Shown: piece after piece, positions 1 through 61,996 of the stretch
Numbering within the stretch: the first letter of the stretch is position 1
How the letters are laid out: every line of letters begins with the position of its first letter
Source of the DNA: Streptosporangiales bacterium
GTDB taxonomy: Bacteria; Actinomycetota; Actinomycetes; Streptosporangiales; WHST01
Length of the DNA: 61,996 bases
Assembly: GCA_009379825.1 (NCBI GenBank)
Contig: WHTA01000028.1
Location: 1 to 61,996, forward strand
Direction: 5' to 3'
Program-made: the position numbers and the translations under genes
Notes under the pieces: generated by a model
Database searches by the model: none
What the model was told of the DNA's origin: nothing
The model's input: only the letters and a program-made list of their open reading frames with translations

Positions 1-1910
1 CTAGGCCGCACAGCAGATCGACGGCACCGGCCGGGTCGGTCGTGGTGAGCGTGTGCCTGAGGGCATCGGCCAGGTTGACCTCCTCCGCGCCGAGGGCGTC
101 CATCGCCGCGAACTGGTCCGGGCCGAACAACCGGTCCGCCTCCACCCGCGCGTAGCGCGTCGCCCACCCGAGCCAGGCCGCGGTGGCCGCCGCCTCCGCA
201 CCGGCGTCGACCAGTCGCATCCGCCCGAACTCGCGGACCGTCTCCAGCATCCGGTACCGCACCGTCGCGTCCGTCTCGACGACCTGCAGCAGCGACTGGT
301 CCACCAACGCCTGCACCGCAGGGAGGGCGTCGCCGCCCAGCATCTCCTCGGCGGCGGCGAGCGTGAACCCGTCGTGGAACACCGAGAGCCAGCGCAGCGC
401 CGGCGCTCGGGCTCGTCGAGCAGGTTCCACGACCAGTCGATGACGGCCAGCAGCGTCGGGTGCCGGTCGGCTGCGTTCCTGTCGCCGCCGCGCAACAACG
501 CGAACCGGTCCGCCAGCCGGGTGCGGATCTCCTCGACCGACATCGCCCGCGCCTTCGTGGCGGCCAGCTCGGTCGCCAACGGCAAGCCGTCCAGGCGGGT
601 CACGATGTCGGTCACCACGTCGTCGTCGAGCCGTGCGGTCGGGCGCGCGGCGAGCGCCCGGCGCCGGAACAGCTCGACCGCGTACGCAGTGTCGAGTGCG
701 GCGAGCTGGTAGACGCGTTCGGCGCCGATGGCCAACGGCGCACGGCTGGTGACCACCACCTTCAGGTCCCTGGCGGTCGCCACGAGGAACGCGACCAGGT
801 CGGCCACGACGCCCACCAGGCGCTCGCAGTTGTCCAGGATCAGCAGGCTCGGCGCCTAGGCGAGCTGGCTGGCGATGCGGCCACGTACGTCGGAGCGCTG
901 CTCGGAGGACAACGTGCGACGACCGCTGACCGAGTCACGGACGCCGAGCGCCGAGCCGACCTCACCGACCAGGTCCTCAGGCGCCGTGACGCCCACCAGC
1001 TCCACGAAGTGCACCACCGGTTGGTCCGCGTCCCGTCCGAGCGCGTGCGCGAGCCTGGTCTTGCCGAGTCCGCCCGGCCCGACGATCGAGACCACCCGCG
1101 CGCCGTTCACCAGTGCATGCAGCTGTCTGATGGCGTTCTCGCGCCCGATCAACGAGTTCGCGTCGTAGTGCACCCCGCACGTACCGGCCGGTCGCGGGAG
1201 AGCAGCTCCTGGTAGGTCCGCTGGAGGTCCGCGCCGGGATCGACACCGAGCCGGTCGCGCAGCTTGGCGCGGTACTGCTCGTACCTGCCCAGGGCGGCGG
1301 CGGTTCCCCGTACGGCCGCCTCGCTTCGCAGCAGGCCGGCGAGCACGGCCTCGTCCGTAGGGTCCCGCTCGAACGCCTCGGTCAACCGCGGCAGCGCTGC
1401 GGCATGCTCGCCGCTCGCGCTCAGCGCCCGGCCGAGCAGGCCGGTCAGCTCGCTCGCCCGGGTTGCCGCGGTACGGCGCAGCTCGGCCAGTGCCCCGTCG
1501 TCGGTGTCGGCCGGCGGCACCAACGGCTCGGTTAGCGCCACCGCCTCGGCTATCGCATCGCGCGCCGCCGTCGGCTCCGCGGCGGCAAGCGCCTGGCGTA
1601 CCCGGCGGATCAGGTCGGCCAGCCGCAGCGCGTCCACCTGGTCGGGAGTCGTGCCCAGCCGGTAGCCCTGAGCGTCGCGGACGACGGCGTCCGCGCCGCA
1701 CGACGAACGGGTGCGCGAGACCAGCACCTGCAGTGCCTTCGTGGTGTTGGCCGGCACGTCGTCGCCCCAGACCGCGTCCACCAGCCGGTCGACGGGGACC
1801 GCACGGCCGCCGCCTGCGGCCAGTGCCGCAAGCAGCGCCTGCGACCGGTCGCCGCTCACCGGTCTGCCACACCACCGCACACCGTCGAGAAGCGTCAGCA
1901 CGATGGACAC
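1..1910 (-). pseudogene. AfsR/SARP-type regulator with BTAD and NB-ARC ATPase domains, broken
   Basis: This is a large transcriptional regulator of the AfsR/SARP type, running off the left window edge. From the GTG near 1910 it has a winged-helix DNA-binding domain, then a bacterial transcriptional activation domain (BTAD). A P-loop ATPase follows, with Walker A 'GPGGLGKT' near 1060-1085 and Walker B 'LLILDNCE' just below 850. The frame is broken at least three times. The frame shifts around 1165-1195, between the BTAD and 'NSLIGRE'. There is an in-frame TAG at 856-858, directly before Walker B. The frame shifts again near 400, after 'LDEPERR', where one added G restores 'ALRWLSVFHDG'. Intact relatives activate specialised-metabolism genes, but no biosynthetic cluster is visible here. 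The lesions may be decay or sequencing errors; the family assignment is secure. Confidence 0.8.
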
Positions 1911-1940
1911 CCGGGCAAGTCTAGGCAGGCGAGCTGGGGA

Positions 1941-2585
1941 TCAGTCGAAATCCGCCGGGGCGGCGGGGTCGTCCAGCCGGGCGACGATGCGGGCGAGCAG
2001 CTCTGCCGAGTTGCGGGTCTTGGACAGCGGCGGCAGCTGGTCCGGCGGGAAGAACCCGACGTCGGCGATCTCACCGCCGGCACCGTCTGCTGGGCCGCCG
2101 TCGGCGGCGCCGAGCAGCTGGCAGGCCACCACGACCTTGTACACGTGGTACGCGTGCGGCGGATGGTTCCACTGCGGCGCGTCCCGGTCGTAGACGCCGA
2201 GCAGCCGGACCGGCTCCACCGGGTAGCCGGCCTCCTCCGCGGTCTCCCGCACCGCGACGTCTGCTGGCGCGTCACCGATGTCCGCCCAGCCACCCGGCAG
2301 TGCCCAGCAGCCGTCGGAACGCTCCTGGACGAGCAGCAGCCGGCCGGCCTCGTCGCGTACCGCGGCACGGACGTCCACCTTCGGCGTGACGTAGCCCTTG
2401 TCCGGCAGGTAGAGGTCGGCCACGCGTCCCGGCGACGTCCCGGCGAGGTCCGCGAGCATCTCGGCCGCGAGCACCTGCAGCCGTTCGTAGCGTTGCCGGT
2501 CGTAACCATCGGTGGCGTAGGTGCGCCCGATCGCCGCCATCGCCTGCAACTCGCGCGCCCGCGCTACCCACGTCTCGTCGCCCAC
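1941..2585 (-). CDS. NUDIX hydrolase with N-terminal NUDIX_N-type domain
   Basis: A 214-residue NUDIX hydrolase, expected to cleave a nucleoside diphosphate linked to another moiety in the cytoplasm. Residues 1-65 resemble the helical NUDIX_N domain. The NUDIX box lies at about 98-121 (GGWADIGD...RETAEEAGY). The usual first Glu of the box is Asp here, which is conservative, while the metal-binding RE..EE is intact. The GTG start at 2585 is supported by GGGAG six bases upstream. It stands alone, reading in the same direction as the broken regulator below it. The substrate cannot be told from sequence. Confidence 0.88.
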   Translation of the reverse strand: MGDETWVARARELQAMAAIGRTYATDGYDRQRYERLQVLAAEMLADLAGTSPGRVADLYLPDKGYVTPKVDVRAAVRDEAGRLLLVQERSDGCWALPGGWADIGDAPADVAVRETAEEAGYPVEPVRLLGVYDRDAPQWNHPPHAYHVYKVVVACQLLGAADGGPADGAGGEIADVGFFPPDQLPPLSKTRNSAELLARIVARLDDPAAPADFD

Positions 2586-2751
2586 GCCTGCTCCCGTCTC
2601 TGGTGCTCACGGTCCACCGTACGGGGACGCTCACTGTCCGCCGACAGCGCGAGCACGCTCCGATGGACGTCTTGAGGTGCCACTACGGCGCGTCGACACT
2701 TGAGGCCAGCTGGCGTGCCCCCGCGCCGGCAGCTCACAAGGAGGTGCCCTC

Positions 2752-3477
2752 ATGCGGTCGATCAGGCTTTCCGTTGGCACGGCGATTGGATCCGCCGCAC
2801 TGCTGTTCGGCGCCGCGGTTCCCTCGGCCGCAGCGGCACCGCCCGTCCAGCCGGGTTCGCCCATCACCATGGGCGGCTCGTACTGCACGCTCAACTGGAT
2901 CTACGACGGCACCGGCAGCCGCGACGGCGTGGTGTACGCGGGGACGGCCGGGCACTGTGTCAACCGCACCGGCCAGGCCGTGCACCTCGCGGACGCGGCG
3001 CTCGGCGACCCGATCCAGAAGATCGGCCGCGTCGCGTACATCAACAAGAAGCTGGATACCGCACTCATCAAGCTCAACTCGGCGGCGCGCGCGCAGGCGA
3101 AGCCGGCGATGGCGGGTCACCCGAACATCCCGACCGGCGTCGCGACCGCCAAGGAGACCAACCTCGGCGACGTGTGTCAGTTCTCCGGGCACGGTGTCGG
3201 TTTCCACGCCACCGAGGTGACGCAGCAGCGCCGCGTAGGCGTGCTCGCCTCGAACAACGGCAAACAGCACTACTGCGACGGCGCCGTAACCCCCGGCGAC
3301 TCAGGCGGCCCCGTCGGGGACGTCACCGCAGGCAACCAGGCCCTAGGCATCGTCAACACGGTAGGCGTCTACACCGACGGCGACATCCCCGCAGCCGGCG
3401 AAGGCGGCGTCTCCATGCCAGCCTTCCTCGCCGACGCCCGAGCCCACGGCTTCCCGGTGAAACTCCGCACGGTCTGA
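2752..3477 (+). CDS. secreted S1-family (chymotrypsin-like) serine protease
   Basis: A 241-residue exported protein with a signal peptide (positive MRSIR, a hydrophobic core, AAAA cleavage region near residue 29). The mature part is a trypsin-fold peptidase of the streptogrisin/alpha-lytic class. The triad is visible: His68 in TAGHC, Asp102 in LDTALIKL and Ser184 in GDSGGP. Cysteine pairs (C45/C69 and C142/C175) could form disulfides. There is no long pro-region, unlike many streptogrisins, so it may be secreted in nearly mature form. The start is fixed by AAGGAGGTG ending five bases before the ATG. It is monocistronic and probably acts on extracellular protein. Confidence 0.9.
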   Translation: MRSIRLSVGTAIGSAALLFGAAVPSAAAAPPVQPGSPITMGGSYCTLNWIYDGTGSRDGVVYAGTAGHCVNRTGQAVHLADAALGDPIQKIGRVAYINKKLDTALIKLNSAARAQAKPAMAGHPNIPTGVATAKETNLGDVCQFSGHGVGFHATEVTQQRRVGVLASNNGKQHYCDGAVTPGDSGGPVGDVTAGNQALGIVNTVGVYTDGDIPAAGEGGVSMPAFLADARAHGFPVKLRTV

Positions 3478-3655
3478 CGCCCCCTCCCGGAAGCGGTCAC
3501 GCCACGGCAACCGGCAGTGGCCGCAGGGGTGGTGGCGACCGGCGCAGGACCACGCGGCGCGAACCGCCAGGCGGATAACGCACGGTGCCGCGCATTGCGG
3601 CACGGTGCCCGCGCAGTCCAGCGCGGCGGCGCACGGTGACCCGCGGTGCCGCGCG

Positions 3656-3679
3656 GGCAATGCGACGGTCGGCATTGCC
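3656..3679. repeat. hairpin with 8-bp perfect stem
   Basis: GGCAATGC at 3656-3663 pairs with GCATTGCC at 3672-3679 across an 8-base loop. A second hairpin, GTGCCGC (3585-3591) with GCGGCAC (3597-3603), lies 50 bases upstream. Both share the GCATTGC word. They sit after the protease stop and may be transcription terminators or a REP-like palindromic cluster; no T-run follows. Confidence 0.5.
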
Positions 3680-3693
3680 GGCAACCATCGCGA

Positions 3694-3755
3694 CAGCGCA
3701 GAGCCCACAGCGCCGCCCGGCGCGCACGCAGCGCAGAGCCCACAGCGCCGCCCGG
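3694..3755. repeat. 27-bp perfect direct repeat, two copies at 35-bp period
   Basis: The 27-bp word beginning CAGCGCAGAGCCCACAGCG occupies 3694-3720 and again 3729-3755, separated by 8 bases. It is in non-coding DNA and matches no element I recognise. Confidence 0.75.
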
Positions 3756-4124
3756 TGCACACGCGGCACCGAGCCGGCAGGGGGCGCGGCGTGGTGCGGT
3801 TGGCTGCATGGCCTTGCGGTTGGGCGCGCTGCGGGACGGTGGGCACTCTCCCGTGCGGGGTGTGGTGCGGCGGGATGCCCGGGCGCGCGCAGTGCGCGGC
3901 GACCGCCGGGGCATGCGGCGGTGCCGGGGGCGTGGTGGCCAGTAGGGACCATCCCGGCTCGGGTGCTGGGGTGTGCATCTCGTTCGGGCGCCTGGGGTGT
4001 GGTCGTGGTGGGGTTGGTGATGCGTGCGCGACGGACCGGTCGGTGGCGCTGGGGTGGTGGTAGCCGTCGGTGTTGGCCGGGGGCGCGGTGCGCTGCGGCG
4101 CAAGTAGCTGCGGGTGTGGCGGGG

Positions 4125-4547
4125 TTACTTCTTCTCTAGGGTGACTGTGGCCTTCTTGTCGGTGATGGCGATCTTGCCGGAGCGGTAGCCGTTGCCCTTG
4201 AACTCGATGAAGCTGCCGCCGGCGTCGCCGATCTCTACGTTCTGCTTGTTGGTGATGGTGTAGCCCTTCTCCGGCAGCTGCTCGACCCAGAAGTCGTACG
4301 CGTCGCCGGCGTCCTTGACAGTCACCTGGCCGGCCGTCCTGCCGTTCGCCTCCGTGATGTTGCCCTTCTTCGCGCCCGGCGGCACCGGGAACCCGGCGGG
4401 CAGACCGCTCTGCTTCACGTCGGTGTACGCACTGCTCGGAACCTTCGACTTCACCGGCTCAGGCTCGTTGTTGATACATCCGGTGAGTCCGGCGGTCGCG
4501 ACGACGGCGAACGCCGCCGCGCAGATGGCGACCCGGATGCGGTACAT
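4125..4547 (-). CDS. small lipoprotein of unknown function
   Basis: A 140-residue predicted lipoprotein. From ATG 4547 it begins MYRIRV and continues with a hydrophobic stretch to the lipobox LTGC near residue 23, so it should be lipid-anchored outside the membrane. The mature part (about 115 residues) is mostly beta-type, with repeated Gly-Asp turns (DAGDAYDFW, EIGDAGGSF) and a charged Lys-rich end. I recognise no family. An upstream in-frame start at 4586 is possible, but GGGGGAG lies eight bases before 4547 and a signal peptide should be N-terminal, so 4547 is chosen. It lies downstream of recA-recX on the same strand, with a 90-bp gap. Confidence 0.75.
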   Translation of the reverse strand: MYRIRVAICAAAFAVVATAGLTGCINNEPEPVKSKVPSSAYTDVKQSGLPAGFPVPPGAKKGNITEANGRTAGQVTVKDAGDAYDFWVEQLPEKGYTITNKQNVEIGDAGGSFIEFKGNGYRSGKIAITDKKATVTLEKK

Positions 4548-4637
4548 CGATTCACTCCCCCGGGTTCGGCGTCGGACAACAGCCACGGATCATGCCACGT
4601 CTAACAGCTCCGTAGGGGTGCCCGGACGGGGGCAGTG

Positions 4638-5192
4638 CTACTGCTCTACGCGCTCGGCTGCGATCGCCTCGTCGACGACGCGCATCGCCACGCCGGAGGA
4701 GTACCCCTTCCTGGCCAGCATGCCCACCAGCCGACGGACGCGCCGGTCGTGGTCGAGCCGGCGGGTGCTCGGCAACTTGCGGTCGACGAGGGCACGCGCG
4801 GTGGCCCGTTCGTCGTCCGGGTCGAGCCGCTCGACCGCGGTCTGCACGTCGTCTTCGGCGACACCGCGACGGCGGAGCTCATGGGCGAGCGCCCGCCTCG
4901 CCAGCCCCCGACCGGCGTGCCTGGACTGCACCCACGCCTCCGCGTAGGCGGCATCGTCGATCAGGCCGACCTCCACGAAGCGGTCCAGGACCTGCTCAGC
5001 GACGTCGTCGGGCACATCCTTCTTCGCCAACGCGGCAGCCAGCTCCGCACGGGTACGCGGCGCGGCGGTGAGCATCCGCAGGCACACCGTGCGTGCCACC
5101 TTCTCCGGGTCACCCGGCGCCCCGGAGGCAGCCAACGAGCCAGGCGTGGGGCCGTCGGCCGCCGCAGAACTCGAACCGCGCCGGCTCGCCAT
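4638..5192 (-). CDS. recX: regulatory protein RecX
   Basis: A 184-residue RecX, which binds RecA filaments and limits their extension and ATPase activity. After a poorly conserved Ala/Gly/Ser-rich N-terminus of about 30 residues come the three tandem three-helix RecX repeats. Recognisable motifs are 'LTAAPRTRAEL', 'DVAEQVLDRFVEVGLIDDAAYAEAWV' (given in part) and 'RRLVGMLARKGYSSGVAMRV'. It starts 12 bp after the recA stop on the same strand, the usual actinobacterial recA-recX arrangement, so it is probably co-transcribed and SOS-induced with recA. Confidence 0.95.
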   Translation of the reverse strand: MASRRGSSSAAADGPTPGSLAASGAPGDPEKVARTVCLRMLTAAPRTRAELAAALAKKDVPDDVAEQVLDRFVEVGLIDDAAYAEAWVQSRHAGRGLARRALAHELRRRGVAEDDVQTAVERLDPDDERATARALVDRKLPSTRRLDHDRRVRRLVGMLARKGYSSGVAMRVVDEAIAAERVEQ

Positions 5193-5203
5193 CCGGCAGC
5201 CCC

Positions 5204-6235
5204 TTACAGGTCGACCGGGGCCGGCGCCGGCTCGTCGAGCGTCGGGCCGATACCGAGCTTCTCCTTGATCTTCTTCTCCAGCTCGTCGGCGAGCTCGGGG
5301 TTGTCGCGCAGGAAGTTGCGGGCGTTCTCCTTGCCCTGGCCGAGCTGGTCGCCGTCGTAGGTGTACCAGGCGCCGGACTTGCGGACGAAGCCGTGCTCGA
5401 CACCGAGGTCGATCAGGCTGCCCTCCCGGCTGATCCCGACGTTGTACAGCAGGTCGAACTCGGCCTGCCGGAACGGCGGCGCCACCTTGTTCTTCACGAC
5501 CTTGACCCGGACCCGGTTGCCGACCGCCTCCTGGCCGTCCTTCAACGTCTCGATCCGCCGCACGTCCAACCGCACGGACGCGTAGAACTTCAACGCCTTG
5601 CCACCCGAGGTGGTCTCCGGGGAGCCGAAGAAGACGCCGACCTTCTCCCTGAGCTGGTTGATGAACACCGCCGTGGTGCCCGACTGGCTCAGCGCGCCGG
5701 CGAGCTTGCGCAGCGCCTGCGACATCAGGCGCGCCTGCAGGCCGACGTGGCTGTCGCCCATCTCACCCTCGATCTCCGCACGCGGCACGAGCGCCGCGAC
5801 CGAGTCGATGACGATGACGTCGAGCGCACCGGACCTGATCAGCATGTCGGCGATCTCCAGCGCCTGCTCACCGGTGTCCGGCTGGGAGACCAGCAGGCTG
5901 TTGGTGTCGACCCCGAGCTTCTCGGCGTAAATCGGGTCGAGCGCGTGCTCGGCGTCGATGAAGCCGGCGACCCCACCGGCCTTCTGCGCCTGCGCGACGG
6001 CGTGCAGGGCGACGGTGGTCTTACCCGAGGACTCCGGGCCGTAGACCTCCACGATCCGGCCCCTGGGCAGCCCGCCGATGCCCAACGCCACGTCGAGAGC
6101 GATCGCACCGGTCGGGATCACGGCGACCGGCACCCGGCCCTCGTCGCCCAACCGCATGACGGATCCCTTGCCGAACTGTCGCTCGATCTGTGCCAAGGCG
6201 GTGTCGAGTGCCTTGTCGCGGTCAGGTGCTGCCAT
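5204..6235 (-). CDS. recA: recombinase RecA
   Basis: RecA, the ATP-dependent strand-exchange protein and co-protease for LexA. The start is ATG 6235 ([10 protein letters not shown]), giving 343 residues, the normal size. The open frame extends further upstream, but that extension has no RecA similarity. Walker A is GPESSGKT at residues 66-73. Walker B ([10 protein letters not shown]), loop L1 and loop L2 ([11 protein letters not shown]...[17 protein letters not shown]) are intact. The C-terminus is acidic as usual. No intein is present. Regulation is indicated by a perfect SOS box 119 bp upstream and a second promoter-like element nearer the start. recX follows. Confidence 0.98.
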
Positions 6236-6278
6236 CAGGTGCCACCTCGGGTCGTGAGTTGCTCTGTCTGTCGAGACG

Positions 6279-6301
6279 ACGTTAGGACGTGGCTCGGACA
6301 C
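6279..6301 (-). promoter_or_regulatory. possible PafBC-type (RecA-NDp-like) recA promoter
   Basis: Read on the minus strand, GTGTCCGA (6301-6294) is followed after nine bases by TAACGT (6284-6279). This resembles the mycobacterial LexA-independent recA promoter (TTGTCRGT, about eight bases, TANNNT). The upstream half matches only about five of eight positions, so this is tentative. It lies 44 bp before the recA ATG. Confidence 0.35.
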
Positions 6302-6353
6302 TTGGGGTGGCGCCACACCCATCTGTGGACATCTCGATGGGCCGATCCTAGCC

Positions 6354-6365
6354 GAACACTTGTTC
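6354..6365. promoter_or_regulatory. LexA (SOS) box upstream of recA
   Basis: GAAC-ACTT-GTTC at 6354-6365, flanked by CC and GAA, is a perfect match to the actinobacterial/Gram-positive SOS box GAACN4GTTC. It lies 119 bp upstream of the recA start, and the nearest rightward gene starts at 6553. LexA repression of recA-recX is the straightforward reading. Confidence 0.88.
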
Positions 6366-6552
6366 GAAGCCGACGCGGGACACGCCGACCTCGCAAACCG
6401 GCCGCAGCAGGCCGCCGGCTGCCGTACGCGACCATGGACGCCATGACCGCGCATCCCGTCGACCTCCCGCGCTCCGCTGCTCGCTCACGTGCGGTGCGTG
6501 CCTCAGTTCCGGCTAGCGTTCTCGCTACGATGCTCACGCCGGAGGCCTCCTC

Positions 6553-7041
6553 GTGACCGACGAGGTGTCCGCAGACGACTTCCGCGAGACGATGGCCACC
6601 TTCGCAACCGGGGTGGTCGTGCTCACCGCCCACACCGACGAGTACGGCGACGTCGGCAGCACGGTGACCTCGTTCAGCTCCGTGGCGCTCGAGCCACCGC
6701 TCGTGATGGCGAGCATCGGCACCCTCTCGCGGATGTTCGACACCATGGACACCCAGCCGCTGTGGGCGGTCTCCATCCTGTCCGCGGCGCAGCGGCAGAT
6801 CGCCGGCCGGTTCGCCGTGCCAGGACGGCCGGGCGGCGAGGTGCTGCTCACCGGCGTGCCGTACCACCGCGGCGAGCACACCGGCGCCCTGTTGGTGGAC
6901 GACGCCCTGGCGACCTTCGAGTGCCGCACGGCACAACGGGTCGAGGCCGGCGACCACACGCTGTTCATCGGCGAGGTGCTCGGCATCGACGGGCGCACCG
7001 ACGGCGAACCCCTGCTCCGCTACGCCCACAAGTACCGCTGA
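6553..7041 (+). CDS. flavin reductase family protein (FMN-binding split barrel)
   Basis: A 162-residue flavin reductase-like protein (PF01613 type). These use NAD(P)H to reduce FMN or FAD, often for a partner monooxygenase. Family features are the opening 'FRETMATFATGVVVLTA', 'STVTSFSSVALEPPLVMASI' (given in part) with the Pro-Pro-Leu strand, and the closing 'LLRYAHKYR'. The GTG at 6553 follows GGAGG by seven bases. No monooxygenase gene is adjacent. It lies between recA and DUF3046, which are often neighbours in actinomycetes, so it looks inserted there. It converges on the DUF3046 gene. Confidence 0.9.
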   Translation: MTDEVSADDFRETMATFATGVVVLTAHTDEYGDVGSTVTSFSSVALEPPLVMASIGTLSRMFDTMDTQPLWAVSILSAAQRQIAGRFAVPGRPGGEVLLTGVPYHRGEHTGALLVDDALATFECRTAQRVEAGDHTLFIGEVLGIDGRTDGEPLLRYAHKYR

Positions 7042-7057
7042 CCCGCCGGGGTCAGCG
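7036..7057. terminator. bidirectional hairpin terminator between convergent genes
   Basis: CGCTGACCC (7036-7044) pairs perfectly with GGGTCAGCG (7049-7057) around a GCCG tetraloop. The stem overlaps the last codons and stops of both the flavin reductase (ends 7041) and the DUF3046 gene (ends 7052), so one hairpin can serve both. Confidence 0.65.
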
Positions 7058-7252
7058 CTCGCGGTCGGGCAGGTCGAGCACGTCGCAGACCGCGCGCCAC
7101 ACCACCACGGCGTCGTAGCCGTCGGCCAGCGCCTTGTGCACCGTGCGGCCGCCGAGCGCCTCGATCACGTAGTCGCGCGCGAACGAGTCCGCGTACGCCT
7201 CGCCGAGGTGTCGCTCCATCCGCGCCCAGAACTCGGTACGCCACAGCGCCAC
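7052..7252 (-). CDS. DUF3046 family protein
   Basis: A 66-residue DUF3046 protein of unknown function, found near recA in many actinomycetes. Motifs are 'LWRTEFWARMERHLGEAYA' and 'ALGGRTVHKALADGYDAVVV', with a C-terminal 'VWRAVCDVLDLPDRER'. The open frame continues upstream to 7357, but the family is about 65 residues long and begins just before LWRTEFW, so the GTG at 7252 is chosen; a GGGGG stretch lies a few bases upstream. Confidence 0.85.
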   Translation of the reverse strand: MALWRTEFWARMERHLGEAYADSFARDYVIEALGGRTVHKALADGYDAVVVWRAVCDVLDLPDRER

Positions 7253-7407
7253 GGGTGACCCCCAAAACCGGCCGTTCTCACCTGCTGGGACGCTCTCCAG
7301 TGAACACCGTTTCCTCACAGTGGAGACAGCTGCCCTCCGACTGGCAGTATCTACCACGATCGCCCCACGCAGCGTCGCGCCACCGTCCCCGGATCGAAGG
7401 CACCTAC

Positions 7408-8737
7408 GTGACGACGAAACGCATCGACGATTCGCCCATCACGAAGTTCCACGTCCGCGCCTGCCGCTACACCGTAGGCGGGTTCGTCTGCGACGGGTAC
7501 ATCCTGGGCACCATCGGCCTCGCGCTGCCGCAGATCGCGACGGAGATGGACCTCGGCGCCGTCTGGCAGGGCCTGCTCGGGGCGTCGGCGCTGATCGGCA
7601 TCTTCGTCGGGTCCATCGTGTTCGGTCCGATCACCGACAAGATCGGCCGGCAGAAGATGCTGGTCGCCGACCTGATCCTGTTCGTGATCGCCTCGATCCT
7701 GCAGCTGTTCGTCGCCGGCCCGATCGCGCTCTTCGCGTTGCGTTTCATCCTCGGCGTGGCCATCGGCGCCGACTACGCGATCGGTCCCGCACTCCTGGCG
7801 GAGTTCCGTGCCGAGACGCCGCCGCGGCCGGCTGCTGTCCAGCCTGAACGCCACCTGGACGGTCGGCTTCGTCGCCGCGTACGGCGTCGGTTTCGTGTTG
7901 CAGTCGTTCGGCGACGACACCTGGCGCTGGCTGCTGGCCAGCAGTGCGGTGCCGGCGTTCATCACGTTGCTGCTGCGGCTCGGCACGCCGGAGTCGCCGC
8001 GCTGGCTGGTCAGCAGGGGCAGGCACGACGAGGCGCGCGCGATTGTGCACAAGTACTTCGGTCCCGAGTACGAGCTCGAAGAGGTCGACGAGGCGGCCGG
8101 CAAGGTCAGGTACCGAGAGCTGTTCACCCGCCGATATCTCGGCCGGACGGTCTTCGCCGGCATGTTCTGGTTCTGCCAGGTGTTCCCGTACTTCGGCATC
8201 GGTACGTTCCTGCCGAGCATCATCGACGCGTTCGGCCTCGGCGAGGGCATGCTCAGCGAGGTGCTGTTCAACGCCTTCCTGCTGTTCGGCGCGGCCGTCG
8301 GCTGGCTCGTAATGGACGCGATCAGCCGCCGCTCGATGGTGATCTGGTCGTTCGTCATCGTCGGGGTCGCACTGCTGATGCTCGGCCTGAAACCCGACCT
8401 GCCGCTGGTCATCCTGATCCCGACGTTCCTCGTGGTGGCGTTCGTCATCTCCGCCGCCGCTGACCTGGAGAGCGTCTACCCGTCGGAGATCTTCCCGACG
8501 GAGGTACGGGCTTCCGGTGTCGGCCTGGCCGCCGGCGTCAGCCGGATCGGCGCGGCGATCAGCACGTTCGTGCTGCCGTCGGTGCTCGAGGGCCTCGGCA
8601 TCGGGCCGACGATGCTGATCCTCGCCGCGGTTGTCGGGCTCGGTGCCGCCATCTCCATCCCGCTTGCGCCGGAGACGCGGCGGGTCGCGCTGCACGAGGC
8701 CGCGAAGGGCGCTCGGGTCGAAGAGGTGAAGGGATGA
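7408..8737 (+). pseudogene. MFS transporter (sugar/metabolite:H+ type), one frameshift
   Basis: A 12-TM major facilitator carrier of about 443 residues. The start is GTG 7408 after GAAGG. The first part carries the N-terminal half, with 'GFVCDGYILGTIGLALPQI' and the loop 2-3 motif 'GPITDKIGRQKML'. Near 7815-7825, in a GC-only run, the frame shifts: ...LAEFRAETPPR continues as GRLLSSLNATW in another frame, and one extra base repairs it. The second half ends with 'IFPTEVRASGVGLAAGVSR', typical of the sugar/metabolite porter branch. It overlaps the next gene by four bases (ATGA), so it probably imports the amine that the downstream oxidase acts on. The break may be a sequencing error. Confidence 0.8.
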
Positions 8738-9873
8738 CCACGTACGACGTCATCGTCGTCGGGGTAGGGGGAATGGGCAGCGCCGCCGCCTACCAGCTCG
8801 CCAGCCGCGGGCAGCGCGTGCTCGGCATCGAGCGGTTCACCGCGGGCCACGACCAGGGCTCCAGCCACGGCCGCTCGCGCGTGATCCGGCAGGCGTACCA
8901 CGAGCACCCGGCGTACGTGCCGCTCGTGCTGCGCGCGTACGAGCTGTGGGAGCGCGCCGGCCGCGACACGGACCGCGAGCTGCTCACCGTCACCGGCGGA
9001 GTGATGGTCTCCGGCCCGGACGCCGGCCTGGTCACCGGCGCGCAGACCAGCGCACGGCAGTGGGGCCTGCCGTACGAGATCCTCGACCACACCGAGGTGC
9101 ACGACAGGTTCCCCACCCTCACCCCGCGCGAGCACGAGGTCGGGCTGTACGAGCCTGGCACCGGGTTCGTCCGCCCGGAGGAGTCGGTGCTCGCGCACAG
9201 CGAGCTGGCCGCCGCTGCCGGCGCCGACCTGCACTACGAGGAGCAGGTGACCGGCTGGACGGCGACGGACAGCTCGGTGGAGGTCACCACAACGTCCGGT
9301 CGCTACACCGCCGGCCGGCTGGTCTTCTGCGGCGGCGCGTGGTCGCCGCAGCTGCTCGCCGAGCTGCAGCTGCCGATGGTCGTCGAACGCCAGGTGATGC
9401 ACTGGTTCGACCCGATCGGCGGCGCCGAGCAGTTCCGGCCCGACCGGCACCCGATCTACCTGTGGGGCGAGACCGACGACGAGCTCGTCTACGGCTTCCC
9501 CGCCCACGACGGCGAGTCGACGGTGAAGGTCGCGTACTACCGCCGGCCGCACACGTGCACGCCGGACGACGTGGACCGCACGGTGAGCCAGGCGGAGGCC
9601 GACGAGATCCGCGCGTTCCTGCGGCCGCGGATCTCCGCGCTCGGCGGCAGGCACGTCACGGCGAAGACCTGCCTGTACACGATGACGCCCGATCACCACT
9701 TCGTCATCGGGCACCACCCCGGCCGGCCGAACGTGGTCGTCGCCTGCGGGTTCTCCGGGCACGGCTTCAAGTTCGTCCCGCTCGTCGGCGAGGTGCTCGC
9801 CGACCTGGCCATCGAGGGCGGCACCCGGCACGACATCGCCCTCTTCGACCCGACCAGGTTCGCCGCCGAGTAG
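8734..9873 (+). CDS. monomeric sarcosine oxidase / N-methyl-L-tryptophan oxidase family flavoenzyme
   Basis: A 379-residue FAD oxidase of the MSOX/SolA family, which oxidises N-methyl amino acids to the amine plus formaldehyde and H2O2. The Rossmann dinucleotide motif VGVGGMGSAAA is at residues 9-19. 'SSHGRSRVIRQAYH' follows, as in MSOX. Cys313 in KTCLYTMTPDHHF matches the cysteine that binds FAD covalently. The C-terminal 'GFSGHGFKFVP' is also diagnostic. Translation is coupled to the MFS gene by a 4-bp overlap. Sarcosine, N-methyltryptophan and pipecolate are all possible substrates; specificity cannot be read from the sequence. Confidence 0.9.
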   Translation: MTTYDVIVVGVGGMGSAAAYQLASRGQRVLGIERFTAGHDQGSSHGRSRVIRQAYHEHPAYVPLVLRAYELWERAGRDTDRELLTVTGGVMVSGPDAGLVTGAQTSARQWGLPYEILDHTEVHDRFPTLTPREHEVGLYEPGTGFVRPEESVLAHSELAAAAGADLHYEEQVTGWTATDSSVEVTTTSGRYTAGRLVFCGGAWSPQLLAELQLPMVVERQVMHWFDPIGGAEQFRPDRHPIYLWGETDDELVYGFPAHDGESTVKVAYYRRPHTCTPDDVDRTVSQAEADEIRAFLRPRISALGGRHVTAKTCLYTMTPDHHFVIGHHPGRPNVVVACGFSGHGFKFVPLVGEVLADLAIEGGTRHDIALFDPTRFAAE

Positions 9874-9883
9874 GTTCTGCGGT

Positions 9884-10129
9884 ATGACGCTCACCGAATG
9901 GTCCCGCCTGTGCAGTGCCGAGCTCGGTCTCGACGTCGCGTTGGAGAAGGCGGACGTGGACCGGATCCTGGACCTCGCGCGCGACGCGGCGCACCAGGTG
10001 GCACGGCCGGCAGCTCCGCTGACCACGTTCCTCCTCGGCGTCGCCGTCGGGCGGGGCGCCGACCCGGCCGACGCCGCCGCGCGGCTCACGGAGCTCGCGA
10101 ACAGTCAGGAGACCACGGACGAATCGTGA
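9884..10129 (+). CDS. DUF6457 family small protein
   Basis: An 81-residue protein of the DUF6457 type. Features are 'DRILDLARDAAHQVARPAAP' and 'LTTFLLGVAVGRG', typical of a family often found beside molybdenum-cofactor genes. No moco gene is nearby. It lies 10 bp after the oxidase gene on the same strand and may be co-transcribed. The function is unknown. Confidence 0.8.
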   Translation: MTLTEWSRLCSAELGLDVALEKADVDRILDLARDAAHQVARPAAPLTTFLLGVAVGRGADPADAAARLTELANSQETTDES

Positions 10130-10249
10130 CGCAGCGCTCACTGCGCTACGTCGTGCTTACCGTTCAACACTGGCCGTGGTAGGAGTGCCTGGCTAACCTC
10201 CCCGACATCGGGACGCCGGCAGGGGACCGGCGCCCGAGAGGTGCCTACC

Positions 10250-11104
10250 ATGTTCACGAAGATCCTGCTCGCCATCGCGAGCGCGGCCGCGCTGTCCGGC
10301 GCGGCCGTACTGTTCGGGGCGTCGCCGGCCCAGGCGGCGCTGAGCTTCCAACTACCGTTCCCGTGCGGACAGACCTGGCACGGCAACTCGAGCGCAAGCA
10401 GCGCACACACCGGCAAGGAAGTCGACTTCAACCGCGGCTCGTCGGCGACGGCGGACCGCGGCGACACCGTGGTGGCCGGGGCGTCCGGCGTCGTACGTAC
10501 CGCCGCGCACCAGGGCAGCGCGAACGACTACGGCAACCTGGTGAAGGTCGAGCACTCCGGCGGCTACTTCACCTACTACGCCCACCTGAACGCCATCGCC
10601 GTGAAGGCCGGCGAGCGGGGTGCTGCGGGGTCAGGCGATCGGCCAGGTCGGCAACACCAGCCGGCCGGGCAGCGGCATCTCGCCGCACCTGCACTACGAG
10701 GTGCGCGAGGGCAGCAGCGGCTACCCGGGCAACCTGCGCAGGGCCGCGTTCGACGGCCGGACGTTCGGCTACCCGGATGCCGACGTGACGTCGAAGAACT
10801 GCGCCAACAGCTATGACACCAGGGAGGTGTGCGGCAGCGGTTACCACGTCATCGACTCGGTGGCGCTCGGCGCGAAGGGCGTCGCCGAGCTGGCAACTGC
10901 ACGGTGACGCTGAAGTTCGCCGCCGTCGGCACGTCGACGCCGACGGCGGCGTACCTGGAGCCTGCCGGTGGTTCACGGGCCACCGACTCCGGTGGCTTCG
11001 GCTACTACGCCGGACCCGTGCGCAAGGTCGCACCCGGGTGTGTCCGTTGGGGCGGCGCCACCGGCGGGGAGAGGTACGACAGCCCCGCGGAGCACTGCGG
11101 CTGA
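10250..11104 (+). pseudogene. secreted M23 peptidase, two one-base frameshifts
   Basis: A secreted LytM/M23-type zinc peptidase of about 284 residues, expected to cleave peptidoglycan cross-bridges. It has a signal peptide (MFTKILLAIASAAAL... ending AQA). The HxxxxD-type first metal site is HTGKEVDF and the second is HLHYE. A C-terminal extension of about 90 residues has paired cysteines. The frame breaks near 10617, where GGGG must be GGG to give ERVLRGQAIGQVGNTSRPGSG (partial). It breaks again near 10892, where GG must be GGG to give AELGNCTVTLK. Both repairs are single-G changes, so sequencing error is likely and the gene may be intact in the cell. The ATG at 10250 follows GAGAGGTG. Confidence 0.8.
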
Positions 11105-11111
11105 CGCCCGG

Positions 11112-12308
11112 TCAACCGTGGCGGCCGGACTCGTAGATCTCGATCGCGTGCGCCAACCAGCCGACCGACCGGGCGACGACGAAGACCGCCTCACCGCTGC
11201 CGTACGGCATGTCGTGCACGAAGCACAACGCGCCGAGGGCGAACTCGACGTTCGGTGGCAGCTGCCGCCGTTCCTCGACCAACCGGGTGACGGCCTGCAC
11301 GATCTGCAGCCGGTCGTCATCCGGTGGGTCCTCGGCCAGCATGTCGAGCAGCAGGGTCGCCCGGCCGTCGGTGCGTTCGTACCGCGGCTGGCCGAACCCG
11401 GAGATCCGGTCGCCACGGAGCAGCCGCTCGCCGATGACCCTGCGTACCGAGGCGGGCGAGTCGATGTCGCCGAGCCACGCCTGCACCGCGAGCGACGAGC
11501 CGCCGTCGAGCAGCAGGCCGCTCGCCACGCTCATCCCGGCGAGCACCACGGAGTACGGGTCGGCCGCCATCGACGCGGCGGCCCGGACGGCGCGGGTGGA
11601 CGGCGCCACCGCATGGTCGCCGAGCATGACGAGCGCCGCGGACAACAGGGCGATGTCGCGCTCGCGGGCCGGCCGTGCGGACAGCCGCGACCACAGCCGC
11701 GCGGCGACCGCGCCCGACAGCGGTTGGGACGAGAGTTCGGGCAGCGACTCGACGAGCGCAGGCACCAGTGACCGCCCCACCGAGCGTACCGAAGGCGCGG
11801 AGAGGTCGTACCTGAACGAGTCCGCCGCACCGAGCATTGCCGTGGTCACCTTGAGCCGGTCGAGCGGCAGGCTCGACTCGGGCACTGCGGCACGGACGGC
11901 CTCGACCGTCGCCTTGGCCTGCTCGTTGAGCGCCCACGGCACGTCCGGCTCGATGCCCGACTCCCACAGCAGCTCGGCCACCGCCTCGAACGAGTGCGTG
12001 GCTGCCAGCTCCGCCGCCTCGTGCTCGCGGTAGTAGAGCCGGTCCTCGACGATGCTCGCGACCCTCGTCGTCTCGCCTGGCGTGGTCGGCTCGAGCGGTT
12101 CTGCCCTCGCGCCACTGCGCACGGCCATCGCGTCGACCTCGGCGCGGGACAGCCAGCTCCTGCGGTCCCCAGCCAGCCGCTTGCTGCGCAGCAGGCCGCG
12201 GCTGACGTACGCGTACACGGTGCTCGGCTTGACGCCAAGCTGTTCTGCCGCCTCGGCGACCGAGATCAGGCCCGGATCTGCACCACCGCCCGTTACGGCT
12301 GCCGGCAC
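11112..12308 (-). CDS. HTH-citrate synthase fusion, probably a catalytically inactive regulator
   Basis: About 398 residues. Residues 15-60 are a MerR/excisionase-type helix-turn-helix (ISVAEAAEQLGVKPSTVYAY). The rest is a complete citrate-synthase fold ending 'VARSVGWLAHAIE'. Catalytic positions are altered. The first His is kept (GDHAVAPST, His232), but the LHGG histidine is Asp (LLDGG, Asp268). The GFGHRVY motif is GFGQPRY (Gln307 for His), and the PNVDF aspartate is Glu (PNVEF, Glu355). Losing two essential residues argues against citrate synthesis and for a ligand-sensing domain on a DNA-binding protein. It is divergent from a catabolic operon starting at 12361, which it may control. The start is uncertain: GTG 12308 or 12311, both very close to GGGGAGG. 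Confidence 0.85.
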   Translation of the reverse strand: MPAAVTGGGADPGLISVAEAAEQLGVKPSTVYAYVSRGLLRSKRLAGDRRSWLSRAEVDAMAVRSGARAEPLEPTTPGETTRVASIVEDRLYYREHEAAELAATHSFEAVAELLWESGIEPDVPWALNEQAKATVEAVRAAVPESSLPLDRLKVTTAMLGAADSFRYDLSAPSVRSVGRSLVPALVESLPELSSQPLSGAVAARLWSRLSARPARERDIALLSAALVMLGDHAVAPSTRAVRAAASMAADPYSVVLAGMSVASGLLLDGGSSLAVQAWLGDIDSPASVRRVIGERLLRGDRISGFGQPRYERTDGRATLLLDMLAEDPPDDDRLQIVQAVTRLVEERRQLPPNVEFALGALCFVHDMPYGSGEAVFVVARSVGWLAHAIEIYESGRHG

Positions 12309-12360
12309 CACGCCTCCCCGGGGACTCCAGACGACGTTGACAAGCAAGGGAGCTTGCCGA
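12309..12360. promoter_or_regulatory. 52-bp divergent control region
   Basis: This is the only DNA between the HTH-citrate synthase gene and the rightward catabolic operon, so both promoters must overlap coding sequence or each other. It contains TTGACA at 12337-12342, inside TTG-N5-CAA (12337-12347), a short dyad that could be an operator. TTGACA is too close to the GTG at 12361 to act as a normal -35 box for that gene. GGGAG at 12348-12352 is the ribosome site for 12361. Confidence 0.4.
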
Positions 12361-13449
12361 GTGCGTACCCATCGGATCGCCGTCATCCGTGGTGACGGCA
12401 TCGGCCCCGAGCTGGTGGACGCAGCACTCCAGGTGCTCGACGCGGTCGCCGCAGGCCGCGACTACCGGTTCGAGACGGTCGAGGTGGACGCCGGCGCGGA
12501 CACCTACCGCCGCACGGGTACCGCCTGTTCCGCCGAGGCGCTCGAGCTGATCAGGTCGGACGTCGCCGGCACGCTGAAGGGGCCGGTCGGGCTACCGCAG
12601 GTACGCCGGCCGGACGGCACGGAAGCCGGGCTGCTCGGCGGCATCCTCCGCACCGGCCTCGACGCGTACGCGAACGTGCGGCCGGTCCGCCTGCTCGCCG
12701 GCACCACCTCCAGCCTCGGCCTGCGCGCCGGCGAGATCGACTACGTGATCGTCAGGGAGAACACCGAGGGTCTCTACGCGTCCCGCGGCAAGGGTGTGGG
12801 CAATGCCTGGGCGATGGCGGACACGTCGATCACCACCAGGGAAGCGACGCTGCGGGTGTGCCGCCGCGCCTTCGAGCTCGCCCACCGCCGCAACAGCGCG
12901 CCGTCCGACGGCACGCGGCGGGTCACCTGCGTGGACAAGAGCAACGTACTGCGCACCTACGCGCTGTTCAGGGACATCTTCCACGAGGTGGCGCAGGAGT
13001 ACCCGGACGTCGAGACCGAGGTGCTCTACGCCGATGCGGCGGCACAGGCGCTGGTGCTGCGGCCGGGCGACTTCGACGTGCTCGTGATGGAGAACTTCCT
13101 CGGCGACATCCTGAGCGACCTCGGCGGCGCGACGATCGGCGGCATCGCGTTCTGCCCGTCGGGCAACATCGGCGACGAGCACGCCTACTTCGAGCCGATC
13201 CACGGCAGCGCACCCGGCGTGGCCGGCCGCGACCTCGCGAACCCGATCGGCCAGGTACTGGCCGCTGGCATGCTGCTCGACCATCTCGGACATCCCGACG
13301 ACGCCCGTCGGGTCACCGCCGCCGTCGAAGCCGCACTCGCGTCCGGCGCCGTGCAGGTCGCCGGCGACGGGACGGTGACCGGCGGCGCAACCGCCGCGGC
13401 AGACGCATTCGTCGCCGCACTACGGAACACACCGGAGGTGTCGTCATGA
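12361..13449 (+). CDS. isocitrate/isopropylmalate dehydrogenase family (beta-hydroxyacid oxidative decarboxylase)
   Basis: A 362-residue NAD(P)-dependent enzyme of the IDH/IPMDH/tartrate dehydrogenase family, which oxidatively decarboxylates a (2R,3S)-3-substituted malate. It shows 'GDGIGPELV', 'VRENTEGLYASRG' with the catalytic Tyr, 'VDKSNVL' with the catalytic Lys, and 'DILSDLGG' with metal-binding Asp. 'EPIHGSAPGVAG' lies in the cofactor loop. The genuine TCA enzyme usually lies elsewhere, and the co-operonic carrier and dehydrogenase suggest a dedicated catabolic role (tartrate- or alkylmalate-like). The GTG start follows GGGAG by eight bases. Its stop overlaps the start of the MFS gene. 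Confidence 0.88.
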   Translation: MRTHRIAVIRGDGIGPELVDAALQVLDAVAAGRDYRFETVEVDAGADTYRRTGTACSAEALELIRSDVAGTLKGPVGLPQVRRPDGTEAGLLGGILRTGLDAYANVRPVRLLAGTTSSLGLRAGEIDYVIVRENTEGLYASRGKGVGNAWAMADTSITTREATLRVCRRAFELAHRRNSAPSDGTRRVTCVDKSNVLRTYALFRDIFHEVAQEYPDVETEVLYADAAAQALVLRPGDFDVLVMENFLGDILSDLGGATIGGIAFCPSGNIGDEHAYFEPIHGSAPGVAGRDLANPIGQVLAAGMLLDHLGHPDDARRVTAAVEAALASGAVQVAGDGTVTGGATAAADAFVAALRNTPEVSS

Positions 13450-14749
13450 CGACGGCCACTGAGTTCACGTTCACCGGACGCAGCAGGCGACGGATCATCG
13501 TCGCCGCGTCGGCCGGCAACTTCGCCGAGTGGTACGACTGGGGCGTCTACGGCGTGGTCGCCACGATCATCGCCACGACGTTCTTCCCCGAGGGCGACCC
13601 CGTCGTCGCGCTGCTGAACACGTACGCGGTCTTCGCGCTCGGCTACCTCTCGCGCCCGTTCGGCGGCGTCGTCTTCGGTTGGATGGCGGACAAGCTCGGC
13701 CGCCGCAGGGCTCTATCGTTCACCATCATCCTGACGTGTGCGGGCACTGCGTCGATGGGAGTGTTGCCGACGTACGCGCAGGCCGGCCTGCTCGCGCCGA
13801 TACTCTTGCTCGTCGGCCGGCTGGCGCAGTCGATGGGCGCGGGCGGCGAGTACGCCAGCGCGATCAGCTTCGTGTTCGAGCACAGCCCGGCCAGCCACAA
13901 GGCGCGCAACGTCGGAATGCTGGTCGCGTCCACGTTCGTCGGCATCATGTCGGGCTCGGTGATGGCGCGCCTGTACTCGTTCGTGCTCGGCGAGGACGCG
14001 TACACCGCGTACGGCTGGCGCTTCCTCTTCCTGTTGGCCGTGCCGCTCGCGGTGTTCGGGTTCTACCTGCGCCGCCGGGTGGAGGAGACACCCGAGTTCG
14101 AGCAGATCGCCGCCGCGCGCCGCGCCGCGAAGCACAAGAAGTCGCCGCTCGTCGAGACACTGCGGTGGCACTGGCCACGGGTCGTCGTGTTCATCGTCTG
14201 CGCTGCGAGCTACGCGCTCATCAGCACGACCATCACGTCGTACCTCACGACGTTCCTCATCAGCGTGGGTCACCTGGGCAACACCGAGGCGTTCAACGTG
14301 ACGATCGTCAGCAACGTGTTCGTCATCGCCGCGGCCCTCGCCACCGGCGTGCTGTGCGACCGGATCGGGCTGCGCAAGACGATGACCATCGCGGGCGTCG
14401 TCGTCGCGGTGCTCGCCGTACCCGGCTTGGCGGTCGCTGCGCAGGGGCTGGTCGGCGGGTTCGTCGGCGGCATGGCGATCGGCGCGTGCAAGGGGCTGCT
14501 CGCACTGCCGGTGCTGCTCGCGGTCAGCCAGCTCTTCCCCGGCGCCATCCGCGTGACCGCGGGAGCGTTGGCGTACAACGTGGTGCAGGCGGTGTTCGGG
14601 GGTACCGGACCGATCGTCGGTGTGTGGCTGAACGACAGCACCGGCGGCCCGGACGGCCTCGGCATCTACCTGGCCGCGCTCGCCGTGGTGACCGCGGTGT
14701 TCTCGTACCTGGCGAGGCGGTGGTTCGAGACCCCGTCGAGGTGCGCTGA
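13446..14749 (+). CDS. MFS transporter of the metabolite:H+ symporter (MHS) type; frameshift in the last codons
   Basis: A 12-TM MHS-type carrier of about 434 residues, resembling carriers for dicarboxylates and other organic acids. It shows 'AASAGNFAEWYDWGVYG' at the first TM, 'FGWMADKLGRRRAL' in loop 2-3 and 'GRLAQSMGAGGEYA'. The annotated frame runs past 14749 deep into the next gene. Near 14733 the run CCCC should be CCCCC. With that base the protein ends ...FETPVEVR at the TGA 14747-14749, which abuts the next ATG. This is a clear homopolymer error or a very recent mutation that leaves the transmembrane part intact. It should import the operon's substrate. Confidence 0.85.
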
Positions 14750-15775
14750 ATGGTCTCGGTCGACGATCTGGAGCAGCTGGCGACGGAGGCACTGCAGGCA
14801 GGCGGGGTGGACCACAACCACGCAGTGCGGACTGCGCATGTGCTCGTGCTCGCCGACCTGTTCGGCATCCACACCCACGGCGTGCAGCGTGTGCCGCAGT
14901 ACCTCGAACGGGTACGCGTCGGCGGCATCGACCCGCAGGCCGACATCACCGTGGAGCGGGTCGCGCCCGCGCTCGCCACCGTGGACGGAGCCGGCGGCCT
15001 TGGACCCGCGGTCGGGTCGTACGCGCTCGAGGTGGCTCTCTCGGCCGCGCGGGACACCGGCGTCGCGGCAGTGTTCGCGCGGGACAGCAACCACTTCGGC
15101 CCGGTGATGCCGTACCTGTCCGACGCCTGCCGGCAGGGTTTCGCCGCGGTGATCGCGAGCAACGCCACCACGACGATCGCACCGTGGGGCGGCCGGGAGG
15201 CGAAGCTCGGCAACAACCCACTGGGGATCGGTGTGCCGAACCCGGCCGGCGACCCCGTGCTGCTCGACATCGCGATGAGCGCCGTCGCACGCGCGAAGAT
15301 CCGCACTGCCGCGAAGGCCGGTGAGCCGATACCGCCAGGCTGGGCGACCGATGCGTCCGGCCGCACGACCACCGACCCGTCCGCCGCGCTCGACGGTCTG
15401 CTGCTTCCGTTCGGCGGCCACCAGGGGTACGGACTCGCGCTCATGGTCGACCTGCTCGCCGGTGTGCTCGCCGGTGCCAGCTTCCTGACCGGCGTGAGCT
15501 CGTGGAACCTGAACCCGGAACGGCCGCAGGACCTCGGCCACGTGTTCCTGGTGGTCGACACGTCGAGGCTGGGTGCCGCCGACGCGTTCAGCGCCCGGAT
15601 GCGGGAGTTTTCCGAGACGCTGCACGCGACGACGCCGATCGACCCCGGCCAGCCGGTGCGGCTGCCCGGCGAGAGCGAGCTCGCCGCGTACCACAGACAG
15701 CTCGCCGAGGGTGTCGACGTCGCGGCGGCCGACCTCGCGGCACTGCAAGTCATCGTGGACGGGAGACACGCATGA
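14750..15775 (+). CDS. Ldh_2-family malate/lactate-type dehydrogenase
   Basis: A 341-residue NAD(P)-dependent 2-hydroxyacid dehydrogenase of the Ldh_2 family (malate/L-lactate, ureidoglycolate and diketogulonate dehydrogenases). These have an all-own fold unrelated to Rossmann LDH. Typical motifs are 'LADLFGIHTHGVQRVPQYL' (with the catalytic His), 'SNHFGPVMPYL', 'ASNATTTIAPWGG', 'KLGNNPLGIGVP' and 'GGHQGYGLALMVDLL'. It abuts the MFS gene and overlaps the amidohydrolase by four bases. It probably oxidises the hydroxyacid produced by that hydrolase. Confidence 0.9.
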   Translation: MVSVDDLEQLATEALQAGGVDHNHAVRTAHVLVLADLFGIHTHGVQRVPQYLERVRVGGIDPQADITVERVAPALATVDGAGGLGPAVGSYALEVALSAARDTGVAAVFARDSNHFGPVMPYLSDACRQGFAAVIASNATTTIAPWGGREAKLGNNPLGIGVPNPAGDPVLLDIAMSAVARAKIRTAAKAGEPIPPGWATDASGRTTTDPSAALDGLLLPFGGHQGYGLALMVDLLAGVLAGASFLTGVSSWNLNPERPQDLGHVFLVVDTSRLGAADAFSARMREFSETLHATTPIDPGQPVRLPGESELAAYHRQLAEGVDVAAADLAALQVIVDGRHA

Positions 15776-16632
15776 CACCGTTGCCGGCCGGTTCCTGTGA
15801 CTGCCACACGCACGTGTTCGGCCCGTACGCCAGGTTCCCGCTGTCGGACGACCGCCCGTACACACCGCACGAGGCGTCCATCGAGCAGCTGAACCAGTTG
15901 CACCGCGGGCTCGGCATCGACCGCGTGGTGCTCATCCAGCCCAGCCCGTACGGCGTCGACAACTCCTGCCTCGTCGACGCGTTGCACCAGCTGGGCCATC
16001 GGGCGCGTGGCGTCGCCGTGGTGGACCCCGACGCCTCCGCGAGCGAGCTCGCACAGCTGCACGCCGCCGGCGTGCGCGGCACCAGGGTCAACGTCGCCAG
16101 CTACGGGCTGGCCGAGCACCGCGCGTTCGTCGACCGGCTGCGGCGGACGGCCGTCGCCGTGGAACCGTACGGCTGGCACGTCCAGCTCTACGCGCAGCTC
16201 GCCGAGCTGGTGGCTCTCGCCGACGAGCTCGCGACACTCCCGGTCCCCGTCGTGTTCGACCACTTCGCCATGGCACGCGCCGAGAAGGGTGTGGCACAGC
16301 AGGGGCTCGACACCGTGCTCGACCTGGTCGCGTCCGGCCGCGCGTACGTCAAGCTGTCCGCTCCGCACCGGATGTCGACGGCGCCCGACCACGCGGACGC
16401 CGCGCCGTTGGCACGTGCGTTCCTCGACGCCGACCCGGCGCGCGTGCTGTGGGGCACCGACTGGCCGCACACCGACGCCGACGGCCGCAGCCCGGAGAAC
16501 CGGCTGATCCCGCGGCCGTTCAGGAACGAGGACGACACCGCCGCAATACGACGGCTGACCGGCTGGGTCAGGTCCGCCGAGGAACTACACCAGGTGCTCG
16601 CCGACAACCCCCGCCGCCTCTACGGGTTCTGA
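15772..16632 (+). CDS. amidohydrolase, 2-pyrone-4,6-dicarboxylate hydrolase (LigI)-like
   Basis: A 286-residue TIM-barrel amidohydrolase of the cog3618 type (LigI, lactonases). It opens with CDCHTHVFGP, the HxH metal/anion site, followed by 'FPLSDDRPYTP' as in LigI-like enzymes. It ends its barrel with the catalytic Asp in LWGTDWPHT. 'VVFDHFAMARA' supplies a further conserved His. Family members hydrolyse lactones such as pyrone dicarboxylate. It overlaps the preceding dehydrogenase by 4 bp and is the last gene of the operon. A lactone or cyclic ester entering via the MFS carrier is a reasonable inference. Confidence 0.88.
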   Translation: MTPLPAGSCDCHTHVFGPYARFPLSDDRPYTPHEASIEQLNQLHRGLGIDRVVLIQPSPYGVDNSCLVDALHQLGHRARGVAVVDPDASASELAQLHAAGVRGTRVNVASYGLAEHRAFVDRLRRTAVAVEPYGWHVQLYAQLAELVALADELATLPVPVVFDHFAMARAEKGVAQQGLDTVLDLVASGRAYVKLSAPHRMSTAPDHADAAPLARAFLDADPARVLWGTDWPHTDADGRSPENRLIPRPFRNEDDTAAIRRLTGWVRSAEELHQVLADNPRRLYGF

Positions 16633-16667
16633 GGCCCGCGACCCACTGCATCACCTATGGCCGACCT

Positions 16668-17624
16668 ATGACGGCCGCCGCCAGCATTGGCACCGTGGTG
16701 GAGAAGCGGCATCCGGTCGGCGGGATCATCTTCGGCGGGCTCGGTCTCGTGATCCTGCTGGCGAGTTTCGGCTCGCCATGGTCACGGGCCACCGATTTCG
16801 CCTCCACCGGCGTCGGCACGTCCGACCTCGACGTGCTCGACCTCGGCGCCGGCTCGGTGCTCTACCTGTTCGGCGTGGCGTTGCTCGTGGTGCTCGCCGT
16901 CGGCACCATCGCCGCCAGGGGCACTGCCAGGCTCGTCCTCGGCGTCAACGGCCTCGTCAGTGCGCTCGTGCCCACCATCGGACTGGTCCTCACCATGGGC
17001 GCGATCCGACAGGCCAACATCGCCGCGCTCGAGGACGCGAAGGCCGACGACGGCGGCGCGGACCTGGCGCTCGGGCTGCAGGCGGGCCCAATCCTCGCCG
17101 GTGTCGCCGTCTTCGCGCTGGCGCTCGCGGTCAGCAGGTTCACCTGGCCGAACCGTCCGACGGTCTGCTACTCGACCGGCGTCGCCGTCGCGGCGGTCGT
17201 GATGCTCACGATCCCGTGGGCGGGTCGCCGGGCGGTGCTCGCCGACCAGGTGGTCGTGCGCGACTACTGGTTCTTCTCGCTCGGCACCCTGGGCTACGTC
17301 GCGGCGGCAACCGTCGCCGTGCTCGTCGCGCTCGCGATACTCAGTGCGGTGCTCGCCGGCACGGCATGGTGGCCGGCGGCGCCGATGCCGTTGGTCGCGA
17401 TCGCCACTGCCGTGCCGGCCATCGTGCTCGAAGTCTCCGGCCTGCAGCCCGACGCATCGCTCGCGAGCGCCGAGGACGTCAACTCGGTCCTCAACACCGG
17501 CGTGCCCGGCGTGTGGTCACTGGTGTGCCTGGTGTCGTCCATCTGCGCCCTGGCCATGTCGGCCAGGGAGTACGTGAAGGCACGCAGGCGGGCGGCGAAC
17601 ACGGTCACCGTGCCTGCGCTGTGA
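16668..17624 (+). CDS. multi-pass membrane protein of unknown function
   Basis: A 318-residue integral membrane protein with about eight hydrophobic segments. These include 'IIFGGLGLVILLASFGSPW', 'LYLFGVALLVVLAVGTIAA', 'LVSALVPTIGLVLTMGAI', 'ILAGVAVFALALAVS', a pair around residues 160-230 and a final 'VWSLVCLVSSICALAM'. Between TM1 and TM2 is a short extracellular loop with 'ATDFASTGVGTSDLD'. I recognise no domain. It begins 35 bp after the amidohydrolase with no strong ribosome site, so it may or may not belong to that operon. Confidence 0.75.
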   Translation: MTAAASIGTVVEKRHPVGGIIFGGLGLVILLASFGSPWSRATDFASTGVGTSDLDVLDLGAGSVLYLFGVALLVVLAVGTIAARGTARLVLGVNGLVSALVPTIGLVLTMGAIRQANIAALEDAKADDGGADLALGLQAGPILAGVAVFALALAVSRFTWPNRPTVCYSTGVAVAAVVMLTIPWAGRRAVLADQVVVRDYWFFSLGTLGYVAAATVAVLVALAILSAVLAGTAWWPAAPMPLVAIATAVPAIVLEVSGLQPDASLASAEDVNSVLNTGVPGVWSLVCLVSSICALAMSAREYVKARRRAANTVTVPAL

Positions 17625-17627
17625 CGG

Positions 17628-17846
17628 CTAGCCGCCTTCGCGGCACGCCGGCTGCTCGGCTGCCGCCGAGGCGTGCCTGCGTCTGGCCTTGGTCAACCGT
17701 TTCCGTGCCCCGTGCACGTGGCCGCGCCGGATCACGGCCTCGATGACCTCCGCGTCCTCCGCGCTGATCTCCTCGGCTCTCCGCGCTTCGTCCAGCGACT
17801 GCATCGCCGCCAGCTGGGCAGCATTCAACTCGTTGTCGCGCAGCAC
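17628..17846 (-). CDS. small basic protein of unknown function
   Basis: A 72-residue protein: an acidic helical first half (NELNAAQLAAMQSLDEARRA, DAEVIEAVIRRG) and a basic second half rich in Arg and Lys (ARKRLTKARRRHAS). The GTG start at 17846 has GGGGGAG six bases upstream, the best argument that it is real. It converges on the membrane protein gene with a 3-bp gap. The family is unknown. Confidence 0.6.
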   Translation of the reverse strand: MLRDNELNAAQLAAMQSLDEARRAEEISAEDAEVIEAVIRRGHVHGARKRLTKARRRHASAAAEQPACREGG

Positions 17847-18045
17847 GTCACTCCCCCGAGTCGCGCCGGGTCAGGCCGCCGGGCGGCCTGACGACCTACC
17901 CGGAACCGTCGACCCGGCCACCGCGCCCAGACGGGACCGCCAGCCCCCGCGTTCGGCTACGGCGCCGCGCGAGCGGCTCCGGTCACCACCATCGCTGCCC
18001 CTATGCTCTCGCATCGGGACCCGCCGCGTCCGCAAGATCGAGTAC

Positions 18046-20079
18046 TCAGTCCGCCAGGATCGCGTCGCGCCTGCGGTGCCGCAGCCGCGTCGACGCCACC
18101 GCGACCTCGACCGGGTCGCCCTCGCGGTCGAGCGCGACGGTCAGCGGCTGACCGTCCACCCGCAGGCCGTCGACGCGCAGCGCACCGACCGGCGGGGCTC
18201 CTCCGGTCAGCGTCGTCAGCTCGCCGGACGGCACGTCCGGCGCCAGGCCGAGCAGCACCTGCACCGCACTCACGGCCGACGCCGCCGCCCACGCCTGCGG
18301 GAAGCACGCGGTCGGGTACGGCACCGGTCGGCTCACCTCCGCCCGGCCGTCGCCCGCGTACAGCTCGGGCAGCCGGTACGCGAACGTGGGCGCAGACTCG
18401 AGCAGGGCGGCGGCCAGCGCCACCGCGTCGGCGTGCAGCCCCTCGCGCATCAGGCCGAGCGCGACGATCGCCGTGTCGTGCGGCCACACAGAACCACAGT
18501 GGTACGACAGCGGGTCGTAGCCGCCGTCCGCCGCCGAAATGGTGCGCAGCCCGTAGCCGGACCGCATGTCCGCGCCGCGCAGCCGCTGCGCCACCAGCCG
18601 CGCCTCGGCTCCGGTCAGCAGGCCGGTGCCGAGCAGGTGGCCGATGTTGCTCGTGACCGCGTCGACCGGCCGTTTGGTGCGGTCGAGCGCGAGCGCCGGG
18701 TAGCTGCCGGCCGCGTCCGCCACCCAGAACTGCCGGCGGAACGCGGCGGCCAGCTCGGCCGCGTACGTGGTCAGCCGCTGCGCGCCCTGGCGGTCGAACG
18801 CGTCCAGCAGCGCCGCGGCGGCGAGTGCGGCCTCGTGCGCGTAGCCCTGCACCTCGCACAGCGCGATCGGCCCCTCGGCCAGCCGGCCGTCACGGAACCG
18901 CACGGCGTCCGCGGAGTCCTTCCAGCCCTGGTTCGCCAGCCCGCGGCCGGACTCGTCCACGTACTCGAGGAAGCCGTCGCCGTCCGGGTCGGCGTGGTCG
19001 AGCAGCCAGCCGACCGCCGCCTCCAGCGCCGGGAGCAGCTCCCGCACGGTCGCATCCGCGAACCCCCACCGCCACGCGTCGTGCAGCAGCAGGATCCACA
19101 GGCAGGTGGCGTCGACGGTGCCGTAGTACACCGGCGGCAGCACGATCCCGTCGGCGTCGTCCACGGTGGACGTGCCGCGCCGCAGCTCGTGCGGGATCTT
19201 GCCGGGCGCCTCACCGGTCGACTGGTCGTGCCTCGTGCCCTGCAGGTCGGCCAGCGTGTGAAGGGTGCCGGCCGCCAGGTCGGTGCCGAGCGGCAGCAGC
19301 ATCCGTGCGGCCCACAGGCTGTCGCGGCCGAACAGGGTGAAGTACCACGGCGCGCCTGCGGCGAGGAACTGCGCGTCCGGGCGGCGTGCGGTGGCCAGGC
19401 GCAGCGTGTCCAGGTCGGCCAGCGACCGCTCGACGAGCGCCGGCAGCCGCCGGTCGTCCGCCACCACCCGCGGCAGCGGCCAGGGCCGGTCACCGGCTGG
19501 CCCGACCACCCGGCCGGGATCGGTGACCACCAGCCGCCAGCCCACGGTGGCCGTGCCGCGCGCCGGCAGCTGGACGGCCCAGGTCAACGCGGCGCCCGTA
19601 CCGTCCACCTCCAGCCGGGCGTCGGGGCCGGTCAGCGACACCCGCAGCCCGTCCGGCCCGGACCAGACCAGCGCACCGTCGGCCAGCTCGGGTGGCACCG
19701 GCGCGGTGGGGACAGCGCGGCGCACGACGTGCATCTCCGCCAGGTCGCTGGCCACCGCCACGCGCACCGCGACGGTACGTACCTCGGCAGCGCGGGACGG
19801 TAGCTCGATCTCCTCGACCACGCCGTCGGCCGTCGCCAGCCGCCGGCGGTGCACCCGCAGCCCGGACTGCGCTACGGCGACGAACAGCACCTCACCCGGC
19901 CCCTCGTAGGTCGCCGTCAGCGGCACCGGCTCGGCGCCGTCGACGGTCAGCGTGGCCTGGGCGAGCGCCCGGACGTCCGCGTGGAACACGCCCTGCGCCC
20001 CGGTCGCACGCACCTGTCCGTCGGCCGCGCTCAGCACGGCGGTCGGCGCGCGCAGGCAGGTGGTCAGGTCGTGCAGCAT
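18046..20079 (-). CDS. glycogen-debranching / amylo-alpha-1,6-glucosidase family protein
   Basis: A 677-residue protein. The N-terminal ~190 residues match the glycogen-debranching N-terminal (GDE_N_bis-like) beta domain; the rest is an (alpha/alpha)6 barrel of the amylo-alpha-1,6-glucosidase/GH63-like clan. Motifs are 'PWYFTLFGRDSLWAARMLL', 'GKIPHELR', 'PPVYYGTVDATCLWILLLHD', 'LANQGWKDSADAV', 'EVQGYAHEA' and 'YHCGSVWPHDTAIVALGL'. It acts on alpha-glucan or a glucoside in the cytoplasm (no signal peptide). The ATG at 20079 is preferred over the upstream start at 20145: AGGGA lies just before it and similarity begins there. It is monocistronic. Confidence 0.88.
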   Translation of the reverse strand: MLHDLTTCLRAPTAVLSAADGQVRATGAQGVFHADVRALAQATLTVDGAEPVPLTATYEGPGEVLFVAVAQSGLRVHRRRLATADGVVEEIELPSRAAEVRTVAVRVAVASDLAEMHVVRRAVPTAPVPPELADGALVWSGPDGLRVSLTGPDARLEVDGTGAALTWAVQLPARGTATVGWRLVVTDPGRVVGPAGDRPWPLPRVVADDRRLPALVERSLADLDTLRLATARRPDAQFLAAGAPWYFTLFGRDSLWAARMLLPLGTDLAAGTLHTLADLQGTRHDQSTGEAPGKIPHELRRGTSTVDDADGIVLPPVYYGTVDATCLWILLLHDAWRWGFADATVRELLPALEAAVGWLLDHADPDGDGFLEYVDESGRGLANQGWKDSADAVRFRDGRLAEGPIALCEVQGYAHEAALAAAALLDAFDRQGAQRLTTYAAELAAAFRRQFWVADAAGSYPALALDRTKRPVDAVTSNIGHLLGTGLLTGAEARLVAQRLRGADMRSGYGLRTISAADGGYDPLSYHCGSVWPHDTAIVALGLMREGLHADAVALAAALLESAPTFAYRLPELYAGDGRAEVSRPVPYPTACFPQAWAAASAVSAVQVLLGLAPDVPSGELTTLTGGAPPVGALRVDGLRVDGQPLTVALDREGDPVEVAVASTRLRHRRRDAILAD

Positions 20080-20326
20080 CGGTTCCCTGGCCAAGGTCGC
20101 TCCCGCAGCGTGGCTGGTTGGACGGCGGTCGCACCCATCGTCCACCGCCGCAGCGCAGCAGTCGGCACCGCCCTCTTAACACGCCGACAACGTCGTGCAC
20201 AAGGGGTTTAGGCCCCCTAGTGTTTCGGGCGCTGTGCCTCCTGCGGACCGCGCGGCCAGGGGAGAGGCTTAATGCAGGGCCGTACGAACCTCCGGCGGCT
20301 CCGTCCGCCACCTCAAGGAACCGCCC

Positions 20327-21358
20327 ATGTCGCTAGCCCCTGCCGTCGAGCGCCCCACGAGGGCGAGTACGTTCCCGCCGCTGCGGCGACGGATCAAGGA
20401 GAGCGGCCTGTTGCGCCGCCGTCCCGGATACTACGTCGGCATGCTCGCCATGAACCTGATCTCGATCGGCGCGGTCGCGGCGGCGATGCTGGCGATCGGA
20501 CCGTCCTGGTGGGCGCTGCTGCTCGCCGTGCCCGCCGCGATCCTCACCGGCCGCACCGGGTTCGTCGGCCACGACGCCGGCCACGAGCAGATCTCCAGCA
20601 AGCACAAGGTGAACCAGTTCGTCGGCCTGCTCCACGGCAACCTGATACTCGGCATGAGCTACGGCTGGTGGAACAGGAAGCACAGCGCACACCACGCCAA
20701 CCCGAACCACCACGAGCTCGACCCGGACGTCCAGGTCGGCGCGCTCGCCTGGTCGAAGGACCACGCCCGCGGGCGGGAGAGCGGCGTCACCAAGTGGCTG
20801 ACCCGCAACCAGGCGTACCTGTTCTTCCCCATGCTGCTGCTCGAGGGCTTCAACCTGAAGCTGTCCAGCATCGTCGCCCTGCGCGAGCGGACGCGGAACC
20901 AACGGATCATCGAGATCGCACTGCTCGTCGCGCACACCGTCGGCTACGTCGGGTTCCTGCTGTTGGTGCTGACGCCGCTGCAGGCGCTCGTGTTCGCGCT
21001 CGTGCACCACATGCTCTTCGGCCTGCACCTCGGCATGGCGTTCGCGCCCAACCACAAGGGCATGCCAGCGCCTGAGCCCGGCCAGGAGTGGGACCACCTG
21101 CAGCGGCAGGTGCTCACCTCCCGCAACGTCCGTGGTGGCGTGCTGACCGACTGGTTCCTCGGCGGGCTGAACTACCAGATCGAGCACCACCTGTTCCCCA
21201 GCATGCCGCGGGCGAACCTGCCGAAGGCCGTGCCGATCGTCCGGCAGTACTGCGCCGAGATCGGCGTGCCGTACGCCGAGGCGAGCATCGTCGGCTCGTA
21301 CCGGGAGGCGATCGAGTACCTGCACGAGGTCGGCGAGCCGCTGCGGCTGGACTTCTGA
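20327..21358 (+). CDS. membrane fatty acid desaturase (acyl-lipid / acyl-CoA type)
   Basis: A 343-residue di-iron membrane desaturase. The three histidine boxes are intact: HDAGHE (82-87), HSAHH (119-123) and QIEHH (284-288). QIEHH, with Gln instead of His first, is typical of front-end or acyl-lipid desaturases such as DesA3/linoleoyl-CoA types. Hydrophobic pairs lie around residues 37-75 and 195-240. It introduces a double bond into membrane fatty acids and needs an electron donor (ferredoxin or an oxidoreductase) not found here. It is monocistronic; the 247 bp upstream hold only a weak GGGG/CCCC hairpin near 20203. Confidence 0.92.
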   Translation: MSLAPAVERPTRASTFPPLRRRIKESGLLRRRPGYYVGMLAMNLISIGAVAAAMLAIGPSWWALLLAVPAAILTGRTGFVGHDAGHEQISSKHKVNQFVGLLHGNLILGMSYGWWNRKHSAHHANPNHHELDPDVQVGALAWSKDHARGRESGVTKWLTRNQAYLFFPMLLLEGFNLKLSSIVALRERTRNQRIIEIALLVAHTVGYVGFLLLVLTPLQALVFALVHHMLFGLHLGMAFAPNHKGMPAPEPGQEWDHLQRQVLTSRNVRGGVLTDWFLGGLNYQIEHHLFPSMPRANLPKAVPIVRQYCAEIGVPYAEASIVGSYREAIEYLHEVGEPLRLDF

Positions 21359-21387
21359 GCCACGTCTCAACTGCTGACACCGTGATC

Positions 21388-21415
21388 TTGACAGCTGGTC
21401 GTACCGTCATACGAG
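21388..21415 (+). promoter_or_regulatory. sigma-70-type promoter candidate for the methionine-synthase-like gene
   Basis: TTGACA at 21388-21393 is a perfect -35 box. After 16 bases comes TACGAG (21410-21415), a mediocre -10. It lies about 35 bp upstream of the ATG at 21452, in the only intergenic gap before this gene pair. Confidence 0.45.
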
Positions 21416-21451
21416 GATGACCTTGTCGCTGTAACCGGCGAGGGAGCCGCC

Positions 21452-22249
21452 ATGCGCAAGGTCGTCGACACCCTGTTGCCCGTCACGATGGTGGGGTCGT
21501 ACCCGCGGCCGCTGTGGTACAAGCACCAGCTGCACGGCCAGGACATCAGGCACGGTGATCCGGGAGCAGGAGCTCGCCGGGCTCGACATCGTCACCGACG
21601 GCCAGATGTACTTCGACGACTACGGCGGCTCGATCAACCTCGCGCTCCACGTGCACTACGACCTGCCCGGCTGTCACTACACGAACCAGCGCTACCTCAC
21701 CGAGGACCTGGTGCCGGTCTTCAACGCAGAGCTGAAGGAGCTGGTCGCGGCCGGCGCGACGTTCATCCAGCTGGAGGATCTCGGCGCGTGGCTGCCGATC
21801 ATGTCCGGCGACAAGGACGACGCGAGGTACGTCGTGGACGTGATGAACCGCACGTTCGACGGCGTGGACGCGAAGCTCGCCTGGCACTGCTGCCTCGGCG
21901 CCGCGTACGGCAGCAGCAACCAGTCGCTGTGGGGCGGGCAGCTGAAGCAGATCATGCAGCCGCTGTACGACGTGGCGGTCGACCAGTTCGTACTCGGCTT
22001 CTCGCTGCGTGACATGGCCGACGTCGACGTGCTGCGCACGCTGCCGGAGGACAAGGAGGTCGCCGCCGGCGTCATCGACGTCCGCACCACGGAGGTCGAG
22101 AGCGCATCCGCAAGGTGCTCGACCACGTGCCGCCTGAGCGGGTGTACCTCACCACCAACTGCGGCATGCGCGTGCTGCCGAGGCTGATCGCGCAGACCAA
22201 GCTGATGGCGCTGGCACGGGGCGCCGCCGTAGTGCGCGACGAGCTGTAG
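21452..22249 (+). pseudogene. cobalamin-independent methionine synthase (MetE C-terminal domain)-like protein, broken twice
   Basis: A single-domain MetE-C-like TIM barrel. Ligands of the zinc site are visible as WHCCLG (His and Cys) and TTNCGM near the end (Cys); 'TDGQMYFDDYGGS' is a family motif. Three pieces in different frames make it up: 21452 to about 21553 (VGSYPRPLWYKHQLHG), 21555 to about 22100, and about 22100 to the TAG at 22247-22249 (RIRKVLDHVPPERVYL). Each junction also looks short by several codons compared with what I know of the family, so these are probably small out-of-frame deletions, not single-base slips. Such single-domain proteins are methyl-transferring enzymes of varied or unknown substrate. 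The MBL gene follows 10 bp later. Confidence 0.72.
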
Positions 22250-22259
22250 GAAGGGCCGC

Positions 22260-23216
22260 ATGCAGCCAGTGGACCGCATGGTCGTCACGACGGTCGTGGA
22301 GAACTACGTCGACATGCTGCTCGCGGACGAGCCGCAGGTCACCCGCACCGGGCTTGCGCACCACTTCGACCCGAAGAAGACCAACCCGCTCGGCGAGAAC
22401 GGCATCGCGCTGCACGTACTGCTGGAATGGGACAGGTACCGGTACCAGCTGCTGTTCGACACCGGCATGTCTGGGCAGGTGCTGCTGCACAACGCCGCGG
22501 CGATGGACGTCGACCTGGACGCCGTCGACCACCTGGTGATCAGCCACGGCCACCCCGACCACTACGGCGGCCTGCTCGCCCTGCTCGACCAGCGCACGGC
22601 AGCACTGCCGATCTCCATGCACGACGACGCGCTGCTGCCGCGCTACCTGCGGCTGGCGTCCGGCCAGGTGGCGCCGTACTACAACCACGACCTCACCCGT
22701 GGCGCGATCGAAGCACACGGGGGCCGGCAGGTCAGCCACGACGGCCCGCTCGAGGTCGGTCCTGGCGCGCTGGCGACGGGGCCGATACCGCGCGAGGTCG
22801 CGTTCGAGCAGCCACCATCGAGCATCACCACGCCGAACGCACTTATCCAGCTGGTGGACGGCGAGATGCGCCCCGACTCCGTACCGGACGACCAGGCGCT
22901 CGTCGTACGGCTCGGCGACGGCATCGTGGTGTTCACCGGGTGCAGCCACGCCGGCGTGGTGAACACCGTGAAGCACGCGATAGAGATCACCGGCGTCGAC
23001 CGGGTACGCGCCGTCTTCGGCGGTTTCCACCTCGGCTTCCCCGGCACCCCGGAGAGCAAGACCGACGCGACCATCGAGGAGCTACGCAACCTCGACGTCG
23101 ACCTGCTCTGCCCCATGCACTGCACGGGCATGGCCGCCATGATGCAGATCCGCGCGGCGTTCCCCGACCGGTTCCTGCTCAACTGCACCGGCACCGAAGT
23201 CGTCCTCGACAGCTGA
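22260..23216 (+). CDS. MBL-fold metallohydrolase
   Basis: A 318-residue metallo-beta-lactamase-fold protein with the metal motif HGHPDH at 96-101, a later 'TGCSHAGVVNT' His and 'FGGFHLG' His. This arrangement fits the branch annotated after the archaeal dihydropterin-phosphate synthase in tetrahydromethanopterin formation, but bacterial members are of unknown substrate. A C-terminal 'LCPMHCTGMAAMM' adds conserved His and Cys. It follows the MetE-like gene by 10 bp with GGAAGGG in the gap, so the two are co-transcribed; a pterin or folate methyl donor is a natural, untested link. Confidence 0.85.
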   Translation: MQPVDRMVVTTVVENYVDMLLADEPQVTRTGLAHHFDPKKTNPLGENGIALHVLLEWDRYRYQLLFDTGMSGQVLLHNAAAMDVDLDAVDHLVISHGHPDHYGGLLALLDQRTAALPISMHDDALLPRYLRLASGQVAPYYNHDLTRGAIEAHGGRQVSHDGPLEVGPGALATGPIPREVAFEQPPSSITTPNALIQLVDGEMRPDSVPDDQALVVRLGDGIVVFTGCSHAGVVNTVKHAIEITGVDRVRAVFGGFHLGFPGTPESKTDATIEELRNLDVDLLCPMHCTGMAAMMQIRAAFPDRFLLNCTGTEVVLDS

Positions 23217-23219
23217 CCG

Positions 23220-23942
23220 CTACCGCCCGCCCTGCGGGTCCCGCTGCTGGCTCCGATCCGCCCGCGGGTCCTTGTCATGTCGCTTCGCCCCTGACCGTCC
23301 GGCCGCACGCTGACCCGCCGGCCGGACGGTGACGTTCGGGGCGTTCACGTGCAGGCCACGCTGAACTCGCGGATCCGTCGGCTGGGTGTATGTGACGCGC
23401 CCCTCATCCGGGCTGTTCAGCGTCACGCCGCCGTGGATGCCCTTCACGTCGAGGTGGCCGGACTGGGTCGTCAGCACCACGTTGCCACCGACATTGTCCA
23501 CGGTCATCGTGCCGGCACGGGCGAGCGCGTTCACGTCGCCGCGCACGTCGATCAGGTCCATGTCACCGCCGTTGGCCGTCAGCTTGACCGGACCCGACAC
23601 TCCCCGACCGACGACGTTGCCCGCCTCGCTGCGGACCGACGACCCCTGGTCGAACCGTCCACGCAGCTCGAGGTCCGACCGGTCGAGCTGCACGTCCAAC
23701 CGGGTACCGACGGGGACGCGCACGTCGATCCTGCCCACCTCGTCAGGACGTGCACCGTCCGGCGAGGCGGGTATCTCGATCTGTCGGACGTGCGAGTCGG
23801 GACGGGCCGGGATGTCACCCGGCCGCTGCTGCTCGTACGGGCCTGACTGGTGATGTCCCTGACACCATGCGCTCTCGGCTGACCCGCACCAGCGAAGACG
23901 AGCGCGTGGGGTCCGCGGTGATGGATACCGGTATTCGGGCAC
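23220..23942 (-). CDS. DUF4097-like beta-repeat protein
   Basis: Up to 240 residues. The middle (about residues 65-190) is a right-handed beta-solenoid of the DUF4097/adhesin type, made of short strands ending in Gly-Asn or Asp: 'SDLELRGRFDQGSSVRSEAG', 'NGGDMDLIDVRGDVNALAR', 'TVDNVGGNVVLTTQSGHLDV'. The C-terminal 40 residues are basic and low in complexity. The usual N-terminal membrane segment is missing, and the first ~50 residues look non-coding; a GTG near 23789 is an alternative start. It may be a truncated or frameshifted descendant of a membrane-anchored protein. It is convergent with the MBL gene. Confidence 0.5.
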   Translation of the reverse strand: MPEYRYPSPRTPRARLRWCGSAESAWCQGHHQSGPYEQQRPGDIPARPDSHVRQIEIPASPDGARPDEVGRIDVRVPVGTRLDVQLDRSDLELRGRFDQGSSVRSEAGNVVGRGVSGPVKLTANGGDMDLIDVRGDVNALARAGTMTVDNVGGNVVLTTQSGHLDVKGIHGGVTLNSPDEGRVTYTQPTDPRVQRGLHVNAPNVTVRPAGQRAAGRSGAKRHDKDPRADRSQQRDPQGGR

Positions 23943-24343
23943 CTTCGGCCGAGCGGATCTGCAGCAAGTTCGGGCGATCAGCGGGCGTGTGGGCCGGTCG
24001 CGGTCTCGGTCAACGGGGCTCCTCGGTCACTGGAACGGCAACGTCCAGCCTCGGACGTGCGAGACGCGATCCGGTTCCTGCGTCGCGATGGCCGGCCAGC
24101 TCTTGACAGATTGGGTTTAGATCCAATCCTTATCTCGTTCCCTCCGAGGGACGTTCAATGGCGAGCCCCGACTCCAGCTACCGCTGTCCAGAACGCCCCA
24201 ACGCCTGACCACCGCGCCACCACCGCGGGCTGCACGGGCTGGCCGGCCACCCTCCCGGTCGCTACCAGGCGAGCACCAACACCACCGTTGTTGCCAAGCG
24301 CATCGCCGCTGCTTGCGCCCCGACCAGCACGAAGGAGCCCCCT
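23943..24343. other. 401-bp gene-free leader of the importer operon
   Basis: No supported gene lies here. It contains the promoter/operator listed next, a 13-bp dyad TCCCTC-C-GAGGGA at 24139-24151 and a 16-codon open frame at 24158 without a ribosome site. A leader of about 200 bases would precede the substrate-binding protein gene. Confidence 0.5.
24103..24133 (+). promoter_or_regulatory. promoter with overlapping palindromic operator
   Basis: TTGACA (24103-24108) is a perfect -35 box and CCTTAT (24128-24133) a weak -10 candidate, with a longish spacer of 19. Directly after the -35 lies an imperfect palindrome at 24109-24128: arms GATTGG and CCAATC around GTTTAGAT, 16 of 20 positions symmetric. 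A repressor bound there would block RNA polymerase. The FCD/GntR regulator at the end of this operon is the obvious candidate. Confidence 0.55.
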
Positions 24344-25897
24344 ATGGCGCGCTCGAACCCGGTCACCCGTCGGTCCTACCTACGCTGGGCGGCCGTCGCG
24401 ACAGCGGCCGGCCTGGCCTTGACCGGCTGCTCGCTGAGCAGCGACAGCGGTGACGAGGGCGACGACGGCTCGAAGCAGTCGCTGACCGTGGACATCCCGA
24501 ACTACCCGGCCAGTCTCGACCCCGGCCTGCAGTACGACTCGGCCAGCTACACGGTCTACCGCAACGTCTTCGACCAGCTGCTCCGCAGGGACCCGAAGAC
24601 ACAGAAGGTGGTGCCGTGGGTCGCGGACTCATGGAAGCGGGTCGACGCCACCACCTGGACATTCAAGATCCACGACGGGATCGAGTTCAGCAACGGTGAG
24701 GAGCTGACCGCCGACGACGCCGCGTTCAGCATCAACCGGATCCTGAAGAAGTCCCTCAACAGCCCGCAGTTCGCCAACTTCAGCGCCATCAGCAAGGCGA
24801 CGGCGAAGGGTGACGAGCTGACCGTCGAGACCCACGAACCTTCGCCGACGCTGCTCTCGTACCTGACGACGCTCAGCGTCGTGCCCGAGGACTACGTGAC
24901 GAAGGTCGGCGACGAGAAGTTCAACACCGAGCCCGTCGGCTCGGGCGCGTTCCAGATCACCTCGACCACCAGCGGCTCGACCGTCGAGATGAAGGCGAAC
25001 ACCAAGTACTGGAAGGACGAACCCGACGTCAAGAAGGTCACCTTCCGCGCGGTGCCGAACGTCGCCACCAGGGTAGCCGACCTCAAGTCGGGACGAGCCG
25101 ACATCGTCACCCAGCTGACCCCGGACGACGCAGTCGACCTCAAGGGCGGCGGGCAGGCCAACGTGCTCTCCGTACCGACGGAACGGATCTCCTACCTCGC
25201 GCTCAACACCGCCGGCGACGCGCCCACGAAGGACGTCAAGGTGCGGCAGGCGGTCGCCCACGCCATCAACTACCCGTCCATCATCAAGAACCTGCAGCAC
25301 GGGTATGCCAAGCAGGTGAAGTCCGTGGTAACCCCGCTGGCGTTCGGCTACCCGAAGGACGTCTCCGGGTACGACTACGACCCGGCGAAGGCCAAGCGAC
25401 TGCTCAAGGAGGCGGGCAGCGGATCGCGCACCCTCGTCTTCCCCACGTCGCCGTCCTACGACCCGCAGCTCACCCAGGCCATCCAGGCGGACCTGCAGAA
25501 GGTCGGCTTCAAGGTCAAGCTGGTCAACTCCGACCAGGCGACGTTCCTCAAGAAGGTGCAGAGCCCGAAGCACGACTGGGGCAGCCTCAGGTTCGGCCGC
25601 TGGTCGTGCTCCTGCCTCGACGCCGATGGCGTGATCTACCCGCTGTTCCGCAGCGACACGGTCTGGTCGAGCTACTCCAACCCGCAGTTCGACAAGGCGG
25701 TCGACGCAGCCCGTAGCACCACCGACACCGCGAAGCGGGAAACCGAGTACGGCAAGGCGTTCGGCATCATGCAGCGCGACGTGCCCGGTATCGGCCTCTA
25801 CCAGGACTACGCGATCTACGGCACCGCGAAGAACATCTCCTGGAAGCCGGACGCACAGGAGAACTTCTTCGTGACCGACGTCGAGTTCAACGGTTGA
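24344..25897 (+). CDS. ABC importer substrate-binding lipoprotein (family 5, peptide/nickel type)
   Basis: A 517-residue solute-binding protein of the DppA/OppA class. The N-terminus has an RR-containing, Tat-like signal (TRRSYLRW) and a lipobox LTGC with Cys29, so it is lipid-anchored outside the membrane. SBP_bac_5 features are 'LDPGLQYDSASY', 'VPWVADSWKRVDATTWTFKI' (partial), 'DGIEFSNGEELTADDAAFS' and 'YLALNTAGDAPTKDVKVRQA'. It captures the transported compound and hands it to the two permeases downstream. It opens the operon; its stop overlaps the first permease start by four bases. Confidence 0.93.
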   Translation: MARSNPVTRRSYLRWAAVATAAGLALTGCSLSSDSGDEGDDGSKQSLTVDIPNYPASLDPGLQYDSASYTVYRNVFDQLLRRDPKTQKVVPWVADSWKRVDATTWTFKIHDGIEFSNGEELTADDAAFSINRILKKSLNSPQFANFSAISKATAKGDELTVETHEPSPTLLSYLTTLSVVPEDYVTKVGDEKFNTEPVGSGAFQITSTTSGSTVEMKANTKYWKDEPDVKKVTFRAVPNVATRVADLKSGRADIVTQLTPDDAVDLKGGGQANVLSVPTERISYLALNTAGDAPTKDVKVRQAVAHAINYPSIIKNLQHGYAKQVKSVVTPLAFGYPKDVSGYDYDPAKAKRLLKEAGSGSRTLVFPTSPSYDPQLTQAIQADLQKVGFKVKLVNSDQATFLKKVQSPKHDWGSLRFGRWSCSCLDADGVIYPLFRSDTVWSSYSNPQFDKAVDAARSTTDTAKRETEYGKAFGIMQRDVPGIGLYQDYAIYGTAKNISWKPDAQENFFVTDVEFNG

Positions 25898-26868
25898 CAG
25901 TGCGCTCTGTCGGTCGGTTCGTCTCGTCCGGGCCACTGCGCTACGTCGCTGGTCGAGCAGGTCAGGCGCTGCTGTCGATCGCCGGCGTGTCCGTGATCGT
26001 GTTCGTCACCCTGCGGCTGTCCGGCGACCCGAGCAGGCTCCTGGTGCCGGACAACGCCACGGCAGAGGACGTAGCGAGGGTGCGGCACGAGCTCGGCCTG
26101 GACGAACCGATCTGGGTCCAGTTCGGCCGCTACCTGGCCGGTCTGGTGCAGGGCGACCTCGGCTACTCCTACGTGCAGCATCGCCCGGCGTTCGACCTCA
26201 TCATGGAACGGTTGCCCTTCACCATCGACCTCGCGATCGCCGCGCTGCTGCTCTCGCTGGTCGTCGGGATCCCGACGGGCATGATCAGTGCGCTGTACCG
26301 CAACCGGCTACCGGAACGGTTGCTGATGCCGATGGTGCTCGTCGGGCAGTCCATGCCGGCGTTCTGGACGGGGATCCTGCTCATCCTGCTGTTGAGCGTG
26401 CGGTTCCAGCTGCTGCCGTCCACCGGTGTCGAGGGGGTGCAGTCGCTCATCATGCCGGCGATCACACTGGCGTCGCTGTCCATGGCGACGATGGCGCGGA
26501 TCACCAGGTCGAGCTTCCTCGAACAGCTCGACCAGGACTACGTTCGGACGGCGCGCGCGAAGGGCGTAGGTACCGGCCGGCTGCTCGGCCGGCACCTGCT
26601 GCGCAACGCGTCGATACCGATCGTCACGCTGGCGGGTCTCGAGCTGGCCAGCCTGCTCGGCGGCGCGGTCATCACCGAGACGATCTTCGCCTGGCCGGGC
26701 ATCGGCCAGCTGACCGTCCAGTCCATCGAGGCCCGCGACTTCCCCGTGGTGCAGGCGATCGTCCTGTTCGTCGCGATCGTGTACATCGTGGTGAACCTGC
26801 TGATCGACCTGCTCTACGGGCTGATCGACCCGCGGGCCAGCCTGGTGACGAGCGAGGCCGGCGCATGA
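25894..26868 (+). CDS. ABC importer permease, DppB type
   Basis: A 324-residue inner-membrane permease with six TM segments. The N-terminal TM is 'ALLSIAGVSVIVFVTLRLS', followed by the exported loop 'LGLDEPIWVQFGRYLAGLVQ' and the typical 'GDLGYSYVQHRP'. The EAA motif is 'DYVRTARAKGVGTGRLLGRH', which docks the ATPases. The TTG start at 25894 overlaps the previous stop; a GTG at 25900 is possible. It overlaps the second permease by four bases. Confidence 0.93.
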   Translation: MTVRSVGRFVSSGPLRYVAGRAGQALLSIAGVSVIVFVTLRLSGDPSRLLVPDNATAEDVARVRHELGLDEPIWVQFGRYLAGLVQGDLGYSYVQHRPAFDLIMERLPFTIDLAIAALLLSLVVGIPTGMISALYRNRLPERLLMPMVLVGQSMPAFWTGILLILLLSVRFQLLPSTGVEGVQSLIMPAITLASLSMATMARITRSSFLEQLDQDYVRTARAKGVGTGRLLGRHLLRNASIPIVTLAGLELASLLGGAVITETIFAWPGIGQLTVQSIEARDFPVVQAIVLFVAIVYIVVNLLIDLLYGLIDPRASLVTSEAGA

Positions 26869-27771
26869 GCAGCACGGTGACACCGCAGCAGCTGGAGTCG
26901 CTGCCACCTGAACCACAGCAGGGCAACCTCGGTCGGCTGCTCGCCCGGGCCCGCCGGTCGTACCAGATCTGGCTGTTCCTCGCGCTGCTGTGCGGCTTCG
27001 CGTTGCTCGCCATCGCACCAGGGCTGTTCACCGGCACCGACCCCACGCAGTCCGACCTGCCGGCACGGCTGCTGCCGCCCGGTTCGACACACGAAGGCAC
27101 GTACCACGTGTTCGGCACCGACCAGCTCGGCCGCGACGTGTTCAGCAGGGTGGTCTACGGGTCCAGGATCTCGCTGGCCATCTCGCTCGCCGCGGTGCTC
27201 GGCGCCGGCGTGCTCGGCAGCGCACTCGGCATCGCGGCGGCGTTCCTCCGCGGCGTCGGCGGCGCGATCGGCCGACATGGTTTTGTCGATCCCGTTCTTC
27301 CTGCTCGCGATCCTCACCGTGGTCGTGCTCGGCCCGAGCCTGGTCAACGTCGTCGCGGTGCTCGTGCTCGTACGTTGGCCGCGGTACGCGCGGGTAGCCT
27401 TCGCGCAGACGCTGGAGACGCGCGGACGTGACTTCGTCCGTTCTGCGGTGGCGATCGGCTCGACGCCGTGGCGCGTGGTGCTGCGGCACATCGTGCCCGA
27501 GGTCGTGCCGTCGATCATCGTCGTGGCGACGCTGGAACTCGGGCTGATGGTGATCTACGAGGCGTCGCTGTCGTTCATCGGACTCGGGGTGCAGCCGCCG
27601 GACCCGAGCTGGGGTTCGATGCTCTCCGACGGCCAGGAGTACGTGTCGCAGGCATGGTGGCTCGCCACGTTTCCCGGCCTCGCCCTGTTCCTGCTGGTGC
27701 TTTCTGTGAACATGCTGGGCGACTTCATCCGCGACCAGCTGGACCCGTCCGAGCGCTCGGCGCGCATGTGA
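26865..27771 (+). pseudogene. ABC importer permease, DppC type, with frame break
   Basis: The second permease, about 300 residues. The N-terminal part carries 'HVFGTDQLGRDVFSRVVYGS', a DppC hallmark, and the C-terminal part carries the EAA loop 'TLETRGRDFVRSAVAIGSTP' and 'YEASLSFIGLGVQPPDPSWG'. Near 27265 the frame changes between ...FLRGVGGAI and ADMVLSIPFFLLAI. Three or four residues normally found between these are missing, which suggests a short out-of-frame deletion rather than one slipped base. If real, the importer would be non-functional even though every other component is intact. That makes an assembly error at least as likely. Confidence 0.82.
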
Positions 27772-27787
27772 CTGCAGAGGAGACCAA

Positions 27788-28582
27788 GTGACCGAGACCC
27801 ACGAGGGCCAGCGCGTCGTCATCACCGGTGCCACCGGGGTGTTCGGCGAGTGGATCTCCGCGGCGTTCGCACGCGGCGGCGCCGAGCTGCTGCTCACCGA
27901 CGGACGCGCAGAACCACTGGAACAGCTCGCGAGCCGGCTGGCGGCGCAGGGCGCGCAGGTCCACACGCAGCCGGCCGACCTGACCAGCCCGGCGGACATC
28001 GAGGCGCTCACCGCTCGCTGCGGCGAGCTGTGGGGCAGCCCAGACGCGCTCGTCAACAACGCGGGCATCTACCCGCGCGGCTGGCTGCTCGACATGACGC
28101 GCGAGCATTTCCAGCACATCCTGGACGTGAACCTGCTCGCCCCGTTCCAGCTCACCCAGGCCGTCGCACGCCAGATGATCGACAACGACGTGGCCGGCAG
28201 CATCGTCAACCTCAGCTCGGGGGCGGCTCATTCGACCCAACCGGGCGGCGGCCCGTACTCCACGAGCAAGGCGGCCGTGGCGATGTTCACCCGCGCCTGC
28301 GCGCTCGAGCTCGCGCCGTACGGGATCCGGGTGAACGCGGTGTCTCCCGGCTTCGCCCCAGGCAGCGAGGTCAGCCAGCTGGACGAGAGCCACATCGATG
28401 CCATGACCACCTCGATCCCGCTGGGCCGCACGTCGGGACCGCAGGACGCGCCGGAAGCCGTGCTGTTCCTCTGTTCCGACCGGGCGTCGTTCATCACCAG
28501 CTCGACGATCACCGTGGACGGCGGCCGCACCGCCGGTACGTTCAACGCGGCCAAGCACGGCCGGCCGGAGGAGCGCCGGTGA
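27788..28582 (+). CDS. short-chain dehydrogenase/reductase (SDR)
   Basis: A 264-residue classical SDR. Features are the nucleotide motif TGATGVFG (residues 13-20), NNAG, and the catalytic Ser...Tyr-x3-Lys as 'NLSSGAAHS' and 'PYSTSKAA', plus 'PYGIRVNAVSPG' and a terminal 'ITVDGGRTAG'. It should oxidise or reduce an alcohol/ketone with NAD(P). The GTG start follows GAGGAGA. It lies inside the importer operon, 16 bp after the permease, and overlaps the next gene by four bases. It is therefore likely to act on the imported compound or its breakdown product. Confidence 0.9.
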   Translation: MTETHEGQRVVITGATGVFGEWISAAFARGGAELLLTDGRAEPLEQLASRLAAQGAQVHTQPADLTSPADIEALTARCGELWGSPDALVNNAGIYPRGWLLDMTREHFQHILDVNLLAPFQLTQAVARQMIDNDVAGSIVNLSSGAAHSTQPGGGPYSTSKAAVAMFTRACALELAPYGIRVNAVSPGFAPGSEVSQLDESHIDAMTTSIPLGRTSGPQDAPEAVLFLCSDRASFITSSTITVDGGRTAGTFNAAKHGRPEERR

Positions 28583-29424
28583 CCCAATACCTCTGGCCGG
28601 ACGCCGCCCCCGCGGCGGTGCTGCTCACGTTCGACGTGGACGCCGAGGCACCGCACCTGTGGCGGTCGAGGAACGAGGGCCCGCGGCTGGCCGAGCTGGA
28701 ACAGCGCAGGTTCGGTCCCCGCGCCGGTGTCGCGCGCCTGCTCGCACTGCTCGACGCGCACCAGCTGACCGGCACGTTCTACGTGCCGGGGCACACCGTC
28801 ACCCGGCACCCGCAGGTGGTCGCGGAGATCGCCGCAGCCGGCCACGAGCTCGCCCTGCACGGATACCTGCACGAACCACCCACGCAGATCGAACCGGCCA
28901 TGTTCCGCGAGACCATGGTGCGCAGCATCGACGCGCTCGGGAACGTCACAGGCGCACAGCCGACCGGTTACCGATCGCCCAGCTGGGACATGACTGCGGC
29001 CGCCTTCGAGGTCCTGCGCGAGCTCGGCATCACCCACGACAGCTCGCTGATGGGATACGACCACCCGTACTGGGTCGGCGACCTCGTCGAGGTGCCGGTC
29101 GACTGGGCCACCGACGATGCTCCGTTCTACCGGTACGTCGGCAAGGGTGACACCAGACCACCGACCGCACCGACGGCACTTATCGACGCGTGGCACACCG
29201 AGCTGACTGCTGCGTGCCGGTTCGGCACCCTGCTCAACATCACCATGCACCCGTGGCTGTCCGGCCGTGCCGCACGCGCGCAGGCGCTCGACTCGCTACT
29301 CGCGGCGATCCGGGCCAGCGGCGCATGGACCGGCACGGTCGACGCGCTGGCCGCCTGGCATGCGGCGAACCACCGCCAGCCGCGGATCGAGCTCGACGAG
29401 CTGATGGGGCACGGCGATGGGTGA
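28579..29424 (+). CDS. polysaccharide-deacetylase-family hydrolase
   Basis: A 281-residue NodB-fold (carbohydrate esterase 4-like) hydrolase without a signal peptide. Motifs are 'LLTFDVDAEAP' (first Asp pair), 'TGTFYVPGHTV', 'GHELALHGYLHEPP' (HxxxH metal site) and 'TGYRSPSWDMT' (Arg/Trp motif). Cytoplasmic members with this pattern include PuuE-type allantoinases and cyclic imide hydrolases, acting on C-N bonds rather than polysaccharide. It overlaps the SDR by 4 bp and the following ATPase by 8 bp. In an importer operon it probably deacetylates or opens the imported substrate. Confidence 0.87.
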   Translation: MTQYLWPDAAPAAVLLTFDVDAEAPHLWRSRNEGPRLAELEQRRFGPRAGVARLLALLDAHQLTGTFYVPGHTVTRHPQVVAEIAAAGHELALHGYLHEPPTQIEPAMFRETMVRSIDALGNVTGAQPTGYRSPSWDMTAAAFEVLRELGITHDSSLMGYDHPYWVGDLVEVPVDWATDDAPFYRYVGKGDTRPPTAPTALIDAWHTELTAACRFGTLLNITMHPWLSGRAARAQALDSLLAAIRASGAWTGTVDALAAWHAANHRQPRIELDELMGHGDG

Positions 29425-30421
29425 GCCCGCGGCCGCGTCCGGTGACGACGTCGTGCTCGACGTGGCTGACGTCTCGGTGACCTTCGGCGAACGACGCGAC
29501 CGGCTCGCGCTCTCCCGGGTCTCGTTGCAGCTCACCGCCGGCAAGGTGATGGCCGTCGTCGGCGAGAGCGGCTGCGGCAAGAGCCTCACCGCGCTGACCG
29601 TGATGGGCCTGCTCCCGCGCGACGCCCACGTCGTGCAGGGACAGGTGGAGGTCTGCGGCTCACCGGTCGTCGGCGCGTCCGAGCGACAGCTGAGGAAGCT
29701 GCGCGGGCGCGACGTGGCGATGGTGTTCCAGGACCCGATGCTCGCGCTCAACCCGCTGCAGCCGATCGGCCGGCAGATCGCCGAACCGCTGGAGCTGCAT
29801 ACCAGCATGAGCCGGTCAGCCAGGTACGCCAGGGTGCTCGAACTGCTCGACGCCGTCGGCATCTCCGACCCGAGGTCGCGTGCGCGCCAGCTGCCGCACG
29901 AGTTCTCCGGCGGTCTGCGCCAGCGCATCACCATCGCGATCGCCCTGGCCTGCCGGCCGCGGTTGCTCATCGCGGACGAACCGACCACCGCGCTGGACGT
30001 CACCATCCAGGCGCAGATCCTCGACCTGCAGCGCGAGCTCACCGGCGCACAGGACACGGGCGTGCTGTTCATCACCCACGACATGGGCGTGGTGGCGGAG
30101 ATCGCCGACGAGGTCAGCGTCATGTACGCGGGGCACGTAGTCGAGTCCGGACCGGTACGTGACCTCTTCGCCCACCCCACGCATCCGTACACCCGCGCAC
30201 TGCTGCGCAGCGTCCCGCGGCCGGACACACCGACGCAGGACGATCTCCCGACCATCGCCGGCCGGGTACCCGCGCCAGGGGAAGCGGGTGCCGGGTGCCC
30301 GTTCGAGGACAGGTGCGAGTACCGCTCGGCGCAGTGCGCGACCCGCCCCGGCCTCGACCTGGTACGCGCCGCGCACCGGGTGGCCTGCTGGCACCCCTAC
30401 GGCGAGGAGGATGCCGGATGA
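29417..30421 (+). CDS. ABC importer ATP-binding protein, DppD type
   Basis: A 334-residue ATPase of the peptide/nickel import family. Features are Walker A GESGCGKS, Q-loop VFQDPMLALNP, signature FSGGLRQR, Walker B LLIADEPTTALD and the switch His in 'FITHDMGVV'. The C-terminal oligopeptide/dipeptide extension carries the four-cysteine cluster (GCPFEDRCEYRSAQCATRP... and a later AC) that binds an iron-sulfur cluster in DppD. It is translationally coupled to the genes on both sides. Confidence 0.94.
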   Translation: MGEPAAASGDDVVLDVADVSVTFGERRDRLALSRVSLQLTAGKVMAVVGESGCGKSLTALTVMGLLPRDAHVVQGQVEVCGSPVVGASERQLRKLRGRDVAMVFQDPMLALNPLQPIGRQIAEPLELHTSMSRSARYARVLELLDAVGISDPRSRARQLPHEFSGGLRQRITIAIALACRPRLLIADEPTTALDVTIQAQILDLQRELTGAQDTGVLFITHDMGVVAEIADEVSVMYAGHVVESGPVRDLFAHPTHPYTRALLRSVPRPDTPTQDDLPTIAGRVPAPGEAGAGCPFEDRCEYRSAQCATRPGLDLVRAAHRVACWHPYGEEDAG

Positions 30422-31413
30422 CCGTCACACCCACCGACCTCGTCGAGGCGGACAACGTCACGAAGGCCTACTCCGTACGGACCAGGCGGGGCAGGCGCGA
30501 CCTGGTCGCCGTCGACCAGGTGTCGCTGCGGATCGCAGAGGGGAAGACCGTCGGCCTGGTCGGCGAGAGCGGCTGCGGCAAGAGCACGCTCGGCCGGCTG
30601 CTGCTGAACCTGGAACGCGCCAGCTCCGGCAGCGTCACGTTCGACGGGCAACCGATCAGCGGGCTTGCCGGTGCCGAGATGCGGAAGGTGCGCAGGGACG
30701 TCCAGATCGTCTTCCAGGACCCGTACGCGTCGCTCAACAGCCGGATGACCGTCGGGCAGCTCGTCGCCGAGCCGTTCCGCGCCCACGGCCTGCACCGCGA
30801 ACGCGACGTGCCCGCCGAGGTCGCCACGCTGCTCGACCTGGTCGGCCTGCCGCCGGAGGCAGCGAAGCGGTACCCGCGGCAGCTCTCCGGCGGTCAGCGG
30901 CAGCGGGTCGCGATCGCCAGGGCGGTCGCCCTGCGCCCGCGCTTCGTGGTGTGCGACGAGCCGGTGTCCGCGCTCGACGTGTCCGTGCAGGCGCAGGTGA
31001 TCAACCTGCTGCGGCGGCTGCAGCGTGAGCTTGGCCTCACCTACCTGTTCATCAGCCACGACCTGGCCGTGGTGCGCTACCTGTGCGACGAGACGGCCGT
31101 CATGTACCTGGGCCACCTGGTCGAGCAGGCACCCACGGCCGAGCTGTTCGCCGACCCGCGACACCCGTACACGCAGATCCTGCTCTCGGCGATTCCCGTG
31201 CCAGACCCTGAGCTCGGCGGGGACCGCAGGATCCGGCCGCAGGGCGAGGTCCCCAGCCCGCTGCAACGACCGAGTGGCTGTGCGTTCCGCACGCGGTGCC
31301 CGCTGGCCACCGAGCGCTGCGTGACCGAGCGTCCTGAGTTGCGCGAGCTGTCGTCCGGCCACCTGGCCGCCTGCCACTACGCGGAGACCGCCGACGTGAA
31401 GGGCACGATGTGA
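30418..31413 (+). CDS. ABC importer ATP-binding protein, DppF type
   Basis: A 331-residue second ATPase, starting at ATG 30418 with a 4-bp overlap. Features are Walker A GESGCGKST, Q-loop VFQDPYASLN, signature LSGGQRQR, Walker B FVVCDEPVSALD and switch His in 'FISHDLAVV', plus the C-terminal Cys motif 'GCAFRTRCPLATERC'. It pairs with the DppD-type protein to drive the permeases. It overlaps the acylase gene by four bases. Confidence 0.95.
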   Translation: MTVTPTDLVEADNVTKAYSVRTRRGRRDLVAVDQVSLRIAEGKTVGLVGESGCGKSTLGRLLLNLERASSGSVTFDGQPISGLAGAEMRKVRRDVQIVFQDPYASLNSRMTVGQLVAEPFRAHGLHRERDVPAEVATLLDLVGLPPEAAKRYPRQLSGGQRQRVAIARAVALRPRFVVCDEPVSALDVSVQAQVINLLRRLQRELGLTYLFISHDLAVVRYLCDETAVMYLGHLVEQAPTAELFADPRHPYTQILLSAIPVPDPELGGDRRIRPQGEVPSPLQRPSGCAFRTRCPLATERCVTERPELRELSSGHLAACHYAETADVKGTM

Positions 31414-33704
31414 CCAACCCGAACGACGTCGTCTCGATCGCGCGGGACGAGCACAGCATCCCGACGGTCACGGCCTCGACCGAGCACGACGCCTGGTTCG
31501 GCCTCGGTTACGCGGCGGCCGAGGACCGGCTCTGGCAGCTGGAGTACGACCGGCGCCGCGCGTGCGGCCGCTGGGCGGAGGCGGCCGGCCGCGAGGGGCT
31601 GCCTGCGGACCGGCTCGCCCGCAGGCTCGACCTGGAGACCGCCGCGCACGCCGACATCGCGGCGATGGACGAGCGCACGCTGAGCAGCTTCACCGCGTAC
31701 GCCGATGGGATCAACGCCAAGGTCGAGAGCGCAGGTCTGCCACCCGAGTACGAGGCCGCGGGCATCGGTTGGGAGCCCTGGCAACCGTGGCAGTCGGTGG
31801 CCGCGTTCAAGATCCGGCACGTGCTGATGGGCGTGTGGCAGTACAAGCTCGCCCGCGCCGTGGTGCTCGCCACCGAGGGCCAGGAGGCGTTCGACTGGCT
31901 CGGGCCAGGACCGCTGCCCGGCATGCGCGTGACGGTGCCGGCCGGCGGCCGGCTCGGCGAGCAGTCGCCCGAGCTGCGCGCACTGCTGGACGACGCGCGC
32001 GCCGACATCGTGGCGTCCGCCGAATCCCTCGGCTTCCTCGCCGAGGTCGAGGCCGGCTCCAACGCCTGGGTGGTGGCCGGCTCACGGACGACCACCGGCG
32101 CGCCGATCCTGTGCAACGACTCGCATCGCGCGCTCGACGTCCCCAACGTCTACTGGCAGGCGCACCTGCGGTGCCCACAGTTCACCGTCTCCGGCGGCAC
32201 CTTCCCCGGCATCCCCGGCTTCCCGCACTTCGGCCACAACGAGCACGTCGGCTGGGCGATCACCAACGCGTCGGCGGACGCGCAGGACCTGCTGGTGGAG
32301 GAGTTCCGCGAGGCCCCCGGCGGGCTCGAGGTGCGTACGACGGAAGGCTGGCAGCCCGTCGAGCAGACGGTGAGCACCATCGAGGTACGCGGCGGCGGCA
32401 CCGAGCAGGTGACGTCCTACCGCACCCCGAACGGCCCTGTGGTGCACGGCGACCCGCGTACCGGGCTGGCACTGAGCCTGCGGTGGACGGCGACCGCGGA
32501 ACCCTGCCGACAGTTCGGCGTGCTACGCCGGATGCTCGACGCGCGTACGGTCACCGAGCTGCTCGACGCACAGGACGGCTGGGTCGACCCGGTGAACAAC
32601 CTGCTGGCCGCCGACACCGCCGGCAACATCGGATACCTGCTGCGCGGCACGCTCCCGCGGCGGGAGCGGCCTGCTCTGCAACAGGTGCCGATGCCGGGCT
32701 GGCAACCGCAGTCGCAGTGGTCCGGGCTGCACCCGTTCAGCGCGATGCCGCGGGAGGAGAACCCGCCAGAAGGCGTGCTCGCGAGCGCGAACAACACGAT
32801 CGTCGAACCGTCGCCGCGGCTGACCGTCAGCCACGCGGTGAACGACTCGTACCGGGTGGAGCGCATCCACGAGCTGCTCCACGGCCGTACGCAACACTCG
32901 CTCGCCGACCTCGCCGGCTACCAGGGCGACGTGACCTCCGTCGCCGCACGGCGGTGGGGCGTTGCACTCGCTGCGCGCGGCCCGTACGAGGGGGATGCAG
33001 AGCTGGCCAGGGCCATGCTGGCCGGGTTCGGCGGCCGGCTGGCGGCCGACGGCGGGGGCGGGTTGGTGTACGCGTGCTTCCGGCGGGCGCTCGCCGGGCT
33101 GCTGCTCGGCGAACGGCTGCGCCCTGCGACCGTCGCCTTCCTGTTGGGCGGGCGGCTGCCGGCGGCCGCCGTACTGGCCCGCCGCTGGTTCGCACAGCTC
33201 ACCTGGCCGCTCGAACCCGGCAGCGCACCGGTGGACCAGCTCGACGACGCCGTACTCACCACGGCACTCGCGCAGGCTTGGCAGGACGCCTGCGCGCTCG
33301 CCGGCGACGACGCGACGCGGTGGCGGTGGGGCGACCACCACGGCCTGGTCGGCAAGCACACCCTCCAGGCGGTGCGCGAGCGCTATCGCGACCGGGTGAC
33401 CGCGCCGCTCGGCGGCGACAACGAGACGGTGCAGAACGCCTCGTACTCCTGGCCGCGCGACGAACCGTTCACGGTGGCCAACTGCGCGGTGTACCGCCAG
33501 GTGCTCGACCTCGGCGATCTGACACGCTCGTTGTGGGTCATCCCCGGCGGCGCGAGCGGCGACCTCGACTCACCGCACGCCACCGACCAACTGCGCATCT
33601 ACCAACAGCACGGACACTTGCCGATGAAGCACCACACGGCAGAATCGGCATGCCACATACTCGAACTCCGACCGAAACCCGACAGCCACGAGGGCCGCCG
33701 TTGA
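31410..33704 (+). CDS. penicillin-acylase-family (Ntn) N-acyl hydrolase, no signal peptide
   Basis: A 764-residue Ntn-hydrolase precursor of the penicillin acylase family. Such proteins cut themselves before a Ser, and that Ser becomes the nucleophile. Here it is Ser217 in EAGSNAWVVAG, followed by 'TGAPILCNDSH'. 'GYAAAEDRLWQLEYDRR' marks the alpha subunit; a beta-subunit Asn is in 'VLASANNTI'. Unlike most relatives it has no signal peptide, so it should work in the cytoplasm. The GTG start overlaps the ATPase stop. Substrates of the family are acyl amides (beta-lactams, acyl-homoserine lactones, acyl-peptides). Being in the importer operon, it probably deacylates the imported molecule. Confidence 0.9.
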   Translation: MTNPNDVVSIARDEHSIPTVTASTEHDAWFGLGYAAAEDRLWQLEYDRRRACGRWAEAAGREGLPADRLARRLDLETAAHADIAAMDERTLSSFTAYADGINAKVESAGLPPEYEAAGIGWEPWQPWQSVAAFKIRHVLMGVWQYKLARAVVLATEGQEAFDWLGPGPLPGMRVTVPAGGRLGEQSPELRALLDDARADIVASAESLGFLAEVEAGSNAWVVAGSRTTTGAPILCNDSHRALDVPNVYWQAHLRCPQFTVSGGTFPGIPGFPHFGHNEHVGWAITNASADAQDLLVEEFREAPGGLEVRTTEGWQPVEQTVSTIEVRGGGTEQVTSYRTPNGPVVHGDPRTGLALSLRWTATAEPCRQFGVLRRMLDARTVTELLDAQDGWVDPVNNLLAADTAGNIGYLLRGTLPRRERPALQQVPMPGWQPQSQWSGLHPFSAMPREENPPEGVLASANNTIVEPSPRLTVSHAVNDSYRVERIHELLHGRTQHSLADLAGYQGDVTSVAARRWGVALAARGPYEGDAELARAMLAGFGGRLAADGGGGLVYACFRRALAGLLLGERLRPATVAFLLGGRLPAAAVLARRWFAQLTWPLEPGSAPVDQLDDAVLTTALAQAWQDACALAGDDATRWRWGDHHGLVGKHTLQAVRERYRDRVTAPLGGDNETVQNASYSWPRDEPFTVANCAVYRQVLDLGDLTRSLWVIPGGASGDLDSPHATDQLRIYQQHGHLPMKHHTAESACHILELRPKPDSHEGRR

Positions 33705-34369
33705 CCGTACCGCGTTCGACGTTCCTGCGGGCCGCGTACGAGCACGTACGGGCCGCGGTCGTCGACGGTACGCTGCCGCCCGGTGCACGAGTGACGGTGC
33801 GGCCGCTGGCCGAGGAGCTCGACCTCAGCCCCACCCCCATCAAGGCGGCACTGGCCACCCTCGAACGGGAAGGCTTCCTCGTCTCCGTGCCGCACCGCGG
33901 CTACTTCGTACCCGAGGTGGAGACCAAGGACCTGCTGGAGATCTACGAGCTGCGCGAGGCCGTCGACGGGATGGCCGCTCGGCGCGCGGCGGTCGCCGCG
34001 AACCGCGCCGAGGTAGCCGACCGCCTGCAGGAGCTGCTCGACGAGCAACGCAAGCTCGTCGAGAAGGGCGACCTCCGTTCGTACGGCGAGTCCGACGTGG
34101 AGTTCCACCACCTCATCTGGGAGAGCTCGGGGAACCTGCGGCTGCTCGCCATGGCGGAGAACCTCACCGCGCAGGTGCGGCTGGCCAACCGATACTCCGC
34201 CCGGGCACCTGGACGCCTACCCGGCGCACTCGACGAACACGAGGCGATCGTCGCCGCCATCAGGAACGACAACGCCAGGACCGCGGAACGCCACGTACGC
34301 CGCCACGTCCGCCAGTCGGCGGAGGCGCTGCGCCGCTACGCCCGCACCGAGCAGGAGTCCGGCGGCTAG
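33701..34369 (+). CDS. GntR-family regulator, FCD type
   Basis: A 222-residue one-component regulator. Residues 1-70 are a winged helix ('LSPTPIKAALATLEREGFL', 'SVPHRGYFV') and residues 75-215 an all-helical FCD ligand domain ('LLEIYELREAVDGMAARRA', 'DVEFHHLIW', 'DEHEAIVAAI', 'RHVRRHVRQS'). FCD domains bind small organic acids, often with a metal. The TTG start at 33701 overlaps the acylase stop and follows GAGGG by six bases. As the last gene of the operon it is the likely repressor acting at the palindrome near 24109-24128. Confidence 0.9.
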   Translation: MTVPRSTFLRAAYEHVRAAVVDGTLPPGARVTVRPLAEELDLSPTPIKAALATLEREGFLVSVPHRGYFVPEVETKDLLEIYELREAVDGMAARRAAVAANRAEVADRLQELLDEQRKLVEKGDLRSYGESDVEFHHLIWESSGNLRLLAMAENLTAQVRLANRYSARAPGRLPGALDEHEAIVAAIRNDNARTAERHVRRHVRQSAEALRRYARTEQESGG

Positions 34370-34415
34370 GCGCTCACCAGTGGCCAATGCCGCACACGCG
34401 GCGCAGACTGGAAGT

Positions 34416-34913
34416 ATGACTGATACGCCACGTTTCGACCCGATCAGCATGGCGTGGAACACCGTCGCCAGCTACGACTCGTACGAGAACGCGCAGGGCG
34501 CGGTCGACTACCTCTCCGACCACGACTTCCCGGTGGCGAACGTCGACATCGTCGGGTCCGACCTGCGCCTCGTCGAGCGGGTGACCGGACGGCTCACCAA
34601 GGGCCGCGCCGCGGCCGCCGGCGCCGCAAGCGGAGCCTGGTTCGGGCTGTTCATCGGCCTACTGGTCGGGCTGTTCACCAGCGGCCCCGCATGGGTGGGG
34701 CTGATCCTCGGCGGGCTGATCCTCGGCGCGGCCTGGGGCGCCATCTTCGGCTTCGTCGGGCACGCCGCCACACGCGGCAAGCGCGACTTCTCCAGCGTCA
34801 AGACGCTCGTCGCGAGCCACTACGACGTCATCGCGTCCGGCGGGCACGCGGAACAAGCCCGCACCCTACTGAGCGACGGCGGCCTGTTGCCTGGCACTGC
34901 CGCTGGCCAGTAA
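34416..34913 (+). CDS. general stress protein 17M-like membrane protein
   Basis: A 165-residue protein of the general-stress-protein-17M type. It opens with 'VASYDSYENAQGAVDYLSD' and 'VANVDIVGSDLRLVERVTG', typical of the family's soluble domain. Two Gly-zipper TM segments follow ('AWFGLFIGLLVGLF', 'VGLILGGLILGAAWGAIFG'), then a 'YDVIASGGHAEQA' end. Function is unknown; B. subtilis YflT is sigma-B induced. The ATG at 34416 is preferred because the family starts here, but an in-frame GTG at 34380 would add 12 residues. It is monocistronic. Confidence 0.8.
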   Translation: MTDTPRFDPISMAWNTVASYDSYENAQGAVDYLSDHDFPVANVDIVGSDLRLVERVTGRLTKGRAAAAGAASGAWFGLFIGLLVGLFTSGPAWVGLILGGLILGAAWGAIFGFVGHAATRGKRDFSSVKTLVASHYDVIASGGHAEQARTLLSDGGLLPGTAAGQ

Positions 34914-34919
34914 GGACGG

Positions 34920-35288
34920 TCATGTGTAAAAACCGACGCTCTTCACCCGCCAGCCGATGTCGCTGCGGTAGTGACGGAGGTACAGCGTCGTCCGGTAGTC
35001 CTCCCGGATCGACAGGTTCCCTGTGCACTTCCTCCCGTCCCGAGCCCAGACATTGAGATCGACGACGTTCCCATTGGGGCGCACGAACTCCGCCGAGGCA
35101 AACCCGGTGAAGGCCCGGACGCAAAGAGTGTCCGTCAGGTCGTCCCAATGCGCCCTGGCATCAGGATCCTTCGCTGTAGCAGCGCGGTCGATCTTGAGCG
35201 TCACGTCGTTCGCCCACGCAGGTGATGCCAACATCGTCGTCGACAACACGGCAGAGACGAATGCAACCAAGAGCGTTCGCCGTCTCAT
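34920..35288 (-). CDS. small secreted protein of unknown function
   Basis: A 122-residue secreted protein. It has a clear signal peptide (MRRRTLLVAFVSAVLSTTML, cleavage after AWA). The mature ~96 residues have one cysteine pair (DTLCVRAF and GRKCTGNL) and a 'RTTLYLRHYRSDIGW' stretch. It looks like a small beta-rich exported domain. No family is recognised. It is convergent with the stress-protein gene, 7 bp between stops. Confidence 0.7.
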   Translation of the reverse strand: MRRRTLLVAFVSAVLSTTMLASPAWANDVTLKIDRAATAKDPDARAHWDDLTDTLCVRAFTGFASAEFVRPNGNVVDLNVWARDGRKCTGNLSIREDYRTTLYLRHYRSDIGWRVKSVGFYT

Positions 35289-35401
35289 CGGGTCTCCCAG
35301 AGGGCATCGGTCGCCTACCGATGCCTAGAATGCACAGTGCTGAAAGATGCGGCACGAGCATCGAGAAAGTCTCGACAGCGCGTGATGGTCGGAAGCGCTG
35401 C

Positions 35402-36292
35402 CTAGTCGTACTCGGTCAGGGCGTCGATCACCTGCCTGGCGTTCCTCTGCGCATAGTCCGAGTAGCAGTTGTTCCACAGCGAGTGCACCTCGCGGGCCTG
35501 CCCGGCAAGCTCGCGCACCCGCGGCGCCCAGGCGGCCACCTCGTCCCCGCTGTACAGGTAGCCGAACCGTTCGTAGATGTCGCGGCTGGTCCAGTTGTCG
35601 CTGTGTCCGTGGAAGCGGATGACGGCGAGGTCCGCGGTCGCGGCGACCACCGGGCGCACCGAGCTGGTGTGTCCCTGCGGCATGTCCACGCATACGTACG
35701 GCAGCGCGTACTTCTCCAGGAAGTCGAGCGTCTCGCGCTCGTTCTCCTCGCTCAGCCAGGTCTTGTTGCGGAACTCCACGCAGATCGGCATCGGGTCGGC
35801 ACGCTCGCGGCAGCGCAGGATGTACTCCCTGTTGCGCTTGCCGATCACGAACCACTGCGGGAACTGGAACAGCAGCGCGCCGAGCTTGCCGGCCTCGTGC
35901 AGCGGCTGGAGCGCACCGAGGAAGCGTTCCCACACCTGCTCGACGACGTCGTCGTCGAGGTCCTTCAGGTAGACGTTCTTCGTGGTCTCCGGTCGCAGGT
36001 CCTTGTACAGCGCGCGGGGCTTGGTGGGGTGCTGGGTCAGCAGCGAGAACGCCTTGACGTTGAACGTGAAGCCGGGCGGGGTGCGCTCGACCCACGACCG
36101 CGCGACGTTCTCGTTCGGCGGCGAGTAGTACGTCGAGTCGACCTCGACGAGCGGGAACTGCTCCGCGTAGTACTTCAGCCTGGCTTCCGGCGTGGTCGCG
36201 TCGCTCGGGTACCAGCCGGACGCGAGCAGCGTCTTGTCGGTCCACGACGCGGTGCCCACCTTGACCGTGCCGTCCGCGCCCTGTGCCGCCAT
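35402..36292 (-). CDS. DUF72 domain-containing protein
   Basis: A 296-residue DUF72 TIM-barrel protein (YecE-like), widespread and of unknown function. Motifs are 'KVGTASWTDKTLL', 'RLKYYAEQFPLVEVDSTYY', 'FTFNVKAF', 'LGALLFQFP', 'CVEFRNKTWL' and 'VIRFHGHSDNW'. The frame is open far upstream over the start of lhr, but homology starts at KVGTAS. The ATG at 36292 is therefore chosen (36310 is an alternative). It is divergent from lhr, with only 58 bp between starts. Confidence 0.9.
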   Translation of the reverse strand: MAAQGADGTVKVGTASWTDKTLLASGWYPSDATTPEARLKYYAEQFPLVEVDSTYYSPPNENVARSWVERTPPGFTFNVKAFSLLTQHPTKPRALYKDLRPETTKNVYLKDLDDDVVEQVWERFLGALQPLHEAGKLGALLFQFPQWFVIGKRNREYILRCRERADPMPICVEFRNKTWLSEENERETLDFLEKYALPYVCVDMPQGHTSSVRPVVAATADLAVIRFHGHSDNWTSRDIYERFGYLYSGDEVAAWAPRVRELAGQAREVHSLWNNCYSDYAQRNARQVIDALTEYD

Positions 36293-36350
36293 GCCTCCAC
36301 TGTGCACCATGGCACCGTCAGCTGTCGGTGGCACGAGAGAGGATGGCCGG

Positions 36351-39300
36351 GTGACCGACAGTGTGCTCGACGCGTTCACGGCGGTGACCCGCGAGTGGTT
36401 CACCGCGGCGTTCGCCGCGCCCACCGCCGCCCAGCGCGGCGCCTGGCAGGCGGCCAGCGCCGGCGAGCACCCGCTGGTGGTGGCGCCCACCGGGTCGGGC
36501 AAGACGCTGGCCGCGTTCCTCTGGGCGGTCGACCAGCTGGTCAGCCAGCCACCGCCGGACGACAAGAAGGCCCGTTGCCGGGTGCTGTACGTGTCCCCGC
36601 TGAAGGCGCTCGCCGTCGACGTGGAACGCAACCTGCGCTCCCCGCTGACCGGCATCAAGCACGCCGGCACCAGGCTCGGCGTCGAGGTGCCCGAGGTCAC
36701 CGTCGGCATCAGGTCGGGCGACACCCCGGCCGAGGACCGCAGGCGGCTGGCGAACAAGCCGCCGGACATCCTCATCACCACGCCGGAGTCGCTGTTCCTG
36801 CTGCTCACCTCCCAGGCACGGGAGGCGCTGCGCGGCGTCGAGACGGTGATCGTGGACGAGGTGCACGCGGTCACAGGCACCAAGCGCGGCGCTCACCTGG
36901 CACTGTCGCTCGAGCGGCTCGACGCGCTGCTGCCGCAGCCTGCGCAGCGCATCGGGCTCTCCGCGACGGTACGTCCGGTCGACGAGGTGGCCAGGTTCCT
37001 CGGCGGCACCACCAGGCAGGTGACCGTCGTGCAGCCGCCCACGGACAAGCAGGTGGAGCTGCGCGTCGTCGTACCGGTCGAGGACATGCGCGAGCTCGGC
37101 ACCACCACCGACGACGTCGCCGGCGCGACCGCACAGCCGCAGCCGCGCAACTCGATCTGGCCGCACGTCGAGGAGCGGGTGCTCGACCTGGTGCAGGACC
37201 ACCGCTCGACGATCGTGTTCGCGAACTCCCGCCGCGCGGCGGAACGGCTCTGCGCGAGGCTGAACGAGACCTGGGTCGAGCGGCAGGACGGCGAGCTCGA
37301 CGACGACCCCGGGCCGGCGGAGGTGATGGCGCAGTCCGGCGCCAGCCGGGGTGCACCGCTGGAGATCGCACGGGCACACCACGGCTCGGTATCGAAGGAG
37401 CAGCGGGCCGCCACCGAGGAGGCGCTCAAGGCCGGCCAGCTACCCGCGGTGGTGGCGACGAGCAGCCTGGAGCTCGGCATCGACATGGGCGCCGTCGACC
37501 TGGTGGTACAGGTGGAGGCGCCACCTTCGGTGGCCAGCGGGCTGCAGCGCGTCGGCCGGGCCGGACACCAGGTGGGCGCGGTGAGCAAGGGCGTGCTGTT
37601 CCCGAAGTACCGCGGCGACCTGCTCGCCACCACGGTCACCGCGGAGCGGATGACCGCCGGCCTGATCGAGCGGATGCGCTACCCGCGCAACCCGCTGGAC
37701 GTGCTGGCACAACAGATCATCGCCGCGGTCGCCGTCGACGACTGGCCAGCCGACGACCTGCTCACCCTCGCACGCCGCGCGGCCCCGTTCGAGACGCTGC
37801 CGCAGTCGGCGTACGACGCGGTGCTCGACATGCTCGCCGGCCGCTACCCCAGCGACGAGTTCGCCGAGCTGCGCCCGCGGCTGGTCTGGGATCGGGTGGC
37901 CGGCACCCTCACCGCGCGGCCGGGCGCGCAGCGGGTCGCGGTGGTCAGCGGCGGCACCATCCCCGACCGCGGGATGTTCGGCGCGTTCCTCGTCGGCGGC
38001 GACAACTCGCGGGTCGGCGAGCTGGACGAGGAGATGGTCTACGAGTCGCGGGTGGGTGACGTGTTCACCCTCGGCTCCACGTCTTGGCGGATCGAGGAGA
38101 TCACGCACGACCGGGTGCTCGTCTCGCCCGCGCCTGGCCAGGCCGGCCGGCTGCCGTTCTGGAAGGGCGACTCGGTGGGCCGGCCCGCCGAGCTCGGCAA
38201 GGCGATCGGCGCGTTCACCCGCGAGCTCGCCGGCCTGGACGAGCAGGCCGCCACCGTCCGGCTGCGCGCCGCGGGGCTGGACGACTGGGCGAGCAGCAAC
38301 CTGACCACGTACCTCGCCGAACAGCGCGCGGCCACCGGCCACCTGCCGGACGACCAGACGCTTGTGGTCGAGCGCTACCGCGACGAGCTCGGCGACTGGC
38401 GGGTCGCGCTGCACTCGCCGTTCGGCGCCCAGGTGCACGCGCCGTGGGCGCTGGTGATGACGTCCAGGCTGCGCGAGCAGTACGGCGTGGAGGCCCAGGC
38501 GGTGCACTCCGACGACGGCATCGTGCTGCGCATCCCGGACACCGACGAGCGGCCACCGGACGGCGTCGCGCTCTTCGACCCGGACGAGCTCGAACCCCTG
38601 CTGACCGAGGAGGTCGGCAAGTCGGCGCTGTTCGCCGCGCGCTTCAGGGAGTGCGCGGCGCGGTCGCTGCTGCTGCCGCGGCAGCGGCCCGGCAAGCGGA
38701 TGCCGCTGTGGCAGCAGCGGCAGCGCTCGGCGCAGCTGTTGCAGGTGGCCAGCAAGTACGCGTCGTTCCCCGTGGTGCTCGAGACCATGCGGGAGTGCCT
38801 GCAGGACGTCTTCGACGTGCCAGGCCTGGTCGAGCTGATGCGCGACGTGGAGCGCCGCAACGTCCGCCTGGTGGAGGTGGAGACCCCCGAGCCTTCGCCG
38901 TTCGCGCGGTCGCTGGTGTTCGGCTACGTGGGGGCGTTCGTCTACGAGGGCGACGCGCCGCTGGCGGAGCGGAAGGCGCAGGCGCTCGCGCTCGACTCCA
39001 CCCTGCTCGCCGAGCTGCTCGGCCAGGCGGAGCTGCGCGAGCTGCTCGACCCCGGCTCGATCGCCGAGGTCGAACGCGAGCTGGCCAGGCTCACGCCGGA
39101 GCGCGCCGCCCGCGACGCCGAGGACACCGCCGACCTGCTGCGCGTACTCGGCCCGCTCACCACGGAGGAGGCAGCGGCCCGCGGCGTACAGGCGGCCTGG
39201 CTGGTCGACCTGGAGGGCGCCAGGCGCGCGATCCGGGTGCGGATCGCGGGCGTCGAGCGGTGGGCGGCGGTCGAGGATGCCGGCCGGCTGCGCGACGCGC

Positions 39301-41060
39301 TCGGCACGGCGCTGCCACCCGGCGTACCCGAGGCGTTCCTGCAGCCCGCGGACGACCCGCTCGGCGACCTGGTCGCCAGGTACGCGCGTACGCACGGGCC
39401 GTTCCGTGCCCCGGAGGTCGCTGCGCACTTCGGGCTCGGGGTGGCCGTGGTCTCGACGATCCTGCACCGGCTGGGCGTCGAGGGCCGGGTGGCCGAGGGC
39501 GAGTTCCGGCCCGGCGGCTCCGGCACCGAGTGGTGCGACGTCGGCGTACTGCGCCGGCTGCGCCGCCGGTCGCTTGCCGCGCTGCGGCAGGAGGCGGAAC
39601 CCGTACCGCAGGCGGCACTCGCCACGTTCCTGCCGGCCTGGCAGCACGCCGGCGTCGGCAAGCCGCTGCGCGGGCTGGACGGCCTGTTGCGCGCGGTCGA
39701 ACAGCTACAGGGCGCACCGGTGCCCGCGTCCGCGCTGGAGTCGTTGCTGCTGCCGGCCCGGGTCGCCGACTACGCGCCCACCATGCTCGACGAGCTGACC
39801 ACCGCCGGCGAGGTGGTGTGGGCCGGTTGTGGCGCGTTGTCCGGCAACGACGGCTGGGTGTGCCTGGCGCTCACCGACTCGGCGCCGTTGCTGCTGCCGC
39901 CGCCGGCGGAGTACGACCTCACCGAGCAGCAGCAGGCGATCCTCGACGTGCTGGACGGTGGCGGGGCGCTGTTCTTCCGCCAGCTGTCCGACCGGGTGGG
40001 GAGGACGGATGACACCGAGCTGGCGGCGTCGCTGTGGGACCTGGTGTGGAGCGGCCACGTCACCGGCGACACGCTCGCGCCGTTGCGTTCGTTGCTGGGC
40101 GGCCGCGGCAGCCACCGCAGCCGTTCGGCCACGCCACGCGGCAGGTACACGAGCAGGCGGACGCGCGCGGCCATGCCCAGCCGCAGCGGGCCGCCGACCG
40201 TACGCGGCCGCTGGTCGCTGACCGTAGAGCGGGAGCCGGACGCCACCCGCCGCGCGCACGCGGTGGCCGAGACCCTGCTCGACCGGCACGGCATCGTCAC
40301 CCGCGGCGCGGTGGCGGCCGAGCGAGTACCCGGCGGCTTCGCCGCCGTCTACCGAGTGCTGAAGGCGTTCGAGGAGACCGGCAAGTGCCGCCGCGGCTAC
40401 TTCGTGGAAGGCCTCGGCGCCGCCCAGTTCGCCACCCCAGGCGCCGTCGACCGCCTACGACTAGGCGCCGAACCAGCCGCACCCGGCGACGCGCCCTGCC
40501 CAGGCGCACCCCTGGGCGCGGTCGACGGGCTGGGCACCGAGCCAACCGCACCCGGCGACGACCTCCGGCCGAACACCACCCCAGGCCCGCCCGGCGACGG
40601 GCCCTGGCACGGCACCCCGGGCGCACCCGGCGACGCGGCCCGGCCGGGCACACCATCGAGCGCGCCCCGGGGCACGGCCGGCGACCGGCGCGCGGCCGTC
40701 ACGTTGCCGGCGACCGATCCGGCGAACCCGTACGGCGCGGCATTGCCGTGGCCGGAGCGACCGGGCGACGTGGGCTCGCACCGCCCGGGTCGCAAGGCCG
40801 GTGCCCTCGTGGTGCTGCTCGACGGCCAGCTGGTGCTCTACGTCGAGCGCGGCGGCCGCACGCTGCTGTCCTGGACCGACGACCCCGAGGTGCTGCAACC
40901 GGCCGTCGACGCCCTCGCCCTCGCCGTTCGCGACGGCCACCTGGGCAAGCTCTCGGTCGAACGCGCCGACGGCGAGTCGATCCGCGGCACCCCACTCGCC
41001 GACGCCCTCCGCGCCGCCGGCTTCCACGCCACCCCGAAAGGCCTACGCCTGCGCGCCTGA
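36351..41060 (+). CDS. lhr: ATP-dependent helicase Lhr (long form)
   Basis: A 1569-residue superfamily-2 3'-5' helicase of the bacterial 'long Lhr' type, involved in DNA repair. Features are Walker A APTGSGKT (residues 45-52), DEVH near residue 170, motif III 'GLSATVRP', the second RecA fold with 'IVFANSRRAAERL' and 'ATSSLELGIDMG' and motif VI 'QRVGRAGH'. Winged-helix and Lhr-core domains follow, with a large C-terminal region ending 'ERADGESIRG'. The GTG 36351 follows AGAGAGGA. One oddity is a stretch at about residues 1371-1446 very rich in Pro, Gly, Ala and Asp with repeated PGD units. It is placed between conserved blocks 'GAAQFATPGAVDRL' and 'LPATDPANPYGAALPW' that normally lie much closer. 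Confidence 0.96.
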   Translation: MTDSVLDAFTAVTREWFTAAFAAPTAAQRGAWQAASAGEHPLVVAPTGSGKTLAAFLWAVDQLVSQPPPDDKKARCRVLYVSPLKALAVDVERNLRSPLTGIKHAGTRLGVEVPEVTVGIRSGDTPAEDRRRLANKPPDILITTPESLFLLLTSQAREALRGVETVIVDEVHAVTGTKRGAHLALSLERLDALLPQPAQRIGLSATVRPVDEVARFLGGTTRQVTVVQPPTDKQVELRVVVPVEDMRELGTTTDDVAGATAQPQPRNSIWPHVEERVLDLVQDHRSTIVFANSRRAAERLCARLNETWVERQDGELDDDPGPAEVMAQSGASRGAPLEIARAHHGSVSKEQRAATEEALKAGQLPAVVATSSLELGIDMGAVDLVVQVEAPPSVASGLQRVGRAGHQVGAVSKGVLFPKYRGDLLATTVTAERMTAGLIERMRYPRNPLDVLAQQIIAAVAVDDWPADDLLTLARRAAPFETLPQSAYDAVLDMLAGRYPSDEFAELRPRLVWDRVAGTLTARPGAQRVAVVSGGTIPDRGMFGAFLVGGDNSRVGELDEEMVYESRVGDVFTLGSTSWRIEEITHDRVLVSPAPGQAGRLPFWKGDSVGRPAELGKAIGAFTRELAGLDEQAATVRLRAAGLDDWASSNLTTYLAEQRAATGHLPDDQTLVVERYRDELGDWRVALHSPFGAQVHAPWALVMTSRLREQYGVEAQAVHSDDGIVLRIPDTDERPPDGVALFDPDELEPLLTEEVGKSALFAARFRECAARSLLLPRQRPGKRMPLWQQRQRSAQLLQVASKYASFPVVLETMRECLQDVFDVPGLVELMRDVERRNVRLVEVETPEPSPFARSLVFGYVGAFVYEGDAPLAERKAQALALDSTLLAELLGQAELRELLDPGSIAEVERELARLTPERAARDAEDTADLLRVLGPLTTEEAAARGVQAAWLVDLEGARRAIRVRIAGVERWAAVEDAGRLRDALGTALPPGVPEAFLQPADDPLGDLVARYARTHGPFRAPEVAAHFGLGVAVVSTILHRLGVEGRVAEGEFRPGGSGTEWCDVGVLRRLRRRSLAALRQEAEPVPQAALATFLPAWQHAGVGKPLRGLDGLLRAVEQLQGAPVPASALESLLLPARVADYAPTMLDELTTAGEVVWAGCGALSGNDGWVCLALTDSAPLLLPPPAEYDLTEQQQAILDVLDGGGALFFRQLSDRVGRTDDTELAASLWDLVWSGHVTGDTLAPLRSLLGGRGSHRSRSATPRGRYTSRRTRAAMPSRSGPPTVRGRWSLTVEREPDATRRAHAVAETLLDRHGIVTRGAVAAERVPGGFAAVYRVLKAFEETGKCRRGYFVEGLGAAQFATPGAVDRLRLGAEPAAPGDAPCPGAPLGAVDGLGTEPTAPGDDLRPNTTPGPPGDGPWHGTPGAPGDAARPGTPSSAPRGTAGDRRAAVTLPATDPANPYGAALPWPERPGDVGSHRPGRKAGALVVLLDGQLVLYVERGGRTLLSWTDDPEVLQPAVDALALAVRDGHLGKLSVERADGESIRGTPLADALRAAGFHATPKGLRLRA

Positions 41061-41068
41061 CCAGCTAG

Positions 41069-41255
41069 CCCCGCAGACCCACGCCCGCACGCCCGACCGA
41101 CTACGGGCCGCAAGACACACATCCCCACGCACAACCGACTCGCCTCACCAAACCCACGCCTACACGCCCGACCGGCTGGGCCCCGCAAGACCCACACCCC
41201 CACGCCCAACCAGCTCACCCCGCAAGGGCCGACGCCTGCGCGCCTGGCCTCGGCG
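41069..41255. repeat. degenerate tandem repeat, about 37.5-bp period, derived from the end of lhr
   Basis: Five imperfect units follow the lhr stop. The ACCC/ACAC word of the unit falls at 41077, 41115, 41152 and 41190, and the last unit aligns near 41227 (periods 38, 37, 38, 37). The core resembles CCCCGCAAGACCCAC followed by CACGCCCGACC-GCT. The last unit (AAGGGCCGACGCCTGCGCGCC) closely resembles the lhr 3' end itself (AAAGGCCTACGCCTGCGCGCC), so the array seems to have grown by duplication of the lhr terminus. Confidence 0.7.
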
Positions 41256-41296
41256 GCGCCATGCCGCCCCCGACCACTGCCGCCGCCCGAGACACC

Positions 41297-41798
41297 TCAC
41301 GACATGCGGACGTCTGCGGCTAGCAGGGTGCGCAACCAGGCGGTGGCGTGCTGGTCGCCGTCGGCGGTGGTTGCGCCTGTGGTGTCGCCGTACGCGCGTA
41401 GCCACGCCGACGCGCGGATCACCGGGCCGGTGCGCAGGGCGTCGTCGGCCAGCGGGCGTGCCTCGGCCCGGGGGAGCAGGTCGCTCAACGGTTCGAGGTA
41501 AGCGTCGCGCAGCCGGGCGAGCTCGCGTGCGTCCGACGCCAGCGCGAAGGTCTTCGCGTAGACGCGGCTCGCCACCAGCAGCACGGTGAACGGGTGCGCG
41601 CCTGCACGAGCGGCGCCTCGTAGCTGGTCGCCGTCGCGTTCGCCTTCAGCCAGCTGGGCCCGCGTCGGTGGGGATGCGGTACGGCATGGACCACGGGCGC
41701 ACCCGCAGCTGGACGGGCTCGCCGGCGACGACCCGGTGCCGCCGGGCGAGCTCGTGTACGGCCCAGTCGAGGACGGCGGCCCGGCGTACGGGATCCAC
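41297..41798 (-). pseudogene. aminoglycoside-phosphotransferase-family remnant
   Basis: The start (GTG 41798; DPVRRAAVLDWAVHELARRH), then 'SMPYRIPTDAGPAWLKANAT' and 'ATSYEAPLVQA', look like the N-lobe of an APH-type kinase. It then jumps to a C-terminal tail, 'HPFTVLLVASRVYAKTFALA' and 'RTGPVIRASAWLRAYGD', ending at 41297. The frame shifts near 41655 (one C missing) and again near 41605. The whole catalytic core with the HGD and metal motifs, several hundred bases, is absent. This is most likely a real internal deletion. Confidence 0.65.
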
Positions 41799-41857
41799 CG
41801 GCTCAGCGTACGGTCGCCGCACTGCTGCGGCCGCCGGCGAGCTGCGACACTGCTGCC

Positions 41858-42478
41858 ATGGCCGAGGTGAAGACGCGCGGCACCGGCGAGGTGAAGCACC
41901 GCGCCGACCGCGCCACGCTGAGCTTGACGTACCGCGCGCGGGCAGCCGACCGCACGAAGGCCACCGAGGCGCTGAACGCGAAGGTCGGCCCCGTCGAGCA
42001 GCTCCTCGAGCGATCGGGGGTGCGGATCCGGTCCAGGGACCTGTTCGTGCACGACACCTGGAACGGCCGGCGCCGGTCGGGCGCGGAGGCCGAGCAGCGC
42101 TACGAGGTGCGGATCGCCGACTTCGACGTCCTACAGGAGCTGGTGGCCGAGCTGGTGGCCAGCGAGCCGGCGTGGCTGTCCGGCCCCAGCTGGGAGCTGA
42201 AGGACCGCGCCGCAGCGACCCGCGAGGCCCAGAACCTCGCGGTGATGGACGCCCGCGACCGGGCCGAGGGGTACGCGGCCGCCCTCGGCGCACGGCTGGC
42301 CCGGCTGGTGCGGATCGAGGACGAGGCCGCCGGCGGCTTCGACGAGATGGCACCGCGGCTCGCCCACGGGATGCCGGGCGGCGCCGAGGGCGCCCCGAAC
42401 CTCGGCGAGCTGCGCATGGAACCCGAGCAGGTGAGCGTCCGGGTCAACTGCGTCGCCGTCTGGGACCTGGTGAGCTGA
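41858..42478 (+). CDS. SIMPL (DUF541) domain protein
   Basis: A 206-residue SIMPL-domain protein. It starts 'VKTRGTGEVKHRADRATLSL', continues with 'LERSGVRIRSRDLFVHDTWN' and ends with 'AQNLAVMDARDRAEGYAAAL' and 'VSVRVNCVAVWDL', as in the family. Most relatives are periplasmic, but no signal peptide is present here, so it is probably cytoplasmic. Function is unknown. The GNAT gene follows two bases after the stop, suggesting co-transcription. Confidence 0.85.
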   Translation: MAEVKTRGTGEVKHRADRATLSLTYRARAADRTKATEALNAKVGPVEQLLERSGVRIRSRDLFVHDTWNGRRRSGAEAEQRYEVRIADFDVLQELVAELVASEPAWLSGPSWELKDRAAATREAQNLAVMDARDRAEGYAAALGARLARLVRIEDEAAGGFDEMAPRLAHGMPGGAEGAPNLGELRMEPEQVSVRVNCVAVWDLVS

Positions 42479-42480
42479 CG

Positions 42481-42915
42481 GTGGCAGAGCGGCAGTTCGT
42501 GCTCGACGACGACCCGCGGTGGGTCGACCGCGACGCAGCGTGGGCGTTCCTCTCCACCGACGCGTACTGGGGCAAGATGCGTACCCGCGAGATGTTCGAG
42601 CACCAGCTCGACACCGCCTGGCGGGTCGTCGCCGCGTACGCGGATGACACCGGGGAGATGGTCGGGTTCGCCCGGGCGATGTCCGACGGCGCTACGCTCG
42701 CCTATCTCGCCGACGTCTACGTCCTGCCGGTGGCCAGCGGCCAGGGCCTCGGTAAACGACTGGTGCAGGCGATGATCGACGACGGGCCTGGCGCGGCTTT
42801 CCGCTGGATGCTGCACACCGACGACGCGCACGAGCTCTACGCCAAGTTCGGCAACGTCGCTCCCGACCATTCCTACCTGCAGCGGGAACGCACCCAGCCG
42901 CCGCTGCGCGACTGA
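42481..42915 (+). CDS. GNAT-family N-acetyltransferase
   Basis: A 144-residue acetyltransferase. The acetyl-CoA pyrophosphate loop is 'VLPVASGQGLGKRLVQAM' (Q-x-x-G-x-G/A as QGLGKR). 'VGFARAMSDGATLAYLADVY' is the conserved beta4-beta5 region, and the C-terminus has 'AHELYAKFGNVAPD'. The acceptor is unknown. The GTG at 42481 comes two bases after the SIMPL stop. Confidence 0.88.
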   Translation: MAERQFVLDDDPRWVDRDAAWAFLSTDAYWGKMRTREMFEHQLDTAWRVVAAYADDTGEMVGFARAMSDGATLAYLADVYVLPVASGQGLGKRLVQAMIDDGPGAAFRWMLHTDDAHELYAKFGNVAPDHSYLQRERTQPPLRD

Positions 42916-42924
42916 CCGGCGTGA

Positions 42925-42943
42925 GGTTATACCGCGTATAGCC
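42925..42943. promoter_or_regulatory. palindromic operator candidate upstream of the phosphonate operon
   Basis: Arms GGTTATAC (42925-42932) and GTATAGCC (42936-42943) around CGC, with one mismatch. The inner TATAC-CGC-GTATA is perfect. It is AT-rich in an otherwise very GC-rich region and lies 80 bp before phnA, where a regulator site would be expected. Confidence 0.55.
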
Positions 42944-43022
42944 AACTTCGTAGTTCCCCGCGTTCACCAGCCGCTGTTAGACAACTCTCGACGACGACAG
43001 CATCGACGGCGGGAGTGAACGG

Positions 43023-44261
43023 ATGGCGGTACCACGCATCACCGTGAATGGGCGCGACTACGGCGCGGGCGACGAGCCCGTGGTCGTCGTCTGCGTGGAC
43101 GGCGGCGCGGCCGAATATCACGACGAGGCCATAGCCGCCGGCCGGATGCCATTCTTCACCAAGCTGCTCGCTGACGGCACCTCGTTGGCCGCCGACTGCG
43201 CGATGCCCTCGTTCACCAACCCGAACAACCTGTCCATCGCCACCGGTGCGCCGCCTGCCGTACACGGCATCTGCGGCAACTACATCTACGACAGGGAAAC
43301 CGGCGAGGAAGTCATGATGAACGACCCACGCTGGCTGCGGGCACCGACGCTGTTCGCCAGCTACGCGGACGCGGGCGCGAAGGTGGCCGTGATCACCGCG
43401 AAGGACAAGCTGCGCCGGCTGCTCGGCGTCGGCCTGGAGAACGGCATCAGGTTCTCCGCCGAGCACGCCGACACCGTGACGATGGCCGACCACGGCATCG
43501 AGGACGTGCTCGGCCTGGTCGGCAAACCGCTGCCCTCGGTGTACAGCGCCGATCTCAGCGAGCTGGTGATGGCCGCCGGTGTGCGGGTGTTGGAACGCGA
43601 CCGTCCCGACATCATGTACCTCTCGCTGACCGACTACATCCAGCACAAGCACGCGCCTGGGTCGGCTACGGCGAACGACTTCTACGCCATGCTCGACAGC
43701 TACTACGAGCAGCTCGACGCGTTGGGCGCCGTGCTCGCCGTCACGGCGGACCACGGCATGAACGCGAAGTCGGACGAGGCCGGCGAGCCCAACGTGGTCT
43801 ACGTCCAGGAGCACCTCGACCGGTGGCTCGGTACGGCCAAGGCACGAACCATCCTGCCGATCACCGACCCCTACACCGTGCACCACGGCGCGCTCGGCTC
43901 GTACGCGAACGTGTACCTGCCGGACGACGCCGACCAGACCGACGTCGCGCGCCGCCTCGGCGGCCTCGACGGCGTCGACCTGGTACTCACCGCCGCCGAG
44001 GCGTGCGAGCGTTTCGAGCTACCTCTCGACCGCACCGGCGACCTCGTGCTCATCACGGCGGCCGACGTCGCCGTGGGCACCACCCCCGACCGCCACGACC
44101 TCTCCCAGCTCGACGAGCCACTGCGCTCGCACGGCGGGCTGTCGGAGCAGCAGGTGCCGCTGGTGCTGAACCGCACGGTCAGCGGCATACCGCACGACCA
44201 CGGACTCCGTAACTACGACGCCTACTGGGTGGCCACGAACTTCGCCGAACCCAGGCGATAA
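43023..44261 (+). CDS. phnA: phosphonoacetate hydrolase
   Basis: A 412-residue alkaline-phosphatase-superfamily hydrolase that splits the C-P bond of phosphonoacetate to acetate and phosphate, using two zinc ions. Metal and catalytic motifs are 'VVCVDGG' (Asp26), the nucleophile Thr65 in SFTNPNNLS, 'MYLSLTDYIQHKHAPG' (Asp and His), 'AVTADHGM' and 'HGGLSEQQVPLV'. The pattern matches the characterised Sinorhizobium PhnA, with Thr in SFTNPNN as nucleophile. The ATG is preceded by GGGAG. It is the first gene of the cluster and its presence defines the pathway. Confidence 0.92.
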   Translation: MAVPRITVNGRDYGAGDEPVVVVCVDGGAAEYHDEAIAAGRMPFFTKLLADGTSLAADCAMPSFTNPNNLSIATGAPPAVHGICGNYIYDRETGEEVMMNDPRWLRAPTLFASYADAGAKVAVITAKDKLRRLLGVGLENGIRFSAEHADTVTMADHGIEDVLGLVGKPLPSVYSADLSELVMAAGVRVLERDRPDIMYLSLTDYIQHKHAPGSATANDFYAMLDSYYEQLDALGAVLAVTADHGMNAKSDEAGEPNVVYVQEHLDRWLGTAKARTILPITDPYTVHHGALGSYANVYLPDDADQTDVARRLGGLDGVDLVLTAAEACERFELPLDRTGDLVLITAADVAVGTTPDRHDLSQLDEPLRSHGGLSEQQVPLVLNRTVSGIPHDHGLRNYDAYWVATNFAEPRR

Positions 44262-44301
44262 CCGACTCCCGGTCGGCAACCACTATCCCTCGGGAGGATC
44301 A

Positions 44302-45609
44302 ATGACGACATCGCCACGTGGGATCGAGAACGTACCGGGGGAGATCGACGAAGCGACCCGACCGCGGCTGCGCCGCATGCAGTGGCTCGTGCTGCTCGTC
44401 ACCATGTTCTGCTACCTGTTCTTCTACACCGGACGGCAGACGTTCGGGTTCGCCATCCCTGGCATCGAGGCGGAGCTCGGGCTCAGCAAGACGACGCTCG
44501 GCTGGGTCAGCACCGCGCTGCTGTGGGCGTACGCCGTCGGCCAGGCAATCAACGGGAACCTCTCCGACAAGTTCGGCGGGCGCAAGATCATGTCGCTCGG
44601 CGCCGTCGTGTCGACGGTACTGAACTGGATCATGAGCTTCGCGACCGGGCTGGGCAGCATCGCCACCACCTGGGGCACCAACGGCTACTTCCAGGCGATG
44701 GGCTGGTCCGCCGGCAGCCGGGTGATCTCCAACTGGTGGCCGCGGCGGGAACGCGGCAAGACCTACGGCTTCTACGTGCTGGCCGCGGGCACCGGCTCGG
44801 TCGTGGCCTTCGCCACCTCCGTCGTCGTACTCGACGTCTGGGAGCTCGACTGGCGATGGATCTTCCGTATCCCCGTGCTGCTGATGCTGCTCGGCGCCGT
44901 CACGTTCTTCGTGATAGCGCGGAACTACCCGGCCGAGCGCGGGCTGCCGTCACCGGTGGCGATGGAGGAAGCCACCGACGACCCGACAAGTGGCGGCGTC
45001 AAGCCCAGCTCCAAGGAGCGCTACCTCGCCGTACTGCGGCTACCCAAGATCTGGGTCACCGGCGTCTCCATCGGCTTCCAGAACGCCGCACGCTACGGGC
45101 TGCTGGTGTGGGTGCCTGTGCACTTCCTCGGCACCAACTGGGAGGAGAGCGCGTCCGGCGGCGTCAACCCGCTGTGGATCTCCGTCGCGCTGCCGATCGG
45201 CATGGCCGTCGGCGCACTGGTGAACGGCCAGCTCTCCGACCGGCTCTTCGGCTCCCGCAGGAGCCAGCCGATCATGCTCTTCATGGGCCTGGGCGCGGTC
45301 GCGTCGCTGAGCATGTACCTGGTGCCGACCAGCTCCACCCTGCTCGCGATCGTGCTGCTCTTCCTCACCGGGTTCTTCGTGTACGGGCCGCAGGCGTCGT
45401 TCTGGGCGCTGTGCCCGGACCTGGCCGGCGCGGCCAGGGCCGGTACGGCGACGGGCGTCGTGAACTTCTTCGCCTACCTGTTCGCCGGCTTCGGCGAGCC
45501 GCTGGCCGGGTACATCATCGACACGTCGGGCCAGACCTCGTACGTGTTCCTGCTGGTCGCCGTCTGCTGTGCCGCAAGCGCAGCGCTCGCCGCCCTGATC
45601 CGACGCTGA
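44302..45609 (+). CDS. MFS transporter of the organophosphate:phosphate antiporter (OPA) family
   Basis: A 435-residue 12-TM carrier of the GlpT/UhpT (OPA) group. It shows 'FYTGRQTFGFAIPGIEAEL', 'WAYAVGQAINGNLSDKFGGR' and 'QAMGWSAGSRVISNWWPRRE'. The Arg in YTGRQ fits the phosphate-binding arginine of GlpT TM1. OPA carriers exchange organophosphates for phosphate; in this operon a phosphonate such as 2-aminoethylphosphonate is the probable cargo. GGGAGGA precedes the ATG by six bases. It is 40 bp after phnA. Confidence 0.9.
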   Translation: MTTSPRGIENVPGEIDEATRPRLRRMQWLVLLVTMFCYLFFYTGRQTFGFAIPGIEAELGLSKTTLGWVSTALLWAYAVGQAINGNLSDKFGGRKIMSLGAVVSTVLNWIMSFATGLGSIATTWGTNGYFQAMGWSAGSRVISNWWPRRERGKTYGFYVLAAGTGSVVAFATSVVVLDVWELDWRWIFRIPVLLMLLGAVTFFVIARNYPAERGLPSPVAMEEATDDPTSGGVKPSSKERYLAVLRLPKIWVTGVSIGFQNAARYGLLVWVPVHFLGTNWEESASGGVNPLWISVALPIGMAVGALVNGQLSDRLFGSRRSQPIMLFMGLGAVASLSMYLVPTSSTLLAIVLLFLTGFFVYGPQASFWALCPDLAGAARAGTATGVVNFFAYLFAGFGEPLAGYIIDTSGQTSYVFLLVAVCCAASAALAALIRR

Positions 45610-45623
45610 GAGGACAGCCATCG

Positions 45624-46709
45624 ATGGTCGACACCGCAGTCGCTGCCGTCTGGCACGGCACCGAGGAACGGTTCCGGTTGGAGGAGTTGCCGCTGCCCCG
45701 GTTGCAGCCGGGCGAGGTGCTCGTCGAGAACCGGTGCGCCACGTTGTGCGGCAGCGATCTGCACACCATCGGCGGGGAGCGGTCGACGCCGCTGCCGACG
45801 GTGCTCGGCCACGAGATGGTCGGCGAGGTGGTCGCCGTCGGCGGGCACGTCGAGACGTACGACGGAACGCCGGTGACACCTGGCCTGCGGGTCACCTGGT
45901 CGATCGGCGCGTCGTGCGGCAGCTGTGTGCGGTGTCGACGTGGCATCCCACAGAAGTGCGCGCGGCTCAGGAAGTACGGGCACGAGGCCATCGACGAGCA
46001 GTGGCAGCTCAGCGGCGGCCTGGCCAGTCACTGCCACGTGCAGCCTGGCACCGCGCTGGTGCAGGTGCCGGACTCGATACCCGATTCCGTTGCCACGCCT
46101 GCGAACTGCGCCACGGCCACGGTCGCCAGCGCGCTACGGACGATCGGAGTGCGGCCGGGTAGCACGGCGCTCGTACAGGGCTGCGGCATGCTCGGCCTCA
46201 CTGCCGTCGGCTACCTCCGCTCGCTCGGGGTGCAGACGGTCGTCGCCTGCGACATCGACGCCGACCGCAGGGCGTTGGCAGAACGCTGTGGTGCCACGAC
46301 AACGGCGGCACCTGACGAGCTGCGTACGGCGGTGCTCGATGCCACCGCGGGGGAAGGCACCGAGTACGCCGTCGACCTGACCGGCAACGACGACGCCTGC
46401 CGCGCCGCCCTCGAGCTGCTCGCCGTCGGCGGCCGGCTCGGTCTGGTCGGCTCGGTCTTCCCGACGCCGGGGCTCCAGATCGCGCCGGAGCAGCTCGTGC
46501 GGCGGCTGATCAGCGTCACCGGCGTGCACAACTACGCCCCCGTCGACCTCGCCGACGCGGTGCGCTTCCTCGACCGGCACGCGGATCACGAGCTGTTCGG
46601 GTCTTTCGTGCCTGACACCTTCCCGCTCGCCGAGATCGAGCAGGCGGTGACGCACGCGACGGAGAAGCGTCCGCCACGCGTGGCGATCGACCCGTCCAGG
46701 CAGCGGTAG
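45624..46709 (+). CDS. zinc-dependent alcohol dehydrogenase, HpnZ-type (phosphonate-associated)
   Basis: A 361-residue MDR-family dehydrogenase. Catalytic zinc: 'CATLCGSDLHTIGG' and 'VLGHEMVGEVV'. Structural zinc: 'GASCGSCVRCRRGIPQKC'. Cofactor site: 'VQGCGMLGLTAVGYL'. It matches my knowledge of the putative phosphonate-catabolism alcohol dehydrogenase (TIGR03366, 'HpnZ') in length and context. Its reaction is not established; it may oxidise a hydroxyalkylphosphonate. It lies between the two transporter genes. Confidence 0.85.
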   Translation: MVDTAVAAVWHGTEERFRLEELPLPRLQPGEVLVENRCATLCGSDLHTIGGERSTPLPTVLGHEMVGEVVAVGGHVETYDGTPVTPGLRVTWSIGASCGSCVRCRRGIPQKCARLRKYGHEAIDEQWQLSGGLASHCHVQPGTALVQVPDSIPDSVATPANCATATVASALRTIGVRPGSTALVQGCGMLGLTAVGYLRSLGVQTVVACDIDADRRALAERCGATTTAAPDELRTAVLDATAGEGTEYAVDLTGNDDACRAALELLAVGGRLGLVGSVFPTPGLQIAPEQLVRRLISVTGVHNYAPVDLADAVRFLDRHADHELFGSFVPDTFPLAEIEQAVTHATEKRPPRVAIDPSRQR

Positions 46710-46721
46710 GGGAGGTATGCC

Positions 46722-47578
46722 ATGAGCAGCGACCCCACGACCAGCACCCGGGCGGTTCTGCGCGACGCGAGGTTCCGCCGGTTGCGCATCCAGATCTTCG
46801 CCATCACCTGGCTCGCCTACGCGGGCTTCTACTTCACCAGGCAGGCGTTCTCGGTCGCCAAGGTCGGCATCCTCGACGACCCGGACGCGGACGCGTTCAC
46901 CGAGCAGATGATGGGCAACCTGGACGCCCTCTACCTCGCCGCCTACGCCGTCGGCCAGTTCATCTGGGGCTCGACCGCGGACCGGTTCGGCCCGCGGGTG
47001 GTCGTACTCGGCGGTCTCGCCATGTCGATCGTGGCGGCGACGTTGATGGGCATCACGACCGCGGTGTTCTTCTTCGTCCCGCTGATGATCGTGCAGGGGC
47101 TGGCGCAGTCGACCGGCTGGTCGTCGCTGTGCAAGAACATGTCGTCGTTCTTCGCCGTACGGGAGCGCGGCCGGGTGCTCGGCATGTGGAGCACGAACTA
47201 CGCCGCGGGCAGCCTGCTCGCCGGGTGCCGCCGTGCGTGCTGTCGTTGCTCGGTCTGGTCGTGGTGATGGCGGCGTTCGTGCCGCTTACGGCGTCGCAGA
47301 ACGTCGCCGTCATGGTGACCATGCTCGCGCTCATCGGCCTCACCGTGTACGCGGCGGACTCGATGATCTCGTGCGTCGCCGCCGTCGACTTCGGCACGTC
47401 GCAGCACGCCGGCGCGTCGACCGGTTTCGTGAACGGCTGCGGCTCGATCGGTGCGATCCTCGGCGGTCTGCTGCCCGGCTACCTCGGCAGTACGGCGCTG
47501 TTCTTCGGTTTCGCAGGCGCGGCACTGCTCGCCGCGTTGCTCCTGCTCCCCCAGTGGCGCCGCGAGTCGGCCGCCTGA
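46722..47578 (+). pseudogene. second OPA-family transporter, internally deleted
   Basis: It starts like a full OPA carrier (LRIQIFAITWLAYAGFYFTR, YAVGQFIWGSTADRFGPRVV) but near 47222, after 'YAAGSLLAG', the frame changes. The sequence resumes at 'PPCVLSLLGLVVVMAAFVP' and 'GASTGFVNGCGSIGAILGGL', the C-terminal TM segments. Only about 285 residues remain of the usual ~430; TMs 5-8 are missing. The carrier cannot be functional as read. GGGGAGG precedes the ATG. It may be true decay or a collapsed assembly. Confidence 0.75.
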
Positions 47579-47597
47579 ACTATCGAGGAGGAACTTG

Positions 47598-48728
47598 GTG
47601 AACAGGAGACACGCTGATGTGGCCGTCGTCGGCGGCGGCATCGTCGGACTCGCGCACGCACTTGCGGCCGCCCGCGCCGGGCACAGCGTCGTGCTCTTCG
47701 AGCGCGACGCACGGGCGGTCGGCGCGTCGATCAGGAACTTCGGGCTGATCTGGCCGATCGGGCAGACCGGCGAGTACTACGAGGTCGCGCTGCGCAGCAG
47801 GGAGACCTGGCTGGAGATCCTGCAGCAGACGGGGATGTGGCACGCCGACACCGGTTCGCTGCACCTCGCCAGGCATGCGGACGAGGTCGCGGTGTTTGAG
47901 GAGTTCCTCGACACCACCCCGGCCGCACGCGAGCAGGGCTGCCGGCTGCTCGGCCAGGGCGACGTGGCGCGCCGCAGCCCCGCCTCGCGTACGGACGGTC
48001 TGCTCGCGGCGTTGTGGAGCCCGAGCGAGCTCAACGTGGACCCACGCGTCGCCATCCCAGGCGTCGCGGAGTACCTGGAGAACAAGCACGGTGTCGACGT
48101 GCGGTTCGGCACCGCCGTGCACGAGGTCGCACTGCCCGAGGTACGCACCACCGGCGGCACCTGGCACGCCGAACGCGTGATCGTCTGCAGCGGCAACGAC
48201 TTCCACACGCTCTACCCCGACGTCCTCGCGGCCAGCGGGATCAGGAAGTGCAAACTGCAGATGATGCGCACCGTCACGCAACCCGCGGACTGGCAGCTCG
48301 GCCCCGCGCTGTGCGCCGGGCTGACGCTGCTGCACTACGCGTCCTTCGCGCAGTGCTCCACCCTCGGCGCCGTACGCGAGCGCGCCGACGCCACGCTGGC
48401 GGACCAACGGCGGTGGGGTGTGCACGTGCTGGTGTCGCAGACCGCGACCGGGCAGCTGTCGCTCGGCGACAGCCACGAGTACGCCGCCACGCACGACCCG
48501 TTCCTGCACGAGGAGATCGACACCGCCGTGCTCGACTACCTCGACGAGTTCGCGGCCGTCCCCAACAGAGAGATCGCCGAGCGATGGTACGGGGAGTACC
48601 CGTCGCTGCCCGACGGCCGCGAGCTGTTGCGGCACGAACCAGAACCGGGCGTCACCGTCGTCAACGGGCTCGGCGGCGCCGGCATGACGCTGTCCTTCGG
48701 GATCGCCGAACAGACCCTCGCCAGCTAG
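47598..48728 (+). CDS. FAD-dependent oxidoreductase of the phosphonate-associated HpnW (TIGR03364) type
   Basis: A 376-residue DAO-superfamily flavoenzyme. The FAD motif is 'VAVVGGGIVGLAHALAAARA'. 'ASIRNFGLIWPIGQ' and 'GNDFHTLYPDVLAASGIRKC' (partial) are hallmarks of the TIGR03364 group. The C-terminal 'VVNGLGGAGMTLSFGIAE' closes the FAD site. Members linked to phosphonate clusters oxidatively deaminate 2-aminoethylphosphonate or its N-methyl derivative to phosphonoacetaldehyde. Here the aldehyde dehydrogenase follows 16 bp later, so this reading fits. The GTG 47598 is six bases after GGAGGAA. Confidence 0.88.
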   Translation: MNRRHADVAVVGGGIVGLAHALAAARAGHSVVLFERDARAVGASIRNFGLIWPIGQTGEYYEVALRSRETWLEILQQTGMWHADTGSLHLARHADEVAVFEEFLDTTPAAREQGCRLLGQGDVARRSPASRTDGLLAALWSPSELNVDPRVAIPGVAEYLENKHGVDVRFGTAVHEVALPEVRTTGGTWHAERVIVCSGNDFHTLYPDVLAASGIRKCKLQMMRTVTQPADWQLGPALCAGLTLLHYASFAQCSTLGAVRERADATLADQRRWGVHVLVSQTATGQLSLGDSHEYAATHDPFLHEEIDTAVLDYLDEFAAVPNREIAERWYGEYPSLPDGRELLRHEPEPGVTVVNGLGGAGMTLSFGIAEQTLAS

Positions 48729-48744
48729 AGCAACAGGAGGACCA

Positions 48745-50199
48745 GTGCAGGTGGAAGAACGGCACCTCGGCAACTACATCGCCGGCGAGTGGATCGACCC
48801 GGCAGGCGGCGAACGTAGGGCCAACGTGAACCCCGGCGACATCAGCGACGTCGTCGGCGAGTTCGCCGAGTCGGACGCCGGTGCCGCCACGGCCGCGGTC
48901 GAGGCGGCCGCGGCCGTGCTGCCGCAGTGGCGCGACCGCGGGCCGATCGAGCGGGCGAAGGTACTGCAGGCCGCCGGCCGGATCATCGAGGAGCGCAAGG
49001 AGCAGTTCGCTGCGGCCATCACCCGCGAGCAGGGCAAGCGGCTGTCCGAGGCACGCGGCGAGGTCGACCGCAGCCTGGCCATCCTGGACTTCACCGCAGG
49101 CGAGGCCAGGCGGCTGAACGGCGTCACCACCCCGGCCGAGGACCCCCGCACGGTGGCAATGACGTTCCGCCGGCCGATCGGCGTGGTCGGCCTGATCACG
49201 CCGTGGAACTTCCCGCTGGCGATACCCATGTGGAAGGTCGGCCCTGCGCTGCTCGCCGGCTGCCCGGCCGTGCTGAAGCCGTCGCCGTTCACCCCGTACA
49301 CGGCGGCGCTGCTGGTGCAGGCGTTCCACGACGCCGGGGTGCCCGCAGGCGCGCTGAACCTGGTGCACGGCGACCGGCCGGTCGGCGAGGCGCTGGTGGC
49401 GCACGAGTCGGTGGCCGGCATCTCGTTCACCGGCTCGCTGCCGGTCGGCCGCGCGATCCAGGTGGGCGGCGCGGCACGGCTGTTGCGGACGCAGCTGGAG
49501 CTCGGCGGCAAGAACGCCGTGCTCGTACTGGCCGACGCCGACCTCGACAAGGCGACCGCGGCGATCGTGCACGGCGCGTTCGGCCAGTCCGGCCAGCGGT
49601 GCAGCGCCACCAGCCGAGTGGTCGTCGACGTCGCGGTGAAGGAGCAGCTGCTCGAACGTCTGGTGGCGAAGGTCGAAGCGATGCGGGTGGGCCCAGGCAC
49701 CGACCCGGCGTCGGACATCGGCCCGGTCATCAACGCCGACCGGATGCACGCCTGCCTGGACGCGATGGAGGCGGCCACCAAGGTCGGCGCGTCGATCGCG
49801 TGTGGCGGCGGCCGTGCGGTGGAGGGCCTGCCGGAAGGCTGGTACGTGCGGCCGACGGTGCTGCGCGACGTGCCGTGGGACAGCGAGATCGCGCAGGAGG
49901 AGATCTTCGGCCCGGTGCTGTCGGTCGTCGACTGCGACGGTTTCGACGACGCGATCAGGATCGCCAACTCCGTGCGCTACGGCATGTCAGGCACCGTCTT
50001 CACCCAGGACCCGACCCGCATCTTCGAGGCCCTGGACCGGCTAGAAGCCGGCATGCTGCACGTGAACCGGCCCGGCGTCGGCGCGTACGCGCACCTGCCG
50101 CACGTCGGCGCGAAGAGCTCGCAGTACGGCCCGCCGGAGTGCTCACCTGAGGTCTGGGACTTCTACACCGAGTGGCGGTCGGCCTGTATCTCCTACTGA
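48745..50199 (+). CDS. phnY: aldehyde dehydrogenase, probable phosphonoacetaldehyde dehydrogenase
   Basis: A 484-residue NAD(P)-dependent aldehyde dehydrogenase. 'GLITPWNFPLAIPMWKVGPA' and 'GISFTGSLPVGRAI' form the cofactor site, Glu252 in LELGGKN activates water, and Cys286 in SGQRCSATS is the nucleophile. By itself the sequence only shows the class (it also resembles ketoglutarate semialdehyde dehydrogenases). Its place between the FAD oxidase and the regulator, in a cluster with phnA, makes phosphonoacetaldehyde the likely substrate, as for S. meliloti PhnY. A GTG start is used after AGGAGGA. Confidence 0.72.
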   Translation: MQVEERHLGNYIAGEWIDPAGGERRANVNPGDISDVVGEFAESDAGAATAAVEAAAAVLPQWRDRGPIERAKVLQAAGRIIEERKEQFAAAITREQGKRLSEARGEVDRSLAILDFTAGEARRLNGVTTPAEDPRTVAMTFRRPIGVVGLITPWNFPLAIPMWKVGPALLAGCPAVLKPSPFTPYTAALLVQAFHDAGVPAGALNLVHGDRPVGEALVAHESVAGISFTGSLPVGRAIQVGGAARLLRTQLELGGKNAVLVLADADLDKATAAIVHGAFGQSGQRCSATSRVVVDVAVKEQLLERLVAKVEAMRVGPGTDPASDIGPVINADRMHACLDAMEAATKVGASIACGGGRAVEGLPEGWYVRPTVLRDVPWDSEIAQEEIFGPVLSVVDCDGFDDAIRIANSVRYGMSGTVFTQDPTRIFEALDRLEAGMLHVNRPGVGAYAHLPHVGAKSSQYGPPECSPEVWDFYTEWRSACISY

Positions 50200-50265
50200 G
50201 CGAAGCCGCATGCCCGTAGCCTGGGGTCGAGGCAGGCAAGGTCCGCGACGCCAGGAAGCGACGAC

Positions 50266-51168
50266 ATGGAGCTCAACTTCCACCGGTTGTGGATCTTCCT
50301 CCAGGTCGTCGAGTGCGGTGGGTTCTCGGCCGCGGCGAACAAGCTGTTCATGAGCCAGCCGTCGGTCTCCAACCAGGTCAGGCAGCTGGAGGCGTCGCTG
50401 GAGACCACGCTGGTCGACCGTTCCGGCGTCCGCGTGCGGCCCACGGCGGAAGGCGAGGTGCTCGCCGAGTACGCGCGCCGGCTGTTCCTGCTGGCGGACG
50501 AGGCGGTCACCGCGGTACGCCAGGTGCAGGGCCTGGCCACCGGGCGGCTGTCCGTCGGCGGCACGACGACCGTCGGCACGTACCTGCTGCCACTGCTACT
50601 GGCCAGGTTCCACCGCAAGCACCCGCAGATCGACAGCGACCTCTACGTGGGCAACGCCGAGCAGGTGACGCGCAGGCTGGTGGACGGCGAGCTCGGCCTG
50701 GCCGTGCTGGCCGGCCAGCCGCAGGCGGAGCAGCTGTGCTGCGAGCAGATCCTCACCGACCGCCCGGTCGTCATCGCCCCGGCCGACCACCGGCTGGCCG
50801 GCAAGACCATCGAGCCGGGCGAGATCGCCGGCGAGCGGTTCATCCTGCGCGAGGTCGGGTCGTCCACCCGCCAGATGCAGACCACCGCGCTGGCGCTGTG
50901 GCAGCTGGCCGACGTCGCGTCGGTGGAGGTGTGGGGGACGGAGACGCTCAAGCAGGCGGTGCACGCCGGCCTCGGGCTCTCGCTGATCTCCGAGCACGCG
51001 GTGGGCCAGGAGGTCGTGGACGGACGGATCGCGACGCTGACCGTGCAGCCGGCGCCGCCTGGCCGCCCGATCGTGGCCGGGTACCGGCGCGACCGGTTGC
51101 TCGCCCCGGCCGAACAGGCGTTCCTCGGGCTGCTGCGCCGGATCCACGACTGGCCGCTCGACTCGTAG
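50266..51168 (+). CDS. LysR-family transcriptional regulator
   Basis: A 300-residue LTTR. The N-terminal HTH is 'FSAAANKLFMSQPSVSNQVR' followed by 'LEASLETTLVDRSGVRVRPT', and the C-terminal periplasmic-binding-like domain spans 92-295. It reads in the same direction as the phosphonate operon, 66 bp after phnY. It is the natural regulator of the cluster (PhnR of other bacteria is also LysR-type), probably sensing 2-aminoethylphosphonate or a product. No clear T-N11-A box is visible in the 66-bp gap; the 42925-42943 palindrome is another possible site. Confidence 0.88.
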   Translation: MELNFHRLWIFLQVVECGGFSAAANKLFMSQPSVSNQVRQLEASLETTLVDRSGVRVRPTAEGEVLAEYARRLFLLADEAVTAVRQVQGLATGRLSVGGTTTVGTYLLPLLLARFHRKHPQIDSDLYVGNAEQVTRRLVDGELGLAVLAGQPQAEQLCCEQILTDRPVVIAPADHRLAGKTIEPGEIAGERFILREVGSSTRQMQTTALALWQLADVASVEVWGTETLKQAVHAGLGLSLISEHAVGQEVVDGRIATLTVQPAPPGRPIVAGYRRDRLLAPAEQAFLGLLRRIHDWPLDS

Positions 51169-51338
51169 CCACCGGCGTGCCCACCTGGGCCTACGGCGTC
51201 GACGAGGCTACTTTCTGGTACCACTTGGGGAAAAGAGCGGCCGACGGCGGTATGCTCAGCGGCTCGGGGAGTCCGCATGGGGCAGCGAATACGCGGCGGA
51301 CGAACACCCCAGGTCGGCAGGGCTGGCACCGAGAGGAC

Positions 51339-52403
51339 ATGAGGTTGGAAAACGTTCGACCGATCATTGTGCTGGGATGCCCCCGGTCTGGCACCACCAT
51401 GCTGCAGGTGATGCTGCACTCTCATCCACGTATCGCCATCCCGCCGGAGATCCGCTTCCTGCTCCCCACCTACATCGGCCGCCGCAAGTACGGCGACCTG
51501 CGGCAGCCGGACAACCGGCGCAGGTTGGCCGACGACATCGTGCAGGGCCGGATCACACCCGGCGCCACCGGCGTCGCGTCGGACGAGACGAAGAACAGGT
51601 TCCGCGACCTGAAGCTCGACCCGGACGAGGTGACCGAGGCCATCGTCGGCGGACCGCCGACGGTCGGCTCCGCGCTCGCCATCGTGCTGCAGCTCTACGC
51701 CAAGCGCTTCGGCAAGCCTCGCTGGGGTGACAAGCGGCCGGCGTACCACCGGTGCCTGCCGTTCATCCAGCGGATGTTCCCCGACGCGCAGATCATCCAG
51801 ATCGTCAGGGACGGGCGCGCGTGCGTCGCGTCGCTGAAGCGGATGCCGTGGTGGCAGCGCGACGTCTACACCGCGGCTGCTGAGTGGGCCATCGCGTATG
51901 ACAACTGCCAGCGGTTCGCCCGCCAACTGCCGGCCGACACCTTCTACCAGGTCAAGTACGAGGACCTGGTGGACGACCCGGAGACCGAGCTCACCAAGCT
52001 GTGCGCGTTCCTCGGCGAGGAGTACGACCCGGCGATGAGCCACCCGGCGGACACCGCGCGGATGGCCGTGCCGAAGCGCAAGACCTGGCACGCGGCCACC
52101 AGGTCGGACGTCGACGCCAGCCAGGTGGACAAGTGGCGCGAAGAGCTCGACCCGTGGGAGATCGAGCTGTGCGAGACCGTCCTTGGTGACCGGCTGCGCT
52201 CGTACGGGTACACCGTGGACGGCCCGGCGAACATTGGCGCCAAGCACCGGATGACCTACCGCTGGCGCAAGGCCAGGCTGCAGCTGCACACCAGCCGGCT
52301 GCTCGTCAGCGACCGGCTCCGCCTGCTCGCGGAGAACCGCCAGGTCGCGAACCTGACCGAGACCCCGTCGACCGCCCCGTCGACGAGCTCCACGCGGTCC
52401 TAG
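51339..52403 (+). CDS. sulfotransferase family protein
   Basis: A 354-residue PAPS-dependent sulfotransferase-fold protein. The 5'-phosphosulfate loop is CPRSGTTML (residues 14-22) and the 3'-phosphate motif is the Arg/Ser of 'IVRDGRACVASLKRMPWW'. 'QVKYEDLVDDPETELTKLCA' and 'FLGEEYDP' are typical of the family. The C-terminal ~60 residues are basic and non-conserved. The ATG at 51339 is almost on top of GAGAGGA; the TTG at 51345 has better spacing and may be the true start. The acceptor is unknown. Its stop overlaps the ribokinase stop. Confidence 0.88.
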   Translation: MRLENVRPIIVLGCPRSGTTMLQVMLHSHPRIAIPPEIRFLLPTYIGRRKYGDLRQPDNRRRLADDIVQGRITPGATGVASDETKNRFRDLKLDPDEVTEAIVGGPPTVGSALAIVLQLYAKRFGKPRWGDKRPAYHRCLPFIQRMFPDAQIIQIVRDGRACVASLKRMPWWQRDVYTAAAEWAIAYDNCQRFARQLPADTFYQVKYEDLVDDPETELTKLCAFLGEEYDPAMSHPADTARMAVPKRKTWHAATRSDVDASQVDKWREELDPWEIELCETVLGDRLRSYGYTVDGPANIGAKHRMTYRWRKARLQLHTSRLLVSDRLRLLAENRQVANLTETPSTAPSTSSTRS

Positions 52404-53308
52404 CCGCTCGCCATGCCGTAGCGCTCGTCGATCTCGGCGCGGACCGGTGCGGACGTGCTCGCGCCCTTCCGGCCGACGCTGATGGCGGCCGCGGCGCTCG
52501 CCCAACGCAACGCGTCCGGCCAGGCCCGCCCCTCGGCCCTGGCGACGGCGAGTGCCCCGGCGAACGTGTCGCCGGCGGCCGTCGTGTCCACCACGTCCAC
52601 CGGCAGCGCGGGCAGCTGCAGCTCCTCACCGTCCGCGGTGAACAGCAGGCAGCCGTCGCCGCCGAGGGTGACGACGACGGCCGGCACCTTGCGCAGCAGC
52701 GCCTTGGCGGCCGTCTCGACACCGCTCTCCCCGGTGAGCCTGGTCGCCTCCCCGGCGTTGGGCACAAGCACGTCGACGGCGGCGTACAGGTCGTCCGGCA
52801 GCGGCACCGCGGGCGCCGGCGTGAGCACGACCTCCGCGCCTGCCCCGTGCCCGACCTGGGCGGCCTGCACGACCGCGGACAGCGGCAGCTCCAGCTGCAA
52901 CAGGACGGTGCTCGACGCCGCGACGACCGCGCGTTCTGCGTCGGTCAGCTCGGTCACCGTGCCGTTCGCGCCGGGAACCACCACGATGGTGTTCTGGCCC
53001 TGGTCGTCGACGGTGATGTGGGCGGTGCCGCTCGCGCCTTCGACCGTACGTACGGCCGCCGGGTCGACGCCGGCGGCGGCCAGCGTCGCGCGCAGGTCCG
53101 CGCCGAACGCGTCCGAGCCCACCGCCCCGACCATGCGCACCGAGGCGCCGGCACGGCTGGCGGCGATCGCCTGGTTCGCGCCCTTGCCGCCCGGGATGGT
53201 CTCGAACGCATGACCGGTCAGCGTCTCGCCGGTGTCGGGTAACCGCGGCGTGTACGCAACCAGGTCCATGTTGGCGCTGCCGACTACGACGACGTCACCG
53301 CGACCCAC
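52400..53308 (-). CDS. rbsK: ribokinase (PfkB family)
   Basis: A 302-residue PfkB-family sugar kinase. The N-terminal signature is 'VGSANMDLV', followed by 'ETIPGGKGANQAIAASRAG'. The anion hole and catalytic Asp are in 'VDTTAAGDTFAGALAVA'. The ribose-binding pattern (GSxNxD, GGKGANQA) favours ribokinase over fructokinase. No rbs transporter is nearby. It is convergent with the sulfotransferase, the two TAG stops sharing the palindrome CTAG at 52400-52403. Confidence 0.92.
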   Translation of the reverse strand: MGRGDVVVVGSANMDLVAYTPRLPDTGETLTGHAFETIPGGKGANQAIAASRAGASVRMVGAVGSDAFGADLRATLAAAGVDPAAVRTVEGASGTAHITVDDQGQNTIVVVPGANGTVTELTDAERAVVAASSTVLLQLELPLSAVVQAAQVGHGAGAEVVLTPAPAVPLPDDLYAAVDVLVPNAGEATRLTGESGVETAAKALLRKVPAVVVTLGGDGCLLFTADGEELQLPALPVDVVDTTAAGDTFAGALAVARAEGRAWPDALRWASAAAAISVGRKGASTSAPVRAEIDERYGMASG

Positions 53309-53365
53309 CGGCCACCTCCAGGGCTAGGAGAACCGGACCGATCCTAGCCCTGCCCCTGCCGCCCA

Positions 53366-53402
53366 CGCGGTCCCCCGCAGCCAACAGGCGCGGGGGACCG
53401 CG
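53366..53402 (-). terminator. strong 13-bp hairpin terminator downstream of the amidase gene
   Basis: CGCGGTCCCCCGC (53366-53378) pairs perfectly with GCGGGGGACCGCG (53390-53402) over an 11-base loop. It lies 70 bp past the amidase stop on the minus strand and before the ribokinase start, separating the two transcripts. There is no U-tract, as usual in actinomycetes. Confidence 0.7.
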
Positions 53403-53472
53403 TCCGCGAGGCTGTCGGAGGCACCTCCCCGTCCGGCCGGACGGTACCGACAGTCTCGGGTCCGGCGTACCG

Positions 53473-54294
53473 CTACACGGCAGGGCCGTGGTCGAACCGG
53501 CCCCGCGACGGCGGGAACGGCCCGTCGCGGTGCGGCCGCCGGACGGTCCGCTTCGGGTCGGGCCGCTGCCCCATCGCCGCAGCGACCCGGTCCCGAAGCT
53601 CGGGGAGCATGTCGTAGAGCACCTCGCCCGGGCACTCCGTCGCGTTGTAGTCGCGGTGCCCGACGATCGCCTGGTACGGGTCGAGGAGGTACGTGTCGCA
53701 CAGCCACGCCATGGTCTCGACGAGCGACGCGAGCAGCTCGTCGGTCGGCGTGCGCTTGGTGTACAGGCCCTCGTTCTCGATCCCGATGGTGTGGCTGTTC
53801 TCGTCCGCGACGTGCGCGCCGACCACGTGGCGCCCGGTGCGGATCGCCGACAGGGTGCGCGACCTGCCCTCCATCACGTGGCCACCGCGGGAGATGGTGA
53901 GCTGCTGGCCGATGTCCCACCAGTCGTTGTTGTCCATGTGCCAGCCCTGGATGGTCCTGGACAGGTCGTACGCGTGTGCGACGGAGAGGTCCTTGGCGTT
54001 CGCGGTCGCCGTGTGGTGCACGACGATGCGGTCCGGCGCGCGGTCGAGGACGTCGATCGCGTGCGTGGGCCGTCGGGCGCGCCAGGCCGCGCGGTCATGC
54101 AGCCGTGGCTGCTGCACCGCGGCCGCCGCCGCCCCGGGCAGCGCGAGTCCGGCCGCGCCGGTGACCAGGGCGCCGCCGAGCGCTGCGGCGCCGCCGAGCA
54201 ACCTTCGCCGCGACAACAGCTGGTCGGCGTCGTCGGGAGGTGGCGCGGGCTGGCGGTCAGGGCAGCAGGCACCGTTGCGGGGAAGGCGGGTCAT
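53473..54294 (-). CDS. Tat-exported PGRP-type N-acetylmuramoyl-L-alanine amidase
   Basis: A 273-residue zinc amidase that cleaves the bond between MurNAc and the stem peptide. A twin-arginine signal (SRRRLLGGAAALGGALV) precedes an AAAA cleavage site at about residue 60. The PGRP domain shows 'RIVVHHTAT' (His), 'WWDIGQQLTISRGGHVMEGR' and 'GHRDYNATECPG' (His and Cys), plus 'IGIENEG'. The ATG at 54294 has AAGGAG five bases upstream and is preferred over the upstream start at 54348. It acts in the cell wall. Confidence 0.9.
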   Translation of the reverse strand: MTRLPRNGACCPDRQPAPPPDDADQLLSRRRLLGGAAALGGALVTGAAGLALPGAAAAAVQQPRLHDRAAWRARRPTHAIDVLDRAPDRIVVHHTATANAKDLSVAHAYDLSRTIQGWHMDNNDWWDIGQQLTISRGGHVMEGRSRTLSAIRTGRHVVGAHVADENSHTIGIENEGLYTKRTPTDELLASLVETMAWLCDTYLLDPYQAIVGHRDYNATECPGEVLYDMLPELRDRVAAAMGQRPDPKRTVRRPHRDGPFPPSRGRFDHGPAV

Positions 54295-54305
54295 CGAGCT
54301 CCTTG

Positions 54306-54386
54306 CTACACAACGTACGGGGGCAACTACATGTCGGTAGCTGACCAATGACCACTGCCTTGTGTCAACTCTTGCCTACACAACGT
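54306..54386. repeat. 11-bp direct repeat upstream of the amidase gene
   Basis: CTACACAACGT at 54306-54316 and 54376-54386, 70 bp apart, each preceded by TTG. The intervening and downstream DNA is AT-richer than its surroundings. It could be a regulator site for the amidase (start 54294) or a duplication footprint. Confidence 0.45.
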
Positions 54387-54451
54387 CGTACCCATTCCGG
54401 CAATTAACAGCAACAACACGTGTCACAGCGACGCTTCGTATAACGAACCGG

Positions 54452-56332
54452 TCACGGCGCGCGGGATGTCGCGGCGGTCGCACTGGGCACCGGGGTACCG
54501 GACGCCGTCCGATCGCCCCGCCGGCCCGGCGGGGCGATCGGGTCGCCGGCGCCCCAGTTCGAGTACGTCACCGTGTACTGCCAGTACTCCGAGTTGCCGC
54601 CCGGCGTGTACACCTTCACATCGAGCCGCTTCGGCAGCACGTCCGCCGCGAGCACCACCGTGTAGTCCAGCTCGTTCTCGGCCAGCTCGCCGTACACCGC
54701 GGACAGCCGGCGGTCCTCGGCGATCACCGCCGCGGTCGTCGAGCTGCCGCGTACCGTGCGGCCCTCGGCCCGCACCTTCGGCTCGGCGTGCCCTGAGGTA
54801 CGCAGCAGCGCCTCGATGTGCTGCGCGCTGACCGCCGCCCGGGTGTTGAACGCGTTCCGCGCCGCGGTCTTGTACCTCGTTCGGATAGAGTCCGGCTGCT
54901 CGCCGTCGTACTCCGCGGACGCCTCGGTGTAGCGCCGCCAGCCCTGGTCGACGTTCACGTACGCGGCGGGGCCGACGGCGTACGCGCGCGCCTTCCTGGC
55001 CAATGACGCCACCTCCGGGTTGTGGAAGACGAAGCGCTCGCCGTCCAGGGTGTACGAGCCGTCGCTGCCGTCGTACACCGTGCCCAGGTAGGCCGACGTG
55101 CCCGACGGCCACATCTCAGCCCGGCCGCGCGCGAGGATCGCCCGGCTGCAGCAGCCCTGCATCTCGTACCTGAAGTTCGCGGTGCCCTGCTCCTCCATCC
55201 GCCGCCGCGGCTCGCTCTTGTCCTCCTCGCCGTCCGGCGAGCGCGTGGCCGGCGCGCTGCGGCCGGTGGGCTCGGACCGCGCGATGATCCGGTCGATCGG
55301 GTCCACGAGGATCAACGTCGCGGTCACGAACAGGGCGCCGGCGGTCAACACCGGGATGAGCACCGCGGGTTTGCCGAGCACAGTCTTGCCGAGGTGCGTG
55401 AGCTGCCCACCCTGGCCACCGTCCGCGGGCAGCTTGTCGAACAGGCCGCGGCCGAGCAACGACAGCACACCGGCCGCCAGGGCGGCCAACGCACGCCGCC
55501 CGCGCTTCTCCCAGCGCCGGCCGTACGCCTTGCGTGCGGTGCTCTCCAGCTCGGTGAAGAACGCGGCCGCCGAGGCCGGCCGGGACGCCGGGTCCTTGGC
55601 CATCCCATGCTCGACCAGCCCCCGTAACGGCGCCGGCACCTGCACGGCAGGGATCGGCGCCCGCTGGTGCGCCGCGGCCCATTCCTCCAGCGTGGTGCCC
55701 CGATACGGCTTCGCCCCCGCGACGCACTCGAAGAACACGACCGTCGCCGCGTACACGTCGGTCGACGGCGAGACGGTGCCGGCCGCCCACTGCTCCGGCG
55801 CCATGTAGGCCGGGGTGCCGGCCAGCTCTGCCTTCCTGCCGGTCGGCACGGCGACGCCGAAGTCGGCGAGCTTGCTCGTGCCGTCGCGCAGCACGAGCAC
55901 GTTCTCCGGCTTGTAGTCCCGGTGCACCACACCGGCGGCATGCGCGGCGGCCAGCCCGAGCAGCGAGCCCTTCAACAGCACGAGCGCGGCCTCAGGCGGC
56001 AGCGGGCCGCGGCTGTTCATGACCGTCCGCAGCGTCGCGCCCGGCACGAACTCCATCACGATCGCCGCACCGTACGGCGATTCCACGTAGTCGAAGAACC
56101 GCACCAGGTGCGGGTCGGTCAGCCCGGCCAGCAACCGCGCCTCGACCCGGAACCGCTCGACGAACCTGAGGTCCGCGAGCAGTGCCGGCGCCAGGTACTT
56201 CACCGCGACCTGCCGGCCGGTCTGCTCGTGGACGGCGTGCACTACCCGCCCGGACGCACCGGAACCGAGCTCGCTGACGTGCCGATAGCCGGGTACGACC
56301 CAGCCGGTACCCGGCCCCCCTCCGTCGGACAC
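54452..56332 (-). CDS. transmembrane serine/threonine protein kinase with extracytoplasmic domain
   Basis: A 626-residue receptor-like kinase. Residues 15-265 are the kinase domain: P-loop GSGASGRV, Lys45, catalytic HRDYKPEN (Asp139), DFG (Asp157) and APEQW. A juxtamembrane region holds a weak hydrophobic helix (281-298) before the main TM (323-343, VLIPVLTAGALFVTATLILV). The outside part (345-600) has no PASTA repeats. It instead resembles a lipoprotein-like domain with 'FRYEMQGCCSRAILARG', 'LDGERFVFHNPEV' and 'YTVVLAADVLPKRLDVKVY', of unknown ligand. It probably transmits an envelope signal. It is monocistronic. Confidence 0.93.
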   Translation of the reverse strand: MSDGGGPGTGWVVPGYRHVSELGSGASGRVVHAVHEQTGRQVAVKYLAPALLADLRFVERFRVEARLLAGLTDPHLVRFFDYVESPYGAAIVMEFVPGATLRTVMNSRGPLPPEAALVLLKGSLLGLAAAHAAGVVHRDYKPENVLVLRDGTSKLADFGVAVPTGRKAELAGTPAYMAPEQWAAGTVSPSTDVYAATVVFFECVAGAKPYRGTTLEEWAAAHQRAPIPAVQVPAPLRGLVEHGMAKDPASRPASAAAFFTELESTARKAYGRRWEKRGRRALAALAAGVLSLLGRGLFDKLPADGGQGGQLTHLGKTVLGKPAVLIPVLTAGALFVTATLILVDPIDRIIARSEPTGRSAPATRSPDGEEDKSEPRRRMEEQGTANFRYEMQGCCSRAILARGRAEMWPSGTSAYLGTVYDGSDGSYTLDGERFVFHNPEVASLARKARAYAVGPAAYVNVDQGWRRYTEASAEYDGEQPDSIRTRYKTAARNAFNTRAAVSAQHIEALLRTSGHAEPKVRAEGRTVRGSSTTAAVIAEDRRLSAVYGELAENELDYTVVLAADVLPKRLDVKVYTPGGNSEYWQYTVTYSNWGAGDPIAPPGRRGDRTASGTPVPSATAATSRAP

Positions 56333-56395
56333 TCCGCCCTCCCGTCCGTGACCAGGCGACGCCGTTCACGCTAGGGAGGGGCCACTAACCGGCGG

Positions 56396-57103
56396 CTAAC
56401 TCCGGGCGGACAGCGTCGCCAGGTAGCGGTCGAGCAGCGCGCTGACCACCGCGGGGTGCACGCCGAGCGGCTCGGCCACCACGTCGGCGCCGGCCTCGGC
56501 GAGGCCCTGCTGGAACAGGCCGGGGGCGAGCAGCCAGGACGCCACCGCGACCCGCGCCGCACCCGCGGCGCGCGCGGCCCGCACCGCCTCCGGCATGGTC
56601 GGCCGGGCGGTCGCCGCGTAGCCGACGGTCACCGGCCCGTCCACCCGGGCCGCCACCGTCGCCCTGGCGGTCTCCACGTCGGCCAGTGCCCGCCGGTCCG
56701 ATGACCCGGCGGCGGCGAGCACGACGGCGTCACCGGCGCTGCAGCCGGCCGCGGCCAGCCGGTCGAGCACCGCGTCGACCAGCCGCGGGTCGGGGCCGAG
56801 CGACTCGGCGATCACCACGTCGTCGCGGCCGCCGCTGGCCACCTGCCGGGGCAGGTCGGTACGCACGTGGTACCCGGCGGCCAGGAACGCGGGCACCACC
56901 ACGACCGGCCCTTCGATCCCGGCGAGCGCGGCACCCACCGTCGGCTCGATCACGTCGACGTACGCGAGGCGGACCTCGACCGCACCGGCCCGCGCGACCT
57001 CCGCACCGAGCCGGTCAAGCAGCCGCGGACCGGCCGGGTCACGGGTCCCGTGCGCCGCGAGCAGCAACGCCGGTCGGCCGGCGGACGCGTCGAGTGTGCC
57101 CAT
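56396..57103 (-). CDS. sirohydrochlorin chelatase-like protein (CbiX family)
   Basis: A 235-residue two-domain CbiX-type chelatase, which inserts Co or Fe (Ni in some members) into sirohydrochlorin for cobalamin or siroheme. The first domain has 'LLLAAHGTRDPAG' with the metal-binding His19 and 'VVVPAFLAAGYHVRTDLP' with His79. The second domain is a degenerate copy without these His residues ('VVLAAAGSSDRRA', 'SWLLAPGLF'). No cobalamin or sulfite reductase genes are nearby. It is a single gene with a GTG or ATG start close to 57103. Confidence 0.88.
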   Translation of the reverse strand: MGTLDASAGRPALLLAAHGTRDPAGPRLLDRLGAEVARAGAVEVRLAYVDVIEPTVGAALAGIEGPVVVVPAFLAAGYHVRTDLPRQVASGGRDDVVIAESLGPDPRLVDAVLDRLAAAGCSAGDAVVLAAAGSSDRRALADVETARATVAARVDGPVTVGYAATARPTMPEAVRAARAAGAARVAVASWLLAPGLFQQGLAEAGADVVAEPLGVHPAVVSALLDRYLATLSARS

Positions 57104-57136
57104 CCCTCGATCATCGCGTATGCGCGGCCGCCCGCC

Positions 57137-58685
57137 CTAGCTCGGCCACGCCCCGGGCCGCATCAGCACACCGACGGCGACGGACAGCGCGAGCCTGCCG
57201 TCCGCGGAGTCCAGCTCGAGACCGGTGAGCCTGGCGACCCGGTGCATCCGGCGGCGGAGCGTCTCCCTGTGCACACCGAGCTCGTCCGCAGCAGGATCCC
57301 ACCGGCCGTGATGGCGTAACCATGTCGCCGCGTCGGCGAGCAGCGCCTTGCCGTCCTGCTCGGTGACCAGCCCGGCGGCGACCTGGCGCGCCAGGTCGCC
57401 TGCCTCCGCGGTGGTGAGGAGACGACGTAGGAGCGGATCGGCGGTATCCGCGTAACAGGTCGCGACGCCCGGACGGGCGAACCGGGCCGCGGCGTGTGCC
57501 TGTCGCAGCGCTTCGGCGGCGCCGTCGAGCGGGAGCTCCGCGGACAGTCCCGCTGCGCAGCCGGTGTCGTGCACGATGGCGCGTACGTGTGTGGAGCCGA
57601 CGGGTGGCGAGAGGAAGATGAGCTCGGTGTCCGCGGCGACGGCGACGGCCTCCGGGTCGGGGAGCCGCCACCCGCCGAGCGGGATCAGCTGCTGAGCGAC
57701 CTCGGATCGCCGTCCCCCGCGGACGGCCACGGCGCACAGGTCCACTGCGAGTGGCGCAGCGAGCGACTCGGCGAGCAGCCCGGCCGCCGCCGGGTCGCCC
57801 CGGGCGAGCAGGGTCGCGACCGTACCGGCCGCGGGATGAGTGACCGGGTCGAGAGTGGCGCACAGCGCCGCCGCAGTGCCGACGATCCCCGCCCGCCAGG
57901 ATGCGGTGCCTGGTAGGGCATCGCCGGCGATGAGCACCGGACGGACGGTGCGGGTCGCCCACGGTGACTGCGGCACACTCGCCTCGAAGTGAAGGCCGCG
58001 AGGCACTGGAGTGGCCGGCGGAGATGACGTCCCGCGCCGCCACCACCGCTCACCGGGCCCAGTCACCGTCGGATGCCGGGCTCGCAGCGACGACGGTCTC
58101 GGCGCGGTCGACGAGCGCGACGTACGCGCCCAGCTCGCTACCGAGACTCTCGATCACCGCCTGCCTGCCTTGTCTGGCGACGGAAGCCAGCCGCTGCTGG
58201 ATGCGGGTTGCCAGTGCGGTCTGCCTGGTCCGCGCAGTAGCGAGCAGTTCGGACACTCGCCGGGAGACGGCCACGAACGGGAGGCACGGCGGCACGCTGA
58301 CCAGCGTGAGCCCGGTGCGAGTGGCGGCATCCAGCAGCGGCGCTGGTACCTCGGGGAACCACGGCGCGCATCCGAACCCGGCGACCGCGCTGCCTGCGTC
58401 CTTGACCTCTGCCGCCCACGTCGCCGCGGCCGCTCGCTGGTCGCCTGCTTCTGCCAGCCACATCCCGCTGGTCAGCACGAGGTCGTCGGCGGTCAGCCAG
58501 CGGCCGGGCGCGGGCTGTTCGGTCACGGCGACGCCGTCCAACGGCCGGTCGAGGCCGGCCCCGTCGTGGACGAGGGTCAGTTGCAGCCGCGGGTCAGCGA
58601 GCAGCTGGGCTGCGGTCACATGCACCGGTGGGACCTTTGCCGAGGGGTTGGCATCGGCCCCATTATCAGTCGAAGACGACGACAC
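57137..58685 (-). pseudogene. PucR-family regulator, broken by a stop codon and a frameshift
   Basis: Full extent about 515 codons. The N-terminal PucR purine-catabolism domain is present ('VTAAQLLADPRLQLTLVHDG', 'TADDLVLTSG', 'GFGCAPWFPEVP'). The C-terminal PucR helix-turn-helix is also present ('LRHHGRWDPAADELGVHRET', 'LRRRMHRVARLTG'). In between, after 'SDGDWAR', comes TGA at 58050-58052, where TGG would read on as WAVVAARDVISAGHSS in the same frame. About 55 bases later one base is missing, before 'GLHFEASVPQ'. PucR proteins activate purine, amide and amine catabolism; this one ends 20 bp inside the dehydrogenase gene of the adjacent NCS1/creatininase cluster. The breaks may be sequencing errors. 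Confidence 0.75.
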
Positions 58686-59769
58686 TCCGTGTCCGCGTGC
58701 CCTTTCGCATGGCGGCGAACGCCTCGTCGAGATCGCCGAGGCCGATCCGGTCGGAGGCGAGGTCGTCTAGCGGCAGCCGTCCAGCGAGGTACAGCTTGGC
58801 CAGTCGCGGGAAGTCCCTGGCGGGCACCGAACCACCGTAGTTGGAGCCGATCATGGTGAGTCCCGACTCGGCGAAGGCGAGGCCGTCGACGCTGACCCGA
58901 GTACCCTCCGGCGGCAGCCCGACGAGAACGGCGACGCCCCCGGGGACCAACAGCGACGGCAGCAACTCCATCGTCTCGGCCCGGCCGACGACCTCGAATG
59001 CGTAGTCGGCGCCGCCACCGGTCAGCTCCTTCACTCTCGCTGCGGCTTCGGCACCCGCCACCACGGTGTGACTGGCGCCGAAGCTACGCGCCGCCTCGAG
59101 CCGCTCGGGTGACGGATCAACGGCGATCACCGGATGAGCGCCGGCGAGGTGCAGGCCGATGATGACGGACAGACCGACTCCCCCGCAGCCGACGACCACC
59201 GCGGCCGCGCCGACGGGGACCTGGGCGTTGTTCAACACCGCGCCAACACCGGTGGCCACCGAACAGCCGATCAGGCTCGCAACGTGGAAAGGCACCTCCG
59301 CCGGGATGGGCACCGCAGCGGAGACCGGTACGACGGTGTACTCGCACATCGAACCCACCGCGAGGTACGGGTAATGCACGACGCCCGCCGAGTCGCGCAG
59401 CCGGGTGGTGCCGTCGGGCAGGACACACTCCTCCGAGCGGGTGCCCGTGCACGCCCAGGCACATCCCGCCACACACGCCCGGCAGGTGCGACACGGGTAG
59501 AACCAGGAGAGCACGACGTGGTCACCGGCGGCGACGCCGTCCACCCCGGTGCCGAGTGCCTCGACCACGCCCGCGCCCTCGTGTCCGAGGACCGTCGGCG
59601 TGGGCATCCGCCAGTCGCCGTCGACGACATGCCGGTCGGAGCCGCATACGCCGGCGGCACCCAGCCGGACGAGCACCTCGCCCGGGCCCGGGTCGGCGAC
59701 CTCGACCGTTCGGATCCGGATCTCGTGGCCGCGCCCGTCGTGCACCGCCGCCGCAGCTGAAAGACTCAT
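58666..59769 (-). CDS. zinc-dependent alcohol dehydrogenase (class III-like)
   Basis: A 367-residue MDR alcohol dehydrogenase. Catalytic zinc ligands are in 'AGVCGSDRHVVDG' and 'VLGHEGAGVVE', and in 'LIGCSVATGVGAVLNN', typical of class III/AdhC enzymes. The structural-zinc loop is 'CRTCRACVAGCAWAC'. The cofactor motif is 'VVGCGGVGLSVIIG'. The length and 'IGCSVATG' fit the glutathione- or mycothiol-dependent formaldehyde dehydrogenase branch. It starts 4 bp inside the end of the NCS1 permease gene, so translation is coupled. It overlaps the regulator start by 20 bp. Confidence 0.9.
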   Translation of the reverse strand: MSLSAAAAVHDGRGHEIRIRTVEVADPGPGEVLVRLGAAGVCGSDRHVVDGDWRMPTPTVLGHEGAGVVEALGTGVDGVAAGDHVVLSWFYPCRTCRACVAGCAWACTGTRSEECVLPDGTTRLRDSAGVVHYPYLAVGSMCEYTVVPVSAAVPIPAEVPFHVASLIGCSVATGVGAVLNNAQVPVGAAAVVVGCGGVGLSVIIGLHLAGAHPVIAVDPSPERLEAARSFGASHTVVAGAEAAARVKELTGGGADYAFEVVGRAETMELLPSLLVPGGVAVLVGLPPEGTRVSVDGLAFAESGLTMIGSNYGGSVPARDFPRLAKLYLAGRLPLDDLASDRIGLGDLDEAFAAMRKGTRTRSVVVFD

Positions 59770-61225
59770 CGGCTCTCCTCATTCGTCACCATGGTGGCCG
59801 TGTCCTCGGCCCGGGCCGTGTAGCCGCCGGTGCCACGCCGTAGGTAGAGGAGCCGGACGAGCAGCACGTGCAGGCCGCCCGCGACCAGCACGGCTGGCAG
59901 CGACGCGGTCAACCAGGTGAACGCGGTTGCGGTCTCGAGCGTCACCGGGTTGTAGAGCACCAGGTACGTCGCGGTTCCGAGTCCGGTGGAGACGAGCCCA
60001 GCGATGTTCACGCCTCCGGTGAAGTGGTACGCGCTCACCTCGCCCGGCAAGTACAGATCCTGCAGGACGATCCGTTGCCGCCTGAGCACGAAGTAGTCGG
60101 CGACCACGGTGCCGCAGATAGCGGCGAGGAACGCTCCGGTGTAGGTGACGAACAACAGGAACTGGTCGTAGAGCAACCACGGGAAGAAGGCCAGACCCGC
60201 AGGCAGCACGAAGAAGACCGCACAGAGCACCTCCCAGCGCACCCTGGCCAGGAACCGCCCTCCTGCCTGACGCAGCGCCAGGCAGGTCGAGTAGACGATG
60301 GAAGCCAGGCTGGTCAGGTTCGCGAAGGCGATGAACAGCAGTGCAGCGACGCCTATCCATGGGCCGCCCAACGGCACCATCCACACGGTCGGGTCACTGT
60401 CGCCGAGGATGAGTGCCGCCGCGAGCCCTACCGCCTGGGCGACGACGGTCGCTCCGAACAACCCGATGTAGGCGGGCCACAGCGCGGCCCTCGGCGAGGT
60501 CGTCAGCCGGGCGAGACTGCCCATCACCGGCCACCAGGAGAAGCCGACCCCAGGTTGAACTCGACCGCAAGCACGAAGTTCAAGGTGCCGTCGGGAAAGG
60601 GCGACAACGGCTCTGCGGCCATCAGCTTGTCCCAGCCGACGTTGCTGAACAGGAAGCCGAGCATCGCCAGGGTGAGGATGGCGAGTCCCGGTGCCACGAC
60701 GCGGTTGAGCACCCGCAACGTGACCGGTCCACGGGCGAGCAGCACCCAGGACACGGCGATGGCCAGCAGCGCGAACAGCGTTACCGGCAGCGCATTCGGC
60801 CCGATGTCGGCACCGAACACCTCGTTCGCGACGTTCGCCGTGGCCCGCCCGAACATGACGCTCAGCACCGAGGACCAGCCGATCTCGATGAACAGGATGA
60901 CGGTGAACACGACGACTGCGACGCCGCCGAGCCCGAACACCGTACGCAGCAGGGTGTACTGCTCCACCCCATAGCGCTGGCTAGAGATGACACTGGCCAG
61001 CAGCATGACGGCGACGGACAAGGCGTTCCCGATCAGGAAGGCGGCGATGCCCTGGCGGAAGCCGACCAGGGCAGCGGTCGCACCCCCGACGAGGAACGCC
61101 CAAGTGGCGATCGCCAGGCCGACGTTGACCCAGGTGAAGTCGGCGAATCCCCAGACGCGTTCGGCTTTGAGCACAGGTAGGGAACCGAACGTCGCCTCTC
61201 TACGGACGTCTTCGTGAGCGCTCAT
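59766..61225 (-). pseudogene. NCS1-family nucleobase/hydantoin-type permease, one frameshift
   Basis: About 486 codons and twelve TM segments of the purine-cytosine/allantoin/hydantoin permease family (NCS1). The start at ATG 61225 (MSAHEDVRREATFGSLPV) leads to 'VWGFADFTWVNVGLAIATWA' and 'GFRQGIAAFLIGNALSVAV'. The frame breaks near 60550: the run of G should have five bases instead of four, giving AVEFNLGVGFSWWPVMGSLA across the joint. The second part has 'LVRLLYL' at its end. With the homopolymer repaired the protein is continuous, so it is very probably intact. It should import the substrate of the creatininase-like enzyme. The small membrane protein gene ends one base before its ATG. Confidence 0.82.
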
Positions 61226-61226
61226 C

Positions 61227-61397
61227 TCAGCCGACCAGGAGGAGTCCGACGACGGTGCAGACCGCCACGATAAGTCCGAGCAAGCCGAGGTCGGCACGGG
61301 CGAGCGGAGCGTGGGCGGCGTCGGCTGCCTCATCGACTTCGACGAGCTGCAGTCGCCGTTCGACCTCCTGGCGCAGTGCTGGATCGCGAGTGTCCAT
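61227..61397 (-). CDS. 56-residue single-span membrane protein
   Basis: ATG at 61397 to TGA at 61227-61229. The protein is MDTRDPALRQEVERRLQLVE and so on: an acidic helical N-terminus of about 36 residues, then one TM segment (GLLGLIVAVCTVVGLLLVG) ending at the C-terminus. GGAGA lies six bases before the ATG. Its stop is separated by one base from the permease start, so the two are translationally coupled. The sequence gives no known family. Its position suggests an accessory subunit of the NCS1 permease. Confidence 0.7.
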   Translation of the reverse strand: MDTRDPALRQEVERRLQLVEVDEAADAAHAPLARADLGLLGLIVAVCTVVGLLLVG

Positions 61398-61435
61398 GGC
61401 GTCTCCACATCACAACGTCGGTGCCCCGCAGCCAT

Positions 61436-61567
61436 GTCCTGTCGCTGCGGGTGCTGTCAACGTAGCGCTGGCACCGCGAGCAGGATCCGCTGCATTTCCG
61501 CGTCCTGTCGCTGCGGGTGCTGTCAACGTAGCGCTGGCACCGCGAGCAGGATCCGCTGCATTTCCGC
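61436..61567. repeat. 66-bp perfect tandem duplication
   Basis: The 66 bases at 61436-61501 are repeated exactly at 61502-61567. The unit begins GTCCTGTCGCTGCGGGTGC and contains GGTGC...GCACC arms and the palindrome AGCGCT. It lies between the creatininase stop (61630) and the small membrane-protein start (61397), in the untranslated gap of the operon. Confidence 0.9.
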
Positions 61568-61629
61568 CAGATGCACCGGTTGATCGGCGGATCTGCCACA
61601 GCTGCTGCCGGCCGCACCCCGCACGCCGC

Positions 61630-61996
61630 TTACAGGGCCGCGGCGAGGGTGACCAGGCGGTCGGCGAGCGCGTCCGCGAGCAGCTCGAACCACCTCTTCC
61701 CCGCGGCCTCGTCCGCGTCGACCGGCCGGTCGGTGTAACCGTCCACGTTCGCCCACACGGCCTTCGCGGCTACCGACACATCCGGTGCGGCGGGTACCTC
61801 CGGTTGCTCCGCCCGCGCCGGACGCTCGCGTACCAGCTCGGGACGCAGCGCAAGCACCAGCGACGACTCGAAGACGCCGGCGTGGCCGGGCAGGTGCGGT
61901 CGCCCGTCCAGGTCGGCCGGCAGCAGGTCCCAGTAGTCGACGTACGCGACCGGCAGGTCGTGTCTGGTGCTCGCCGCGGCGGCGGCGCTGAAGCAC
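61630..61996 (-). CDS. creatininase-family amidohydrolase, C-terminal part (cut by window edge)
   Basis: The last ~121 residues of a creatinine amidohydrolase-family enzyme. The family signature 'PHLPGHAGVFESSLVLALRP' is present, with a metal ligand His and Glu. Upstream is 'LPVAYVDYWDLLP' and the C-terminus reads 'GKRWFELLADALADRLVTL'. The frame is open to the edge. The family includes creatininase, MftE peptidase and amide/lactam hydrolases. Beside an NCS1 permease and a PucR regulator it is likely to open a cyclic amide. The 5' part lies outside the window. Confidence 0.85.
   Translation of the reverse strand, partial: CFSAAAAASTRHDLPVAYVDYWDLLPADLDGRPHLPGHAGVFESSLVLALRPELVRERPARAEQPEVPAAPDVSVAAKAVWANVDGYTDRPVDADEAAGKRWFELLADALADRLVTLAAAL

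Follow-up and report, generated by a model that had tools for sequence, protein, structure and literature searches.

A helix-turn-helix joined to a citrate-synthase fold as a predicted regulator of a divergent dehydrogenase operon in a Streptosporangiales bacterium

Introduction

Regulators of the MocR/GabR type consist of a helix-turn-helix (HTH) fused to a complete aminotransferase fold that serves as the sensor, and they are often encoded divergently from the metabolic genes that they control. Here we describe a gene in which an HTH is joined to the fold of citrate synthase (CS), located on contig WHTA01000028.1 of a Streptosporangiales bacterium, the 61,996 nt of which are referred to below as the window.

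Catalysis by the citrate synthase of M. sedula relies on His214, His253 and Asp307; Arg262, Arg332 and, from the other subunit, Arg351 bind citrate (PMC6386500). A cell-cycle role that does not need catalysis has been reported for CitA of C. crescentus (PMC7083601). In S. coelicolor, the citA3 and citA4 genes (SCO5831/SCO5832), both recorded as putative citrate synthases, have a common intergenic region, to which the response regulator MtrA binds at the site TTGACTTAACTGTCCA (PMC12323332). A search of the open-access literature for HTH-citrate synthases found none described as a regulator.

Results

The HTH-citrate-synthase (HTH-CS) gene was confirmed as a real gene on the minus strand of the window, running from 12308 to 11112 and encoding 398 aa (Table 1). 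Read from its first ATG, the open reading frame would cover 11112-12401 and encode 429 aa; the start is most likely the GTG at 12308, since GGGGAGG stands in front of it, and the residue numbers of an earlier sequence-only reading of the window agree with this choice. The N-terminal HTH scores barely above the Pfam cut-offs with both PF00376 (MerR; 29.3 bits against a curated cut-off of 28.2) and PF12728 (HTH_17; 27.1 bits), and it exceeds that of the excisionase model TIGR01764 (29.7 against 28.8). The citrate-synthase domain lies far above the PF00285 cut-off of 27 and aligns with positions 9-351 of a profile that is 357 positions long. The AlphaFold2 model was built from 37 aligned family members, and Foldseek returned methylcitrate and citrate synthases (3hwk, 6abx and others) as its top matches in the PDB. 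Pfam, TIGRFAM, AlphaFold2 and Foldseek agree on the architecture first proposed from the letters, an N-terminal HTH followed by a near-full citrate-synthase fold. The 52-bp divergent gap had also been placed correctly, the end point of 12361 assigned to the gene being the start of the dehydrogenase. Comparison with L148 gave a dN of 0.35 and a dS of 0.88 (Nei-Gojobori), a ratio of about 0.4 that indicates purifying selection; on this ratio and a GC3 of 0.91 we judge that the gene is maintained under selection.

Table 1. Coordinates of the HTH-CS gene, its altered residues and the divergent operon within the window.
Feature	Position	Strand	Basis or remark
HTH-CS regulator gene (predicted), 398 aa	11112-12308	-	GTG start, GGGGAGG ribosome-binding site, TGA stop; AlphaFold2 mean pLDDT 91.3, pTM 0.82
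MerR/excisionase-type winged HTH, N-terminal, residues 14-65	12114-12269	-	Pfam MerR and HTH_17, TIGR01764, secondary structure of the model
Citrate-synthase fold, residues 80-395	11124-12071	-	PF00285, 154 bits; Foldseek against PDB, TM-score 0.66-0.76
LHGG position: catalytic His replaced by Leu267 (11508-11510), with Asp268 (11505-11507) next to it	11505-11510	-	alignment of relatives
GFGH His replaced by Gln307	11388-11390	-	equivalent to His253 of the M. sedula enzyme
PNVDF Asp replaced by Glu355	11244-11246	-	equivalent to Asp307 of the M. sedula enzyme
Shortened C-terminus, chain stops before the IRP..YxG tail with the partner-subunit citrate-binding Arg	11112-11153	-	
Divergent intergenic region, 52 bp	12309-12360		both starts checked
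ACGTTGACAA, half of the family palindrome or a -35 box (TTGACA)	12334-12343	+	PWM rank 7 in the 62-kb window
Isocitrate/isopropylmalate (IDH)-type dehydrogenase, divergent	12361-13449	+	PF00180, 280 bits; under every NCBIfam equivalog cut-off
Metabolite:H+ symporter (MHS), MFS, TcuC/ProP-like	13446-14749	+	frame open to 15107, C-terminal end uncertain
Ldh_2-family malate/lactate-type dehydrogenase	14750-15775	+	PF02615, 378 bits
Amidohydrolase, TIM-barrel lactonase-like	15772-16632	+	PF04909, 152 bits; weak match to 4-sulfomuconolactone hydrolase

The active-site residues of the M. sedula enzyme were mapped onto the window protein through an alignment that included the 6abx chain. The first active-site His is retained as H232, and Arg316 and Arg380 are the retained equivalents of Arg262 and Arg332. 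Two of the three catalytic substitutions that the sequence-only reading had named are upheld by this alignment, namely the change of the GFGHRVY His to Gln307, for which all clade relatives also have Gln, and that of the PNVDF Asp to Glu355. The third had been assigned to the wrong residue: the His of LHGG (His214 in M. sedula) was held to have become Asp268, but alignment to the solved structures alone slips by one residue at this point, and only the relatives fix the position. The motif reads GLLLDGGSSLA in the window protein, GLLLGGGSSLA in seven orthologues with the same operon and GLLHGGGSSLA in L147, so that the His is absent and Leu267 stands in its place, while a change of His to Asp268 is ruled out; Asp268 is an additional Gly-to-Asp change adjoining the lost His. 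The change of Asp to Glu is weak evidence when taken alone, since Glu is usual at the catalytic Asp position among CS-family rows without an HTH match (102 of 129, mostly ordinary CS genes and many of them redundant). These rows, with Glu within LHTNVEFYAG, include partner CS genes of the Streptomyces type (L007, L096-L116 and others) and, from the window's own genome, L002; of the two further CS genes that this genome has, one shows Glu. Beyond these residues, the IRP..YxG tail, whose Arg351 binds the citrate of the other subunit in M. sedula, is absent, a loss that had been overlooked. The claim that only the first His survives thus holds for the residues named but not for the whole substrate site, in which two of the three citrate-binding Arg residues are kept and the third has gone with the tail. 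The protein is, we predict, very probably not a citrate synthase.

A scan of genome contigs with a single protein as query returned nothing; relatives were recovered by a scan with a three-member alignment (A1). In 390 genomes from the family to which S. soli belongs we found nine clade members, S. soli among them, which together with the window protein, L147 and L128 make a clade of 12. Both L147 and L128 come from Nonomuraea cypriaca (G471), which carries a third HTH-CS with an ordinary partner resembling homocitrate synthase (HCS-like). GFGQ, NxEF and the missing C-terminal tail are common to all 12 members, the 11 relatives being from other actinobacteria, and Leu replaces the LHGG His in eight, the window protein included. 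Exactly those eight diverge from an operon of dehydrogenase, MHS symporter, Ldh_2 and amidohydrolase genes, and the substitution pattern and the operon therefore travel together; the window's IDH-type dehydrogenase is 71-73% identical to its counterparts in the seven orthologous operons, which have the same gene order. The other four members keep the LHGG His: L128, L262 and L264 face a dehydrogenase and have a CitMHS gene in the locus, and L147 faces Ldh_2, followed by TctC and TctA. The partner in the clade is always a dehydrogenase, accompanied by a tricarboxylate-type transporter (MHS in eight loci, CitMHS in three, TctC/TctA in one). Because these four still have the LHGG His, the loss of the catalytic residues was stepwise, and some residual chemistry may remain at this position. 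The changes in the window protein are not due to chance, since the same ones are fixed in relatives of other genera.

No NCBIfam equivalog cut-off was reached when the substrate of the IDH-type dehydrogenase was sought, and we therefore claim only a citrate-like polycarboxylate as the substrate class. The MHS symporter frame (13446-15107, plus strand) contains no stop ahead of the Ldh_2 start at 14750, the TGA at 14747-14749 being in another frame; the 3' end of this gene may carry a small indel or a mistake in the assembly.

The same data bear on whether the gene is simply a decaying pseudogene of an HTH-citrate synthase, a reading to which the additional Gly-to-Asp268 change, the short 52-bp intergenic region and the degenerate operator-like site described below would lend themselves. 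Its frame is intact, its fold is confidently modelled and identical substitutions and operon occur in seven other genomes; decay is very improbable and was rejected on the selection figures and the conservation in orthologues.

At an E-value of 1e-30 or lower, HTH-CS matches were found in 60 of 395 genomes in a sample of the class and in 112 of 347 of the order, and they also occur in some metagenome-assembled genomes labelled as non-actinobacterial (Dormibacteraeota). Neighbouring partners were assigned by tblastn. For most HTH-CS genes the divergent partner is either a citrate synthase gene, as in Streptomyces, Actinoplanes and others, or an HCS-like DRE-TIM gene, as in Nonomuraea and others; this arrangement is usual but not universal, and the window gene, facing an IDH-type dehydrogenase, departs from it. 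The DRE-TIM partner best resembles the homocitrate synthase NifV, at 232 bits far under the cut-off of 462.9. This gene ('HFLDVTNRDGVQTARTGLSKFGKTMVN') is conserved beside HTH-CS in many Streptosporangiales and their relatives, for example at L131:7976-9235 (minus strand), L117-L124, L132-L136, L142-L144 and others, and may encode either a Re-citrate synthase or a homocitrate synthase. Upstream of the Streptomyces HTH-CS genes in loci L007 and L009 lies TTGATTCGACTGTCCA, which resembles the MtrA site TTGACTTAACTGTCCA, and from this likeness the locus is probably the same as citA3/citA4 of S. coelicolor.

Retention of the catalytic residues follows the partner. His, His and Asp are all kept in 56 of 58 non-redundant HTH-CS proteins with a CS or HCS-like partner; among the 13 lacking such a partner, at least one is lost in nine and all are intact in four (Fisher p 4.7e-7, a figure that overstates independence because the rows are related). 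The seven orthologues share both the substitutions and the divergent neighbours with the window protein; most HTH-CS keep the residues and have another partner. The case that the sequence-only reading had set against itself, homologues with intact residues and measured citrate synthase activity, is seen in its first half only: intact homologues do exist, elsewhere on the tree, and no measured activity was found for them.

In a tree of 76 rows the HTH-CS proteins form one clade apart from ordinary citrate synthases (support 100, starred). The window clade (support 99, starred) joins L098, L138 and L139 in a seven-row clade (support 88, unstarred), all members of which have lost residues. Over the whole tree the losses require six changes, at least three of them forced by starred branches. 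The HTH-CS fusion predates the loss of catalysis, and the window protein is therefore not an enzyme that has newly gained an HTH but a long-standing fusion whose chemistry was lost. The neighbours of L138 include the tricarballylate dehydrogenase TcuA (461.8 bits, cut-off 369), an MFS gene and a gene that matches PrpD weakly, and L139 (9405-12473), which lacks the catalytic His and Asp, lies beside large and small subunits of the homoaconitase/LeuCD type; no link of the tricarballylate or homoaconitase type was seen among the neighbours of L098. The L138 locus (9687-17299) encodes an HTH-CS with Lys and Gly for the catalytic His and Asp, and also contains a gene that reads like a CoA transferase. 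Further HTH-CS proteins with a changed GFGH His have Met (L031) or Gly (L069, L072, L076 and L077).

A family in which the catalytic residues are usually all kept raises the prospect of a bifunctional trigger enzyme, one that binds DNA and at the same time carries out an altered reaction, with an acyl-CoA or a polycarboxylate as substrate. The LHGG His kept in four clade members and the frequency of Glu for Asp among CS-family genes fit this idea, but the window protein and its seven orthologues have lost both His residues and the Arg tail together, and what was lost is catalytic and citrate-binding in the solved M. sedula enzyme (PMC6386500). We regard such an enzyme as quite improbable for the window protein.

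Upstream of the HTH-CS genes we found a palindrome, TCAAyrTTGA, present as an exact copy in 60 of 72 non-redundant cases and in none of the shuffles. Within 772 kb of loci, 65 of the 69 exact copies fall at most 350 nt upstream of an HTH-CS gene, and a third half-site, TCAAy, follows 3-8 nt further on in 48 of the 60 (0.5 expected). It was absent from 28 CS loci without HTH-CS (111 kb). Since it occurs alike with CS, HCS-like and dehydrogenase partners, the palindrome follows the HTH-CS gene and not the enzyme. In the orthologous operons it lies 57-77 nt ahead of the GDGIGPEL codons of the dehydrogenase and, in those operons that were read, directly downstream of a TTGACA-17-TACGGT-like promoter, the elements of which were read by eye; this is the position of a repressor, and suggests repression.

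The window is the exception within its clade, since the other 11 members all have the palindrome and the window has a half-site only. Its palindrome core has two mismatches in 10 bp with one half conserved, and ACGTTGACAA is the seventh-best PWM site in 62 kb, a score reached by about 0.5% of equally long stretches. As it contains TTGACA, it may equally be a -35 box, the two being indistinguishable here. No exact TCAAyrTTGA occurs anywhere in the window's genome; the recognition-helix region of the window protein (KPSTVYAYVSRG) resembles that of its relatives. Exact copies number six in the S. soli genome (one at the dehydrogenase operon) and nine in that of Nonomuraea, where three adjoin HTH-CS genes. 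Those of the remaining copies that were inspected show no consistent function, and a wider regulon is not claimed.

The palindrome also bears on the suggestion that the protein modifies one of the cell's two ordinary citrate synthases, or joins it as a non-catalytic subunit, and has an HTH that is not used on DNA. The two subunits of dimeric citrate synthase share an active site, the usual neighbour of an HTH-CS gene is a CS, and C. crescentus CitA sets a precedent for a catalysis-independent role (PMC7083601). The window clade, however, does not adjoin a CS, and the conserved palindrome marks HTH-CS genes even where there is no CS neighbour, which makes this the least probable of the readings considered.

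Discussion

The central proposal of the sequence-only reading, a non-catalytic citrate-synthase fold acting as regulator of the divergent dehydrogenase operon, is supported: the substitutions and the operon are conserved together in seven orthologues, and the palindrome marks HTH-CS genes but not other CS genes. Taken as a whole, the reading of the window protein as a non-catalytic one-component regulator of this operon is in our view probable; that the protein regulates the operon at all is highly probable, and that it does so as a repressor rather than an activator is moderately so. Its ligand is perhaps, on balance, a di- or tricarboxylate, a guess made from the neighbouring genes and the conserved Arg and His residues.

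What the sequences show is the two-domain architecture, the lost residues, the conservation of these losses together with the operon, and the palindrome of the relatives; from this we infer DNA binding, autoregulation, repression, a polycarboxylate ligand and a switch by domain closure. In this model a MerR/excisionase-type winged HTH stands at the N-terminus of a dimeric citrate-synthase fold in which citrate is no longer made, and the targets of the protein would be its own gene and the divergent operon of IDH-type dehydrogenase, MHS symporter, Ldh_2 and amidohydrolase genes, most likely held repressed. The dimer would bind the inverted half-sites TCAAy/rTTGA, which follow directly on the promoter of the dehydrogenase. 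A di- or tricarboxylate resembling citrate, which the operon takes up or produces, would enter the old substrate cleft and be held by the two remaining Arg residues and the first His, upon which the domain closure typical of citrate synthases would shift the pair of HTH domains and release the DNA.

It might be argued that the fold serves for dimerisation alone, as a scaffold without any sensing, control being exerted through the level of the protein itself or by another factor; with the catalytic residues and the Arg tail gone, the pocket may indeed be dead. We consider this improbable, as two substrate Arg residues, the first His and the GFG loop are conserved in the clade, more than a scaffold requires, and the partners are consistently dehydrogenases with polycarboxylate-type transporters.

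The wider setting of the window protein may, by a slight preponderance, be a large and unrecognised family of actinobacterial transcription factors that use the citrate-synthase fold as sensor. The intact majority would be citrate- or oxaloacetate-responsive regulators of their partner CS or HCS-like gene, perhaps as trigger enzymes, and side lineages including that of the window would have lost the chemistry and been re-assigned to the uptake and oxidation of other polycarboxylates with the same operator kept. If true, citrate synthase, a textbook enzyme, would be the source of a transcription-factor sensor domain, with the stages preserved in living relatives: the full catalytic set beside a CS, partial loss, and full loss where the operon has been re-assigned. 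Many genes that bear only the annotation "citrate synthase", probably including one of S. coelicolor citA3 and citA4, may then regulate carbon metabolism. With the predicted operator the regulator reading can be tested directly, and the sensor could become a biosensor for citrate-like acids.

Compared with described systems, the window protein resembles the type II citrate and 2-methylcitrate synthases (M. sedula CS, 6abx; M. tuberculosis methylcitrate synthase, 3hwk) in its fold over nearly the whole length and in the first His, the equivalents of Arg262 and Arg332 and the GFG loop, but it lacks both catalytic His residues and the Arg tail, has Glu for Asp and bears an extra HTH at its N-terminus. 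With the actinobacterial HTH-CS proteins that face a CS, by inference one of citA3/citA4 among them, it shares the two domains, the divergent layout and membership of one tree family, and its clade relatives share the palindrome, of which the window has at most a half-site; those proteins keep His, His, Asp and the Arg tail, whereas the window clade has lost residues and faces a dehydrogenase and transport operon. Its HTH lies above the Pfam and TIGRFAM cut-offs and is thus like that of MerR/excisionase-type regulators, in which, however, a coiled coil and effector domain follow in place of a citrate-synthase fold, and the operator of MerR lies in a promoter spacer of 19-20 bp, whereas the palindromes of the orthologues stand downstream of the -10 box and not in a long spacer. 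The MocR/GabR regulators are alike in joining an HTH to an enzyme fold as sensor, and differ in both the fold and the type of HTH.

Follow-up and report, generated by a model that had tools for sequence, protein, structure and literature searches.

Regulators of the FadR (FCD) subfamily of GntR proteins combine a GntR winged helix with an FCD domain and use a short, A/T-flanked palindrome by their own operon; a survey of the subfamily gives the site consensus TKGT/ACMA, with 2–3 nt between GT and AC, and lists exceptions (PMC4494728). HypR of Streptomyces coelicolor is an FCD repressor that covers the −10 region of its own promoter; its motif is CTNTGC(A/C)ATGTCAC, it serves hydroxyproline genes and it is not encoded by the last gene of an importer operon (PMC6608401). 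In Corynebacterium glutamicum the paralogues GntR1 and GntR2 occur in one genome and share one binding site, with TNGTNNNACNA-like sites and a gluconate regulon (PMC2230225). The locus described here lies in the window, by which we mean the whole analysed stretch of 61,996 nt. It shares with the subfamily at large the protein architecture and a short palindrome beside the operon that encodes the regulator, with HypR a predicted autorepressor site over the presumed −10 region, and with C. glutamicum the presence of two paralogous regulators in one genome. It differs from the surveyed sites in its core, TTRG-AT-CYAA, in which GG/CC stands in place of the usual GT/AC and G or A replaces the T of GT (PMC4494728). 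The window site itself (TTAG-AT-CCAA) has no GT/AC and so departs from TKGT/ACMA but, as the surveyed exceptions indicate, this weakens the description ‘typical site’ and not the membership of the protein in the subfamily.

Gene organization and the regulators

The genes of the importer operon (Table 1) all lie on the + strand and overlap or almost touch from 24344 to 34369, an arrangement that would suit a single transcript. The last gene encodes a protein with an N-terminal GntR winged-helix domain (PF00392, E 2.1e-11) and a C-terminal FCD domain (PF07729, E 1e-25) related to solved FCD proteins, and the window regulator is therefore a member of the FadR/FCD subfamily of GntR. The preliminary description had placed the regulator gene at the far end of the operon, about 9.5 kb from the promoter site, and this is correct, the distance being about 9.6 kb. 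The DppC-type gene is split by a shift of frame near 27260–27280, whereas it is a single open frame in the relatives and in the C5 paralogue, so the window operon may be decaying or misassembled.

Table 1. Coordinates of the promoter elements and genes of the importer operon in the window.
Feature	Position	Strand	Evidence
TTGACA, presumed −35	24103..24108	+	sequence; TTGAC(A/G) 5′ of site in 10/10 aligned promoters
20-bp imperfect palindrome of the preliminary description, GATTGGGTTTAGATCCAATC	24109..24128	.	left arm 24109–24114 not conserved
TTAGATCCAA, core operator (predicted), consensus TTRGATCYAA	24117..24126	.	genome counts, ten-promoter alignment, matrix, 10-mer test
AATCCT, weak candidate −10, spacer 16, overlaps right half of operator	24125..24130	+	hexamer comparison
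First gene: family 5 extracellular solute-binding protein with a lipoprotein-like start	24344..25897	+	
DppB-type permease	25894..26868	+	
DppC-type permease, two frames, apparent frameshift	26865..27771	+	
Short-chain dehydrogenase	27788..28582	+	
Polysaccharide-deacetylase-like protein, GTG start overlapping preceding stop	28579..29424	+	
DppD-type ATPase	29417..30421	+	
DppF-type ATPase	30418..31413	+	
Penicillin-amidase-family hydrolase	31410..33704	+	
GntR/FCD regulator, proposed to bind the operator; TTG start (probable) overlaps the stop codon of the amidase gene	33701..34369	+	

When 394 genomes of the class were searched with the regulator, a second gene was found in the same genome (C5:52616–53269) whose product is 72% identical to the window regulator. 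It too is the last gene of an operon, which runs solute-binding protein, M20 peptidase, DppBCDF, PGA_cap protein, regulator. The solute-binding proteins encoded by the first genes of the two operons are only 24% identical. The DNA-binding segments of the two regulators are nearly identical. Both operons have long presumed leaders of more than 200 nt (24131–24343 in the window and L023 4071–4333 at the other), and an Rfam search of these two leaders at E up to 5 returned only sub-threshold, chance-like matches and none at gathering level.

Plasmid p1 of Agrobacterium leguminum (L010, 11153–20472) has the same order of solute-binding protein, two permeases, short-chain dehydrogenase, polysaccharide deacetylase and two ATPases, but a gamma-glutamyltransferase replaces the amidase and a different GntR protein stands at the front; TTNGATCNAA is absent from 25 kb around this operon. 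This suggests that the importer operon is common to distant bacteria, with hydrolase and regulator swapped. The open-access literature search gave no paper joining GntR, penicillin acylase and a peptide transporter.

The importer promoter and its palindrome

The perfect TTGACA and the palindrome immediately 3′ of it, on which the preliminary description rested, are both present: GATTGGGTTTAGATCCAATC adjoins TTGACA directly, its six-base arms are exact and eight of its ten position pairs are complementary. TTGACA occurs nine times in the window (both strands), and GATTGG-N8-CCAATC only once in the 6.15 Mb genome. A palindrome of this quality, in which the outer six pairs and no fewer than 8/10 in total are complementary, is present in 20 windows of 20 bp within these 62 kb, most of them G+C-rich, so the palindrome alone is unremarkable. 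The proposal that it is itself the operator has in its favour the exact arms, the 8/10 symmetry and the uniqueness in the genome, and its TTGG (24111–24114), 9 nt from the centre of TTAGATCCAA, could be a weak extra half-site; extra half-sites at 7–12 nt are reported for GntR sites in the survey (PMC4494728). Against this, a register symmetric at 8/10 position pairs in the window shows symmetry at only 1–3/10 when the nine related promoters are read in it, and none of the other aligned promoters, that of the 72% identical regulator in the same genome included, has the GATTGG left arm. The palindrome is thus in the wrong register and is ruled out as the conserved unit, and we think it very unlikely to be the operator.

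A consensus scan of 22000–36000 found no sigma-70-like promoter, no −10 reaching the scan's rule. The best hexamers 3′ of TTGACA are CAATCC (spacer 15) and AATCCT (spacer 16); in four relatives CAAAAT is found at a spacer of 17–18, and its A and T belong to the right half of the operator. Of the idea that the spacer is filled up to the presumed −10, the TTGACA half stands, but the −10 is weak and has no consensus hexamer.

A conserved element in the promoters of regulator operons

What the promoters do share is TTAGATCCAA, a variant of (A)TTTTGGATCCAAAA(T) whose centre lies 19–25 bp past the start of TTGAC and whose fuller form in relatives is ATTTTGGATCCAAAAT. In the window 8 bp separate it from TTGACA, and it extends over the spacer and the −10 end of the promoter; its centre, between 24121 and 24122, is 3 bp off that of the palindrome. 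The promoter of the C5 operon reads TTGACA-9 nt-TTAGATCCAATCCTT and that of the window operon TTGACA-8 nt-TTAGATCCAATCCTT, a common element of 15 bases. TTRGATCYAA is found at exactly two places in the 6.15 Mb genome, in the window and at C5:44056, against about 0.56 occurrences expected under a second-order model based on the window; the reversed control is found nowhere, and a relaxed pattern with TTGAC recovers the same two places only. Both sites precede importer operons that end in the 72% identical regulator genes.

Across ten aligned promoters TT-GATC-AA is invariant, TTGAC starts 19–25 bp before the centre, and in all ten the site lies 3′ of the −35, reaching into the −10 region. With a symmetrised matrix built from the nine other promoters (leave-one-out) the window site at 24114–24129 ranks first, scoring 21.7 against 7.95 for the next; with a matrix from seven promoters of other genera the scores are 20.5 and 7.8. 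Since the motif seen initially in the window and at the paralogue was what led to most of the related sites, these comparisons are partly circular. A further test used gene starts only: in the 300 bp before the first gene of nine promoters (the window and eight others, G001:C24 being omitted) the best shared 10-mer without prior alignment is TTAGATCCAA itself, with six mismatches summed over the eight other promoters, as against 13–15 in every one of 15 runs with shuffled promoter sets. The comparison thus favours TTAGATCCAA, and not the palindrome, as the conserved switch.

The site also lies in an open frame through 24057–24140 that reads VRDAIRFLRRDGRPALDRLGLDPILISFPP and presumably resembles LacI, so that it might be a relic of coding sequence with the palindrome incidental. 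This explanation is scarcely credible, since the frame has no Pfam match even at E 10 and the conserved element, in the ten-promoter alignment, matches promoters in unrelated surroundings; the 10-mer test likewise disfavours it.

Distribution of the site and of the regulator

The order search covered 345 genomes for the regulator at E up to 1e-45 and gave eight genes in seven genomes. Five relatives from this order (G760, G765, G759, G955 and G1054) have this operon too, again closed by the regulator gene; a threonine-synthase-like gene stands first, followed by solute-binding protein, DppBC, dehydrogenase, deacetylase, DppDF and amidase. Most matches of the operon proteins to those of the window are 47–71% identical; in G1054 the part with solute-binding protein, permease, dehydrogenase and deacetylase is matched in pieces or not at all. 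Upstream of the threonine-synthase-like gene the first four carry TTGACG + ATTTTGGATCCAAAA (site ATTTTGGATCCAAAAT), and G1054 has TTGACA with a degenerate TTTGATCTAA. The promoters of G760, G765, G759 and G955 are close to one another and are therefore not four independent cases. In G025 the site lies between divergent thrC-like and regulator genes, and in G370 it is 5′ of a thrC-like/regulator pair. The motif search in orthologous operons that had been proposed as a check has thus located a site 5′ of the first gene in the relatives, but one without the GATTGG arm.

Two further occurrences were noted. In G001:C24 (L200) TTAGATCTAA stands at 2579, 5′ of a deacetylase-like gene; some 4 kb from this site is a related regulator gene (6661–7151) that is split between reading frames. 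On plasmid pDEIPE01 of Deinococcus peraridilitoris, from a different phylum, TTAGATCTAA (L056:5931, 5920–5945) is about 40 bp before the gene of a 39% identical regulator.

Elsewhere the searches were largely negative. Direct DNA conservation was seen in neither of two other genomes of the genus, the solute-binding protein used as a probe had no match at E 1e-90 in 393 other genomes of the class and found one remote locus among the named genomes, and in a phylum draw of 396 genomes the regulator was found in its own genome only.

The regulator genes that passed the threshold in the class and order searches number 18 (the two of this genome, G025, G370, eight of genus g54, G001:C93 and five other relatives), and nine of them have the site nearby in the fetched stretch. 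It is absent from the fetched stretches of the eight g54 regulators and of G001:C93, and from that of a lower-scoring regulator homologue of Deinococcus psychrotolerans. The DNA-binding segment reads VRP in 9/9 genes with the site and VRL or VRV in 9/9 without; as the Deinococcus gene with the site reads VRE, this correlation is only a lead. In genus g54 (L026 and relatives) the stretch between the MocR-like and oxidoreductase genes contains a block of strong conservation in which ATTGGTCC...ATTGGACC is repeated; this is perhaps the site of the MocR regulator.

Strict sites number two in G000 and one each in G001, G025 and G370, all at the regulator operon (that of G001 broken). G760 has one, G765 three, G759 four, G955 three and G1054 none; the operon accounts for one site in each of these genomes but G1054, leaving two, three and two further sites in G765, G759 and G955. 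Among genomes in which the regulator lacks the site or no regulator was found, G002, G136 and G176 have none, G061 one and G104 two. Over the class TTGAC-N8..11-TTRGATCYAA matches 15 places in 14 of 394 genomes; four are beside the regulator, which is absent from the locus of about 3 kb at the other 11 and from wider stretches for five of these. In a viral collection the site pattern gave more than 120 matches and was uninformative.

In G759:C1 (L215) two TTGGATCCAA sites stand 62 bp apart, at 6673 and 6735. This pair is 640–700 bp upstream of a GntR/FCD-like gene in an unrelated operon, and as the encoded regulator is only 26% identical the motif may serve other FCD regulators. The open-access literature search found no paper linking TTGGATCCAA to a GntR regulator, and the titles returned for TTGGATC with GntR operator were irrelevant; among the first 20 of 156 titles for TTGGATCCAA alone, primer-like use excepted, none concerns a bacterial regulator.

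Discussion

From the evidence of position and conservation we have considerable confidence that TTAGATCCAA is the operator of the FadR/FCD regulator encoded at the end of the operon, and that this protein would repress the whole operon, its own gene included. The idea of an operator that overlaps the promoter of the importer operon and is read by the FCD regulator is thus supported by sequence comparison, with a different operator and a different centre. The promoter would drive peptide importer, dehydrogenase, deacetylase, amidase and regulator as one operon; a regulator dimer bound at TTAGATCCAA would exclude RNA polymerase from it (steric repression), and the regulator would be released by a small ligand in the FCD domain, most likely a carboxylate or an amino-acid-like compound derived from the imported substrate. 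As the regulator gene is the last of the repressed unit, repression would limit the regulator too. Repression and negative autoregulation are what position, gene layout and family precedent suggest, and because relatives keep the site beside the same type of regulator the operon is very probably self-repressing via its last gene. An amide- or peptide-like compound is suggested by the importer and the amidase, together with the threonine-synthase-like gene that the relatives carry.

A bound regulator could instead activate, as FadR-type proteins can from other positions (PMC6608401, citing FadR and CitO), but a site 3′ of the −35 and overlapping the −10 in 10/10 promoters is in a blocking position, and we regard activation as very improbable. 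A more plausible variant, compatible with repression by the window regulator, is that the site is read also, or mainly, by the C5 paralogue, giving crosswise control. The same 15-base element at both operons is consistent with this, as are the 72% identity of the two regulators and the close likeness of their DNA-binding segments, whereas in relatives that have a single regulator the site is at that regulator's own operon. Crosswise control is possible though not the favoured outcome, and likely enough to test since the two GntR paralogues of C. glutamicum share sites (PMC2230225).

Repression by the window regulator would make the window operon an otherwise ordinary autoregulated catabolic operon. 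A broader proposal is that a group of FCD regulators extending from Actinobacteria to Deinococcus reads an TTTTGGATCCAAAA operator with a GG/CC core, near-fixed behind TTGAC, and that this promoter cassette has moved between unrelated importer and threonine-synthase operons; we would put the chances of this as evenly balanced. TTAGATCCAA provides a concrete, testable candidate operator for an uncharacterised group of FCD regulators and corrects the earlier proposal by 3 bp and in extent. With motif and regulator tied in this way, the regulon and the likely substrate of the importer and amidase would become predictable in related genomes.
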